DNA of 64,000 nucleotides from positions 121,014,126 to 121,078,125 of the forward strand of contig CP136069.1 of assembly GCA_032622095.1 (NCBI GenBank), in the 5' to 3' direction. Made by a program: the position numbers and the translations under genes. This DNA comes from Siphonodentalium dalli. Lineage: Eukaryota; Mollusca; Scaphopoda; Gadilida; Siphonodentaliidae. The notes beneath the pieces are model-generated. The model was not told the DNA's origin and ran no database searches. It was given only the letters and a program-made list of their open reading frames with translations. Positions 1 to 64,000 of this stretch are shown here, piece after piece. Each line of letters begins with the position of its first letter. The stretch's first letter is position 1.

Positions 1-2578
1 GAGACGGAACTGAGATGAACCATGATATGTGGGTATTCTGGCCCATTGTGATAAAAATGTATCAACTGGAAACAGGGTGGAAGCCAAGATGGCAGCCAGG
101 GAGTTACTCTATGATCATAGATGAGGATAATAGGTATACAGGGAGTTATTGTATGGTCATGAATGATACGTGGGTACATAGCGAGTGCCTTGTTGGTAAC
201 GATGTGACGTATATTTATATATGTTGTGGATGTGTTATCATTTGTGATGTATGGGTAGTAGATGTATGATCATGGATGGCGTGTATGAGTATGGCAAGAA
301 TGGAACTTATGAGTGGTCGTATGTGCGGGTATTGGTATATCTGGAAGGGCTCACCATTGGTGATATGCATGTGTATACCTGGATTGACTCTATGGTCATG
401 GGTATGGCGAATATGTATAAATGTAGTGGTTGTATGGTCCATGGTGATGTGAATATTTATACAATGAGTGACTGTATGATCGTGAATGTAGTGAATGTGT
501 ATACATAGAGTGACTATATGGTCATGTGTCGGGTGTATGTGTATACCTGGTGTTCATGCATGGTGACTCGTGGCTGTATCTTCATTTGTGGTATGTACGG
601 GTATAACCAAGTATGGCTGTATGGTCAGGTGTATGTGTATAAAGTGGGTGATTATGTTGTCATTTGTGTGGTGTTTATGTACACATGGAGTGGGTTGTAC
701 ATGTGTATCTTGGGTGGCTATCGCTTTCCAAAATAACTCAATGATATGTTAATCAATAGAGAGGTCATGTCCGAGAGTCATATCGTGGAAAGCGATAGCC
801 ACCCATTATCACACAGTCATTACATATATACATAAACGCCACAGACATAACAATATAGTGACCCACTGTATACATGTACACCTGACCCATGACCACGGAT
901 GGCCATACAGCCACGCATCACAATGCAGGAACACCGGGTATACTCCTAAACATGACCCATAACCATATAGTCACTCCTTGTATACCCATTCATCTCACCA
1001 TTGGCCATACGGTCGTCCCCTGTATACCTATTCTCCAAACGCATGGTCAAATAGACAATCAATATATACATCAACACCACAACAAAGTCACTCCGGTATA
1101 CATATGCACCTCAGCAATGGCCATATAGCCATCCGCTTCACACACATACCCTCACCCATGTCACCTGGTAGACTCCTTCGCATGACATATGGCCATATAG
1201 TCACCCCGTGTGTACCTATTCAAAACATTCATACATGATCATGGTCAATCCTTGTATACATATTCACCTCAACATTGGCCAGGTCACTCCCTGTATCCCT
1301 ATTTGTCACACTACAGCCGAATAGCCACTCAAGATATACGAATACACCACAGTCATGTCAGAATAGTCACTCCATGTATACATATGCACCTCATCCATGG
1401 CAATATAGCCACTCGCTATATACACATATCCCTCGCCCATGACAATAAAGCAACACGTGTGTATACTGGTATAACCTACACATGACCATACCACCACGAG
1501 TCACCAAACAGGTACACTCATACGCCTGTCACATGACCATTTAGTCAGCCCATGTATAGATGTCCATTACATTTATGATCGTACAGTCACTACTTGTATA
1601 CCTACATGTACTCATCTCACCATTAACCATACAGTCACTACATGTATACATATTCGACACACATAGTCATATAACCACTCGATATGCATATGCAGCCCAC
1701 CCTAGACCATAGATTCACTCCAGGTATACATGTAAACCCCACTAATGGACATTCAGCCCTTCCAGATATACAAAAATCCCGCACACACGACCACTCAAAC
1801 AATCCATACCTGCATATACACCTTACACATTACAATTCAGCAATTCACTATATAGTCATACACGCCATCCATGATAATACAGCTAAGCCATATACACCCA
1901 CCAATGATAATACATACACGAGATATATAAATATACATCCCACCCGTTACCACAAGGACACTCCCTCTATACACACACGCTCGATAATGTCCACCCAGAT
2001 TACTCCAGGTATTCATATCCAGTCATGACCGTACAGTCATTCCATGTATACCTCTACACATTACTCGTAACCATAAAATAACTCCCTATTTATCCACACA
2101 CCCCATCCATGATCATACAGACAACACATGTACACCCCACCCATGACCTTACAGTCACTCCATATATACATAATCAACACATCGATGACCACATAGCTAT
2201 ATCCATACACCACACCAATGACCATACAGGCACACCGGGTGCACCCGTACTGGATATACACATGCATACACCATGCAGTCACTCCATGCATATCGATTCA
2301 CCTGACCATGACCATGACCTATCCCTGTATACCTAGATGCATCTTACCATGCACAACCCACTCATAACCCAATAGTCACTCATTGTATACCTACTCACAT
2401 CAGTCATGACATACAATAACTCCATGTATACCTATTCACCTCACATACAGTTATGATCATAGAGTAACTCCCTGGCTACGATCTTTGCATCCACACTGTA
2501 TCCTGTTGACATATGTTTTTTTTATCATAATGGACCAGAATATAGCCAAAGATTATGGTCCATCTCAGTTCTGTCTCA
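1..2578. mobile_element. Foldback element A: long inverted repeat made of a minisatellite
   Basis: The reverse complement of the first 730 bases aligns with the sequence running to about 2,578. The outermost bases match (the start pairs with the block near 2,530-2,575), and so do the block at 47-120 with 2,455-2,545 and the centre. Both arms consist of degenerate units of roughly 42-48 bp with the themes GACCATACAGTCACTCC and GTATACATATTCACC. The right arm (787-2,578) is about 2.5 times longer than the left, so the arrays have expanded or contracted unequally. Long inverted ends built from tandem repeats are the hallmark of Foldback-type elements. No transposase is visible. The element may extend left of the window. 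The His- and Tyr-rich ORFs here are artefacts of the repeat. Confidence 0.75.
712..804. repeat. Central hairpin of foldback A (19-bp perfect stem)
   Basis: GGGTGGCTATCGCTTTCCA at 712-730 is perfectly complementary to 786-804, with a 55-nt loop. It marks the centre of the inverted repeat, and the minisatellite changes orientation on either side of it. Confidence 0.9.
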
Positions 2579-4118
2579 AAGTTCTGCCCATTTCCTTTCA
2601 ATAAATATGGCCAAAATTACAAAAGAGGTTCTCGGCAAAATTACATACTTTAAAATGAATTTGTCAATGAATTTGGGACAACCAGAATAGAACATGTAGT
2701 TGTCAGTTAATTAACTAACACGTATAATAACCAAGTGAGTCACAATTTGCTACCTTTTCGGATAATGCAGAGAATGTTCGGGATATATGTAAAAATTAAC
2801 ATTTTACAAATTTTGTTGCCATTTTGGAAGCCACCTTGAGCAATTTGGTATATACACATCCTTGGGTGTCACACTTAAGATAGACCAAAACAATAAACAC
2901 CTTTCAATCCAAAGATAGTTAAATTTTACCTGAAAAAAATGGTCCAAACCTGTAAAGTGAATTTTTGCCAATATTTATGTCAAGTTTTTGAGAGAAAAGT
3001 CCAATATTTTTGACGATGTCAGTGGTGACAATAGTAACAATTAACTATGGTGCATCAGACATGTTAGTATTCAATGTATAGAATGCAGAATAGCCAATTT
3101 TATACATCAACCAAAACTTGTAAGCGATTGCAGGACACGCTGGTGTAATATTTACCATTTTCCATATATTGGCGGCCATATTGGCAGCCATTTTGAGCCA
3201 AAGTAAGAAATTTTGTTCCAGTGACTTGGATTTTATTGGTAATGATATGCCTCACTTACATTACAAAGTTCTGATCATTTCTTGTTGAAATATGACAAGA
3301 ATCCCAATTGTGATTTTTTTGTGAAATTTTATACCACATTCTGTAAAATCGAATTTTTGAGGGATCTGAATGGGTTAGGACCCCAATAATTGCATGGTTA
3401 ATTGCTCCAATGATCAGTTAATATACAAAACACAAAATAAAGTTGCATTACTCAACCAGTTTCAAACAGCATGAATTGATCTAGAAGATATATGTGAAAA
3501 ATGTCATATTTTCAACTTCAGGCGGCCATTTTGGCGGCCATCTTGGATGGTGAGTTTCAGTTTTGGTCCAAAAAAGTGTCATTGTGTCTTAGCTTCACAA
3601 AAATATATACACTTGTGTACATTTTACCAGATTTTCCCGCTATAATTTGCATAAAACTGACTAAGGGTCTGGTCTGAAATACGGCGGCCATGATGGACGC
3701 CATCTTGTCTGGAGTCTACACGGCCACTTTTTTTTCTTGTTAACATTGCTTAAAAGTTGAAGGACATAATAAGGAACAAAATGAGTGGGGTGAAGTTAAG
3801 TCCCATGGGGGGGGGTGCAAGGGTACCCCTATTAGCTCCCGGACTACATGCGACTTTAAAATATGGCTATCTGGTTTATTAGCTATTATGTTGCTTGTCT
3901 TGGAACACATTCGCAGACGCAACCGAAAAACAAAAATGAATGCCTTTAATTTTGATTATTATGTACTACGTACTACTTACTACAAAACCTAATTTAATCC
4001 AGGTAAGCTGACCATCAAATATCTTTTCTGTGATATTCTGTAAACATGCAGATGTAAAACATGATCAAATGCAACGTTCCAAATGCGAATTAATGGAAAT
4101 AATACATTATACCTTTAA
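2579..4118. repeat. Diverged tandem repeats spaced about 350 bp
   Basis: No gene is visible. A GGCGGCCATnTTGG-type motif recurs at about 2,818, 3,171 and 3,521, with a further copy at 3,683 and a degenerate one at about 2,470 inside foldback A. The first intervals are near 350 bp. Related AT-rich text (a GTAAAnTGAATTTTT theme) lies between them. I read this as an old satellite-like array that has diverged strongly. A short G run near 3,808 is low complexity. Confidence 0.5.
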
Positions 4119-5400
4119 TCATAGAGGAGCGGTCTTGACCAGAATTTTTTTTTTTTAATTTTTTCTTTTACACACGGAAAAATTATATATCATATGAAAG
4201 TAGAAGATGTAGGCTTCATGTTCCGCCCTGCTGTAAAATGTGAAAGTGGTGCCGTTGCCATGGAAACAGAATGTAAATAATGTAGACACAGTTTGATATT
4301 AAACCATTTCCGTAAATGGTAAAAACTAATTTAAGCCCATTCTAGGACAGGAACAGACGTTGAAGGTCATTTATTGGTGATTTGTCCACTATAACTATGT
4401 TCCAACGATTCCAGTATTACATAGGATGCACATATAGGTTATACGGGTCTTTATTGCCATTTTGGGGTGAAACATGGTGATTTTTGCAAAAAATGCGATA
4501 ATTTTGGAATTGGAACATTTATTGAATACTACATTGGTTACAGTAATAATTTATGCATTATTATGATGGCATCATACGTGTACTTAAAATTAATTTGGAT
4601 AAAACTGCCGAAAATGCCCAATACCAAGAGAAATACCTGTTACCATGGAAACGATATTTAAAAATACAAAAAATGCCGTTATTGGAAAGAAATGAAGACC
4701 TATAACCCTTGCGACACAATATAACTTTTTGAAATTTGTTTTTTATGACATGCACTTTTAATCCGTACTTCTGTGTTGGGTAATTGATGCGGTTTATTCA
4801 GCTGTTGTCATGGAAACGGACCAAATTTCGCCAAATAATGATGTTTTTTCCCATAGAGCTGACATTTAAAGCATGTAATTTTATGAAGCAAAGCGTATTA
4901 TGACAACCCGTTATAGATGTCTCAAAACCTTTTTCAAAGATTACTATTTCCCAATTATCCCAGTAGTAGCTAGGGTGCACATATAGGATATGAAGGTTTT
5001 ATTGCCATTTTGGGGTAAAAACTGTTAATTTTTGCAAAAAATGCGATAATTTTGGAATTGAAACATTTATTTGATACTACATTGGTTACAGTAATAATTT
5101 ATACATATTATGATGGCTTCTTACGTGTGCTTCAATCTAGTTTTGATAAAACTGCAGAAAAAGCCCAATACCCTGAGAAATACCTATCACCATGGAAACG
5201 ATATTAAAAAATACACAAAATTTCATTATTGGAAAGAAATGAAGTTCTATAACCATTGCGACACTAATTAACTTTTTGAATAATGAATAATGATGTTTTC
5301 CCCTATAAACCGAACATTTAAATTGTGAATTTTATAAAGCAAAACATATTGTAACAACCTGTTATAGGTATCTCAAAATCTTCAACTCATATATATAATA
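4119..5400 (+). repeat. Foldback B, left arm
   Basis: This segment is the inverted counterpart of 8,164-9,455 over essentially its whole length, with few differences. Inside it, a block starting at about 4,430 (CACATATAGG) recurs at about 4,978, so the arm contains two direct repeats offset by about 549 bp. Both copies share the text around GCCATTTTGGGGT and CCATGGAAACGATATT. The small ORFs here mirror those in the right arm and are not genes. Confidence 0.85.
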
Positions 5401-5485
5401 CTAGCCGGTGAGCCCGACGTTGTCCGGGCTATTCAAATACCAAATTTCAAGTCGATAGCTCCACCCGTTTCCGAGATCTTTGTCA

Positions 5486-6388
5486 ATAAATATGGTAAGT
5501 TAGTCAATATATACATCTATTTTGCCAAAATGTGCAATTGCATTGACAATATATCCAGCAACTTTATCAATATATATATATATATGATTAGTTAGTCATT
5601 GTTTGCAGCTGCTTAGTCAATATATGTGGTTAGTTAGTCATTATATGCAGTTACTTAGTCAATATATGTGTCAGTTAGTCATTATTTGCAGCTACTTAGT
5701 CAATATATGTGGTCAGTTAGTCAGTATATGCAGCTACTTAGTCAATATATGCAGTTAGTTAGTCATTATATTTAGCTACTTAGTCAATATATGCAGTTAG
5801 TTAGTCATTATATGCAGCTACTTAGTCAATAAATGTGGTTAGTTAGTCATTATGTGTAGATAATTAGTCAATATATGTGACTAGTTACTCATTATATGCA
5901 GTTTCTTTGTCAATAAATGTGGTCAGTTAGTCAATATATACATCTACTTTGTCAAAATGTGCAATTGCATTGACAATATGTGCAGCTAATTTATCAATAT
6001 ATATGGTTAGTTGGTCATTATATGCAGCTACTTAGTCAATAGATGTGGTTAGTTAGTCATGTTGTGTAGATACTTAGTCAATAAATGCGGTTAGTTAGTC
6101 ATTATGTGTAGATAATTAGTCAATATATGTGACTAGTTAGTCATTATATGCAGTTTCTTTGTCAATAAATGTGGTCAGTTAGTCAATATATACATCTACT
6201 TTGTCAAAATGTGCAATTGCATTGACAATATATGCAGCTAATTTATCAATATATATGGTTAGTTGGTCATTATATGCAGCTACTTAGTCAATAGGTGTGG
6301 TTAGTTAGTCATGATGTGTAGATACTTAGTCAATAAATGCGGTTAGTTAGTCAATATATGCAGTTTCTTTGTCAATAAATGTTTTCAG
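5486..6388 (+). repeat. Minisatellite, TTAGTCATTATATGCAG orientation
   Basis: Units of about 21 nt alternate in pairs (about 42 bp), with the themes GTTAGTCATTATATGCAGC and ACTTAGTCAATATATGTGG. A higher-order block is also repeated: the CATCTACTTTGTCAAAATGTG segment occurs near 5,942 and 6,192. This is the + half of an inverted array. Confidence 0.85.
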
Positions 6389-7600
6389 TTAACTGCATAT
6401 AATGACTAACCAACTGCTTATGTTGACTGAGTAACTGCATATAATGACTAACTAACCACACATGTTGACTAAGTATCTACACATAATGACTAATTAACTG
6501 CTTATATTGACTACGTAGCTGCATATAGTGACTAACTATCCGGATATATTGACTAAGTAGCTGCATATAATGACTAACTGACCACATATATTGACTAAGT
6601 AGTTGCTTATAATGACTAACTAACCCCATATATTGACCAAATAGCTGCATATAATGACTAACTGACCAAATATTGACTAATTATTTGCATATAATGACTA
6701 ACTGACCGCATATATTGACTAAGTAATTGCATATAATGACTAACTAACCGCATATATTGACTAAGTAGCTGCATATAATGACTAACTGATCGCATATATT
6801 GACTAATTAGCTGCATATTACTAACTGACCATATATATTGACTAAGTAGCTGCATATAATGACTAACTAACCGCATATATTGACTAAGTAGATGTATATA
6901 ATGACTAACTGACCACAAATATTGACTAAGTAGTTGCATATAATGACTAACTAACCGCATATATTGACTAAGTAGCTGCATATAATGACTAACTGATCGC
7001 ATATATTGACTAAGTAGCTGCATATAATGACTAACTGACCACATATATTGACTAAGTAACTTCATATAATGACTAACTAACCACATACATTGACAATGTA
7101 GATGCCTATAATGACTAACTGACCACAAATATTGACTAAGTATAGTTGCATATAATGACTAACTAACCACATATATTGACTAAGCAGCTGCAAACAATGA
7201 CTAACTAATCATATATATATATATATTGATAAAGTTGCTGGATATATTGTCAATGCAATTGCACATTTTGGCAAAATAGATGTATATATTGACTAACTTA
7301 CCATATTTATTGACAAAGAAACTGCATATGATGACTAACTAACCGAATATATTGACTAATTTGCTACATATATTGACTAACTAACCAAATTAATGGACAA
7401 AGTATTGACCAACTAACCACATATATTGGAAACGTAGCTGCATATATTTGCAAAGTAGCTGCATATATTGACTTAACTAACCACATATATTGACAAATGA
7501 GCTGCATATATTGACTAACTAACCTCCAATATTGACAAAGTAGCCAAATATAATTACAAAGAGGCTGCATCTATTGACTAACTAACCACATATATTTATA
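6389..7600 (-). repeat. Minisatellite, inverted half
   Basis: This holds the same 21/42-bp units as 5,486-6,388 but in reverse complement (GACTAACTAACCACATATATT). The block at 7,222-7,320 mirrors 5,480-5,580. The 156-codon minus-strand reading frame at 6,658-7,128 (YMQLLSQYM repeats) is only the repeat read in an open frame. Copies become irregular after about 7,380. Confidence 0.85.
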
Positions 7601-8163
7601 TATTAACCGGATATATTGCCTGAGCTTGACATAAGGCAGCTATGGCGCACCATATCACCGCATTTGCATAGCAATCCTCACTATTATCACACTACATGAC
7701 CCATTTTAATCATGCAGGTCTACATTTGACCCAAAGGGGTTCAGATGTGATATATTCCAGGAACTTGTTATGCCGCTATTCTGAGTAAGTACAGGTAATT
7801 ACTATTTAGGGATGTAGCTTATAATCATCAACTATTTGCTTTCAAATCAGTTTCATAATTCCCGAACAGCGAATCTTTTAAAATCCTATCATGGCATTTT
7901 CCAGATACGTGGTGTTGGTTTTTAAACATACCCGTAATTTTTCACACAATTTCCAATAATAAAAACAATTGTGCAAAACACATCACTATTTAGACAATTT
8001 TCGTCTAGATCCACAGAAACAGCTGAGAAATTGGGAATAAAATGATAAAAACACGTGGACTCTGAGTCTGATGAGTACCATGTCAGGGTGCGTTCACATA
8101 ATGGTAAATTTGTCTGGCAAACCTACAGGAAAGTCGTCTTAGGGGTGCTCTTATCCCCTATTG
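7601..8163. other. Non-repetitive stretch inside foldback B
   Basis: No counterpart is seen on the left side of the array and no ORF of note. A short inverted pair, AGGGG/CCCCT, sits at 8,142-8,160 next to the right arm. Confidence 0.4.
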
Positions 8164-9455
8164 TATTATATATATGAGTTGAAGATTTTGAGATACATAT
8201 AACAGGTTGTTACAATATGTTTTGCTTTATAAAATTCACAATTTAAATGTCCGGTTTATAGGGGAAAACATCATTATTCATTATTCAAAAAGTTAATTTG
8301 TGTCGCAATGGTTATAGAACTTCATTTCTTTCCAATAATGAAATTTTGTGTATTTTTTAATATCGTTTCCATGGTGATAGGTATTTCTCAGGATATTGGG
8401 CTTTTTCTGCAGTTTTATCAAAACTAGATTGAAGCACACGTAAGAAGCCATCATAAATATGTATAAATTATTACTGTAACCAATGTAGTATCAAATAAAT
8501 GTTTCAATTCCAAAATTATCGCATTTTTTGCAAAAATTAACAGTTTTTACCCCAAAATGGCAATAAAACCTTCATATCCTATATGTGCATCCTAGCTACT
8601 ACTGGGATAATTGGGAAATAGTAATCTTTGAAAAAGGTTTTAGGACATCTATAACGGGTTGTCATAATACGCTTTGCTTCATAAAATTACATGCTTTAAA
8701 TGTCAGCTCTATGGGAAAAAACATCATTATTTGGCGAAATTTGGTCCGTTTCCATGACAACAGCTGAATAAACCGCATCAATTACCCAACACAGAAGTCC
8801 GGATTAAAAGTGCATGTCATAAAAAACAAATTTCAAAAAGTTATATTGTGTCGCAAGGGTTATAGGTCTTCATTTCTTTCCAATAACGGCATTTTTTGTA
8901 TTTTTAAATATCGTTTCCATGGTAACAGGTATTTCTCTTGGTATTGGGCGTTTTCGGCAGTTTTATCCAAATTAATTTTAAGTACACGTATGATGCCATC
9001 ATAATAATGCATAAAGTATTACTGTAACCAATGTAGTATTCAATAAATGTTCCAATTCCCAAATTATCGCATTTTTTGCAAAAATCACCATTTTTCACCC
9101 CAAAATGGCAATAAAGACCCGTATAACCTATATGTGCATCCTATTTAATACTGGAATCGTTGAAAAATAGTTATAGTGGACAAATTATCAATAAATGATC
9201 TTCAACGTCTGTTCCTGTCCTAGAATGGGCTTAAATTAGTTTTTACCATTTACGGAAATGGTTTAATATCAAACTGTGTCTACATTGTTTACATTCTGTT
9301 TCCATGGCAACGGCACCACTTTCACATTTTACAGCAGGGCGGAACATGAAGCCTACATCTTCTACTTTCATATGATGTATGATTTTTGCGTGTGTAAAGA
9401 AAAAAATTAAACTCGAAAAATAAGCCCCGTTGGGGCCAAGACCGCTCATCTATCA
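8164..9455 (-). repeat. Foldback B, right arm
   Basis: This is the inverted copy of 4,119-5,400. The arm runs from the palindrome centre (TATTATATAT) out to the terminus GACCGCTCATCTAT, matching ATAGAGGAGCGGTC at the left end. The two direct repeats of about 549 bp are present in mirrored order. I could not find a clear target-site duplication outside the arms. Confidence 0.85.
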
Positions 9456-9517
9456 ATGCTTGCTAAGAAAAGAGAAGTGAATTCAGAGTCTGCCGTGACA
9501 GTTTTTTTTATCAAATG

Positions 9518-9520
<3 letters not shown>

Positions 9521-9574
<54 letters not shown>
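9521..9574. repeat. (GA)27 microsatellite
   Basis: A pure 54-nt GA run. It produces an artefactual Ser-Leu or Arg-Glu repeat in the overlapping reading frames. Confidence 0.97.
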
Positions 9575-9579
<5 letters not shown>

Positions 9580-12480
9580 GTGCTTTTGTCCTATCCAATA
9601 CTACATGTACGCATCTGAATATCCCAGGGAGTATGAGCACCGCTTGATATAACTGATAAACATGCATACGGACAAACACACAGTGGTCATGATGACATTG
9701 CGCCATCTTAGTTCGGTCAAACATTTCGAACAACCATGCAGACCAGTTCAAAGTGTGCATATCATGTCTTCCACAACCGGTATAGCACGCCCGTTTAGTA
9801 ATTTGTCCAAGAGAAGTTTTAAAATGACTATAACATTTCATGGATGTACGAGCAATGGTTGAACGCAGCATCTCCTCTGTTTGAACTTTTAACATCTCAC
9901 AAGAAAGATTTCTGGCGGGCTCTTATCCAGCATTTCTTGTTATTGGACAATCTGACGGATTGAGTGTTTCTTGCACTATATTAACAGCAATGTATAGATC
10001 AATCACCAGAAAAAGCATCCAATCTGGAGAAACGTTATATAGATAAGTAGCCGGGAGCGATCGGCGTATATCAACTTAGACAGCCAGTGCGTGGTACAAA
10101 CAGCCGTGATGTCCGAAGAAGTCAGATTTATAGAGGAAATTTGAAAGCGCGGCATCGATCACAGATACATGTGTTTTGCGGGAAATTCTATCACAAATTG
10201 AAGAAGAGATGATCTGAGGAAAATTAATGATTCTCGCCACCATAAAACGATAGTAATCAGCGGGCTACGTTCTGTCAAGCTGCATATCCACTTCACTGTT
10301 AGCCGGTTTGGTGTGCTTTGAATTCACTGCATGCAATTCCAATCTGAAACGCTAACGTTAGCGGTATGCACCAACTAAACTCCAATTCGAGTTATGAGAA
10401 AGGGATGGATCCCTTGATCCTTCTTTAATATAGCAGGTTGGTCGCCGGCGGCGATATTGCTCAAAGGGGTAGGATAACATACACATATACATGCAAGAAA
10501 GAATGAATCGCGTCCTTAATTTTAGTCTGTTCATGATATGCTAAAAAAATGAAGGGCGTCCACGTGTCTAACTTATGTGGGGAAACAATTGAAAACATCT
10601 AGAAAATTGCCACTAATTTGGTAAGCTTATTAATATCAGAATATACACACAAAATCACACATCGTGAGTTAATGGGTGTGTTGTTACGACACGAGTGCTT
10701 GCGCGGAAGGATGATGCGACACGGATGCTTGTGCGGAAGGACCCTTCCGCGATGGAACAAGTGCCATATCAACAAACACATTAACGCATGTGTCGTTCTG
10801 TGCTTATTACACACCACTCGACCGTGAGTTAATAATACAGACTTACAATGTTTATTTAGGCACACACATGCACGGCTTGTTTTGTCATGTGTGATAATGC
10901 TGTTATATAGTTCCGGTTTCATGGTTGAGGCGAACGTCATGCATGTACGTCCTGTGACGTAAATAGTATTTATCGGCATATATGGATTTCAAAACTCCTT
11001 CCAGATTACCTAGACATAATTGGGAGGTGAACATGGGCCATGTTAGTTCAATTATATACCTTTCCAAATTGACAAATACACATTGCGAAACAATAAACAA
11101 ATAAACAATAAATGACAATTAATGCACTCGTTTGTCCGTAGAGTTCAGCGCCACAACTATACATATGATCTCCAACAAGTTATGTTTGGATATTAGATTT
11201 TATGAAACGAGTTTGATAAATTTGATTCACAACGAGTCGTAGCAGAAGCATAAAATGCACACTTTTACATTGTTGGCTGAGACGCTTCACAGCCGTACAC
11301 GACAGTATTGCGCGCGAGCTGCCGACGGAAGATATAGTCCACCCAATTTGCCACTTTGTTTTTATGTCTATTTTAGTTAGTGCAACGAAGCTGGACAATA
11401 ATTCACTTTAATTAACAAAGCAATCATTTTGCATTTCTGGTGTTGTTGTCATATGCAGCTTTACGAAACAAATATTAATCCGCATGATTTAATGTAAAGT
11501 CATTTTGCTGGGGCCATGTCAAGTTAGCGAGAAGCATGCGCCTATTCGTCACTAGTGAGAGATAAGGAAACATGTAATGGCTTTTCTAATGATATAATAG
11601 GGGTTTTATTTGATATAGCAATATATTATCTGCGTATTGACAATTCAACAAAAGTTGGATTCAACTACAGTTCGCCAAATTCAACGTTGTATATCACATT
11701 ACGTACGTCACATTACGTACGCAGTGCACTAAGTAGGCCAAATGGGACAGGTATAATTTGTTCTAGTGTTATATATACTATTTGGGAACAATGTTCTTAG
11801 TCTTTGGATCAATTGGTCTTAATCAATACATCTTAATTGTCTCGATCCCTTCGTGATTATAAGGACATGCACATTCCAATAATCTATAAAGTGTCATGAA
11901 AGACCGAAATATTCAGCAAAGGGCTTGTCCATATCAAGGAAATATCCATCAACACACGTATGGTTGAAATTCGCAACTGATTGATTTTAGTTCAACAATT
12001 GACAATACGTTGAAAAGTATTTCCACTTTGATATTAAAACAACAAAATTCACACCAACTGTGAGTTGAAAACAATCAAAGTATCAGTAAATAATATCAAC
12101 CTTCATTTGTTTTGATATTTCGGATAATTGCTGTCACGGTGTCAGGTTGTTGTGTCAGGTGTCAACTGTTGGAAATGTTGGCCTAAGTTGGAGTGAGGCA
12201 CCCAACCCCATTTATTCATGCTCCTAGTGCCCAACCACAATTCAGAGCCCAACAACCATTTCCTATCTGAATGTCGATATATGGCGATAAAAGTCTCGCG
12301 ATAATTAAAGAACGTTTCGTATTACTAGTATCGATCGCATGCCATACCAAACAGAATGATGAACGTTTAGTTATAACGTTAGTACACTCGATATCACACA
12401 TCGTTGAGTGGTCATGCTAATTCCCAATGATGATGATGGTATGACAAAATGGCGCTAATACGAACATTTTCTAAAGTTAC
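9575..12480. other. No recognisable gene
   Basis: Low-complexity-poor, AT-rich sequence with only short ORFs of unlikely composition. A roughly 30-bp unit (TGCTTGCGCGGAAGGA theme) is duplicated in tandem at 10,687-10,745, and a short TTACGTACG duplication lies near 11,700. I see nothing else that I can name. Confidence 0.4.
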
Positions 12481-12494
12481 CATTTTGACGGCCT

Positions 12495-12620
12495 TTGGTA
12501 ACCTGAATCAATGGAGAAGAGGCCATGATTGATTGATTGATTGATTGGGGTGTAATGTCGCTTCCAACAACTAACGCCATATCACGACATTGCCAGGTTT
12601 AGTGGTGGAGGAAATCCGCA
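12495..12620. repeat. GATT microsatellite with SINE-like flank
   Basis: (GATT)5 at 12,527-12,546 is followed by text (GTAATGTCGCTTCC... ATCACGACATTGCC) that resembles a common molluscan dispersed repeat with a GATT tail. It is preceded by GAGAAGAGGCCAT, which also occurs next to the tRNA-like sequence at about 14,720. The family identity rests on recall. Confidence 0.4.
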
Positions 12621-12654
12621 CATCTACGGCTAATCTAACAGTGATTTCAATTAG

Positions 12655-12820
12655 GGGATAACGGTGTGGTGTTTTGTGATTTCGGATAGGTACAGGGCGA
12701 ATTTACTGTGGCAACTTTAGTTAATGGACGACGGCGGAGCCGGAGCCCATTAACGGGTATTTGCCACAGTATATTCGCCCTGTACCTTTCCGAAATCACA
12801 AAACACCACACTGTTATCCA
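12655..12820. mobile_element. Palindromic MITE
   Basis: The left half (GGATAACGGTGTGGTGTTTT...) is almost perfectly complementary to the right half (...AAAACACCACACTGTTATCC) over about 75 bp per arm, with a short GC-rich centre. The TACAGGGCGAAT motif reappears near 14,195, suggesting a degraded relative there. Superfamily not assigned. Confidence 0.75.
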
Positions 12821-12825
12821 CATTC

Positions 12826-13595
12826 TAATTTTCTTCGAACTTAAAACGTTAATTCGAATCACACATGCCTTGTAATTATCGATGAAATGTGCAGACATAG
12901 AAAACACTCAGCCAATTCACGGCTTTTGGTTTTAATTTTAATGCGCTGGATAAAACATAGTCCCTCAATTAGCATCGCTCTTATCGTACAAATGCTGATA
13001 AAGATGAAAAATTGCCACCTCGAATAGAATTAAATATGCACAACAATTAGTTTCTGCATGTACCTGATGTCTTTTTCAGATGTTTACCACTTACACATGT
13101 GAATAATGTGTGCCGGGCGTGCAACTTTCAACTGAGAAATATCGGAAGGATTCGTAAGTACCTGACCATCTCAGCTACTAGGACATTAATTCCACCTGAT
13201 ACAGACCAATGTTACTCTGTAGTAATACAAAACTATTAGTTAAAATTCCTCAGTGATAAAGGGTATTTGGCATGTCACGCCAGCCGTTGAGGCATGCCAA
13301 TATCCCATAATATGTCAAATATAGCGAATTATCGAAATATGAAATACCACGAAAAAGCGAAATAGGAAAATACAGCGAAATTGCGGAATAAAAAATGCAT
13401 CGAAATGACGAAATAGCGCGAATTATGAAATAAGAAATTATTTTTATTAACTAAATAACGGAGATATTTGAAGAAGTGTTTTTGACGAAATAACGGGCAT
13501 ATTTGGAGAAGTTTTTTAAAGAGTCTGTATCAGGTGATTAATTCAGGCCCTTGTAAGTTCTAAGCTGGACTTTATGAACGCATGTTTGTTCGACA
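12826..13595. other. AT-rich stretch with irregular GAAATA-type repeats
   Basis: No gene. A GGCATG...CATGCC inverted pair lies at about 13,270-13,299. From 13,320 to 13,515 an irregular, roughly 10-nt CGAAATAgCG theme recurs many times, a degenerate short repeat. Confidence 0.45.
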
Positions 13596-14021
13596 GTGCA
13601 TGATTCACTCATATACAAATTGCAGAGAATCCAAAACACAGCGGCCAGAATTGTTACTCGTCCATCCAAGCACGATAATATTACACCTATCTTGAAAGAT
13701 CTGCATTGGCTGCCTGTGAAATATCGAATTAAATTCAAAATCTTGGTGTTGACTTTCAAGGCAAAATACAATTTTGCCCCCGTATACCCGCAGGAACTTG
13801 TTATAGAGAAAACAACTGATGGTAGGGAACTGCGCTCGAATGGGATGAACTTATTAGAAGAGCGCAGAAGTTACAGTCACTCCGGAGATCGTGCTTTCAT
13901 TGTTTGCGCTCCATCATTGTGGAACTCTCTGCCTGGTGAAATTCGAGGCTGTTGGGACTTAATGGAGTTTCGTCATCTGTTAAAGACTCATTTCTTTAAA
14001 TTAGCTTTTGAAACTGACTAA
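13596..14021 (+). pseudogene. LINE reverse transcriptase, C-terminal fragment (CR1/L2-like)
   Basis: A 141-residue open frame matches the region downstream of the reverse transcriptase core in CR1/L2-type non-LTR retrotransposons. Diagnostic stretches are LQRIQNTAARIVT near residue 9, ITPILKDLHWLPVKYRI at about 29-45, and GDRAFIVCAPSLWNSLP at about 98-114, followed by a LLKTHFF-like ending. The polymerase catalytic motifs and endonuclease lie upstream in complete elements and are absent here, so this is a 5'-truncated copy, as is usual for LINEs. The start codon is incidental, since the frame is continuous with truncated coding sequence. The fragment is intact in frame, which suggests a fairly young insertion. 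The exact clade within the Jockey/CR1 group is uncertain. Confidence 0.85.
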
Positions 14022-14635
14022 CATGCAGCTACTGGTATCGTAATTTGTATTTCTCGACAACTTTTTCAGACTCGTGTAAACTATAACTTTGTTGCGCATG
14101 TGAACATGTATATGGAATTTGCGCGTTATAAAATAATACAAATTGCGATTTTTATTTTACAAAAATGGAAACAAATTTACTCAATGAGATGTATACAGGG
14201 CGAATGTACTGACTCAATTTTCGACAAAAGCGACGCTGCTGGTTTTTTTATATAGCAACGACTAGTAGCGGAAGTCAGTAGACCGGGCGCCAACTTTATA
14301 CATCTACTCCGTAACGTCGTCGGCATGTACTGCGTACGGGTGACGTTATGTAGAGAAACGGAACAGTGAGCGGAGCTAGATTAGGAATTCAGCTGACGGC
14401 AATATTGGCGCATAGGAATATCTTACATTGAACCGGTGAACCGGACTATACATTGCGACAGTTTATCGATAATTAACCCCCCGCAAATATGTGATGTTTC
14501 ATGGGGTATATTGGCATAAGTGCATTAGAATGGCCGATAATCTCGTCGACCATGTGCGACAAACCACCGGCCATCGGCGGGTAACTGGCAACTCCATCAG
14601 GTAACGATTTCGAGTTACAAAGTCCACGATGGAAA
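14022..14635. other. LINE downstream region and unassigned sequence
   Basis: No gene. The first part may be LINE 3' sequence. Near 14,195 a short motif is shared with the palindromic MITE at 12,655-12,820. Confidence 0.3.
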
Positions 14636-14727
14636 CATGTGGATTTGAACCCTCATCGCAGGGGCCGAAGGGCGAAACGGCTTGGAGTTGTATCCATAAC
14701 CGATTGAGTTACCGAGGCCCATGAGAA
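14636..14727 (-). repeat. tRNA-like sequence (tRNA-derived SINE head or tRNA pseudogene)
   Basis: On the minus strand, GGTTCAAATCC (14,641-14,651) is an exact B box. About 50 nt upstream, TAACTCAATCGGTTATGG resembles a tRNA D arm / A box. The spacing would require a long variable arm, as in Leu or Ser tRNAs. I could not fold a convincing acceptor stem, so I do not call a functional tRNA. Read on the minus strand, the upstream flank at about 14,720 carries the complement of GAGAAGAGGCCAT, a motif also seen at about 12,512. Confidence 0.45.
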
Positions 14728-14792
14728 GAGGCCATATTGTTTATAAAACATTCAAGAACATGTACTGTATATTGTAAACTATTTATAAATAA

Positions 14793-15107
14793 CTAGCTGA
14801 TGCGCACGACTTCGTCCTGGCTATTTAGGGATTTCTTTGTGATCACCTCCGTCTGGGCAGAATGTATACAGCGTGTGACAACGTGGAACAATACTGAGCG
14901 AACAACTTAGGAGTTTAGGAGAAAGAAAAAAAACTATTGTTGGATCGGTCCAGAAACATGCCTATATGAGCGTATATGAGCGAGGTCAAGGTCGGAGACA
15001 CGGTCGCATGTGAAATTGGATCCGCCCATATTGCTCCCGGGATCAAAGTACATACATACATACATACATAAATACAGACAGACAGAAGTTCCAAAATATA
15101 TAACAGA
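14793..15107 (-). mobile_element. Helitron-like non-autonomous element
   Basis: Read on the minus strand, it starts TCTGTTATATATTTTGGAA and ends in a GC-rich hairpin region followed by CTAG at 14,793-14,796, with A on the plus strand outside (T on the element strand). A GTAT/CATA microsatellite sits just inside the 5' end. The 3' part is homologous to 61,779-62,044 (shared theme AAATCCCTAAATAGCC). No Rep or helicase coding is present, so it would depend on a helper. Confidence 0.7.
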
Positions 15108-15318
15108 CTAGCAGTTGACCCCGACTTCGCCCGGGCTTTGACCTTGAATTGATTTTGAAGGTCAAGGTCAGGTCGGAGTCAATATTTGACCTGCCCAAAA
15201 CACTCCCCGGACAAAATTACCCGTATAGGTATCAAATTTCGTCGAAATCCGGGCAGCAGTTTCCCGGCAATAGCTAACAGACAAACAAACAGACAGAAGT
15301 CCCAAAATATATATTAGA
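15108..15318 (-). mobile_element. Helitron-like non-autonomous element, abutting its neighbour
   Basis: CTAG at 15,108-15,111 directly follows the TC start of the 14,793-15,107 element, so the two are head to tail. On the minus strand it begins TCTAATATATATTTTGGGA after an A and has a GCCCG/CGGGC-type hairpin (the AGCCCGGGCGAAG region) before CTAG. It is 211 bp long. Confidence 0.7.
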
Positions 15319-15619
15319 TCATTTGTGGGTACCCATTTCAAGGTGAAGGTCACCTCGGGCGGAAAAACTGACCCGATGAAAATCTCCCGCATTCCCAGGA
15401 ACCCCTAAGTACGAACACAGAATCACACAACACGCTCATGTTTGTACACAGACACAACACACTCATGTCTGGACACATACGCGTTCTTTATCAACGACAC
15501 TGTGGGTACGAACGCTCTTTAACTATCACGCGATTAACCCATGAATTGCCATTGCGGTGGCGGGGGATTGGAGAATGAGTGCTCTGGCGTTCTCAAATGC
15601 GGTCCGATGACCATTCCCG
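15319..15619 (-). mobile_element. Helitron-like element, 5' part only
   Basis: The sequence is homologous to 52,878-53,200 within a complete minus-strand element (shared GGGTACCC, CACCTCGGGCGGAAAAACTG and AACGCTCTTTAACTATCA). It is interrupted by the element ending at 15,318 and by the CACTG MITE starting at 15,620, in the CCATTCCCG site that is continuous at about 53,185. Confidence 0.6.
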
Positions 15620-15819
15620 CACTGAAAAAAAAAACTTAGTTAAAAGTAACTAAGTTACCTTAGTCAGAACCCCCGTCTCAAAACTAACTAGCTTAGCTTA
15701 GTCAGAAATGACTAAGGGCAACCTTAGTCATTTCTGACTAAGCTAAGCTAGTTAGTTTTGAGACGGGGGTTCTGACTAAGGTAACTTAGTTACTTTTGAC
15801 TAGGTTTTTTTTTTCAGTG
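15620..15819. mobile_element. CACTG...CAGTG palindromic MITE
   Basis: This 200-bp near-perfect palindrome begins CACTGAAAAAAAAAACTTAG and ends TTTTTTTTTCAGTG. The inner arms (GTCAGAACCCCCGTCTC and its complement) match for almost 90 bp. CACTG ends suggest the EnSpm/CACTA or Chapaev type, but I could not find a convincing target duplication, so the superfamily is open. Confidence 0.8.
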
Positions 15820-15840
15820 TAGATATAACATATAATATAA

Positions 15841-15909
15841 GGCCTTAGTCAGAAATGACTACGGCCTTAGTCAGAAATAACTAAGGCCTTAGTCAGAAAT
15901 AACTACGGC
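15841..15909 (+). repeat. 22-bp tandem repeat, three copies
   Basis: Three copies of GGCCTTAGTCAGAAATnACT plus two bases. The motif CTTAGTCAGAAATGACTA is shared with the adjacent MITE, so the array probably derives from it. Confidence 0.8.
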
Positions 15910-16282
15910 TTGACTATGTCATCACTGTATACATTAGTACATTTAATTGGACCTAATTATTGGGGGTATCATAGCCCTGCAACCTCAGCTGAACATCGCA
16001 ACTGCAGATTAAAATAACTGAAAATAATGACTTACAGGTATCAAAATAAATTTTATTAACTATTAAAACAATGTTTTATCTTGAAAGAAAATTATTCATC
16101 ACAAAATACTAGTATGCATTGAATATACATTCAATATCTGACCAGTTGATAATTGTTTCAATTGAAACAACAAAAATTTATGCTTACATTAAAATGATAA
16201 CGAGCGACCAACATAGAAGATTAAATCGGAGGAAATGAAGAGTTTTTTTTTAGAAGAAAAATTATATGATAAATATCTTCAC

Positions 16283-16426
16283 CGCTATGTGTGGAACTGA
16301 GCGCTTGTATCAAGCCACGGTGGAGTTTCCGACACACATCGTGACTTGCCTTCAGGCTCGTCACAATAATTTCAGGAATACCGCCTTAGCTTGATACAAG
16401 CGTGCATATCCATACACGCATAGCAT
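16283..16426. mobile_element. Small palindromic element (144 bp)
   Basis: GCTATGTGTGG...GCGCTTGTATCAAG at the left pairs with CTTGATACAAGCGTGC...CCATACACGCATAGC at the right, with about 80 nt between. It looks like a MITE or a relic of one. Superfamily not assigned. Confidence 0.6.
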
Positions 16427-18049
16427 AATCTCTATTTAACAAATGAATGTTTGTTTTCAGAAATGCATGCAATTATGAACGCTTTGTTGCGGTCACATTT
16501 TGAGTGAATCGCGAAAACAAACCTCGCAATAGTTGATTTAAATGTCACAATTTTGAGTGCAAATTAAGTGTCACCATATTAAGGCGCAAAATATTGCAAT
16601 AATATCACAAGCGACATGCTTATAAGCGTTTCCACTTGCGAAAATAGCATGCTTAATATACCACTTCTTTTGACTGGTACTGTACTACTGTATACATCAA
16701 CAACAACTATTTGGGATTGGTCCCTTCAAGACAACAGCAGATCCAATATTTAAACGTGTAACTGTGCGCAAAGACTTGGCGACAATGTTCTCATGTAGTC
16801 GCACATTTTCCATGAAATATCAGTGAATCAGCCGAAGGTAGTTTGATAAGAACATCCAACCAATAATAGTGTACTCCTGGTAAATTGTCGTGATACCGGT
16901 AACTTGACGATAACATGGCGAACAATGACAATGTCTCATATCCACACGTTTCAATGAACAATGATGAACACAGGATGGATTGGTCGGGGTCATTGTAAAG
17001 TTGGAATTGTAAATATGTGATCATCCATCACGACACAGCATCGGTTTCATTGTTGTTTGTCTATTTGTTGACATTGAAGCTCGTGTGAGTTACACTGGTG
17101 CGCACACTACAGTACTAGTACACGTATGTCTTCTCTTGTAGTTGTACATGCATGTCGATCATATTGATGTGCTCTGAAAGAATTAGATTCTGAACAAGTA
17201 CTGTCATGAACTGCATTTTCAACATTATAATATTAATAGCTGCTCGTTGAGTCGTTGTTATTATTGTCACTATTGCTTGACATCGAAACTTGTGTTCATC
17301 TGAATGAAGTCAGACCATTGATTCGATTGAATGGATCATATCATGATTCATCGATTAATTGGCATGCATCTCTGCTCTCGATGAATTTAGTGGAAATTGT
17401 CAATGATTAATAAGCCTTTTTTTCGCAGAATTTAAACTTGTCCGGTTATCAAAGGAACCGAAATCAGACCGTCTTTAACAACTGTCCGCAATCGAACAGG
17501 TAACAGCCTCGATCACCAAGCCGGAATGAACATCAAGTTCAAGTTAGGGTGCTCGTCCACACTGAATGCCACTGCGAAAAACGTTCACCACACCGTATGT
17601 ACTGTACTGTGTACATGTAACCTTGAAGGAGTCATCAGTCACACATCTAATTTTGGCAGCAAATTATTCAGGCGCCGTTCTTTCACATGTAGAATAAAGA
17701 TTCAAACCATTATTGACAAATTGTCCTCTTGTTGAATGAAAACAGAGCTCGGAGTCTGAATAATTAGTTCAACAATACACGATGAACGGTTTCGCAGATT
17801 ATTTTCATAACTTCTCTTTTATCCTGATTGTATCCGCTCTCTAAATACGCCATGGTTGTTATTTATGTAATATGTCGTCTCTTTTAGTTCGTTCGACGCC
17901 AATATCACGTCTAAATCACCATGATTTTAGTGATTAAAATGTCGGCCACAAAATGGAGAAACAATAATTTGAGTTAAAATTACGTACTCGCCATATACGT
18001 ACCGACCCGATTAACACAGAATGAATGCGATATTATATATATAATATAC
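16427..18049. other. No recognisable gene
   Basis: Only short, compositionally poor ORFs. The segment 17,048-17,160 is one half of a direct duplication with 18,050-18,155. Confidence 0.35.
17048..17160 (+). repeat. Direct repeat, copy 1 (about 105 bp)
   Basis: It shares GTCTATTTGTTGACATTGAA, GTGTGAGTTACACTGGTGCG and AGTACTAGTACACGTAT with 18,050-18,155, in the same orientation and 1.0 kb apart. Small indels separate the copies. Confidence 0.85.
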
Positions 18050-18155
18050 ATTGTTTGTTGTCTATTTGTTGACATTGAAGCGTGTGAGTTACACTGGTGC
18101 GCACAGTGCAGTACTAGTACACGTATATCCTCTCTTGTAGTTGTACATGCATATA
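18050..18155 (+). repeat. Direct repeat, copy 2 (about 105 bp)
   Basis: This is the partner of 17,048-17,160. The CACTG-ended MITE at 18,163 begins just after this copy ends. Confidence 0.85.
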
Positions 18156-18162
18156 AAATGTA

Positions 18163-18696
18163 CACTGAAAAAAAACTTAGTCATAGCCTTAGTCATTATG
18201 TTATTTTTGGCTAAGTTAGTCAAAAATAACTGAGTTACGGGTTGACTAAGGCTATGACTAAGTTTTTTTTTTGACGAAAATATTAACCTAAGTAACTAAG
18301 AATTAGTAAGATGTGACTAAGGTCAAACTTAGTTACTTTTGGCTAAGTTAGTCAAACATATCCTATCCATCGAAACAATTTTTCATTATCACTCTTGCTT
18401 AAAGCCAATTGGCGGTTTGCGTTCACTTGTGCAAAACATTGAAAAAAGCAGTTATACTGTATGGAGCAGATTAAGATTCAGTTATACTGTATGGAGTCAT
18501 TGCCGTGTATAATATGTCGCCGATAGGTATACTATTGAGTTTTGCCGGCATGACTGAATCACGAAAATATCAACCTTAGTAACTAAGAATTAGTAAGATG
18601 TGACTAAGGTAAAACTTAGTTACTTTTGGCTAAGTTAGTCAAAAATAACTAAGTTACGGGTTGACTAAGGCTATGACTAAGTTTTTTTTTTCAGTG
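18163..18696. mobile_element. CACTG...CAGTG MITE, internally duplicated
   Basis: The ends CACTGAAAAAAAACTTAG and TTTTTTTTTCAGTG match the element at 15,620-15,819. Inside, the block ACGAAAATATtAACC...GATGTGACTAAGG occurs twice in direct orientation (from about 18,274 and about 18,561). The 534-bp element is therefore a partial dimer, probably from nested insertion or recombination between copies. Confidence 0.75.
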
Positions 18697-18699
18697 CGT

Positions 18700-18804
18700 G
18701 TTTTTACCCTTATATATCAAGTTTTGGTTAAATCCGCCCGGCAGTTTTCCCGGCCATAGCTAACAGACAAACAGACAAACAGAAGTCCCAAAATATATAT
18801 TAGA
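18700..18804 (-). mobile_element. Helitron-like 5' end fragment
   Basis: On the minus strand this starts TCTAATATATATTTTGGGA, has a GTTTGTCT microsatellite, and then text like 15,200-15,318. The 3' half is missing where it meets the MITE at 18,696. Confidence 0.6.
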
Positions 18805-18912
18805 TAACACTTTTAGTTGTTGCCAACAGACAACTGCTACCCTGCCGTTTAGCAAACACGTGAGCTGTCATGAATAAAATATTTTGAAATATGTATGTTC
18901 CTGAATGGTTAA

Positions 18913-19495
18913 AGGGGTACTGTACGCCAAATGTTGTTGTTGGTTTTTATAGTCTCCGAGTAGGAGAATAAGGTAACAATTTTTTCATTATTTGAAAGTC
19001 TGTTGAGTACGAAGTAGTGTTACGGATGACAAATTTACCGGAATGCAAAAATACAAATTGTTGTTGTCGAGTAATTTTTGTTCAGTTTTCAACCAAATGA
19101 ATCAAATAAAAGTTATATTATATGCATACTAGTCCCATATAATCATTTAAGTTATTGTATCGTCGCTAGACAGTGAGTAGCTTGAGTGTTCTCCCCGTAT
19201 CATCATAATATTTTAAGCGATCGTGTGTGCGATCGGTTTAACAATCCAGTATCCCTCAATTACTTTATATGATTACGGAAATTCGTAATTTAATTGACGC
19301 CGTTTTATGGCTCCAGTCATAAATTAAATTTATATCAAATTATTAACTTTTAAATTATTAAATTTTAAGATAGCCTATTAACCTGAGCGTTTACAGAATA
19401 CATCTTCGACTCAAATTACTTATGTTTCTATATATTATCGATATTAGATCGTTGTTGTCACCGGAAATTTAATGAAATTGGCGTACAGTACCCCT
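18913..19495. mobile_element. TTAA-flanked non-autonomous DNA transposon (Kolobok-like)
   Basis: A perfect 18-bp terminal inverted repeat, AGGGGTACTGTACGCCAA, bounds a 583-bp element. It is flanked directly by TTAA at 18,909-18,912 and 19,496-19,499. AGGGG termini with TTAA duplications are typical of Kolobok/T2-type elements; piggyBac also uses TTAA but usually has CCC(T/A) ends. No coding frame for a transposase is seen inside. Confidence 0.85.
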
Positions 19496-19499
19496 TTAA

Positions 19500-20799
19500 G
19501 GCAAGCACTAGCTTTTTCTCAAATAGCAAAATGATAACTTTGGAACAAAAATAACGGTGCAATTTCTTAACAGTTTTCCCTAAAAGCACCATAGCAAAGT
19601 ACGAGTATCGCGTAACCAGGGGTGATGCACGCCACACAACTACAAGGTGCGTATATTTCCTCTTTGTTGCAACATGTTGTTTCTCGACTCCCAAAACATG
19701 CAATCTGCAAAACAGAGTTCATTCCCATCGCTACGCTATGTCTGACAGCTGCCGCATGTGTATTTTCTTAATTCAATCTAACATATTTTATTGAAGTGTT
19801 TTGTCAGTTACAATTTATTCTAGACAATTTCCAAATGAATATGGACAGTTCAATTTCTCAGAATAATGCAGTATGATTTTGTAACCAACAAAAGTCTCAA
19901 ATAAATAAACGAGTGATTTCTTCACATTATGTGTAGGTGCTGGCAGCGGTAAGTCCATCGTAGCAGGGGATTGAAATCTGCATGGAGCTTGGTCGACGTG
20001 TTGGTCTTGTCTGGAACAGTGCATTAATATTCATATTGCAACACAACAAATGGTTCACATTAGGCCGTATATTGTCGGTTCTAAACGTGTGCATGTTTGT
20101 TCTTTTACATCGGCAAATATATCATGTTTACGGCTCAGGTCTTTGGGGTGAACAAAGAACAATCGTTCATCTTAAATCCAGATCTCCGGAATATGGAACC
20201 CATCATGAAGACAGATCATTCTGGCACAACAGTATTCCCACGGGAGTCTCTGGTATCGTGAAGCGCTCAGTTGTGTTTCATAATTAATTCCGGAACATTG
20301 ATGTGAAGACTTATAGTGCCGTCTGCCAATTGGTTTTTCGCGTGTCCAAGCTTCAAAGTTTCAGTCCCAATAATTTATCACCTTTATCTCATCCCGGTGA
20401 TAAAAAATACCCTGATGATCCCTTGTTCCATCATCTTGTATATAACATTTACCATTTCTGTACTAAATACTTATTGATGAGTAGTTATCCCTTTATAAAT
20501 GTTATTATCTGAACATTTCCCGCTATAATTAATATAATTCATTCTGCTCTTTCTATTATCTCTCCTCTACTTTTATATCTTGAATATCCCTCCAGATGAA
20601 TCATATACCCGTCCAGTGTATACTGTTATAACTGAATTGGGTAATCCATTTAGTATAGATAAAGCTGAATAGCGTTTTCTGTTATCCTCTCCCAATTTAA
20701 CATGATATATATGACGCTCTTTTTGAGGGCACTTGCACTTGAATTATTATTTTTTTAAATATCGCGCAGTATCGCAATATGTCCTGCGAATGCCTGCAT
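19500..20799. other. No recognisable gene
   Basis: Several ORFs of 60-100 codons occur (for example 19,982-20,287 on +), but none shows a motif I recognise. The region is AT-rich. Confidence 0.3.
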
Positions 20800-20875
20800 G
20801 CCAACGAACTGCAGTAACCTGAAATATGACCTGTTTTGCAATCACTTGAATAATAGTCCATTTGCCAAAAAACAT
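20800..20875 (+). pseudogene. LINE C-terminal fragment (short)
   Basis: The frame CSNLKYDLFCNHLNN is nearly identical to that at about 38,850-38,900 in the LINE remnant further right. At the DNA level, GCAGTAACnTGAAATATGAC and CTGTTTTGCAATCA are shared. Only about 70 bp of similarity is evident. This is a second relic of the same family. Confidence 0.65.
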
Positions 20876-21221
20876 CACATTGATGTTACTGTATCCTCAT
20901 ATGGGCCTTACTGGATATGACAATACGTTATGGCATGTTGCTTATGGGACGGTGAGGTGCAAAAAGAAGCTTCTACAAATGTAGAATTGAGATAAATAAA
21001 CTTGTCCTGATGTAACTAAGACATTTACGCTTAAATCATTGTGTGCATGGAAAAAGAGCGAGCAACTGTCTCAAACATTAATGTGACTCTCAATGGCTAG
21101 AAAATAAATGTCATCAGTGCATCAAGAAATCAGTGAATTATTTGCGTGTCTATCAACTCAGATGATTTGTCACTCTCACAGGACCTAAAGTATCCATGTC
21201 TGATATAGTGACTGCTTTTCA

Positions 21222-21520
21222 TCTATATATACAAACGGGTAGGATCTGTCTGTCCGGAGTTTTCCATAGACCCCTGGACCGATGTCAACAAATTTGGTGT
21301 GGTTACTCTGGGCAACGCGTTATAACGGGGTTTAATTTTTCAAAATTATAAATTAAAAAAAAAATTGGTTTTGTTAAATTGAACAATGAGTTCAATCTAA
21401 AAAAAAAAAAATTAAAACAAATATGTTCTTTTTATTTTGAATCAAAATGTTTAAACAATCAAAATGTGCTTCAAGTGCACAAAATCACTGAATAAAGACT
21501 ACGTGAAGTCGCACAGCTAG
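21222..21520 (+). mobile_element. Helitron-like non-autonomous element
   Basis: It begins TCTATATATACAAACGGG after an A and ends CTAG before a T. A short GACT/AGTC stem lies 6 nt before CTAG. A related, more degraded copy starts near 35,540 (shared GACCCCTGGACCGATnTCAA). It is 299 bp with no coding potential. Confidence 0.55.
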
Positions 21521-22430
21521 TTTAGTATACTATAGAAGTTTCTCCAGCAGACTAACAAATGTGGTATGGAATATGTTAGACAACGGGCTGGTTGACAGAC
21601 TAATCAAGAAATAGTTAGAAAATATGGAATTATGTGTATACTGCACAATGGCATAGGTTTCCAGATATCAGCAATTTATAAAATATTATTTCCAATCACA
21701 GCCTATAAATATCCTCTCTGTATTTATTTCATAAATATGTCAACTGTTGTTGAATTGGAGCTTAACAACTGATATGTCACGGATATGTCTACAAATGTCA
21801 ACAGTGAGTCGAAAGTAAAGATTAAGTTCACTGTACTGATCTGTTATCAGCTTAAAATGTATTACAGCCAAGTACACAAAATACGTGTTCTGTTGGTTTA
21901 ATAGCGTGCAGGGAAAAGTTATATCTCACTGGATGTGTAGGGAATACTTATAATTTATTTTTGTAAAATAGGATGCATATACCTTGTACTAGTATTTTTT
22001 GTGCACCTATTTTTGATCGGTTACTGTATATGTCCACTTCATCGATGCATTAGAATTTCCATTTAGCAGTATGGGAGTTGACCACCCAGTTATACCTAGC
22101 ATATTCTTTCCCAGTCATATGAGTGATATCAGTAGGGTATTGTGCGGTTTTAGACCCCAATTAGTGAAATTGAGGGGGTTTCAAAAAATTGGGAGGTAAA
22201 AAATATATTTATTTTTTTGCAGGTTTGGGGGTGGTGGGTCCCGGAAAATGCCAGATTCAATCAAAAAAAGACATATATGTTCTATCCCCTGGCATGTAGG
22301 TCATTGTCATTGTCATAACCGAAGCGGCAGAGTACGCTTTTTCGGAATATTAGGGTCAATTCTGATTCCGATCTAGATCGCATACAACAGAGTCTTATCA
22401 CCCAACATATCCTCGAGCAAATAGCTTCAT
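21521..22430. other. No recognisable gene
   Basis: AT-rich with no motif or sizeable ORF. G-rich tracts near 22,140-22,260 resemble the interior of the neighbouring hAT-like family. Confidence 0.3.
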
Positions 22431-22613
22431 ATAGGACCTAAATATTCACATATATTCATATGGAACTTATTTGATTCTGAAATAAGCTCTCACATTACTT
22501 CTACCCGTTACATATTTCGTTGAATGGCGCTGGCCGCATTAAAAACACATTATAAAGAGCCTTCACCTGGTCCGTCGTATCGATGACCAAAGTAGATTAA
22601 ATAGTGCCTATAT

Positions 22614-23153
22614 CAGGGGGGGTGGGTCTGACAAAAAATTCAGGCACGTATGGCATTTTTTCCCTTTCGATCATTTTTTGTACCCACCCACCCCCCCCCC
22701 CCCGCCAAATTTTTTTCCGTTTTCGGCAGTTTTTTCCGACCATTTTTTGACACCCACCCCCCCCTTTTAACACTAAAACAGAGATTTGCGGGGGGAAATT
22801 CACTGTAAACAGCTGTATATGAATTTATGTGCATACTATTTATCATGGATGTTAACATGGACAGGTAAATAGGAATGAGTCATTTTGAGGTCATTCGGCC
22901 AAAAAAACATGGCTCCAGCGGCCATCTTGGATTTCAAAATTGGCAACAAAATACAACACGATAACTGCCCGCAGTCAGTTTACCAGTCATAAGTACATTA
23001 TTTCTCTCATTCAAAGTGGTTTTGAAGCCCAACTCATTGCCAAAACACTAAAAAAAACAAGCAGGAATTTTTTTTTTTAGTTGCGGAAAAAATTGCTTGT
23101 TGGTGGCTTTGACCACCCACCCACCCCGGAATTTTTTTTTCACCCCCCCCCTG
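22614..23153. mobile_element. hAT-like non-autonomous element with CCTATAT duplication
   Basis: The 540-bp element begins CAGGGGGGGTGGGT and ends ACCCCCCCCCTG. Outside it, CCTATAT occurs at 22,607-22,613 and 23,154-23,160. Seven matching bases, with one position ambiguous, fit an 8-bp hAT duplication. The interior is rich in G/C homopolymers. The ORFs here are low-complexity artefacts. Confidence 0.7.
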
Positions 23154-23454
23154 CCTATATGAGCTTATTTCGAATTTAAATAAGCTCACATACATACGAC
23201 TGTTTTGATCGTGTCCCATTTAGGTTCATATGGAGCTTAATTAGCTTCAAATAATCCCTAAAAAGGCATAATTCGTGTGTTTGGCATAGGACCATGTAAA
23301 TGAAGAAATATGTGTGAACATGATTCATAGTACGACGCTACACTTTCTAGTTTTTGTGAATTCATAGAGGAGCATGTTTTGTAATATTTTCGCAGCGTAT
23401 CTTTTGGCGATTCAATCATATTTGTGTCAGTGAAGCTGAATAAACCACTGATAG

Positions 23455-23660
23455 CCGTTATTTTGTTTTACGGCGCGGGCCAATGTGAAAACACATGTTA
23501 AAGAGCGTACACCCGAGAAGTCTTTTGTTGGCTTATTTGAGTCATTATCCGCACATAATCTGCTTAGAATTGCCTCATTATGAGCCGATAATGTGACTAA
23601 AATGCTCTCATTTTCAGCACATTATATAGACTGAAAATGAGGCGATTCTAAGCAGAATAC
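23455..23660 (+). repeat. Dispersed repeat with hairpin, copy 1
   Basis: CTGCTTAGAATTGCCTCATT (from 23,560) pairs with AATGAGGCGATTCTAAGCAG (ending 23,654). The whole block is homologous in inverted orientation to 49,220-49,445, including the flank with GAAAACACATGTTAAAGAGCG. A weaker relative lies at about 22,480-22,570. Confidence 0.75.
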
Positions 23661-23842
23661 CTACCTAGATTCTTTAAGTTCTTTATAAACAGATCATGTG
23701 CAGGTTTAAGGGAAAACAGGCTGAGGAAAACACTCACGGAATAGTCATCTGGAATGTTCAAAACGCTCGATCAGGAAGTCTTGGATGTTGCTGCGAGTCT
23801 TATTCGGAAGACAATTATTGAGTTATTAATGATTAATACGAT

Positions 23843-25064
23843 GTGCAATGCTATCCTATTGTCGAGTCGTTAACATTAAAGGACGGCCAGCCTCCGCACA
23901 AATCTGTGATAGGGTTTGTAGATCAGATTCACACCATTGGTACCGTTGCATGTTCGATTGCGCAGAATCTCGTGTATTGTGTATCGTGTGGGAAGTTCAT
24001 AACCGATATCACCATTTTCCAGAACATCGAATTGCCACGAATAAAACGCAGATCAATACACGCTACGAATATTACAGAACCTAAACATCGCTTCGGTAAC
24101 CCAAACCGAGAACATTTGATGCTGGCCACACCAGGTGTTCGGTGTTCGGATGAAGTTGGTGTGTAGGAGAACAGAAACTATAATGTTTTGGAAATTAGCG
24201 TGGTCAAAAAATGAAGGCGAGAAAGTATTCCCAAGATTTACGTATTGGGTATCGTTGGCATCGTGTGCTCATACTTCCCAGTTAAAACAGTTATAACCTT
24301 CCAACCACATATTCATAAAGCAATATATGAATATGTTCCTACTATTGAGGAATACCTAAGAATGACACAGAAACTTGCAGTGCAAACGAACATGCCTATT
24401 ATTCACTTAACGCTCGATGTTGGGGCGCGGCTAAGATATATAATGTTGTTTGGAACTTTCCCGATTCGCAAATGTTGTTATACATCCGGCAGACTTTCAT
24501 TTAATGCAGGAGCTGTTTGGAATAATTGGTAAAATTATCTCCGGCAACGGGTTCGAAGATGTCGCGTTTCAATCCAGTTTGTGTGCGTCCGGTAACGTGA
24601 TTGTTGGAATGTATGGTAAACATTATAATAGGGCATGGTTAGTCAACGAACAGTTCGCTGATGCATTAGAGCGATTGCTTCTAATGAGAATATTGGATCA
24701 CAGCGGGATGAACTTCCCATCATCACAAACTTGCGACGGGCTTCGAGTGCAGGATCATCGCTGGAGTTTATCCAGCAAAGTTGAAACCTATTCAGACTTG
24801 GACAAATTTTGGGAAGTGTACAATGCGTTCAGACAACATATTTGGGGAGGAAGCTTTGGCAAAACTGCACAATTCTGGTTCCTTTACTTAGACTTGGTTG
24901 ACAGTCGTTATTTGCCGCATTTGTCAATTAAGGAGAACAATTTTGATCTCAGTTTGATATTCTGGAAGGAGTCCGCACTATGCCAAGAGAAAGGAATTAT
25001 AGTCGGAAGAGGTGGCTCGCCGGGCGATAGACGAGCCGGCCAACAAACTTACAACCGCGACTAA
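23843..25064 (+). pseudogene. Decayed copy of an uncharacterised multi-copy gene family, main part
   Basis: Three overlapping frames read through one ancestral protein. The first (from about 23,880) gives KSVIGFVDQIHTIGT. The second (about 24,300-24,440) gives TIEEYLRMTQKLAVQTNMP. The third (from about 24,455) has the longest continuous stretch. Its recognisable blocks are ANVVIHPADFHLMQELFGII, SGNGFEDVAFQSSLC, GKHYNRAWLV, FGKTAQFWFLYLDLV and a final GDRRAGQQTYNRD. From memory, this pattern belongs to a repetitive, uncharacterised family in cnidarian and mollusc genomes, often suspected to be transposon-borne. I know of no proven function. Frame changes at about 24,440 and stops around 24,165 show it is broken. 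More of the same family lies at 27,865-28,733. Confidence 0.6.
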
Positions 25065-25069
25065 GATGA

Positions 25070-26169
25070 CAGGGGTGCTATTCACCGGCTGGGTTTATAA
25101 TATAGTCCAGGTAGTTTTACGAGGCGACGCTCAATGCGAGGCTATCGGTGGACATCTCGATGGGAAGACATCGTCGCGCCATATAGGATTATCCAATCAA
25201 GGTGATTGGCGTCAATCATAGATTGACCACCGGTCACATAAACATGCTGCGTGTAGAAGTACACGTTTGTACACATTTCAACAATGAGCAACCGAGGAAA
25301 AGGACGTGGGGCAAAATATACCACCGACGATATGAGGGGGTCTACAAAAACAATCCGTATATAGGGCCGGGGTGGGTGGTGGTCCAGAGGCCGAAACAAT
25401 CGTGCTTGTAATTTGTTTTCCAAAATGGTTTTTTTTCAAACAATTTACAAGTACTGACCATGTAATGTTGTTTGTAAGCATGTTAGTATCATGTTTGTTG
25501 GCATATGCATGGCTATATGGACATCTATAGTGACTATTTAGCCTCAGATTTAGCAACATTCTGGATTTCACAGGATCCCGTCGCACTTCTCAGTGGAAAA
25601 CCGTAATTTAGTAAACAAATTAATGTATTACCCAGTTGTATTACCCGAATAAAAGTAATAAAATAAAAAAAACTGTATCACAAATACTACATGGTGAATA
25701 CTCAATGATGACTAGATATCATTGACCCGATTGTTGCATAACATGAAATTGAAAAGGGTATCTCATAAATTTCTAATGTCTGAAATACTGTCTTGTTCTG
25801 GCATGCAATCAATTTCATTCCTTCTGTTATTTCTCATCTTTTTAATGATTGCAATTAATGTTAATTTGCAGCACTTATCCAAATAAAACTGAATTGGTTA
25901 TGATGAATGGCCGTTACTGTTTATTGTTCAGACAATCCCAACTGAAGGTGACGCTATTCTCCTTGAATTTACGAACTTCATCTTTAAGCTTAAATACTGC
26001 TCAACAAGACTAAACTACAATACTAATTGTATACTGTTATCGCTTACAAATATATGAACGGAAATAGTGTGATGCATTCAGATGCTTTGAGAAATGACAT
26101 TCTTCAATGTCTTCAAAGTTCAAACTAAAATCAAGAATAAAATCTGACTGAGACTATACTGCAGACTCT
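25070..26169. other. No recognisable gene; short RG-rich frame
   Basis: This lies between the two pseudogene parts. A short frame at 25,284 reads SNRGKGRGAKYTTDD and then stops. I cannot say whether it was ever coding. The remainder is AT-rich. Confidence 0.3.
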
Positions 26170-26600
26170 AGTGCACAAATATACATACAATTGGTTAAGT
26201 TATAATAATGCAAAATGTGTTTACGGATGGAACCAAGTTGGTAGCTCTGGTGTGCATCGACAGGCAAAACCTGTGATATGCAGTAATATCTGCACACATC
26301 ATTCCCGTATCATTCAGGTATATCACCATACCAAACCACTTCAAAATTCGACAACCGACACTTCAACTTATATGGCAAAAACTTTGTACGGATTGAATTT
26401 CATAAACAGGGCCCATGGATAACTCTGGTAGGCATTGGTACTCACAACCCGTGATATTATGCATATTCGTTCCCCATTTCTGGTCCGTCACATGTCATAG
26501 AGCATCAAAATATGACAACCGACTCTTGAGTTATGATGCAAAATGTTTGTACGGATGGACACACAGACGGCTCGAGACGTCAACTATATACCCGCCGACT
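26170..26600 (+). repeat. Diverged tandem repeat of about 164 bp
   Basis: A CAAAATGTnTGTACGGATGG theme recurs at about 26,210, 26,374 and 26,538, with related flanks (CGACAACCGAC..CTT and CACAACCCGTGATAT). There are about two and a half degenerate units. The overlapping ORFs follow the repeat and are not convincing genes. Confidence 0.5.
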
Positions 26601-27061
26601 AATATCGGGGGTATAATAACCATATATCTATGTGTATACCTAACAACACAATTCCCCTCCTCACCCACCCTGGTGAATAAGACTAAAGAGTTCTTTGATC
26701 ATGCACAAATAATTGTAGAACCCCTGACCTGTTTACTACTATTTACACTGGCCAGTGTTCTCTGTCAGACTAAACACGCTCGATATATTAAGGCTATAAT
26801 GCGGTCTAGGGCAATTTGTGACATACAGTGTACCTACACAATGCTTTATTATTGTTGTTAGATACTGGAAACACCAGGAAACACCTGGAAATACAGTTTA
26901 TTTTTCGTTTTTCTGACCTGTGCTTACCGATTAAGGATGTTATTGCTTGAGTCTTAATTTTACACACTTTGAACCAACAAAGGATAGTGGAATGGGATTG
27001 AAAGGCAGTTAACACAGTTATCGAAGAACGGCTAAAAAACTCTGAAATTTTGATAAAAACA

Positions 27062-27195
27062 TGAGAAAGGGGGTGGGTCCCCAACATTTGGAGGAACAAA
27101 TTTGCACAAATGGGGTGGTGGGTCCCTCGGGGTCGGAAAAAAACAAATTGGGCCCTATATGTGCAATTGTTTTCCAGACCCCCCCCCCCCCACTG
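27062..27195. repeat. G-rich/C-rich inverted segment
   Basis: GGGGGTGGGTCCCC near 27,068 and a run of 13 C at about 27,179-27,191 bound a short segment. It resembles the ends of the hAT-like element at 22,614-23,153, so it is probably a shorter relative. No target duplication was found. Confidence 0.4.
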
Positions 27196-27465
27196 CCGAC
27201 GAGCGTAACACTATTTTGGGCATTGTGGAGAGAAGAATCAAAATATTAAAGAACAAAGAAACCTGCACTATTCACAAGCGCCGGAAAAATGATGCATGGA
27301 AAGAAATGTCTTTGGAAATAGCAGGGAAATATCCAAACAGAACCAACCAAAACACAAACAAAATTCTTCTGAGACGTTATCTTCTTGGCTCTTCATTTTC
27401 ACACTGTGCTAATTAAAAAAAAACCTCATTAATATCATTGAAACTCATTCTGCAGATATATAAAC

Positions 27466-27860
27466 TCAAGCATGAGTCTCCACACAATTATACCCAAAAA
27501 ATATACCGCTATACATGCCGATTGTGGCCGGTGAGTGTTCGTGAATTAGTCGTAAGACGGCGTCAATTGACAGGTGACAAATCTGATAGATTGGATCAAT
27601 CACACCATCGACAGCGTGTGTCGTTTGCGCTAAAGCAAAGATACCTTTGCGTTCAGCCGCTACCATATAAACTACCTGGTTTATAAAATAGTCTCGCTTG
27701 GTGAATAGCACCCCTGGAGTCATAAAGCTGTTCGCATGGAACAGAGACTCGTATACTAGGTGTGTGATGAACCGACCATAATTAGCACGGTTCCGGAAGT
27801 CATGCGTCGAATCGAAATGCGTGTGATACCGCTCACCCTCATGAAAAACGAGTAAAATCG
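27466..27860 (-). CDS. Unrecognised protein-like ORF (fragment)
   Basis: The minus frame is open for 163 codons from 27,957. The part upstream of about 27,860 is antisense to a recognisable plus-strand pseudogene and is therefore spurious. The remainder (about 130 residues, including HTHFDSTHDFRNRANYGRF, TPGVLFTKRDYFINQVVYMV and IFALAQTTHAVDGVIDPIY) has a balanced, protein-like composition with no repeats. I do not recognise the family and see no catalytic signature I would trust. It may be an exon or gene relic, or part of the 2.8-kb insertion separating the two pseudogene pieces. Splice sites and a promoter were not identified. Confidence 0.3.
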
Positions 27861-27864
27861 AATC

Positions 27865-28733
27865 ATCGGAGGACCGTGTGCTTGCAGTCCTGGATATACT
27901 TACACATGAATTCGTCAATCCATTTGATTGTAGCTTAGACATAACTAAATTGTACAACCTCTCATCCGGAGTCCATATTGGAGGTCAGACAGGCGATTGG
28001 ATTCTAAGCATGTTGGACTACGGAAAACAGCAGATGAATGATTTTTCGGAGAAGAGTCTTGAAAATTCCGATGATGACTCAGGTATTGCAATATTTCTTC
28101 AATCCAATATAAAACACGCGTGTGTATAGTTTCCAGACACACACAAGAATGTCGTTGTCTCAGCCCAAGGCACAACAAAGAAATTGGCAATCGAGAGGGA
28201 CATTCTGGGAGGACTGTTGGACACATGAACAGCTTATCAATCGATGTGGACAGAGGTTAACAGTTCGCCTCGGCCCTGAGCCAATGTAACTGGGTTATCC
28301 CGACGGTGCGCGTGGGAAAACTATGAAAAGCAAACTATTTGACATATTGTCAAATACATTGGGAGGCCACAGATGATAAATCAATGACTGCCAGAAGTTA
28401 TATTTTGCCTGCCACTTTTGAAGAACTAGCAATGCGAATTTAAAAATCCTTTCCAAATTGTTATTCCAGAATAGACGTTTCGACGTATTGCTATATCTCA
28501 AATAATCAACAAAGCAAGGAGAGGGGGTAACGGGTATGGCCGAGAAATACACTGTAAGGAGTGAGAAGACAAAGATCCCAAAATATTTCGCCAAATTTCA
28601 ATCTAATGGGGCCAACAAAGAGAAGATGATTGATCTGATTCTAGTCACATGGAATAATCATCGAGACCAGCTAGGTGCAGGACAGGAAATTGACCTATCG
28701 GTCAGAAACTCGTGTCACTTGATTACCCGATAG
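27865..28733 (+). pseudogene. Decayed copy of the same uncharacterised family, C-terminal part
   Basis: Plus-strand reading from about 27,865 gives SSEDRVLAVLDILTHEFVNP and KLYNLSSGVHIGGQTGD. Past stops, near 28,470-28,690 it gives RRFDVLLYL, then KIPKYFAKFQSNGANKEKMI. In the family as I remember it, these blocks follow the NRD motif that ends the 23,843-25,064 piece, in this order. The same strand and order suggest one gene split by about 2.8 kb of intervening DNA. Internal stops and frame shifts (for example around 28,128-28,470) make it non-functional. Confidence 0.55.
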
Positions 28734-29272
28734 TCTACTATGAGTGTTGATGCTTTGTGTTCAGACCACCACAAAATTGGATCGAAATAGCCATGGTAAC
28801 TCGAGATGCTTACCGATCAGCACAATGCTATGAAGCATCTTTAGGTAGATTCCTATTAAAATTTGTTACATGATCCTACCCTTATTCCATTCAATAAACC
28901 CATTCTATAAATTTTGATATTAAACGTTTGTTTAATAACAGGAAATTGTGCCTGGTGATTTTTGACTTCCGGTTTGTCGTCTGTTTACATTGCGTGCGCT
29001 ACGTCTCAAAATACCATGGCTTCCAATATGTTTTCCAACAAACTATAATGTATGAAGAGTTTGAAAAGTTATGTCATTAAATATACGCCATTCAATACGC
29101 GCATGAGTATTTAATTAGCTGGGACGATTTCTTTACGCGAGCAAACAACGCACAGTTATGTGAAACGTCATCGCATCCCTTATAGAAGCCGATGTTAATT
29201 TCGCGTCCCGTTTGTTGATTTAAGTATGTTTTGTCGAGGTTTAATGTCATGTAATAAATATAATCTTCAACT
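28734..29272. other. No recognisable gene
   Basis: AT-rich with no ORF or repeat that I can identify. Confidence 0.3.
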
Positions 29273-29397
29273 CGTTCCCAGTTTATGGAGGAACTTACAA
29301 AACTCGTCCAGTAAATTAGGTCTGGATCTCGCCAAAGGCTCGGTCCAGACCTAATTTAGTGGGATCGTTTTGTAAATTCCGCTATAAACTGGGGACG
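29273..29397. mobile_element. Palindromic MITE, copy 1
   Basis: CGTTCCCAGTTTATGG at the left pairs with the complementary ATAAACTGGGGACG at the right. Internally AATTAGGTCTGGA pairs with TCCAGACCTAATT around an 11-nt centre. The GAATTTACAAAAC/GTTTTGTAAATTCCG portion recurs at the right edge of the window (63,953-64,000). Confidence 0.75.
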
Positions 29398-29763
29398 CTT
29401 TGTAGATCCTCTATTATATATACAACGAAATGTGCGTTACACATATGAGACAATATGTACTTTTTTGCTAACTTGTTTGACGACGACGTCGACAGTTTTG
29501 GAAACCGGAATACCACGAATTCACGGATATTCATATAAAACACTATAGTTTCCGATATAAATCTTTATCGTATAGGTATAGTTTAAGTTGATCCTCACCT
29601 TCCTAATAACATATACATAAATTTAAGCGAAATTGTAACCTTTTTGTAGCTGAAAGAAGTGAAAGTCATGGCAATTTGTGACCGATAAACAAAACAGATT
29701 GTTTTTAGCTTTTTGTCGACTGGATCAGTCGGAGATCTTCCGTGTAGGAATGCTTTGGTTTAT

Positions 29764-30375
29764 GCACGGACGTGACTCCACGTGGTTTGGCGTGTATCAC
29801 CCCCCCCCCCCCCGCCATTTGGCAAAAACAATAAACAGTTGGATATATATTTCATGCCTGCAGGTATAACGTCAGTTGGAAACTTCAGACCAAAGTTAAG
29901 TTAACAACATTGCGATAGTTTGAGTTTCCAACCAGTAATTAATGTGAAATATGTTGTTTTTCTATCAAAAGTCGAACATTCTTCTACATTTGGTCACCTT
30001 TTTGGGCCGAACATTTTGAAATTTCGTGTCTTACACAACATTTGTGGAAATTTCAGACCAAAAGTTGAATGAACTTATTCTAATAGTTTTACATTACAAC
30101 AATTTTTCAATGTGAAATTTGTGGTTTTAGAACAAATTATTTTCCTACATTCGGTGAATTGTTTTGGACTGAATCGATGATGATTTGGAAGTTTTCAACC
30201 ACATGGACGTGTCAGGTTGGAAATTCCAAAAAGTTGGAAAGTTTAGACCACCAGCGCAAATGGAAGTTTCATACTTGAATATTTTGGTCTCCTTCAAGGG
30301 GTGCTGTTGAAAATTCCAAGGTGGACACTGCTCCCCTCAATTTAGACCTTTAACCACGTCCCTACTATAGGAGAA
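29764..30375. mobile_element. Degraded hAT-like family member (TTGGAAATTnCAA-rich)
   Basis: The left end has CACGGACGTGAC and a C run at 29,800-29,813. The right end has ACCACGTCCCTA. The interior is full of GAAATTTCnGACCAAAAG and TTGGAAATTCCAA themes, shared with 40,690-41,720, 42,688-43,850, 51,410-51,670 and 63,003-63,345. No clear target duplication remains. Confidence 0.5.
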
Positions 30376-31718
30376 GAATAAGCACATAAATGCATGGATA
30401 GCCCATCGCGTAATTAATAAGTACTTCTTGCGAATACTCACCGGTTTCAATATCTCAGAATTTTAGCAGAATCGTTGTCGTCACATGTCGTAACCTGGGA
30501 AGAACCCGCGTGTCCTCAGTCCGACGAAGAAAATAGTTATAGACAATTATGGTTTGCTCTTGTTAATCCTATACCTAATCACCACCGTCTGAAATAAAAG
30601 ATCAATCAACGTGCGATCAAAGAGCTATATGTTTGTATCATTGAGTGGTCGTAGTGGACTCGGTTCCATCGGCTATGACATGCCGTGGCTGTATTGATTG
30701 CGAGCAGCAGAGGATCCAATGCAACGGCGCATCTTCCCTTCACTAAAATACAAAATCACGGGCCAATTGGAAACGCTCTTTCTCCTGTCCCTTCATGTCA
30801 GCATCAAATCTTCAACGTAGCGAGAGCAAAATGTCATTTCTTAGATATCTGCGAAGTACTATTAGGGTCACGGTATATAATGTCAACACTGTCACGTTGA
30901 AGGGTGCAGTCGTACGCCGTTAACGCGAATGAGGTACATCGCGAAATGTCTCGATGAGTGGAGGAGTTGAGAGAGTTGCGAGATTAACGCTAACTGTGGC
31001 AGCGAATGACGACCGTTGTTCAATTCAATTGGTGACTTACGGTATACGTTGCCGGGTGGCAAAATACCTAGCAGTAAATTCGTAAAACGTTACGGCATAA
31101 AGTGCCACCAACAATGTTACCATTGGAAGCAGCCGTAAACTTTACGATAAATCCGTTTAAATAATTGAACGGTAAATTCTTTCAGTAAATTTCATTATTT
31201 CTTGGTAAATCTATTTCCGCTCAATCTCCCGTATATAATAGTATGGTTATTTTGACGCTACAATGCAAAGACAGACACTAGTAGTTGACATGAAAGCTCT
31301 TGTGAATTAGTCTGATGTGGGTATCGTCTTGTGTAAGTATCTGTGTTATGAAACAGTCGCAACACTGTCAAGCTGTCAAGTTCAACATCAACACTCGAGT
31401 CGAGTAAAGTCTCGTGTCAACCGAGTGCGCGAACACAATCCAACTATCACAATTCCGATGACAATATCAATGATAAAGGCCACCGGCCGGTTTTGCGTAT
31501 GAAAATCGTGTTCGGTTCACACAGAAAGAGAGAATGAGATAGTGTGAACATTATTCCAGCACTGTAGTATTGTAGAAGTAATTTCTTTTCGACAAAGTTC
31601 GTGAAAATAGCAACAAAGAATTCGATGGTCAATAATTCTGAAATGCACGAAGCTATGTATGGACTAACTTAATTAAATACTGGGTGGCGGAATGCAGCCG
31701 GAATGCATTTGGAACTGA
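30376..31718. other. No recognisable gene
   Basis: Only short ORFs, none with a recognisable motif. No repeats of note. Confidence 0.3.
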
Positions 31719-32516
31719 ATATTAACATTGAGCCTATATACGCATCACCTCATGTCATAATATTAACAGTGAGACTATATACGCCTCACCTCATGTCATA
31801 ATATTAACAGTGAGCCTATATAAGCCTCACCTCATGTTATACTATTAACAGTGAGCATATATACGCCTCACCTCGTGTTATAATATTACCAATGAGCCTA
31901 TATACGCCTCACCTCATGTTATAATATTAACAATGAGCCTATATACGCCTCACCTCTGTTATAATATTACAGTGAGCCTATATATATACGCCTCACCTCG
32001 TGTTATAATATTAACAATGAGCCTATATAAGCCTCACATCATGTTATAATATTAACAGTGAGCCTATATATATACGCCTCACCTCATGTTATAATATTAA
32101 CAATGAGCCTATATAAGCCTCACCTCATGTTATCATATTAACAGTGAGCCTATATATACGCCTCACCTCGTGTTATAATATTAACAATGGGCCTATATAC
32201 GCCTCACCTCATGTCATAATATTAACAGTGAGCCTATATACGCCTCCCCTCATGTTATAATATTAACAGTGATCATATATACGCCTCACCTCATGTTATA
32301 ATATTAACAGTGAGCATATATACGCCTCACCTCATGTTATAATATTAACAGTGAGTCTATATACGCCTCACCTCATGTTACAATATTAATAGTGAGCCTA
32401 TATACGCATCACCTCATGTTATAATGCTGTTACGCCTCACCTCATGTTATAATGATGTTACGCCTCACCTCATGTTATAATGCTGTTACGCCTCACCTCA
32501 TGTTATAATGCTGTAT
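31719..32516 (+). repeat. 41-bp minisatellite passing into a 28-bp unit
   Basis: About 17 copies of a 41-bp unit (GTGAGCCTATATACGCCTCA plus CCTCATGTTATAATATTAACA) run from 31,719 to about 32,404. Four shorter 28-bp units (TGCTGTTACGCCTCACCTCA plus TGTTATAA) follow, which are the same unit with an internal part replaced. Some 41-bp units carry an extra TATA. The repeats have no unique spacers, so this is not a CRISPR-like array. Confidence 0.95.
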
Positions 32517-33620
32517 CAGAAAGATATGTATAATTATAATATATCTTGACAATTACACGAACTATTGATATGTCGGCTTTAAATAAATCCCCCCACCACA
32601 AGGTGAAAATTGACTCTCTTTCTCTTCGGAAACAAATCAAGTGAGTTATTTTATAATTATGACGCCTTTAATACAGAGCCGGACGACATCTCATAAGACG
32701 GATTCAGATTGCATTACTGAAGGTTACTGGGAGTGCATTTAGTGGAAGTTTTAAAAAGGGTATGAGCGTTCCATTGGTCTTTAATTTCCTCAGCGGGGAT
32801 AACATTACACGGTTACTGGAATACAGATGTCATTATATTATGCTATCCTATGAATATACGATTGGATAAACACCACGGAGTATTTGTGACAATTTCCTGC
32901 TCTTTGACTATATAAATTAGCATACAATCGATTTAAACGGTGCGAAAGTTACGTGTAATCAAAACTACCCCCGCCTTCACAGGCAGCTGAAAACAAAACT
33001 TTATTTTCAGCCAGAACACCCGAAAATAACCTAATTGTGAACGCACTGGACATCCCAAATGGGTACTGTACACTGAATCCGACCATTTATGGGACCATCT
33101 TTTATACTCAACATAATTTATGCAAGATATGAATGAATTTGGGCCATGGGTTAATGCAAAATACACTCGTACTACGAACGATGCAAACAACATGGCAATT
33201 ATAATGAAAATGAATTAATTATTTCATTTGTTGCTTATGTTCTGTTTAGTATAAAATGAGATGGTACCATAAATTGTCGGATTCAGTGTACAGTACCAAC
33301 ACTAATTGCATATATAAATGTAAATAAGAACGCTCGTTAATACGTTTCGCTACAAGTTGGCTGATTAATAAGCGATCTTTATGAAAGGTTGTCATTTAAC
33401 TAAATGTGGCGAGGTTATGAAGCATCACTTTTGGAGTTCGACACATGCATGCGTCACAGCTCATACCACCCATGAATGGCCTCATATAGATTCCAACTCA
33501 TTATTTTCAGCAGGAGGAAACTCTGGCCACGCCCATTGAGATCATATTCCACCAGTTCAAAACTTGTAACTTTTTGAAGTACTGACGGGGAACATTATAA
33601 CATTGGAAAATAACGCAGGG
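32517..33620. other. No recognisable gene
   Basis: AT-rich. The minus ORF at 32,933-33,193 shows nothing recognisable. Confidence 0.3.
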
Positions 33621-33741
33621 AATTAATTTCTTTAATACCAGGCCTGTTTCTTAATAATTAATACGTTTGTGAACCGCATGTAATTAATTTCTTTGTTAAT
33701 ACCAGGCCTGTTTCTTAATAATTAATACGTTTGTGAGCCGC
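33621..33741 (+). repeat. Tandem duplication of about 60 bp
   Basis: AATTAATTTCTTT...ATACCAGGCCTGTTTC...ACGTTTGTGAaCCGC occurs at 33,621-33,677 and again at 33,682-33,741, with a 3-bp insertion and a point change. Confidence 0.9.
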
Positions 33742-33754
33742 TTTCCGTAAAAGC

Positions 33755-33835
33755 ATTTACTTGATTACCGGGGTGATTTCATGTTTGTAAGCGACGCTGA
33801 TGGAATACAGCTCACAAAAGTTGCATAAATCATGC
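33755..33835 (+). repeat. Short dispersed repeat shared with about 62,138-62,222
   Basis: GATTACCG...GTTTGTAAGCGACGCTGATG...CAGCTCACAAAA resembles the segment near 62,140 (GATTACCGTGAC...ATTGTAAGCGATGCGAAG...CGCTCACAAAA). Both are imperfect hairpins. Family unknown. Confidence 0.45.
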
Positions 33836-34120
33836 AATCTCGAGCTTGGACAAACACCTACTGCGAAATGAATTTTAAGGGACATGAACAGTGTATTAGC
33901 AATGACATATATTGCCTACGTTATTTTTTTCCCGGTCAAAGTTCTTAATCGATAATTTCAAGAAGTTCTTATCCATACGAAAGCTACAAGGCAAAATAAT
34001 TATACATACATATCTTTATTGACCTCTTCATGGGAGAGTATATAATATATTAGACAGTGTCGCGGCAACGACATGTCGCGGCGATTTTAAGGTCGAACGG
34101 CACAACCACGACTGACTTAA

Positions 34121-34512
34121 CCCTTTACCCAACAGAAGGGCCCTGTGCCAATGCATTCTCTTATATATGCGAGTCGACCATAGGTCGCCTCGCATATATA
34201 AGAGAATGCATTGGCTTAACACATTAAAAATTATAAAATTGTTAAAGAATGTAAGAAAAAATGGTAAAAAGTGTTAAAAAAAGATTTTTTGTAGGCCAAT
34301 GCATTCTCTTATATATGCGAGGCGACCTATGGTCGACTCGCATATATAAGAGAATGCATTGGCACAGGGCATAACTGTAACTATCACAATGTGGTCAAGG
34401 AGCCGGTTCCAATGATATCCATATTTGTATGGTTCTATTGAGACAGACCGAAGATATTTTAGGCTGTTGAAGCTTTATTTGGCCGGTTTTGGCCGGTTTG
34501 TTGGGTAAAGGG
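34121..34512. mobile_element. piggyBac-like MITE built from two palindromes
   Basis: TTAA at 34,117-34,120 and 34,513-34,516 flank the terminal inverted repeat CCCTTTACCCAACA. TTAA targets with CCCTTT ends are typical of piggyBac. Inside are two long hairpins of the same unit, 34,146-34,215 and 34,296-34,365 (each arm reads GCCAATGCATTCTCTTATAT). Their central parts (GAGTCGACCATAGGTCGCCTC and its reverse) lie in opposite orientation, so the element is a palindrome of palindromes. It has no coding sequence. Confidence 0.85.
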
Positions 34513-34516
34513 TTAA

Positions 34517-35534
34517 ATTGCTTCTTATCTGATTGTAGCTATGTCTTTCCTCGGTGGTTGAACAACTATCAGTGCTTACCAGTATATAATCACTTGCAAA
34601 AATGCACGTGAACAATTCAATATTGTGTTAAATTACAATAACCTATATGACAAAGAATTCGATCTTAGATGTTATACGTGGCCCGTTTAAGTTTGGTTGC
34701 GCCTGTCGTCTCCAGTACAATAACAGTATATGTTGTTCTGTTGTCGCGAGGATATTGTTAACACAATCAATTGATTTCAATTCGAGTCGAGGATTTGAAG
34801 CATATTCCGAGAACTCGCTCGTGAAAGTCGGTGCGGGTGTCACACATCAACACGAATCGAACAGTAATTTTGCTTGTGTCAGTTGATCCGCGAACATCAT
34901 GCCCACAGTGTGTAAGCCTGTACTCCAGGACTTGGCTTTCTTCGGAGAAATGAACAAACTATATCGTCGTGGAAAATCAATTATTAGTAACAAATGCCAA
35001 TTTTGAAGATTAGTACCCAGGTGTCATCTGATAGAATACTATATTTGTTCAAAATAGTGTGCTCAAAACAATACAATGGTCAAGCTGTGTACCAAAACTC
35101 CTTTTACCAAAGAAACCAAAAATATGGCAACAAAGATCCATTCAGCCTCAGTATGGATATGTACAAAAACATCCCCGGTTACAACGCATGGCGGATTTGG
35201 TCAATGCTGCATATGTCTGTGTATTAGCGTATCCAGGATATTATAAATGGGGATTAACCAGTTCTATTAAAATGTAGAGTGCTAGGATATGTGGATCTCA
35301 CCATGATTGATCTTTCCACAGCTGCCAATCAAATCATTATTAGCAGATATTTTCGACCAATCTGCGATTGCGCCGGTCGCTTGCTGCAATGCAAATTCTG
35401 ATTTCATAATTTACTTAAATTTATATTTGCCCCATGATGTTGGAAATTTATCCATGGTTATAACAATGGTTCACTTTCACAATTAAGAACGAAAATGTGT
35501 GTTAGCCGGTGTATATATTCTATAATATTATAGA
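34517..35534. other. No recognisable gene
   Basis: Overlapping frames at 34,994-35,277 are open for over 70 codons but match nothing I recognise. Confidence 0.3.
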
Positions 35535-35900
35535 GTAAGAACTATATATGTCTGTTCCCGACCCCTGGACCGATTTCAACCAAATTTAGTGTGGTGCATC
35601 AGGGTACCCAATCGCTAGAACGGCGTTATTTTGTTAATTTTTAAACGTTAAATTGAGCAATATGTTAGCTAAATAAATTCAAACATTTAATTTAAAAAAA
35701 AATGTAATTAATTAAAAACATATTTTTATTCAAAATGTTTTTAAAAATAACTATTTCTTCAAACACCTAGTCTCCTAACAGCCGTAAGCTACTCCCCATA
35801 ATGCATATATGTGGAAAATTCCATTTAGGTTCGATCGGATATCCAAATCAACGTCCGTTGTGTACCAAACTCATGAAATTCGGTCTGTTTAAATAAAATC
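35535..35900 (+). mobile_element. Degraded Helitron-like relative of 21,222-21,520
   Basis: GACCCCTGGACCGATTTCAA, the following AACGGCGTTA and the A/T-rich interior match the 21.2-kb element. A clean terminus with CTAG is not found at the expected distance (CCTAGTC at about 35,768 is a candidate). Confidence 0.45.
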
Positions 35901-36663
35901 ACCTACCCTATATGTATGGGGTTGGGCAAACATTATCAACAGCTGGAAATTTCACGCCTGACACAACATTAGTTGGAAACACTACAACACATATATGTTG
36001 AATATATGCGTATATATATCAAACTTTCACGCTATGCATACAGCTAGTGATATCACTAGTAGATCGTAAACCGGTACAGATTAGCTGCCATAATATTACA
36101 CGGGACGCCCAATCATTGTCCCAGTTTAAGTGATTCAGTGATATATTCCAGTGAGTGGTGAAGCGATGGAGATTTATAGACTATTTATACTTGTAAAATA
36201 ATACATTCATAACAAACCGATGGTGTGCCTATTAAAGTTATGTGGAACACACCGGTAGGGTAGTCAAATAGAAATGGAGAATACTTTTGTTCAAAGTAGT
36301 TATTTTATAAATATTGTATCTAAATTGACAACATACACCATCATTCCTATATATTAATTAACTCTCGGTGACGAAATCGTTTGCCGTTTGTTCATCGCCA
36401 ATAGTTGCATCCAGAATTACAATTGAGCATAAGTCAGAAGATGTTTTCTATGGAGGTATATAGTATACGGTCGAGATGTTGGAATTTTTCGGCGATGTTA
36501 GTATAATGCTACATTCCTCCAGTTACCATAGCGCATGAGTACCAACTGGATCAGTTTCACTCACCCGAACAAATCCATAATATGTCTTTCTGAAACTTCA
36601 CGAGCGGTTGACCGAGCCCATGCACAATGGGGAAAGACTGTATTGCCTATATTGACAATTTAA
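35901..36663. other. No recognisable gene
   Basis: AT-rich with no motif that I can support. Confidence 0.3.
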
Positions 36664-37058
36664 TGGGGAGGTAAAGTAACCAATTTTAATGGGGGTTTCC
36701 ATGCAAATCTCCGCAGCAAAAGTTATATATGAAACAGTTGTCTGGGCACTAAAGTAGCCATATCATTAAACAGACATAACATTTAACTGGCGGCTGCACT
36801 TGGTAAATTGGCAATTTTTGCTATAAATTTGTGACTTTTTTTTCCTGGAATTACAACACTTGACCAATCAATATAAAATAAAGAAAATAAACCAACATTC
36901 AAATGAAATATATTCCAAGCTGACCTGCCATATTGATATGTATTGCTTTCAATACCCCACAAAGTCACGCATAGAAATATTTGCAACTCTGTAACTTTTG
37001 CTGCGGAGATTTGCATGGACATGCCCATTCAAAATTGATCACTTGACCTCCCTCCCCC
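36664..37058. mobile_element. TTAA-flanked element with roughly 65-bp terminal inverted repeats
   Basis: TTAA at 36,660-36,663 and 37,059-37,062 bound inverted ends. The left end begins TGGGGAGGTAAAGTAACCAA and the right end, read inward, GGGGGAGGGAGGTCAAGTGA. The inner CATGCAAATCTCCGCAGCAA is perfectly conserved in both arms. It is a Kolobok or piggyBac type by its target. No transposase frame. Confidence 0.75.
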
Positions 37059-37264
37059 TTAACGAATTGTTACATAATATATTGCCATTATTAGCCCAAG
37101 TAATCATAAATATTACTACAGTATAATCATATTAAATTAATTAATAAATTGATATGTGCGTGTGTAGACACACAACAATTTGTATTTAAAATGAAAATAT
37201 CCACACACACATCTGATAACAGCGATGGGTGGATGGTATTTGGAATATTCTACCATTTGTATTG

Positions 37265-38445
37265 CTATTTTATCAAATCATAACTCGAAAGAATAACAAA
37301 ATCAACATATATGGTCATGGCTGTGCTCGAGTGGTGGAATAAATGTCGTTTATCGACAAACAATGAAGCATAGGACCGATCATTTATTGGAGTTATATAT
37401 GTACCGCCATTAATTTTGTTACTGTATTTTTCACAAATATTATATAATTCCGACAACCCCGTACAACTCAGTGGGAGGCAATACCATGCCATCTGTGTGT
37501 GTAGGGCAAGTACAGTCGACACCGAATATAGTAAGACCATATGGTGACTCTGATAACAAATGAATCAATGCGTCTACGTATATCATGTAGTGCAAAGGTG
37601 AGAGAATAGTTCCTTGTCTGGCGCCCTGTTGTACATCGAACCAACGAGAATGTGTTTCATCATACTGGATACAACATTGGACAGTTTTGAGTAGTTGGTT
37701 TATCAGTTTAGAAGTCTGTCCTCGCATGCCACGTTTATGTATTTGTATAAGAGACCATCAACCCAGACAGTGTCAAATGCTTTCTAGACGTCTAAAAAGA
37801 AGCAGTATAATTTATGATTGCAATCGGAAGTGTAAGAAATGCATTCTCTCAAAAGGTATGCTGTCATTGTTGCGCTTACACTTTTTTGGAAACCATGATG
37901 TAACGGGTGTACCGAAAGAATGTTCGGTGCATATGATTCCAGTCGAGATTGCATAACTTTCTCAAATAATTTATACAATACAGACATTAGTGTTATTGCT
38001 CGATAGCTGTCAAATTCAGTTCTGGGCTTTGATCTTTTGATCCTTTGTACATTGTTACGATTATTGCGCGTTTCATTTGATTGGGTACATTTTGTGTGAG
38101 AAAGACTGACGTGAGTTATTCAGCGATTGTTTTCGTTAGTAGAGGGCTTCCATGAATAAGATGTTCATTTGTAATATTATCCCACCCGGCCGCTTTGTTT
38201 CGACTGAGAGAACGATAAATTGGTACAAGTTCCTTTCCGGTTACAGGGAACATAATGCGACGGTCAATTTCGCTCGTTTGGCTACATGAATATTCAGAAG
38301 ACTCACGCGAAACAAATGAGGTGATAAGATCAAAATGTTCAGAATTGAACTCATAGTGGTACAGGTGCGAGTATAGCTTTTCAAAGTAAGTTGCCCAGCC
38401 TTCTGAAACTTCCTAATCCGTGCGGAGGGTTTTTCCTTCATGACA
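37265..38445 (-). pseudogene. LINE reverse transcriptase, inverted 5' segment
   Basis: Minus-strand reading from about 38,445 leftward follows a reverse transcriptase with several frame shifts. It begins HEGKTLRTD...EGWATYFEKLYSHLY, then RRIMFPVTGKELVPIYRSLS, NKAAGWDNITNEHLIHGS and PLHHGFQKSVSATMTAYLL. It then passes SDCNHKLYCFFLDV and QGARQGTILSPLHYMIYVDA, ending near YNICEKYSNK. These correspond to the fingers and palm of CR1/Jockey-group enzymes. The position of the catalytic F/YADD motif reads TCPTHTDGMVL, so the catalytic Asp pair is lost. It adjoins the 3' part on the opposite strand at about 38,445. Confidence 0.8.
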
Positions 38446-39425
38446 GTAGATCGGGTTTCGATCCAGAAAATTTATTACGAGAAACCGGCTGGGATACACG
38501 TTCGAGCAGAAGAGAAAAAGCAAAACGTATTCAATTTTTCAAAATGCTTAAGCGAGACACGCCTCCTTACTTATATACACTTGTCCCTCCGGTATCTGGA
38601 AGCCAAAACCAATTACGACTTCAGACAAAAAGGTCCCCGTTTTCTTGCGACAAGATATGAAAATTCATTCCTACCAGCTACCGTAAAATATGGAATTGCA
38701 TTCCACCAGAAACGAAAAGTTGTGACTCAGTTTCAAAATTCAAGAGATACATGTATATCTCCAAAATCGCAATACTATACCGTCATATCGTCATACAACG
38801 TTTACAAGACCAAGTCAAATCTACATTGTCGTCTGAGAAGCTATTGCAGTAACTTGAAATATGACCTGTTTTGCAATCATCTAAATAATAATCCATTCTG
38901 CGATTGTGGGGAACTGGAGACCGCCGAACATTTTTACTTCATTGTCCGATTTACAAAACAGAGAGAGATAACTGTTTTGTGAGTCGTAATATGACATTAA
39001 ATGTGAACACTTTGCTTAATGGATCGATTAACTTAACGTACAGGGAAAATGCAGTCATTTTCATGTCACTCCAAAAGTTCATAGATAGGACCGAACGATT
39101 TAACTGAGTACCATCACTAACTGATATACATATCTCATCTAAAGTGTAGTGAAAACAAATAAGAGTGCTCTCCCATAAACGACTGCAACCTATGCAGTGC
39201 GGGGGAGGGGTGTCGGACATGCAGCGATCAGCCACGGATATGCTCGCAGGTGCATGTTTGTGGAGCTGACAATTCATCACTCGAGACCAAAACAAATCAT
39301 GAAGCAACTTTACATCGCTGTAATGGCCACGAATAGGCACAGACTTACCATCAGATCCCTTTATATCTTATGTCTTATTGTCTATGTTATAATTGTATTT
39401 ATGTGCCTGGTTGAGAAATAAAATA
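38446..39425 (+). pseudogene. LINE C-terminal domain and 3' end
   Basis: Two + frames make up one ancestral protein. The first is REKAKRIQFFKMLKRDTPPY. After a shift comes RYENSFLPATVKYGI, then LHCRLRSYCSNLKYDLFCNH and PFCDCGELETAEHFYFIV. The last is the Cys/His cluster typical of the C-terminus of many CR1/L2-like and related LINE proteins. The segment probably runs to the AATAAAATATTGTTTAC at about 39,418, which looks like the 3' end. Frame shifts make it inactive. A short related fragment lies at 20,800-20,875. Confidence 0.75.
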
Positions 39426-39536
39426 TTGTTTACACTAAACAGAAGTACACTCGGCGACTAAAGTAGTACGGACAGGATAGCTACTATAGTAGATCAATTC
39501 GGTTCAATCAAGTTCCTGCATGGCATCAACCCCAAC

Positions 39537-40152
39537 GGGTGTGACTAATTACCGCCCGGGACCGCCCGGGGACCGCCCGGGGACCGCCCGGGACCGCCCG
39601 GGCGGCGCCACGGGCCCGTGGACACAATATATCGACGGTATAACGTAGCGACATGCCACCTGAGGGCAACATAGAAAAATTTACTCGCTCGCTCGTCTCC
39701 GGCCGGTCATATTAACCCCACAAATGCCGATATTAGCTAAAAGAGCCTGGGTGATTACTGGTGTCTTCGTGTGTTTTCAGACAGATTATTTTGGTGATTC
39801 TCGGTAGTGCAATACACCTGAGTGTTAATTCCATGTATTGACTCGTTGACGCGTCCACGGCCGATGTTATTAACCCCTCAAATTCAGGTAAAATAGTGTA
39901 TACACAAAAGAACCTTGGAACCGGCCGGGACCGCCCGGGCGGCCCCATGGGCCCGTGGACACTATATCTCGACGTTATAACATAGCGACATACCCCACGA
40001 GGTCAACCTAGAAAATGTTATTTTTTCTATGTTGCCCTCAGGTGGCATGTCGCTACGTTATACCGTCGATATATTGTGTCTACGGGCCCGTGGGGCCGCC
40101 CGGGCGGTCCCGGGTGGTCCCGGGCGGTCTTGGGCGGTAATTAGTCACACCG
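39537..40152. mobile_element. GC-rich non-autonomous DNA transposon with exact 8-bp duplication
   Basis: ACCCCAAC occurs at 39,529-39,536 and 40,153-40,160, directly outside ends that read GGGTGTGACTAATTACCGCC and, from the other side, CGGTGTGACTAATTACCGCC. The terminal inverted repeats are about 130-145 bp. They contain a variable number of GGGACCGCCC-type units, a block around CGTGGACACAATATATCGAC, and CACCTGAGGGCAACATAG. A third, partial copy at about 39,925-40,018 faces the right end. An 8-bp duplication suggests hAT (P and Merlin are alternatives). No transposase coding. The GC content contrasts sharply with the AT-rich surroundings. Confidence 0.85.
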
Positions 40153-40160
40153 ACCCCAAC

Positions 40161-40689
40161 CAAGCTTTAAATACAATAGAGGGGATATATAGTGTTGTAC
40201 TGGGAAGTCATTTGTTCCTGGATATATTTAGGTGCTTTGAGTATGAGTACATTTTATCGCCTATACAGAACGAAAAATTAACGCAAAATCTGAGAATTAT
40301 GTCGTTTATTTGTATACATATGCATTTGAAATAGTTGTTATTGGCCTGAATAAAAAAAATTAGATCATTGGTTAGTCGCGTGGTTAAGTTAACTTATTGA
40401 TTTGTTGACGTTTAACCCCTTTATTAACATATCTTGTACACATGTTGTCAGCATTTTTGGTCAAAAGTGATGCCAATCGGAAGAAAATATAGTAGAAGAA
40501 AGGCAAATATCCTCGAGTACAGGCTTACACAATGTGATGCCGTTAGGCCGGAATTCTGCTCGATACAAAAACAAAATCAAACATGTCCTAAGCCAAGAAA
40601 TCACCCCGACATCACAGCTTTAGAACTTTAGAACTTGACACCGCGTAATGATGGAACGTTCCAACTGGTATCCATAAATCATTCCAAAA
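40161..40689. other. No recognisable gene
   Basis: AT-rich. The short + ORF at 40,434-40,631 has no recognisable motif. Confidence 0.3.
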
Positions 40690-41720
40690 ACATTCTCATA
40701 AAGTAAGTAAATACATAAATTCGACTTTGGTGTAAAACAACAAACTTCACACTAAATAATGCTTGGAAAATCAAACAATAAAAGAATTTGAACCAAATTT
40801 TAGAATGAAATTTCCAACTGCATGATGTCAATAGTGTCGGGCATGGAATATCCAACTGTTGAATTTCACTAGTCTAAGAAATTTCCATATGCAGCACTCC
40901 CCTGTACAAGACCGAATTGTCTGCACCTCACACTATTAGGGGTGTTGCTATAGGGATAGATCTCCGTTGATGGGAGATGGTCCATCTTGGAATTTCTAAG
41001 TGCACCTCTTGGACCAAAACCACATTCCCAACTTCATTAAATTCATTTGCACCGCACTCATCGTGGGTTGAAATGTCACAAACCGGCACGTCGAACTCCC
41101 CAATTATTGGAAACTTAGGGTATTTTCAACTGATTGCAATATGAATCCAAATATTAACCGATTGTTGGATTATATACAGTTTTTTTAAAAATCGCACAAA
41201 ATATTGGTTGCCGAAAAACAAACTATCAGAATATTTTCAATTTATTTTATGTCTAAAATTTTCAACTAATGTAAAATCAGGCATGGAATTTGCAACTATA
41301 CTGAAGAGTTTGGCTAAAGTTGGGATGGAGTGTTTGATAACCATAACCCCACGTCCATGAACTCAAGATTTTTCAACCTAGCGTACCTGTGGCTGGACAT
41401 TTTCCAACTACGTAAATGCCATTTCAGTCCAACAAATACATCTGAAAGTAGTGGAATATTATATTAGTATTGACACCGAAGTCGAATATTTCCCTTCTTC
41501 TGGTCAAATTATTTCAAACCATATATATATAGAGAGCGTTTGATTAGAATTCGCAATATTTGGAAGGTTTCAGGTACCAGTCGGAACTTCCAACCAATAA
41601 CTTATTGGGTGCATGGGCAGTGAACATAGAAGCTCTCTGACTTGAACATTTCGGTCTGGGCTGCAGTTAAATAGTCTAAATGGTCACCATTATTACCATT
41701 CTCATACATGTAGCTACGCC
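40690..41720. mobile_element. TTGGAAATTnCAACT-rich hAT-like family sequence
   Basis: Many copies of GGAAATTTCCAACTG/TGGAATATCCAACTG-like words and GTCGGGCATGGAAT place this in the same family as 42,688-43,850. The right end may be near GCTACGCCCCCGTTAG (41,712). Ends and target duplication were not resolved. Confidence 0.45.
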
Positions 41721-42084
41721 CCCGTTAGATATTCTTTCAATTATTTCACGACATTGCCGGATTTCTTTAATTACCTTCTATGTTATGTTGTTATAAGAAA
41801 CAGGCGAAAGCTATAGGCGAAACATCGCCCATGTGAAATTGGTTATAACGAGGACGCAGTTGATTGGCGAAGATTAATTGGCTCCACGTTGAGCAACGCA
41901 TCGCGTAATATTGCGGCGGCATGCCGTTGCCGCGCGACGTTAGGTGGGATCAAACCTTAAACGCCATCGCGCTAAAGCGTTAAACTCAATTTTATTAAAA
42001 AGTTGAAAAGTGCCTATAAATTTGTATTGCACCGGCGAGTGATTTCAGTGTATATAATATATAAATATCTCGTTCATGCATATT
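41721..42084. other. No recognisable gene
   Basis: Nothing supported; a CGCG-rich patch lies near 41,910-41,940. Confidence 0.3.
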
Positions 42085-42239
42085 TAAGAAATAACTCTTG
42101 TATCGATTAGGCTTATGCAGTTATAACCGAAAAGTTTGAAGATAAATTGCATAACGCGCGTAGCGTAATTATAGAAATTTTATCTTCAAACTTTTCGCTT
42201 ATAACTCACAACCTTAATCGAAACAAGAGTTATTTCTTA
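42085..42239. mobile_element. Palindromic MITE (155 bp)
   Basis: TAAGAAATAACTCTTG...ACCGAAAAGTTTGAAGATAA pairs with TTATCTTCAAACTTTTCGCT...CAAGAGTTATTTCTTA. The centre is CG-rich (ACGCGCG). Superfamily not assigned. Confidence 0.75.
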
Positions 42240-42679
42240 TAATATAATACGTCATTCCACAAGATAAACACATAAGTAGAAGGTATAGGTACAAAAGGAG
42301 CGTAAACCTTTGAGATTATTGACGACGAAAAAGACGCTCCCAAAGTTCAATTATGTCAATCAAACATCCAATTATCAAGTGATCAAATGTTCACTCCACT
42401 GTGACAGCAGGTCTTCCAGAAATATTTCGCCTGTATATTGTGACATGAGTTGTTAGTTATGAAACTTCATTTCTTGAAACTGTTAGCTGGATATGCTGGA
42501 TCGAGTCTTGTTGATTTTTCTAGTTACTTATGCACCTACGTATATTGGTGGGCAATTAGCAGTAAATTTAATGACAGCATAGTACTGCCTTAAGGATTTT
42601 TGAAGCAGCATCGGAATCCCGTTTATATTGCAGAAAGTATCGAATAGTTTTCATGTACATTTTAGGCACGCGATATATA
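42240..42679. other. No recognisable gene
   Basis: Nothing that I can name. Confidence 0.3.
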
Positions 42680-42687
42680 CATGTAGT

Positions 42688-43850
42688 CAGGGATGTGGCT
42701 AGATGGTCTCCGCTGGGGGGGGGGGGTGTCCACCTTGGGAATTTCCAACTGCACCCCCCCCCCCCCTTGAGTCGGAATCACACCAACACAACTTTTTGCA
42801 TAATTCCATTTGCACCCCCCCCCCCCCCATTGAGTCGGAATCGCACCAACACTATTTTTGCATAATTCCATTTGCACCCCCCTTGTACCTCATGCTCAGG
42901 CCTAATTTCCTATATATTCATAAGCCATGCTTCTATTTTCCCAGTATGAGAACATTAAGATATTTTAACCTGAAAATTGCCCAAAAAAAAAATCAACTAG
43001 TGATCTAATTCCAGACAAATGCACACAGCTACCGACAACAGACCAGGGAACACCAGGCCGACCATGGTTGTTTGGCCCGGTGTGAGAAAATTTTGAAAAC
43101 TATATACAAGAAAATCGCAAATCCTAGCATCTAGACTGGCCTCAACTGAAGCTTTCCTAGTGTTGGGAATTTCAAACCTCATGCTCCCCCTCAGGTTGGA
43201 AAATTCTTCAACTGATGACCATTTATGGCTACAAGTTTGACCAAATGTAGTAAAATATTGTTTTGCTAAACTAATTAGCAGTTTTGTATTGGCCATGTGG
43301 ATGGGCCAATGACACACCGGGCCGACCATTGTTTGGCCCGGTGTGCGAAAATTTTGAAATCTGAACAAGAAAATCGCAAAATCCTAACATCTAGACTAGC
43401 CACAGGCCTTCCTACTGTTTGGAATTGTCATATGTTGGAAATTTCAAACCCTACACCCCCACTTAGGTTGGAAAATTTCCAACTGATGACAATTCCAATG
43501 ACAATGTTGACCAATTGTATTACAATATTGTTTTCTTAAATTAACTAGAAGTTTTTGACTGGCCACGGGGGAGGGACCAGGACACAAGCTTTCCAAGTGT
43601 TGGAAATTTCCAACTGATGTCCATTTCTGTCAAAATATTTGACCAAAAATAGGAACATATGCAAATATTGGTCGAAAAACAATAAATTCCCCCCAATAAA
43701 TTGTTTTATAATCAAACTACAAGAACATTTTCAACCTATTGTTGGTGTGAAATTTCGTTGTGGCAGGTATGAAATTTCCAACTATTGGAAATATAGCTCT
43801 CTGCTGGGGGGGATGAGACACCCCCACACCCCCATCTAGCCACATCCCTG
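42688..43850. mobile_element. Non-autonomous hAT element with exact 8-bp duplication
   Basis: The ends CAGGGATGTGGCTAGATGG and CCATCTAGCCACATCCCTG are perfect inverted repeats of 19 bp. CATGTAGT at 42,680-42,687 and 43,851-43,858 is an exact 8-bp target duplication, as hAT elements make. CAGGG(A)TG termini are also typical of hAT. The 1,163-bp interior carries C/G homopolymers and repeated TTGGAAATTTCCAACTGATG words, plus an internal direct repeat (GGCCGACCATnGTTTGGCCC near 43,057 and 43,320). No transposase remains. Confidence 0.92.
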
Positions 43851-43858
43851 CATGTAGT

Positions 43859-44865
43859 CGTGGTAAGACAGCACGGTGCTGCTATGAGCGCTGTCATTTC
43901 AATATCAGAAGTAATCAGAAATAACTTTAATTGCTAAATTTGTGACAATGGGTTTATAGTATTATATGGAATTGGCAGCTTACGATTAAATTATATTAAT
44001 ATATTTTTATCACACGAACATGACAAAATCCTGCAATTACTCAATGCTAAATTTGAGGCCCGCAAATCATTAGCCGTTTTGGGTTCTGTTGTTTTTGTGA
44101 CATCAAGCAATAATTACCTGAAAACGATCCTATATTTTCCAGATTAGGTTTGAGTATAAGTTATCCATAATCCCAAGCGTTTCAAGTCAAGAATCACACG
44201 TTCATATATTGGCCATGGAAGTAAAATCCTTGGGAAACATCACAAAATGTTCGAGGAAGATAATCAGCCATTAATTTGTTTTATTTTGTTTGCATCACAC
44301 GCCAGCTGGTGGTGATTGATATATCTTATAATGAAAATTAATTTAACTCCAGAAAAAAAGTAATTCGATTAATCCACGGTAGAAAACGACACGCAGGTAA
44401 AATGCCAGTGGGTAACTGGAGATTGAATGTAAGCGAGTTACAGTGTTACCAGTATTTAAAAGATATTTGTATCTGGTAGCTAATTAGTATCCACAGGAAG
44501 AGTTTACCTGGTCCTCGTGCGTACAGCGTTAACAGAAACACTCGATAAAACGCGAGGTTAGGACCAGAAACATTATCCCGCAATATCGCTGAACATGGTC
44601 TCTAATTGGAAAGCGTGTACAGACAGCGTTTGATTACACTTCGTAGATTTGATAAAAAAAAAATCGCATCCATTCTCGTTCTGGACGAGACTCATTTCGT
44701 TCAAAAGCTTGATGAATAAAGCACTGGTGTGGATAGGGCCCTAAGCGATGACTGTTTAGGAACTTAGGGTACGTTAATTCACACAGATGAAATAAATGCC
44801 TGACAGTCACACGGTGAGATTGTGTAATTGTCTAATTCTTTAAGAATTTGTCTAAACTCCCTTTC
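43859..44865. other. No recognisable gene
   Basis: AT-rich; no ORF or repeat that I can support. Confidence 0.3.
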
Positions 44866-45118
44866 ACGGCGGGAGCTGCGCTGGTGCCGCACTAAAGATC
44901 CCGTGCCAGTGCATTCTTTTACATATGTGAGTTTCCCATAGAGAGCCTAGCATGAATTAGATAATGCACTGGATTACAAGGTGAATGTAAATATTGCTGG
45001 GCCATTGTATTCTCTTATATATGCGATGCTCCATATGTGAGACTCGTATATATAAGAGAATGCACTGGCACATGGTTTACGCAAATTTTCAGGAAGCTCC
45101 AGTTCATGAAAGGGTTAA
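44866..45118. mobile_element. Degraded piggyBac-like MITE with hairpins
   Basis: CCCTTTCAnGnnnnGGGAGCT at the left resembles, in inverse, the right end AGCTCC...TTCATGAAAGGG, which is followed by TTAA (45,115-45,118). The left TTAA has mutated. Inside are two hairpins with GTGCCAGTGCATTCTnTTA and GAGAATGCACTGGCAC arms, the same design as 34,121-34,512 but diverged. Confidence 0.6.
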
Positions 45119-45529
45119 GGTATTCCACAAATGAAATTTTCCCGCAAATATCCTTGTAGATATCTGGGAAGAATCAATCGGACAAACACACAACAAACAA
45201 AAGACACATGACATCTAAAATAATCACCACGAGGCCTGCATTAGATAGCCATCTGGGAAGAATTTCAAATAAATCTTCCTGGCAAATTTGTCCAGCTATG
45301 CATGTGAACACAGCCTGTCTTGTTACCGCCACGCCAGTGGGTGTACACTGGTGTAGAGTTTCTTATGTTTGAGCGGACGATCGATAATCCTCTGGGCGAA
45401 TATATTATGGTTAGCTATTTCGTACTTGAGATAAACCGTTCCGATATTGACGATAGTCCAACAAAGATTAGCACATGTGTTCACGTCACCGGTGTAATTG
45501 TGGAGACATGTTTCTATTATGAAGGTTCG
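45119..45529. other. No recognisable gene
   Basis: Nothing supported apart from an incidental reading frame on +. Confidence 0.3.
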
Positions 45530-46320
45530 CTATCCAGAAGGTCCACTATTCCGAAGGTTCTCTATTCTGAATACTTGCTATTTCGAAGGTTCACTATTCT
45601 GAAGGTTCGCTATTCCGAAGGTTCTCCATTCCGAAGGTTTTTGTTATTTTTGGGTTAATTCTATATTCTAAAGTATTGAGAGGGTTCATTATCACGAAGA
45701 TTCCTTTTATGGAGTGTGTGCTCACATCCGAACTGATCCTGCGCGCACACCGATACAGATACAGGAGGAAACAACTTAGAACATTAAATGTGATTTTGTT
45801 TTGTTTTCGCGGGTTTTCTTGAGATTTAATGTGATTACCTGGGCCCATACCTTTGAATTCTTGGCATATAATATGAATGTTGTGGTATATATGGACCATC
45901 CAGCATTGGGACACGACACAGGTACAGCTGACTTACGTGCTGTTCTGTGCGGGCTCCAATTTGGGGTTCAATATTATAAGGGCCAAATTTAGAATTTTAT
46001 GGGCCCATACCTTTGAACTCTGGACATAAAATATGAATATTGGGGGGCATTTCTCTACTCCGAAGGTTCACTATCCCGAAGGTACACTATTCCAAAATTT
46101 CTCTGAATGTTCGCTATTCCGAAGGTTCACCAATCCGAAGGTTCGTTATTCCAAAGGTTCTCTATTCTAATGGTTTTTGTTATTTTAAGGTTAATTCAGC
46201 TTCTAATGTATTGAGAGGGTTCATTATCACGAAGATTCTTTTTATGAAGGAAATAACTTAAAACATTAAATGTGTTTTTGTTTTGTTTTCGCGGGGTTTC
46301 TTGAGTTTAATGTCATTACG
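45530..46320 (+). repeat. Duplicated block with 15-bp tandem repeats
   Basis: TTCGCTATTCCGAAGG-type 15-mers form arrays at about 45,525-45,645 and 46,055-46,170. The sequence after each array is also shared: TGAGAGGGTTCATTATCACG recurs 535 bp apart (45,677 and 46,212), and ACATTAAATGTG about 482 bp apart. A further internal repeat is GGGCCCATACCTTTGAA at about 45,840 and 46,000. I read this as a segmental tandem duplication with later indels. Confidence 0.8.
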
Positions 46321-46780
46321 TATGACCTTATTTCTCATTACATATTCACGCCAAGCAGCCCACATAATTGCTATGTTCCCTGCGATGTAATGTCATTACG
46401 TGTGACCTAATATCTCAATAATCTGAAACAAGAGTACGCCTGCTAAAGGCGAATTATTACAGTGGGACTATAATGCTCAATGAATGCTGGAGGCTATAAC
46501 AAACTGCGCAGCAGGATATCGCTGAATAGACGAGTATGAGATGAGCCTAACTGCAATTGTGACTTTGTTTAAAGGCCCACTTAATTTTGGAGTCATTCAT
46601 TTTTGTTATAGTATATACGGTTTTAATAACAATTTATGCCATAAAATTTGAATAAAATACTCTGATTCATCACCATTTGAAACGCAGAATACTTCTATCT
46701 CCTAGTTTGAAACACATTTTAAAAAACCGCGACAAGTCGTGCGTCGTATATCTAGCAATTAGCAACTAACATGTCCTCTT
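46321..46780. other. No recognisable gene
   Basis: A short repeated phrase (TGTCATTACGTnTGACCT at about 46,310 and 46,390); nothing else. Confidence 0.35.
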
Positions 46781-47232
46781 CGACTTTCCATAGATTTCAA
46801 CGTAATTTGATACTTAGTGGTATTTGTGTCCGGGAAGTGTTTGGACGGGTCAAATCGTGACCCCGACCTGACCTTGACCTTTAAAATTGTCAATGCAACT
46901 TCAATTTGGGTAAAACGGACGAATTTCGGCGAAATTTGATACCTAGGGATACTTTTGTCCGGGGAGTGTTTTGAATGGGTCAAATCCTGACATCGGAGTG
47001 ACCTTGACCTTCAATGTGGTCAATCAAAGGTCAAATCTGGTAAAACGGATGGATTTCGACGAAATTTGATACCTATGGGTACTTTTGTCGGGGAAGTGTT
47101 TTGGACGGGTCAAATCATGACCCTGACCTGACCTTGACTTTAGAAATAGTCAATTCAAGGTCAAATCGCGCCTTTCTCCGGAAATCTGATGGGGAAACAG
47201 CCCGGACGAAGTCGGGCCCATCAGCTTGTGTA
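46781..47232 (+). mobile_element. Helitron-like element with three core repeats
   Basis: About three direct copies of a roughly 130-135-bp core run in tandem, with the themes GACGAAATTTGATACCTA, GGGTACTTTTGTCCGGGAAG and TGACCTTGACCTTnAAA. After the last copy, AGCCCGGACGAAGTCGGGC forms a hairpin about 8 nt before CTTG, a one-base variant of the expected CTAG. Internal core repeats upstream of a hairpin terminus resemble pearl and DINE-1 type elements. The 5' end was not resolved. Confidence 0.6.
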
Positions 47233-49219
47233 ATAATGAAGACAGTTTGAAAAATGTAATGTATAACACGAGAAACGGGAAAACTTGAAATATGGAAGTA
47301 TGCAAATTTCCCATATAAAATTTGAAAGCTACTTTATAGTATAATTATATTATAATTTATATTTATGGCTAATAATATGATCTTGGTGGTGTTACCATTC
47401 TTGTTGTGTAATGCTCAGCTGTATCGCGCACATACTTGGCGCAAGCATTCACCACGATCAAATAGGTTTCTCACTATGTGTCGGCGCACACGTAGTCCCT
47501 TGTCTCTGAATTTTCCTGCTGCAGGGTAAATCAGGAGAAATCGGGTATGTATGAGACTTCAATTTCCCTGTACACTGATAGATATATTGGCTGGTTAAAG
47601 TGGATGTATCACACAGATGTCGGAAAACGCCTTAGCTTCAAGTTCTTAAGTTAATGAAGGTGTGTAACTTTATAATCTCCTGAGGTCCCGATCGCTTGTC
47701 CATAGTGGTATGCACATCATTACGAAACTCTGGCTTGCTGTCTGCATACAGATAAGCGAGTTAATAGCGCTTTTGAATTATGAAATCACTGTTATAAATC
47801 TCTCAAACACAGATCGTATGAAAAATTGGAATACAATCATGAGGCCCATAATTATTACTTGAAATATTGTAATTAAAAATCCAAGTTAAGATACAGTGCC
47901 ATTGACACTAATTTCTTGAGTGACATTTTCGGTTGTAATATTACGAAAACTGAAGAGGCTACATGAATGGTCAACGCATATCTCTCTTTTATTAAAATTT
48001 ACCAATCTAATTTATTCTCCGTGTTCCAACTATTAACCCGTACCTCTTAAATATTTACAGATGATGAACTTGGAAACATACCAATTAGATTGATTGTGTA
48101 AACATCTCGGGCACACAATAACTGTCCATAAACAATCATACACAGCCATTTATGGCTCAGTCGAAAGGACACACATTACAAAACTCATATTTATCCATAT
48201 CCAAGATCAAGTTCCAGGGGAGAAGGCTTGGTGACATACACATCAAATGTTGAATATATACTGCTCAAGATGTTGTATATATCATGGTTTTAAGTAAACT
48301 ACCCCAATTGTAAATTACTTGCATGGAATGGCTGATGAAAATAAAAGTGAAACAACGTGATGTGACAAAGAATGAGCATTAGCCTGTTGAGTATACTTGT
48401 ATTGAATTCGGTAAAAATGCAACTCTTTACCAAAAAGTTATGTTTACCTAAACAGAAAAGACAATCCAGTCAGTCCGAAATGTATTAACCTAACCACCTG
48501 GCGAAGATGTCTGTTTAATTAATTATTCACTTTTAACTAGATAGTACACGGAGGATGTGAAATGAGTGTTTCTCATATGGTATTTATGAAACGAATCTTG
48601 AATTTTCAGTTTTGGGGAGCCTGTGGGTGAAATATTTTATATACTCCCCCGTACACTATTGGCAAATATCTATAACATAGCTCTCGATATCTCACTCGCT
48701 CTGGCGTATCATTGGGGATATATGTTTAGTTTTAATCCTAATAAAATTCGATAGAGGCGATTTCAAAGACACTAAAATGTCAAACAATTTGTACTGCACG
48801 CCTTATTAATAGTGAAATAAAATGTTATTTAGTTGCGAAAGGAAATAAACTAAAAATAGATTTAGCCTTTATGATACAGCGGATGCAAACCTAAATGGCA
48901 TTCCCTAGATTTGTTACGTAACGGCATCTGATGTCACCCATATCGGTACTAAACAACAAAACGTGCGACATTTTTCTCGATGAAGTTACAAAATACTGCC
49001 TGTAGAATTTGTTTGAAATTATGAATTTGTATGAATTAGTTGACAAAACGGGTGAGGAAAACGACGTGACTGGCGACAGTGCATACGATGTTATAGTTCA
49101 GCTGTATTTAGATTAAATACATATGACTTTGAAAAAGTGTAAAAATCGAACTGTCAAAATGTGACAGCTGAGCACTTGATGCACACAGGCAGCCTGTTCT
49201 CCGGAATATCATCTGCATC
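47233..49219. other. No recognisable gene
   Basis: Two kilobases of AT-rich sequence without repeats or ORFs that I can support. It is the longest quiet stretch in the window. Confidence 0.35.
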
Positions 49220-49445
49220 TGCTTATAATATAACTTGTTTTAGGAATATAATCGCCTCATTTTGAGTCGAAATGTGCTAAAAATTAGAGCATTTTAGTCA
49301 CATTATCGACTCAAAATGAGGCAATTCTAAGCAGATTATGTGCGGACAAAGAGCCAAAAAAGCCAACTCACAACTGTTCAAGTGTACGCGCTTTAATACG
49401 TGTTTTCACTGTGGCCCGCGTCATAACACGAAATAACGGATATGA
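49220..49445 (-). repeat. Dispersed repeat with hairpin, copy 2
   Basis: ATCGCCTCATTTTGAGTCGA pairs with TCGACTCAAAATGAGGCAAT. The block is homologous, inverted, to 23,455-23,660, including CTAAGCAGATTATGTGCGGA and the GTGTTTTCACtGTGGCCCGC flank. Confidence 0.75.
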
Positions 49446-50165
49446 CTCCATTATCTGCTTATTTGAGAAAATAAAATAATCACATTATGTACCTATTTTA
49501 CATTATAGGTCGATTATGTACGTATTGCGCGAGGATATGTTGACACAGGATGTAACAACACAATGAAACTGAGCACTGAGTTATAGTCTGATGGTACATG
49601 TATGAAATATAATTGTTCATTTCTCGAATTTGTCTCAAAACTAGAAAACGCAGAACATATGGAGCAAATGTGGAGTGACTGAGGACATATTGCTTTCAAA
49701 ATTTTAAAATGTTGTACACTGTCCTGGCGAGTAGATAATACCTGATACCCACTAACATGCATATATATCCTCTGTCTATTTATCATATGACACCGATTAT
49801 GTATAAAATAACACTTGTCTTAACATTGGCGAGTGGAATGTTAACTTCAACGAACACAGCAACGTTGCTGATTGTCCCATGAAATAAGTCTCCTAAACGT
49901 GCGCTAGTTTACTTCGCGTATTCTCAACATCGGCGACATTGATCGGGTTTCACCATATATTCAATTTTACTATCAAATAACCAACAGTCAAATGGAACGA
50001 GGTTTCTAAATTCTCCCAACATTTCTAAATTATCAACAAACAAAAATAGAAATACCACATTTTAATTGCACGACAATATTCACAATTTGATGTTTTTGTA
50101 GTAGTATGGTGAGTGTATAGACACCTACAAGTTGATACATTTAATTTCAACCTTGTTTCTGCTTT
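49446..50165. other. No recognisable gene
   Basis: AT-rich. The minus ORF at 49,514-49,786 shows no recognisable motif. Confidence 0.3.
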
Positions 50166-50531
50166 ATGGACTATATTTTGTTAATTAAACAAATATTTCA
50201 GTTTATTCTCACAGAAATCGTGGCTTGCCGTAAATCAGCAGCTGAATATTCGGGTGAAACAACTGGCAATGTGACAGAAATTGTTTATTTCCATGAATCA
50301 GAAGCTGGACATTACGGTGAAGCAACCCAAAATAATGTGACAGATCTTCCAGGTTCAGACGAATTCGATGAAGGCGAGTCGGACATTGAATTGCCTTTAA
50401 CTGACGATTCACCACCAGCAAACAAACGAACGATTACCAAGGTTATCAAGCAAAATTGGTCGGACGAAGAGCCCAGAGCTTCACAAATACTGTTGCTATT
50501 ATTTAGAGACTCGAACATGACCCAGATGTAA
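50166..50531 (+). CDS. Exon-like ORF of unknown function
   Basis: A 121-codon frame contains a hydrophilic, acidic stretch (SDEFDEGESDIELPLTDDSP at about residues 63-82) followed by a basic one (PANKRTITKVIKQNW). Two imperfect repeats, SGETTGNVTEIVYFHESEA and YGEATQNNVTDL, lie before them. TTTATTCTCACAG at 50,201-50,213 would be a good splice acceptor, so the coding part may begin at 50,214 and the hydrophobic first residues may be intron. I do not recognise the family. Composition favours real or formerly real coding sequence over a random frame. No promoter, donor site or neighbouring exon could be assigned. Confidence 0.35.
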   Translation: MDYILLIKQIFQFILTEIVACRKSAAEYSGETTGNVTEIVYFHESEAGHYGEATQNNVTDLPGSDEFDEGESDIELPLTDDSPPANKRTITKVIKQNWSDEEPRASQILLLLFRDSNMTQM

Positions 50532-51400
50532 TGATTTCAGCCGATTAAGATAATTAAGTTTGAATTGAAACAAGGTGGTGTGTTGTACCGTATAGCTAAC
50601 CACCTGATTGTTAATAAAATAAGTGCTGAAAATCATAAAAATAAGTAACATTTACAACAGTTGTCGTCAACAGTGCTAGTACTTCCGTTTTTATGTTTAG
50701 CACCAATCACTAACTGTCTTTTTTAAAGCTGGCATGCTGCGCCTGGCTTATTAGCGGTGATTTTGCTAGGGTGTGGTATGCATGGACCGGTAGCTGCCCC
50801 AGTGGAAGGAAATCATGTTAGGCATAGGGAACTTGTTTATTTGGGAAGATATTATTTTTTTATTTACAGGAATGACTTTAATGGTCTTATTTTATCACAC
50901 TCCTTCGATCAGTAGCCATCTTTTGCAATTAAGAATTTTCATTTGGAATTAGTCAGCATGTAATATTGCATCCCAGCACTTTCAATAGTCATTTTCAAAA
51001 TGAGTGAATAAACATTTTCATAATCTTGACTGAGCTGAATTACTGAGTTATTACTGAGTTATTGCAATATGTGCAAATATATGAGAGAAGAGCTCATTTG
51101 TCGATTATACATTGCACAAATCAACATGTATGTACATGATTTGACTGCAGAAGATGCACAGATCTATCATAGTTAGGTCATTAAATAAAATAGATAGGTT
51201 TTCAGAAAGTAAACTGATTCCTATATTGTTTTTTCTTTCATATATTATTGTTTCATAATATGAAAACGTATTAGAGAAAAGAACAAATGTTAATAATGTT
51301 CATGGATAATTATATGAGGTAAAGACTACCGTAAAGTTAAACTGTTTTCATCTAGCTGGAAAAATAAAAGAATTGGAGAGGGTGGTGAGGGGAGGTCACC
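50532..51400. other. No recognisable gene
   Basis: AT-rich with nothing supported. Confidence 0.3.
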
Positions 51401-51660
51401 TCTGTCAACCGTAGAAAATATGGTACTGTTGGTCTGAAAACGACAAAGTGTCCACAAATTGTTGGTTGGAAAATCAAACAATGAGAATAATTTCAACCAC
51501 ATTTAGATAAGATAACATTGAAAGCAAAACATACAGACAAATGGTGAAATGGGTGTAACATGTCCAACTAAGGTTGTGTCGGCCATGAAATTTCCAACTG
51601 TTGAAAAATGTTACCAAAGTTTAGGGAGTGAAACACCCCCCCCCCATGTCTCCACGTCCC
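51401..51660 (+). repeat. hAT-like family fragment, copy 1
   Basis: This is nearly identical, in inverted orientation, to 63,003-63,230. Shared stretches include CAACAATTTGTGGACACTTT (read from the other strand), ACATACAGACAAATGGTGAA and TGTCGGCCATGAAATTTCCA. It ends in a C run and CCACGTCCCT, the terminal motif also seen at 30,350. Confidence 0.85.
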
Positions 51661-52549
51661 TAAACCAGCTGGAAAGTCTGTCGTGTGAGCAAATTATTAC
51701 CAAATAATTTTCAGATCAAACACTATGTAATCTAATAAATGCATAATGCTCTGCAAAATATATATACGGAGTTTGATGATAATATGCTAATACGTTGAAT
51801 TAACATTTGAATAATTCAGCTCAACACAGATTGGCATTCAATTGTCTGCCGTTTTTATCCATACCCATCGGGGTGTATCTCCGGGTCTATCATTGCCATC
51901 ACGATTGATACCAGTGAAGTAAATTTTGCATGACCTGATACCATCAATTGCTGCATATAACCTTGCCATCAAGTATCAGATAAAACCGATCTAACAAGCA
52001 TTGTACTCGGCGCTTGTGTATTTTGATATCAGATTGTCTGCGTCTAATTCGGTCTTTGGGTTCAGAATCGCGGAACAATTGCACGGATATTATTTATAAT
52101 GGTTCGAATTGAAGCGACACGTGTCTGATAATTCAGATAAACGACATTGTTTGCTCTTTTAAAAATGTGTTCGTGCACTTAGCGGTATGGCAGAGCTGCA
52201 CGATTGGGGCGAAATCATGCATTGAGTTAGTGCATGTGCCAACAACGTTATACCCAAACAATATGAACCAAAACAGCTGTACGGTATGCTTGTATGCAGT
52301 ATATAAGTTAAATGTTTCTAGTTGTCTAGATCTGTCTTAGAGTGGTACAAGGCCGGGTGGGACAAATATCATGGTTTCACCGACGCGACGCGGATGGTAG
52401 TTTTGTCAGACCGAGCTGTGTGCACGCATTATCATAAACATGGCATAAAATAAAATTTACCATGTCGGCGAACCCAAAGACTTTGAAATATCTGACTGCA
52501 CTAGATCCTGCCGTGAATCTCTGTTCTGGTTACGCCCGTATATATATCA
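51661..52549. other. No recognisable gene
   Basis: AT-rich. Nothing is supported up to the CTAG terminus at 52,550. Confidence 0.3.
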
Positions 52550-53215
52550 CTAGCAGGTTAGCCCGCCACTGGCGGCATTCGTCAGAAACATGACAATTTT
52601 TTATTTTTTTAATTAATTTTTTAATTGAATTTTTTGTTTTTCAGTGAGTTAATTTTGCCTTTTTAATTTACTGGCTTTTTTAATTATTTTTTTTTAATTA
52701 ATTTTTAGTTTAATTTTTTGTTTTTCAATTTGACCCGATTTGACCTTGAATTTATCATTCTCAAGGTCAAGGTCAGTTCGGGGTCACAATTTAACCGGTC
52801 CATGACACTTCACGTAGGTAGCAAGTTTGAGCTCAATCGGTTCGAGTCTATAAAGGACACACACATATATATCATTTGTGTGTACCCGTTTCAAGGTGAA
52901 GATCACCTCGGGCGGAAAAACTGACCCGATGAAAATCTCCCTCGTTCCTAGGAAGCCCTAAGTGCGTAAGAATCACACAACACGCTCATGTCTGGATACA
53001 TATGCATGGTCACGCCCGTACACAGACGTAAGACTCACATTACACGCATACGCTCTTTATCAACAACACTGCGGATACGAACGCTCTTTAACTATCAACG
53101 CGATTAAATCCACAGTGCCGCTTTTTTGTGACTCAGAGTGGAGAACGGGTGCTCGGAGCTTCTCCAAAACGCCGCGACGACCATTCCCGAATGAAGTCTC
53201 AAAAGATATAGTAGA
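52550..53215 (-). mobile_element. Helitron-like element 1, minus strand
   Basis: On the minus strand it begins TCTACTATATCTTTTGAGA and ends with the hairpin CCGCC-AGT-GGCGG, 9 nt and CTAG at 52,550-52,553, with A outside on the plus strand (T on the element strand). A T-rich tract and a GACCTTGACCTTGA theme lie inside. Its 5' end directly touches the 3' CTAG of the next element. 666 bp, no coding potential. Confidence 0.8.
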
Positions 53216-53890
53216 CTAGCAGGTTAGCCCGCCACTGGCGTGGTTGGTCAGAAACATGACAGTTTTAATTTTTTAATGTTTTTTTTTTTTTTTTTTTTAA
53301 TTAATTTTTGGTTTTTCAACATTTTACCCGATTGAATTGGTCATTTTCAAGGTCAAGGTCAGGTCGGGGTCACAATTTAACCCGTTCATGACACTTCCCG
53401 TAGGTATCAAGTGTGAGCGCAATCGGTTCGAGTCTATAAATGACACATGCACACATATATATATAATTTGTGGGTACCCGTTTCGAGGTGAAAATCACCT
53501 AGGGCGGAAAACCTGACCCGATCCGCGTTCATAGGAAGCCCTAAGTACGTAAGAACCACACAACACGCATATATATAATTTGTGGGTACCCGTTTCAAGG
53601 TTAACATCACCTAGTGACGCAATGTAGACAGTGTCGTTCGCGGTGATTTTGATGATTGGGAGTTTATCACTTGATTAACCACCGCAGTGCCGTTCGCGGT
53701 GATTTTGATGATTGTGAGTGGAGAAAGGGTGCTCAGAGCTTCTCCAAAATGCGACAACTACGGTGTCCGTTGGATTTTACCCTTATATACGAAATTTGAG
53801 CTCGATCCGACCAGCCTTTTTCGATTCTATGAAGTACACACACATAACACACACATATATATCCGGAAGTCTCAAAATATATAGTAGAGA
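53216..53890 (-). mobile_element. Helitron-like element 2, minus strand
   Basis: CTAG at 53,216-53,219 follows the start of element 1 without a gap. The minus-strand 5' end is TCTCTACTATATATTTTGAG, with T outside on the plus strand, so the dimer sits between A and T as expected for one A|T target. It carries the same hairpin stem (loop AGT, with a T after the stem altering the flank). It contains a partial duplication of GTTCGCGGTGATTTTGATGA (53,635 and 53,692). Confidence 0.75.
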
Positions 53891-53976
53891 TATTCCATAA
53901 GTTCAAAACCTGAGAACTTTTTGAAGATCTGACATGTACATGTATATTTTATTATATAATTATATATAATTATCTA

Positions 53977-54903
53977 TCTATTATATATTTTGGAAGATCT
54001 GTGTGTCTGTGTGTGGTCTGTGTGTGTGTGTCTGTGTGTGTGTTCGCGATGAACTCAAAAACGGCCCACCCGATTTCGATGAAACTTGGTATGTGGGGGT
54101 ATTTTCGGCCGGGGACGAACATAGGCCTATTAATTTGTCCGTGCGAGGTCAACTTTTCACGTGCCGAGGTCAAATCTGTTTTTACGCCGTTTTGCGCTAA
54201 TATATTTCAGTTCGGTGCTTACAAATCGATTCGAAACAGCGCGAATAATAACATGCCAGTCATAATAATGACACTATGAGAATCTTTCGTGTTTCCTCTT
54301 TCCAACGATATATAATATGTATGTATCCGTTTTAGTTATCTGCCTCAATTATTAAGAAGAAGTGGTACGATCTTCTATCAGGGTAAAAACAATGCGTAAC
54401 TTCTATGACGTCGTTAGAGGTCATAAAGTTAGATCACGTTAACTCTTCTCCGGCCGATGCATTTGACTGTTTCAGACGTCTTGGCGATATCTCGGGCACC
54501 GATGGTAATTTATCTTTACGTTGAAACTTGATAATTAATGAGCGTGTGTATATGAGGCGCGTTTATATACTTCAGTGGAAATCAAATCGGGTTAAACTGG
54601 CGGATTTTTTCGGACGAAATTTGATGCATAGGGTATCTCGGTATCCGCTGGGCCGATTTCCCGGTATCCGCTGGGCCGATTTCCACCATTTTTGGGGTGT
54701 TGGTCCACCTGACCTTGACCTTCAAAATGGTCAATTCAAGGTCAAATCGGGTAAAACCGGATGGATTTCGACGGGTACTTTTGTCGGGTACTTTTGTTCG
54801 GGCACTGTGTTTTGGACGGGTCAAATCGTGACCCCACTTGACCTTGGCCTTCAAAATAGACAATTCAAGGTCAAAGCCCGGACGAAGTCGGGTCACCTTC
54901 TAG
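53977..54903 (+). mobile_element. Helitron-like element 3, first of the plus-strand array
   Basis: It starts TCTATTATATATTTTGGAAG after an A. A GTGTGTCT microsatellite follows, then core repeats with a GGTCAATTCAAGGTCAAATC theme. It ends in GCCCGGACGAAGTCGGG, a short spacer and CTAG. The next element begins at the following base. Confidence 0.75.
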
Positions 54904-55836
54904 TACTATATATTTTGAGACTTCCGTATATATATATATATGTGTGTGTACTTTATAGAATCGAAAACGGCTGGCTCGATTGAGTTCAAACTTCCCATCT
55001 AAGGGTAAACACACACGAACACCGTAGTTGTCGCGTTTTGGAGAAGCTCAGAGCACCCGTTCTCCAATCTCAGTCACAAAAAACGGCACTGCGGTGGTTA
55101 ATCAAGTGATAATTTAATGAGCGTTTGTTTTTGACGCATCGCTATAAAGAGCGTCTGTTTACCATTCAACGTTATTAGTATCTGCGGAGAGATATACGGG
55201 ATTTTGAGTGGTTTCCTATGCGGGGAGATTTATTGGATGCCATAATACTCTTACAACATCATTGTTATAGTATGTATGACACTTAGGTCAGGGCTTGGGG
55301 AGGGGGGTTAGTTAGTGTGGATATAGGCATAATGCTTCTCAGAAATCCCGGTTACAAACCAACACTCACAATTTCGTCTTTTGCATCAGATACCAACACC
55401 TCGACCGATCGGGACGAAACTTGGTAAGTGAGTGTAGTTTGACCAGGTGGTCGTCGTTGTCGTATTGGCGAGCCCGTGCGACGCCTTGCAGCGCATGCAC
55501 AGACGAGATCTCGGAAACGGGTGGAGCTTTCGACTTGAAATTTGCTATGTGAATGTATCTTGCCCCGGATACGAATTTTATCGGGTCGCCGAGCCCGTGC
55601 GACGCCAGCTTCGCGCATGCGCAGACCAGATCTCGGAAAGGGTGGAGCTACCGACTTGAAATTTGGTTTTTGAATAGCCCGGACAACGTCGGGCTCAACA
55701 ATTTTTCATCGGGTCAGTTCTTTCCGCCCGATGTACCTTAAATCTTTTAGGGACGGGTACCATAATTTCTCGTTGAAAAGCCAAAACAAATGTCATGTTT
55801 CGGACCAACGCCGCCAGTGGCGGGCTAACCTGCTAG
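54904..55836 (+). mobile_element. Helitron-like element 4
   Basis: Starts TACTATATATTTTGAGACTT (the leading TC reduced to T) and a TATATGTGTG microsatellite, and ends CCGCC-AGT-GGCGG, 9 nt, CTAG. Inside are two core copies (GCCCGTGCGACGCC...) and an internal hairpin-like AGCCCGGACAACGTCGGGCT at about 55,677, which may be a captured terminus of another family. Confidence 0.75.
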
Positions 55837-56698
55837 TCTATACTATATATTTTGAGACTTCCGTATATATATGTGTGTGTGTGTGTGGTTACTTTATGGA
55901 ATCCAAAACGCGTGTACAGATCGAGCTCAAACTTCGTATGTATGTGTGAAATCCCACGGACACCGCCGTGGTCGCGTTTTGGAGAAGCTCAGAGCACCCG
56001 TTCTCCAATCTCTGTCACAAAAAACGGCACTGCGGTGGTTAAGACATCAACGATCTTTATATTGACCTTGTACGGAGGTGTTATCAATTAACGCTCTTTA
56101 TTGCAATGGACGTGGCTAAACGACTGACCCCATGCGTCTGAAATACGGATGCGGATTCCAATGGACGTGGCTAAACGACTGACCCCATGCGTCCGAAATA
56201 CGGATGCGGACGAAATGCAATTATCTCGACTGTATATTGCAGAGGGATTTCACGACGGGATTAATTGACTGTCCGCTCTGAAGTTTAGGACGGGGAGGAC
56301 GGGTACCATGAATTAACTCATTGAAAAACAAAGAATGCGTTATCTCGGAAACGGGTGGAGCTTTCGACTTGAAATTTGCTATGTGAATGTATCTTGCCCC
56401 GGATACAAATTTTATCGGGTCGCCGAGCCCGTGCGACGCCAACTTCGCGCATGCGCAGACGAGATCTCAGAAACGGGTGGAGCTATCGACTTGAAATATA
56501 CTATGTGAATGTATCTTGCCCCGGATACGAATTTTATCGGGTCGCCGAGCCCGTGCGACGCAAGCTTCGCGCATGCGCAGACCAGATCTCGGAAACGGGT
56601 GGAGCTATCGACTTGAAATTTGGTTAAATTAAAAAAATGTCATGTTTCTGAAACAAAGCCATGAGACGAATGCCGCCAGTGGCGGGCTAAACTGCTAG
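55837..56698 (+). mobile_element. Helitron-like element 5
   Basis: Starts TCTATACTATATATTTTGAG right after the previous CTAG and ends with the same hairpin and CTAG. It includes a direct repeat of about 58 bp (CAATGGACGTGGCTAAACGA at 56,104 and 56,159) and two 122-bp-type core repeats. Confidence 0.8.
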
Positions 56699-56960
56699 TC
56701 TACTATATAATTTGAAACTTCCGTATATATATGTGTGTGTATATATGTGGGTACTTCATAGAATCGAAAACGCGTGTACAGATTGATCGGGCTCAACCCG
56801 GACAACGTCGGGCTCAACAATTTTTCATCGGGTCAGTTCTTTCCGCCCGATGTACCTTAAATCTTTTAGGGACGGGTACCATAATTTCTCTTGATTAAAA
56901 AGGCACCATTAAAATGTCATGTTTCTGACCAACGCCGCCAGTGGCGGGCTAACCTGCTAG
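56699..56960 (+). mobile_element. Helitron-like element 6 (short)
   Basis: 262 bp from TCTACTATATAATTTGAAAC to CTAG. It keeps the 5' microsatellite and the 3' hairpin but lacks core repeats, so it is a minimal internally deleted form. Confidence 0.8.
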
Positions 56961-58893
56961 TCTATACTATATATTTTGAGACTTCGTATATGTGTGTGTG
57001 TGTACTTCATAGAATCCAAAACGCGTGTAAAGATTGAGCTCAAACTTCCTATGTAAGTGTCAAATCACACCGACACGACCGTGGTCGCAGTTTAGAAAAG
57101 CTCAGAGCACCCGTTCTCCAATCTCAAATCACCGCAAAGGCACGGCGTGGGTTAATCAAGTGATTATTTAATGAGCGTTTGTTTTTGACGCATGTCTATA
57201 AAGAGCGTCTGTTTGCCATTCAACGTTATTTGCATCTGCAGAGAGATATACGGAACATACATTAAATTAAAAAAACATTTGTTTCTGACCAACCCTGCGA
57301 GCACGGATGGCGCGCTTTGTTTTTACAGTATATAATAATATACCGAAATCATCCCAGATAATCACGAATATAGCATCAGATTTCTCCCCAGATATAGCTA
57401 CTGGAATCTGCCAATCTACGGGAAATTCCAGGGAATGCCGATTGAGCTCAAACTTGCTACCCACGGGAAGTGTCATATTTTTGAGTGTGTCCTTTATAGA
57501 CTCGAACCGATTGAGCTCAAACTTGCTAAATAAGAAAATAGCCCCCAAGCCGTAAATATCAACAACAACGATATTGCTACCTACGGGGAGCAACGTTGTT
57601 AGCATCTGCAGAATTATGCAGACAGAAAGTGCTTTCCTATTTTTAGAACGCAACACATGTTTACGTCGCGTTGGTGATTGAGGTTCACAACGGGGTTAAT
57701 TGACTGTCCGCTCTTTGCGACGATGAGGTTCACGGCGGGGACTATTGACCAACACTCACAATTTCGTCTTTTGCATCAGATACCAACACCTCGACCGATC
57801 GGGACGAAACTTGGTACGTGAGTGTAGTTTGACCAGGTGGTCGTCGCTGTTGTATTGGCGAGCCCGTGCGACGCCCGTGCAGCGCATGCGCAGACGAGAT
57901 ATCGGAAACGGGTGGAGCTATCGACTTGAAATTTGGTATGTGAATGTATCTTGCGCCGGGTACAAATTTTATCGGGTCGCCGAGCCCGTGCGACGCCAGC
58001 TTCGCGCATGCGCAGACCAGATCTCGGAAACGGGTGAGGCTACCGGGTACAAATTTTTCTTATTGAAACGCGTGGAGCTAAAAATAAAAAAAATATATAT
58101 AAAAACATGTCATGTTTCGGACAAGCCGCCGGTGGCGGGCTAACCTAATCTGCCAATCTACGGGAAATTCCAGGGAATGCCGATTGAGCTCAAACTTGCT
58201 ACCCACGGGAAGTGTCATATTTTTGAGTGTGTCCTTTATAGACTCGAACCGATTGAGCTCAAACTTGCTAAATAAGAAAATAGCCCCCAAGCCGTAAATA
58301 TCAACAACAACGATATTGCTACCTACGGGGAGCAACGTTGTTAGCATCTGCAGAATTATGCAGACAGAAAGTGCTTTCCTATTTTTAGAACGCAACACAT
58401 GTTTACGTCGCGTTGGTGATTGAGGTTCACAACGGGGTTAATTGACTGTCCGCTCTTTGCGACGATGAGGTTCACGGCGGGGACTATTGACCAACACTCA
58501 CAATTTCGTCTTTTGCATCAGATACCAACACCTCGACTGATCGGGACGAAACTTGGTACGTGAGTGTAGTTTGACCAGGTGGTCGTCGCTGTCGTATTGG
58601 CGAGCCCGTGCGACGCCCGTGCAGCGCATGCGCAGACGAGATATCGGAAACGGGTGGAGCTATCGACTTGAAATTTGGTATGTGAATGTATCTTGCGCTG
58701 GGTACAAATTTTATCGGGTCGCCGAGCCCGTGCGACACCAGCTTCGCGCATGCGCAGACCAGATCTCGGAAACGGGTGAGGCTACCGGGTACAAATTTTT
58801 CTTATTGAAACGCGTGGAGCTAAAAATAAAAAAAAAATATATAAAAACATGTCATGTTTCGGACAAGCCGCCGGTGGCGGGCTAACCTGCTAG
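56961..58893 (+). mobile_element. Helitron-like element 7, with an internal 742-bp duplication
   Basis: Starts TCTATACTATATATTTTGAG and ends CCGCC-GGT-GGCGG, 9 nt, CTAG. Units 57,405-58,146 and 58,147-58,888 are near-identical direct copies, each ending in the terminal hairpin. The first copy runs from GCTAACCT straight into the start of the second, losing GCTAG. Confidence 0.8.
57405..58888 (+). repeat. 742-bp tandem duplication inside element 7
   Basis: AATCTGCCAATCTACGGG begins both units exactly 742 bp apart, and only a handful of substitutions separate them (for example near 58,537 and 58,697). It is either a recent duplication or an assembly artefact. Confidence 0.92.
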
Positions 58894-59703
58894 TCTCTTC
58901 TATATATTTTGAGAACTCCTTGTATTCGAGAGATAGCCCACACCCTCCGGACCTCAATGATATGATCGTGAATGAGTATTGATATACCCCACTAAACTTT
59001 GACAAACACCATTAATGGTGTGTAGATCATTTACATATCTCTCCTATATATTTTGATACAATCTATCTAATTTACATATCTCTCTTATATATTTATGTTT
59101 GTGTGTGTGTTGTGTACTTCATACAAATCTACGATTCTCGACCGATCGGGACGAAACTTGGTACGTGTGTGTAGTTTGACCAGGCGGTGGTCGTAGTCGT
59201 GGTCGTAGCCCGTGCGACGCCCGTGCAGCGCATGCGCAGACGAGATCTCGGAAACGGGTGGAGCTATCGACTTGAAATTTGCTATGTCAATGTATCTTGC
59301 GCCGGGTACAAATTTTATCGGGTCGCCGAGCCCGTGCGACGCCCGTGCAGCGCATGCGCAGACGAGATCTCGGAAACGGGTGGAGCTATCGACTTGAAAT
59401 TTGCTATGTGAATGTATCTTGCGCCGGGTACAAATTTTATCGGGTCGCCGAGCCCGTGCGACGCCCGTGCAGCGCATGCACAGACGAGATCTCGGAAACG
59501 GGTGGAGCTATCGACTTGAAATTTGGCATGTGAATGTATCTTGCGCCGGGTACAAATTTTCATGCGCAGACCAGATCTCGGAAACTGGTGGAGCTACCGG
59601 GTACAAATTTTTATTATTGAAACGCGTGGAGCTAAAAATTAAAAAAATATATATAAAAATGTCATGTTTCGGACAAGCCGCCGGTGGCGGGCTAACCTGC
59701 TAG
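58894..59703 (+). mobile_element. Helitron-like element 8
   Basis: Starts TCTCTTCTATATATTTTGAG after CTAG and ends CCGCC-GGT-GGCGG, 9 nt, CTAG. Near its 5' end the start-like phrase CTCCTATATATTTTGA recurs at 59,040 and again at about 59,081, suggesting nested 5' ends. It contains the cleanest core-repeat array (59,208-59,573). Confidence 0.75.
59208..59573 (+). repeat. 122-bp core repeat, three copies
   Basis: GCCCGTGCGACGCCCG starts at 59,208, 59,330 and 59,452, an exact 122-bp period. Each unit includes the palindrome GCGCATGCGC (GCGCATGCAC in the third), GAGATCTCGGAAACGGGTGG, and the ending GGGTACAAATTTTATCGGGT. Diverged copies occur in elements 4, 5, 7 and 9, and at about 5,405-5,480. 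Confidence 0.95.
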
Positions 59704-60879
59704 TCTATACTATATATTTTGAGACTTCGTATATATGTGTGTACTTCATAGAATCCAAAACGCGTGTACAGATTGAGATCAAATTTCGTATGTAAGTGTA
59801 AAATCCCACCGACACCGCCGTAATCGTGTTTTCGAGAAGCTCTGAGCACCCTTTATCCACTCCCAGTCATCGAAATCAGCTCAAACGGCACGGCCGGGGT
59901 TAATAACGTCATTATATATATATATGAAGTCAGAGTCTCCAAAGTTATACCGGAACAAACACGTGTTTACGTCGTCTTGGGGGTCCACGATGGGAGTCTG
60001 ACTTCAATGCAATGTTATCGCTCGAAACACGTGTTTACTTCGTGTTGAGGTTCACGATGGGAGTCTGACAATTGTTATCGCTCGAAATAGTACATTAGGA
60101 CGGGAACGGCTGGACAGATTGAGCTCAAACTTCCTATCTAAAGGTAAAATACCACGTACGATGTCGTCCACGCGTTTTCCAGAAGCTCCGAGCACCCGTA
60201 CTCCACTCCCAGTCATAAAAATCAACTCAAACGGCACGGCCGGGGTTAATAACGTCATTATATATATATATACGAAGTCAACGTTATTAGCATCTGCATT
60301 GAGTGCATTTCCTAGAACGCAACACGTGTTTTACGTCGTCTTGAGGTTCACGATGGGAGTCATTTCAATGCAATGTTATCGCTCGAAACACGTGTTTACT
60401 TCGTGTTGAGGTTCACGATGGGAGTCTGACATTTCAATGCAATGTTATCGCTCGAAATATTATGCAGAAAGGTAGATCTCGGAAACGGGTGGAGCTATCG
60501 ACCTGAAATTTGCTATGTGAATGTATCTTGCACCGGGTACAAATTTTATCGGGTCGCCGAGCCCATGCGACGCCCGTGCAGCGCATGCGCAGACGAGATC
60601 TCGGAAACGGGTGGAGCTATCGACTTGAAATTTGCTATGTGAATGTATCTTGGGCCGGGTACAAATTTGATCGGGTCGCCGAGCCCGTGCGACGCCAGCT
60701 TCGCGCATGCGCAGACCAGATCTCGGAAACGGGTGGAGCTACCGGGTACAATTTTTTCTTATTGAAACGCGTGGAGCTAAAAATTAAAAAAAAATATAAA
60801 CAAATGTCACAATTAACTCATTGAAAAACAAAAAATGTCATGTTTCGGACAAGCCGCCGGTGGCGGGCTACCCTGCTAG
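59704..60879 (+). mobile_element. Helitron-like element 9
   Basis: Starts TCTATACTATATATTTTGAG and ends CCGCC-GGT-GGCGG, then GCTACCCTG and CTAG. An internal phrase around CGCTCGAAACACGTGTTTAC recurs several times (about 60,010-60,450), and two core-repeat copies follow. Confidence 0.75.
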
Positions 60880-61778
60880 TTACTATATAATTTGAGACTT
60901 CCGTATATATATATGTGTGTGTGTGCATCTTTGTCCTCTATAGACTCGAAAACGACTGGCTCGATTGAGCTCAAACTTCCCATCTAACGGTAAAAACACA
61001 CGGGAATCGTCGTCGCGGCGTTTTGGAGAAGCTCTGAGGACTCATTCTCCACTCCCAATCATCAAAAAACGGCACTGTGAGATTAATCGTGTTGATAGTT
61101 AAAGAGCGTTCGTATCAGCAGTGTCATTGATAAAGAGCGTATGCGTGTAATGTGATTCTTACGTCTGGGCCCGGGCGTGAGCGTGACTGTATCCAGACAT
61201 GAGCGTGTTGTGTGATTCTTACGTACTTGGGGCTTGATTGATTGTTTATTGTTTATTGGTGATATAATGAATACTTATGTTTATGACAATTATAATACAA
61301 GAAGAGTATAACATTATATCACCAGGGGATGACGTAATCTCGAGGACTGTCTTCCTGTCATCCCCTGGCGCAGATTTGGTGATTAAGGCCTGATTATATA
61401 ATCAACGTATGTACAAAAATCATGTGAGTGATTCAAGTGGTGTCTCTGGTCCATAACTAAGCTCTTTTCTTGAATGAGTAATTGGTTATTGCAGGAGAGA
61501 TGATGCTCGGGGCTTCCTAGGAACGGGGGAGATTGAGCTCAAACTTGCTACCTACGGGAAGTGTCGTGGACTGGTTAAATTGTGACCCCGACCTGATCTT
61601 GACCTTGAAAATGATCAATTCAAGGTCAAATCGGGTCAAATTGAAAAAAAAAATTTGAATTAAAAAATTAAAAAGTCACAATTAACTCATTGAAAAACAA
61701 AAAATTAAATTAAACAAATTTTGTTTTTAAATTGTCATGTTTCTGACGATTGCCGCCAATGGCGGGCTAACCTGCTAG
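60880..61778 (+). mobile_element. Helitron-like element 10
   Basis: Starts TTACTATATAATTTGAGACT after CTAG and ends CCGCC-AAT-GGCGG, 9 nt, CTAG. Its interior is interrupted at about 61,226-61,500 by DNA with a TGGTGATATAATG/CATTATATCACCA inverted pair and a CAGGGGATGAC/GTCATCCCCTG hairpin. Uninterrupted relatives read CTTGGGGCTTCCTAGGAAC-like text there, so this is a nested insertion. Confidence 0.75.
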
Positions 61779-62044
61779 TATTATATATTTTGGAAGTTCT
61801 GTGTGTATGTATGTATGTATGTATGTGTGTTATAGACCCGAAAACTTCTCGACCGATCCGACTCAAATTTGGTATGCAGGCCTACTTCCTGATCACAGGA
61901 ACAATATGGGCGGGTCCAATTTCACGTGCGACTGTGTCCTTGACCTTGACCTCGATATACGATCGAACTTTATATTCTGCCCAGACGGAGGCGATCACAA
62001 AGAAATCCCTAAATAGCCCGGATGAAGTCGAGCATATCAGCTAG
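61779..62044 (+). mobile_element. Helitron-like element 11, last of the array
   Basis: 266 bp from TATTATATATTTTGGAAGTT to CTAG, followed by T. A GTAT microsatellite lies near the 5' end, and the hairpin is AGCCCGGATGAAGTCGAGC. It matches the minus-strand element at 14,793-15,107 rather than its array neighbours. Confidence 0.8.
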
Positions 62045-63002
62045 TATTATATATGTTAGTCAATGCTATTTCCTTAATAATATAGTATAAGGTTGATATT
62101 GCACGATTTAGGCTACATACTAGTAACTTTTGTGATTACCGTGACACCGGGGAAAATTGTATGATTGTAAGCGATGCGAAGCGAAATCCGCTCACAAAAT
62201 CTCACAATCGCTGGCATAAAATATTCGTTACATGACGTTTAGGTGGTGGAAGTGGTGTCCTTTGAGGCTCAGCGAAAACAATATTGTTATCACTTCGCCT
62301 CATATGACGGCGTATCCGCATAACTACCATGCTATACAACTGATGATTGCCAGCTAAGTTAGTTGCACGGTAATATCATATTCCCTTTTAATTGACGTTA
62401 TATAACCGTGTATAAATTTAAAACAAATAGAAAGGTATTCCAAAAACATCACACTTTAAATAAACCGATTGTATTTCAACAGAAAGCATTACGAATATTG
62501 CATAATGCTACATATGTCATACTGAATCTCTCTTCGAAAAACTCTTATTTTAAAGGTGAAAGACCTGTATATTCTCGAATTTCTCGGAGCTTCCCAGTAT
62601 ATTCGTGACTGGCATTTGAATGCATTACCTTTTGTACTTTTGTAGATCTTCACTAAAGGTGACAAGTCGAGAATTAAAACAAGATAGAAGGGAAGAATAT
62701 ACCAAAGTAAACCAGAAACACATTTTCAGAAAATCTCCCAATTCATAATTTTCCCAAAATATGGAATCAGTGTATTGTTTGGCGTCAGGATCTTATGCCC
62801 CGTACCACATTCAAATGACAATCAACACACGTTGCCATTGACTGCTACTCGCAGAAAGTAGAATGCAAAAATATGTACATGTATTGCCAAGATTGCTACC
62901 CAGGTATTATGGATAATTAAACATGAGACATTGTTTATCAATGATATACCAATTTAATGAATTCCATTACACACATTATGATATTTTATTTTAATGGAAA
63001 TA
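62045..63002. other. No recognisable gene
   Basis: AT-rich. The segment at about 62,138-62,222 is related to 33,755-33,835. Nothing else is supported. Confidence 0.3.
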
Positions 63003-63345
63003 CACGAACCCCCTAAACTTTGGTAACATTTTTCAACAGTTGGAAATTTCATGGCCGACACAACCTTAGTTGGACATGTTACACCCATTTCACCATTTGT
63101 CTGTATGTTTTGCTTTCAATGTTATCTTATCTAAATGTGGTTGAAATTATTCTCATTGTTTGATTTTCCAACCAACAATTTGTGGACACTTTGTCGTTTT
63201 CAGACCAACAGTAGCATATTTTTCTACGGTTGGCAGAGGTGTCTTGAAACAGGGTTTAAAATACAATGTCCGCTACCCGACCACCCCCTCATCACCCTCT
63301 ACAATTCTGTTATTTTTTCCAGGCCAACATTTTGAGACCCACCCC
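63003..63345 (-). repeat. hAT-like family fragment, copy 2
   Basis: Inverted and nearly identical to 51,401-51,625, starting CCCCCTAAACTTTGGTAACA. Beyond 63,230 the two copies diverge. Confidence 0.85.
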
Positions 63346-63383
63346 AACAGTTAGTAAATAAATGAGAATAATATGACACAAAA

Positions 63384-63843
63384 GTATATCAGTCTGGTTA
63401 GCATTTAGTATATAAGTCTGGTTAGCATTTAGTATATCAGTCTGGTTAGCATTTGGTATATCAGTCCGGTTAGCATTAGTATATCAGTCTATTTACCATT
63501 TAGTATATCAGTCAGGTTACCACTTAGCATATCAGTCTGGTTACCATTTAGTATATCAGTCTGGTTACCATTTAATGTATCAGTCTGGTTAGCATTTAGT
63601 ATATCAGTCTGGTTAACATTTAGTATATCAGTCTGGTTACCATTTAGTATATCAGTCTGGTTACCATTTAGCATATCAGTCTGGTTACCATTTAGTATAT
63701 CAGTCTGGTTACCATTTAGTATATCAGTCTGGTTACCATTCAGTATATCAGTCTGGTTGCCATTTCGTATAGCAGTCTGGTTACCATTTAGTATATCAGT
63801 CTGGTTACCATTTACTATATCAGTCTGGTTACCATTTAACATA
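63384..63843. repeat. 24-bp satellite, about 19 copies
   Basis: The unit is TATCAGTCTGGTTACCATTT plus AGTA. The first few copies differ (GCATTT for CCATTT, and length variants). Because 24 is a multiple of 3, the minus strand reads as an uninterrupted octapeptide repeat (NGNQTDIL). That frame runs from 63,938 to 63,489 but has no supporting coding features. Confidence 0.95.
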
Positions 63844-63952
63844 TTCCAACATATTAATACAACCGAAAACCGTGGAATTATAGTATCATGATCGGAAGCA
63901 AGATCATAAACACATGCTTCCCATCTTTTTGCCAACATCGAATACGTCTGAG

Positions 63953-64000
63953 TTTACAAAACGAGTCCAGTAATTTACTGGACGAGTTTTGTAAATTCCG
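63953..64000. mobile_element. Palindromic MITE, copy 2, cut by window edge
   Basis: TTTACAAAACGAGTCCAGTA pairs with TACTGGACGAGTTTTGTAAA. This is the same family as 29,273-29,397, sharing the ACAAAACTCGTCCAGTAAAT theme, but with the long centre deleted. Confidence 0.7.

Follow-up and report, generated by a model that had tools for sequence, protein, structure and literature searches.

Where Helitrons lie next to each other head to tail, they have been explained by rolling-circle concatemers or, alternatively, by insertion next to a resident element, and the order of insertion is left open in the excerpts of the two studies cited here (PMC2267711, PMC5148889). Helibat1/Helraiser of bats have the 5′ TC, the 3′ hairpin followed by CTAG, the A|T target, the AT-rich 3′ flank and a Rep/Helicase partner in common with the elements analyzed here. 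A 5′ end abutting the 3′ end of another Helitron, with empty-site evidence, is already contained in the cited part of the Helraiser study (PMC4778049). For maize, a CTAG|TC junction between two unlike elements was described in 2008 and consecutive insertion was argued, with insertion between the A of the host and the first T of the element as one of two proposed orders in the part cited (PMC2267711). Head-to-tail or tandem arrays are also known from Myotis, Bombyx and plant centromeric Helitrons, and the cited passages explain them by termination that is bypassed, or by rolling-circle amplification and circular intermediates (PMC4067079, PMC5148889, PMC5876387). The Metarhizium acridum triple and the FoHeli self-insertions are chimeras in which one 3′ end is combined with several 5′ termini, but according to the excerpt these are Helitron2-like, and there is one triple (PMC5148889). 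In an invertebrate, Crassostrea gigas, non-autonomous rolling-circle elements (Helentrons) are tied to satellite-like tandem repeats; judging by the title of that study, the repeats are carried by the element, whereas in our case whole elements stand in tandem (PMC7492417).

Tandem Helitrons are already known, and what is new here is the scale and the resemblance of the 5′ end to the target. In contrast to Helibat1/Helraiser, about three quarters of the sampled ends of one family (B, see below) abut an element, and the family's own 5′ end matches the target motif. The maize example is a single pair whose order is unclear in the cited part, whereas thousands of junctions are available here, with truncations and orphan bases pointing to the 5′ side. 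Unlike in the Myotis, Bombyx and plant arrays, most of the adjacent units that we compared are unlike each other, and several families are involved. As many of the junctions record a truncation or an orphan, the question of insertion order becomes countable and is no longer just argued. If a transposon has its own target within its end, scattered copies could in this way turn into long tandem blocks, a step toward satellite-like DNA.

Results

The window, a 64,000-bp stretch of contig CP136069.1 of the scaphopod Siphonodentalium dalli, contains a block at 53977–62044 for which a preliminary description had claimed nine Helitron-like units, joined head to tail without a base between them and flanked by A and T. 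Reading the sequence directly and scanning it confirmed these edges exactly, with A at 53976 and T at 62045, and each of the first eight 3′ ends directly abuts the next 5′ end. The units have the pattern A|TC ... hairpin ... CTAG|T of non-autonomous Helitrons, in the order one family A unit, seven family B units and one family A unit, and the minus strand carries two further pairs without a gap (53890–52550 and 15318–14793):

53973–53976, plus strand: orphan TCTA, read as the initial four bases split off from E2, whose host border would then be the A at 53972
53977–54903, plus strand: E1, family A non-autonomous Helitron, TCTATTATATATTTTGG ... AGCCCGGACGAAGTCGGGTCACCTT-CTAG, apparently within the 5′ end of E2
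54904–55836, plus strand: E2, family B, 5′ end cut down to TACTATATATTTTGAG, probably by E1
55837–56698, plus strand: E3, family B, complete 5′ end TCTATACTATAT
56699–56960, plus strand: E4, family B, short (262 bp), 5′ end TCTACTATATAATTTG
56961–58893, plus strand: E5, family B, internal direct duplication (57405–58146 and 58147–58888, 742 bp, 99.3% identical)
58894–59703, plus strand: E6, B-type 3′ end, 5′ subtype TCTCTTCTATATATTTTGAGAAC, two more inner 5′-like motifs (at about 59038 and 59079)
59704–60879, plus strand: E7, family B, complete 5′ end
60880–61778, plus strand: E8, family B, 5′ end TTACTATATAATTTG, the E4 form minus one base
61779–62044, plus strand: E9, family A, 5′ end TATTATATATTTTGG, degenerate hairpin, CTAG, then host T at 62045 (TATTATATATG)
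53216–53890, minus strand: M1, family B, host A at 53891
52550–53215, minus strand: M2, family B, abutting M1 without a gap, host T at 52549
15108–15318, minus strand: F1, family A-like, host A at 15319
14793–15107, minus strand: F2, family A-like, abutting F1 without a gap (CTAG|TCTGTTATATAT), host T at 14792

The 3′-end motif was matched 10 times in the window (up to 3 mismatches) and the joined B junction four times, compared with none in 100 dinucleotide shuffles in either case. Two families with different hairpins are indeed present, but the claim that they are interleaved was overstated, as E1 and E9 have a GCCCG...CGGGC-type 3′ end and E2–E8 the CCGCC type. The constant CCGCC/GGCGG stem described earlier extends over these seven consecutive units, although its assignment to "elements 4–10" does not fit a count of nine, and the loop varies as had been reported (AGT in E2–E4, GGT in E5–E7, AAT in E8). 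The hairpins are short and fold no more strongly than shuffles (z from +0.68 to −1.26 for the nine window units), and their support therefore comes from conservation. A new 5′ end follows every junction as proposed, but at three of them it lacks the TC (E2, TACTATAT; E8, TTACTATATAA; E9, TATTATAT).

The assignment to the Helitrons, made in the preliminary description, was borne out by the ends, the target and an autonomous relative. The 5′ TC of the canonical type (Helitron1) is present in six of the nine window units (E1, E3–E7), the exceptions being E2, which E1 would explain, E8 and E9, and it was seen at 23 of 24 host borders of B cores, with three further borders that are preceded by a likely damaged CTAG left out. 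All nine units end in CTAG, with a GC stem upstream in E1–E8. Genome-wide, T is the next base in 10,794 of 10,907 exact B 3′ ends (99%), and A, C or G in 113. The base before TC is A at 19 of the 23 TC-starting host borders and G at four, in agreement with A/T insertion without target duplication. Terminal inverted repeats are absent: exact inverted matches between the two ends of a unit reach 5–8 bp at most in seven units, and the 10-bp matches of E5 and E6 are AT-only and internal. An autonomous partner with Rep (HUH, two Tyr), PIF1 helicase and common ends was found in a similar array on contig C1, where a unit with family A-type ends, rather than the CCGCC 3′ end, encodes a 1614-aa ORF with Helitron_like_N, PIF1 and Pif1_2B. 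An assignment to Helentron, Helitron2 or HINE does not agree with the A on the left in 19 of 23 cases, where T|T would be expected, and the nine window units have no exact subterminal inverted repeat of at least 12 bp (Helentron type, 12–15 bp) between their ends. Satellite monomers could be ruled out, as the window units vary in length (262–1,933 bp) and family and neighbours are alike over a part only; a search for periods up to 500 bp found none that was array-wide. In Pfam searches, eight window ORFs yielded nothing beyond a weak RT fragment and a DUF match, both below cut-offs, and the 3′-end motif had zero matches in a viral contig collection.

Gap-free Helitron arrays are common in this genome, and the mixed run in the window is not exceptional. 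By script count, 72 of the first 100 B 3′ ends on contig C1 abut another element and 28 do not; re-reading by eye turned four of the 28 into element 5′ variants and one of the 72 (L109) into a probable host border, giving about 75 versus 25. All 49 neighbouring pairs within 5 kb in this sample are on the same strand. Most of the arrays that we cut into units (83 units) contain several families, and a 50-kb block on C1 has 31 recognised ends together with the autonomous Rep/Helicase copy.

Many B 5′ ends are truncated. Among the first 100 exact 5′ cores, 32 lack the leading TC; 29 of these are behind CTAG (26 directly, three with 2–4 bases between), two are behind a CTA that resembles a damaged 3′ end, and one is at host DNA. 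The 68 cores with TC comprise 44 behind CTAG and 24 that are not (Fisher p 0.007; 0.0004–0.0007 when the three CTA cases are either assigned to elements or omitted). A direct truncation is defined by the CTAG in front, so that 26 of 26 behind CTAG follows from the definition itself; the fair comparison, which is weaker, is the one between cores that have TC and cores that lack it. In the genome, the exact core occurs 7,660 times; CTAG directly followed by the core (truncated junction, CTAG|TACT) was counted 1,766 times, TCTA plus core 4,087 times, and CTAG plus TCTA plus core 2,179 times, while 1,807 cores, covered here by sampling, are directly preceded by neither TCTA nor CTAG. An orphan TCTA, i.e. 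TCTATCTA followed by the core, was found 871 times, compared with about 11 expected from the TCTA frequency of the window. Such TCTA repeats could also arise by slippage or be passed on through transposition.

In the window, bases 53973–53976 joined to 54904 give TCTATACTATATATTTTGAGACTTC, the 5′ end with the 4,087 exact genomic copies, and in silico excision of E1 restores a complete 5′ end of E2. On this reading of the sequence, E1 would have split the 5′ end of E2 by nested insertion. Orphans that match the short 5′ ends of E8 and E9 were not found, and the window tally is one orphan versus two or three short 5′ ends (E2, E9, perhaps E8).

The ledger of the 100 sampled cores contains 22 orphans and the 26 direct truncations. 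An unused orphan lies 5′ of 14 truncations, and the order is reversed for five; global shuffles gave a mean of 3.9, and none of 20,000 reached 14. Within-array shuffles with host-border units kept fixed reached 14 in 1,995 of 50,000 cases, and the orphan–truncation order alone is therefore modest evidence. Unmatched are 12 of the 26 truncations, in a sample that consists of exact B cores and often excludes the left border, and in one array (L029) orphans outnumber truncations. Orphans lie 5′ of truncations in 28 versus 6 cases within 3 kb, 16 versus 5 of them below 58 Mb, where full units are also found more often 5′ of truncations (20 versus 11), partly by construction. Every truncated unit has a neighbour 5′ of it in any case, which makes the raw direction test a weak one.

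The 5′ end itself resembles the target. The nested site TCTA^TACTATATATTTT scored 6.44 (median of left-out host sites, 5.90) on a matrix built from 20 distinct host 3′ flanks, and was in the top 0.4% of 11,328 background A^T sites. Inside units, it was the best of 138 sites in E3, the best of 190 in E7 and the second of 282 in E5. Removal of three flanks that resemble element 5′ ends moved it down to the top 1.7% (score 3.99, compared with a host median of 4.23). The exact edge A^TCTATACT was in the top 12.5% and is not a strong target, so that the commonest junction, CTAG|TC, is left unexplained by the motif. A preference for AT-rich 3′ flanks is also reported in the cited part of the Helraiser study (PMC4778049).

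Discussion

Our data make it likely that the arrays are canonical non-autonomous Helitrons that accumulated as copy after copy inserted at the 5′ end of an element already in place, or just within that end. From the observed ends, strands, junctions, the T next to 99% of the 3′ ends, the TC-less ends that are mostly behind elements, the excess of orphans and the fit of the nested site, we infer an insertion route at A^T and the resulting direction of growth. The incoming strand would enter at A^T, at the nested TCTA^TACTATATATTTT within the resident 5′ end, and this would leave an orphan TCTA on the left of the newcomer and a truncated resident on its right. Alternatively, entry could occur where host A meets the TC of the copy standing furthest left, resulting in a CTAG|TC junction, which taken by itself is ambiguous as to its origin. 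Each newcomer would bring its own 5′ end as a fresh landing site, and arrays would therefore extend toward the 5′ side on a single strand and without spacers. Mobilisation presumably occurs in trans by Rep/Helicase Helitrons such as the one located in the C1 array. The more far-reaching idea that the Helitron 5′ terminus is the preferred landing site of its own family (A^TACTATATATTTT), with self-propagating, directional growth, stacking across families and 5′-side insertion as the solution of the G|T puzzle, is tentative, and we give it somewhat less than an even chance. If it is true, families with a common 5′ motif could pile up on each other, and the old question of how tandem Helitrons acquire their G|T junction would be answered by insertion on the 5′ side.

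Rolling-circle concatemers, formed by read-through of the 3′ end or by circle replication and inserted as a block of joined copies, are an unlikely alternative. A CTAG|TC junction would also result from a circle, such circles have been demonstrated for Helraiser in the part of the study cited (PMC4778049), and among exact B cores the junctions with TCTA outnumber the truncated ones (2,179 versus 1,766). Identical neighbours, which are present in L031 (three units of 1,125 bp with 100% identity) and in L026 (identical units in A-A-B-A-B order), show that local amplification occurs elsewhere in the genome and is needed in these two arrays; near-identical neighbours are also found in parts of the C1 block. 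In the window, however, the seven adjacent pairs compared (E2–E9) are 82.7–92.1% identical over 12–75% of the longer unit, the families differ, and an exact search of the genome found the E3|E4 junction a single time. Concatemers of complete elements would, furthermore, yield neither the CTAG|TACT truncations nor the orphan TCTA. The rolling-circle read-through that had been considered for the window array thus does not fit its divergent neighbours and truncated junctions, and of the two routes offered in the preliminary description it is repeated insertion that we retain, at the 5′ end of the resident rather than at the previous 3′ end.

We regard it as improbable that segmental duplication and unequal crossing-over multiplied a few founding junctions that diverged later. 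The near-identical units at two places of the C1 block, the dimer repeat of L026 and the 742-bp duplication in E5 would agree with this, but most of the arrays that were cut into units mix several families, and in nine of ten fetched loci 5′ ends of several kinds stand behind the same E3-type tail, the tenth having matched another part of the query. The 107 bases to the right of the array had no other match among 40 scored of 230 candidates, nor was an empty-site repeat found there. An E3–E4 composite that moves as one element was also considered, as a search across the junction matched query bases 1–227 widely (40 scored of 4,266 candidates), and it was dropped because the 5′ end behind the tail varies in nine of the ten loci and the precise join has no second copy in the genome.

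Insertion at the 3′ end of the previous element, with G^T as the target, is very improbable. It would also give gap-free joins and is one reading of the maize pair in the cited part of that paper (PMC2267711), but the host target is A^T, with A on the left at 19 of 23 TC-starting borders and T on the right in 99% of cases, and neither the truncated resident 5′ ends nor the orphan TCTA would be accounted for. An assembler that collapsed or chained copies could have miscounted the identical L031 units, but we attach next to no probability to such an artefact, as the window units are all different, the same junction types recur thousands of times, and 49 of 49 neighbouring pairs are on the same strand.

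For stacking at resident 5′ ends, an age order of the window units might be sought in their nearest relatives. The comparison with the 83 sampled units, in which coverage is inflated by inner repeats, is not monotonic along the array and is no test of it: E6 has the highest identity (about 97.5%), followed by E5 (about 96.6%), E7 and E3 are lower, and E8 and E9 are absent from the list. The first of the inner 5′-like motifs of E6 is also present in four other arrays (L023, L025, L028 and L034).

The nine-unit block

The gap-free, head-to-tail run of nine Helitron units claimed in the preliminary description for 53977-62044 of the window was borne out when the unit ends were read, scanned for and used to cut the block into units. 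The units, which end either in a GCCCG...CGGGC-type hairpin (family A) or in a CCGCC/GGCGG stem (family B), are:

E1, 53977-54903, + strand, family A 3' end
E2, 54904-55836, + strand, family B 3' end; starts TACTATAT
E3, 55837-56698, + strand, family B 3' end; begins TC
E4, 56699-56960, + strand, family B 3' end; begins TC
E5, 56961-58893, + strand, family B 3' end; begins TC
E6, 58894-59703, + strand, family B 3' end; begins TC
E7, 59704-60879, + strand, family B 3' end; begins TC
E8, 60880-61778, + strand, family B 3' end; starts TTACTATATAA
E9, 61779-62044, + strand, degenerate family A 3' end; starts TATTATAT

All nine units terminate in CTAG, each followed by T, and six of the nine start with TC, the exceptions being E2, E8 and E9; shuffled sequence yielded neither such 3' ends nor such junctions. 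Gap-free pairs also occur on the minus strand of the window, at 15318-14793 and at 53890-52550, the latter being separated from the opposed nine-unit block by 82 bases (53891-53972). The A and T proposed as host flanks of the block are both present, but the left A (53976) is read as the last base of E2's TCTA. The sequence on either side of E1 rejoins to A|TCTATACTATATATTTTGAGACTTC, and E1 sits within the 5' end of E2. No second orphan, that is, a detached TCTA, was found left of the block, though the starts of E8 and E9 are also short and would need small deletions or lost orphans under nested insertion. The 107 bases immediately 3' of the block had no other match in the 40 of 230 candidates that were scored.

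Adjacent units from E2 to E9 (seven pairs) are 82.7-92.1% identical, across 12-75% of the longer unit, and the block is therefore not the product of recent copying of a single unit. The sole recent duplication seen in it lies within E5 (742 bp, 99.3%); this direct duplication spans 57405-58888, and its first copy stops inside the 3' terminal stretch (CTAACCT|AATCTGCC). The genome has a single copy of the E3|E4 junction. Ten places similar to that stretch were read; the search that located them was biased towards abutting loci because its query crossed the junction. Nine have a 5' end immediately after an E3-type tail (four of TACT type, four TCTACT, one TCTATACT), and at the tenth (L149) the match fell in a different part of the query.

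In units of the E6 5' subtype, a second 5'-like motif (ACATATCTCTCCTATATATTTTGATAC) lies some 144 bp inward, and E6 has a third after it (58894-59100); the inner motif recurs in several arrays (loci L023, L025, L028 and L034). These units resemble the chimeras described for FoHeli (PMC5148889), which combine multiple 5' termini with a single 3' end. A perfect palindrome, ACACCATTAATGGTGT, lies between the first and second motifs of E6 (59006-59021).

Arrays across the genome

In the 2.23-Gb genome (9 contigs), the exact B 3' end followed by T occurs 10,794 times (backward control, 0) and followed by A, C or G 113 times, and 3,945 of the 7,660 exact B 5' cores have CTAG in front of them, either immediately or separated by TCTA alone. 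We sampled the first 100 B 3' ends and the first 100 B 5' cores in contig order, all within the initial 31 Mb of contig C1 and not selected for arrays. Neighbours within 5 kb shared a strand in 49/49 pairs of 3' ends and 52/53 pairs of cores. By script, 72 of the 3' ends abutted another element and 28 did not; inspection by eye shifted this to about 75 versus 25, reclassifying four of the 28 as 5' variants of elements and one of the 72 (L109) as probable host DNA.

One array (L021-L025, C1:13712001-13762000, reverse strand) has 31 recognised 3' ends in the same orientation. The 30 intervening units comprise 18 that start with TC, ten that start with TACT or TATT, and two in which A|TC is preceded by a short (TA)n spacer. 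The array includes an autonomous unit of 8,686 bp with family-A-type ends, whose 1,614-aa frame bears HSH and YVCKY motifs and matches Helitron_like_N, PIF1 and Pif1_2B in Pfam; PF14214 has at least 151 matches in the genome, with 150 of 457 first-look candidates scored. Near-identical units recur in this array about 8-13 kb apart (e.g., 35676/44158 and 27567/40706, array coordinates). Runs longer than nine units were seen elsewhere, and most arrays cut into units contain mixed families, so that the mixture is not special to the window. Identical neighbours, namely three units in L031 and further ones in L026, show that amplification is also at work in this genome.

Proposed insertion at the resident 5' end

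Helitrons insert between A and T, and a second element is therefore unable to land canonically at the G|T of a resident 3' end. The resident 5' end offers two A^T sites, the edge A|TC at the outer border and the nested site TCTA^TACTATATATTTT four bases in, and insertion at the latter would necessarily put an orphan TCTA to the left of the newcomer and a 5'-truncated resident (CTAG|TACT...) to its right. Both predicted traces were found. Genome-wide, CTAG directly precedes a truncated core 1,766 times, and 871 of the 4,087 TCTA-preceded cores read TCTATCTA plus core, where about 11 are expected from the TCTA frequency of the window. For the edge class, two routes are inferred: the leftmost copy may receive an ordinary A^T insertion, or the A|TC site cleaved by the transposase may itself serve for landing; rolling-circle joining is a possible alternative here, as it would give the same CTAG|TC junction.

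Among the sampled cores, 32 lacked the leading TC: 26 followed CTAG directly, three followed it at a distance of two to four bases, two came after a CTA resembling a damaged 3' end, and one lay at host DNA. Of the 68 TC-bearing cores, 44 lay behind CTAG and 24 did not (L056 being reassigned from the script call to host). Fisher's test on this comparison gave p 0.007, or 0.0004 to 0.0007 when the three CTA cases count as elements or are dropped.

In a ledger of 22 orphans and 26 direct truncations, restricted to exact B cores and often covering part of an array, 14 truncations found an unused orphan when arrays were read from the 5' side, and five when read backwards. Global shuffles gave a mean of 3.9 and reached 14 in 0/20,000, free within-array shuffles in 81/20,000. 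With host-border units fixed, 14 was reached in 6/50,000 shuffles pooled over arrays and in 1,995/50,000 within arrays, so that order on its own is modest evidence. Within 3 kb, an orphan was on the 5' side of a truncation in 28 cases and on the 3' side in six (100 truncations, 46 orphans); below 58 Mb the counts were 16 versus 5, with plain full units giving 20 versus 11, partly by construction.

Target preference

From 24 host-flanked 3' ends (the four variants set aside), 20 distinct flanks remained after four duplicates or near-duplicates were dropped, and a matrix of 13 positions beyond the T gave a host motif of about T-A/G-T-W-W-T-A-T-A-W-A. This agrees with the published preference of Helraiser for AT-rich sequence, strongest on the 3'-end side (PMC4778049). 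The nested site scored 6.44 (left-out host median, 5.90), a value reached by 0.4% of 11,328 background A^T sites of the window, and ranked first among the A^T sites on both strands of E3 (n=138) and E7 (n=190) and second in E5 (n=282). Three of the 20 flanks are themselves similar to element 5' ends; when these are excluded, the score of the nested site is 3.99 and the host median 4.23, and 1.7% of the background scores as high. The nested site thus looks like a typical host target with or without these flanks, and its rank depends on them. The family A edge, A^TCTATTATATATTTT, scored 5.02 (top 1%), and the B edge, A^TCTATACT, was unremarkable (top 12.5%).

Helitrons, or elements derived from them, have been described in tandem in bats, silkworm, Drosophila, maize, rice and fungi (PMC4067079, PMC5148889, PMC2267711, PMC5876387, PMC4778049). 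The maize paper (PMC2267711) proposes both insertion orders without choosing, and the Fusarium paper (PMC5148889) considers a single triple, for which it suggests either a rolling-circle origin or insertion at the 5' end. In the paper listings searched, no study appeared that presents a Helitron's 5' end as a target for that same element.

Other repeats in the window

Tandem repeats of 21/42 bp fill about 2 kb (5578-7596) and switch strand near 6385, such that two satellite arms stand face to face. A palindromic A-rich element (CACTGAAAAAAA...ACTTAGTCA...) lies beside or within Helitron-like sequence at 15620-15819 and about 18300-18700; it looks like a foldback element or MITE. At 63383-63838, a 24-bp tandem repeat is present in 19 copies, with a frame open on both strands.
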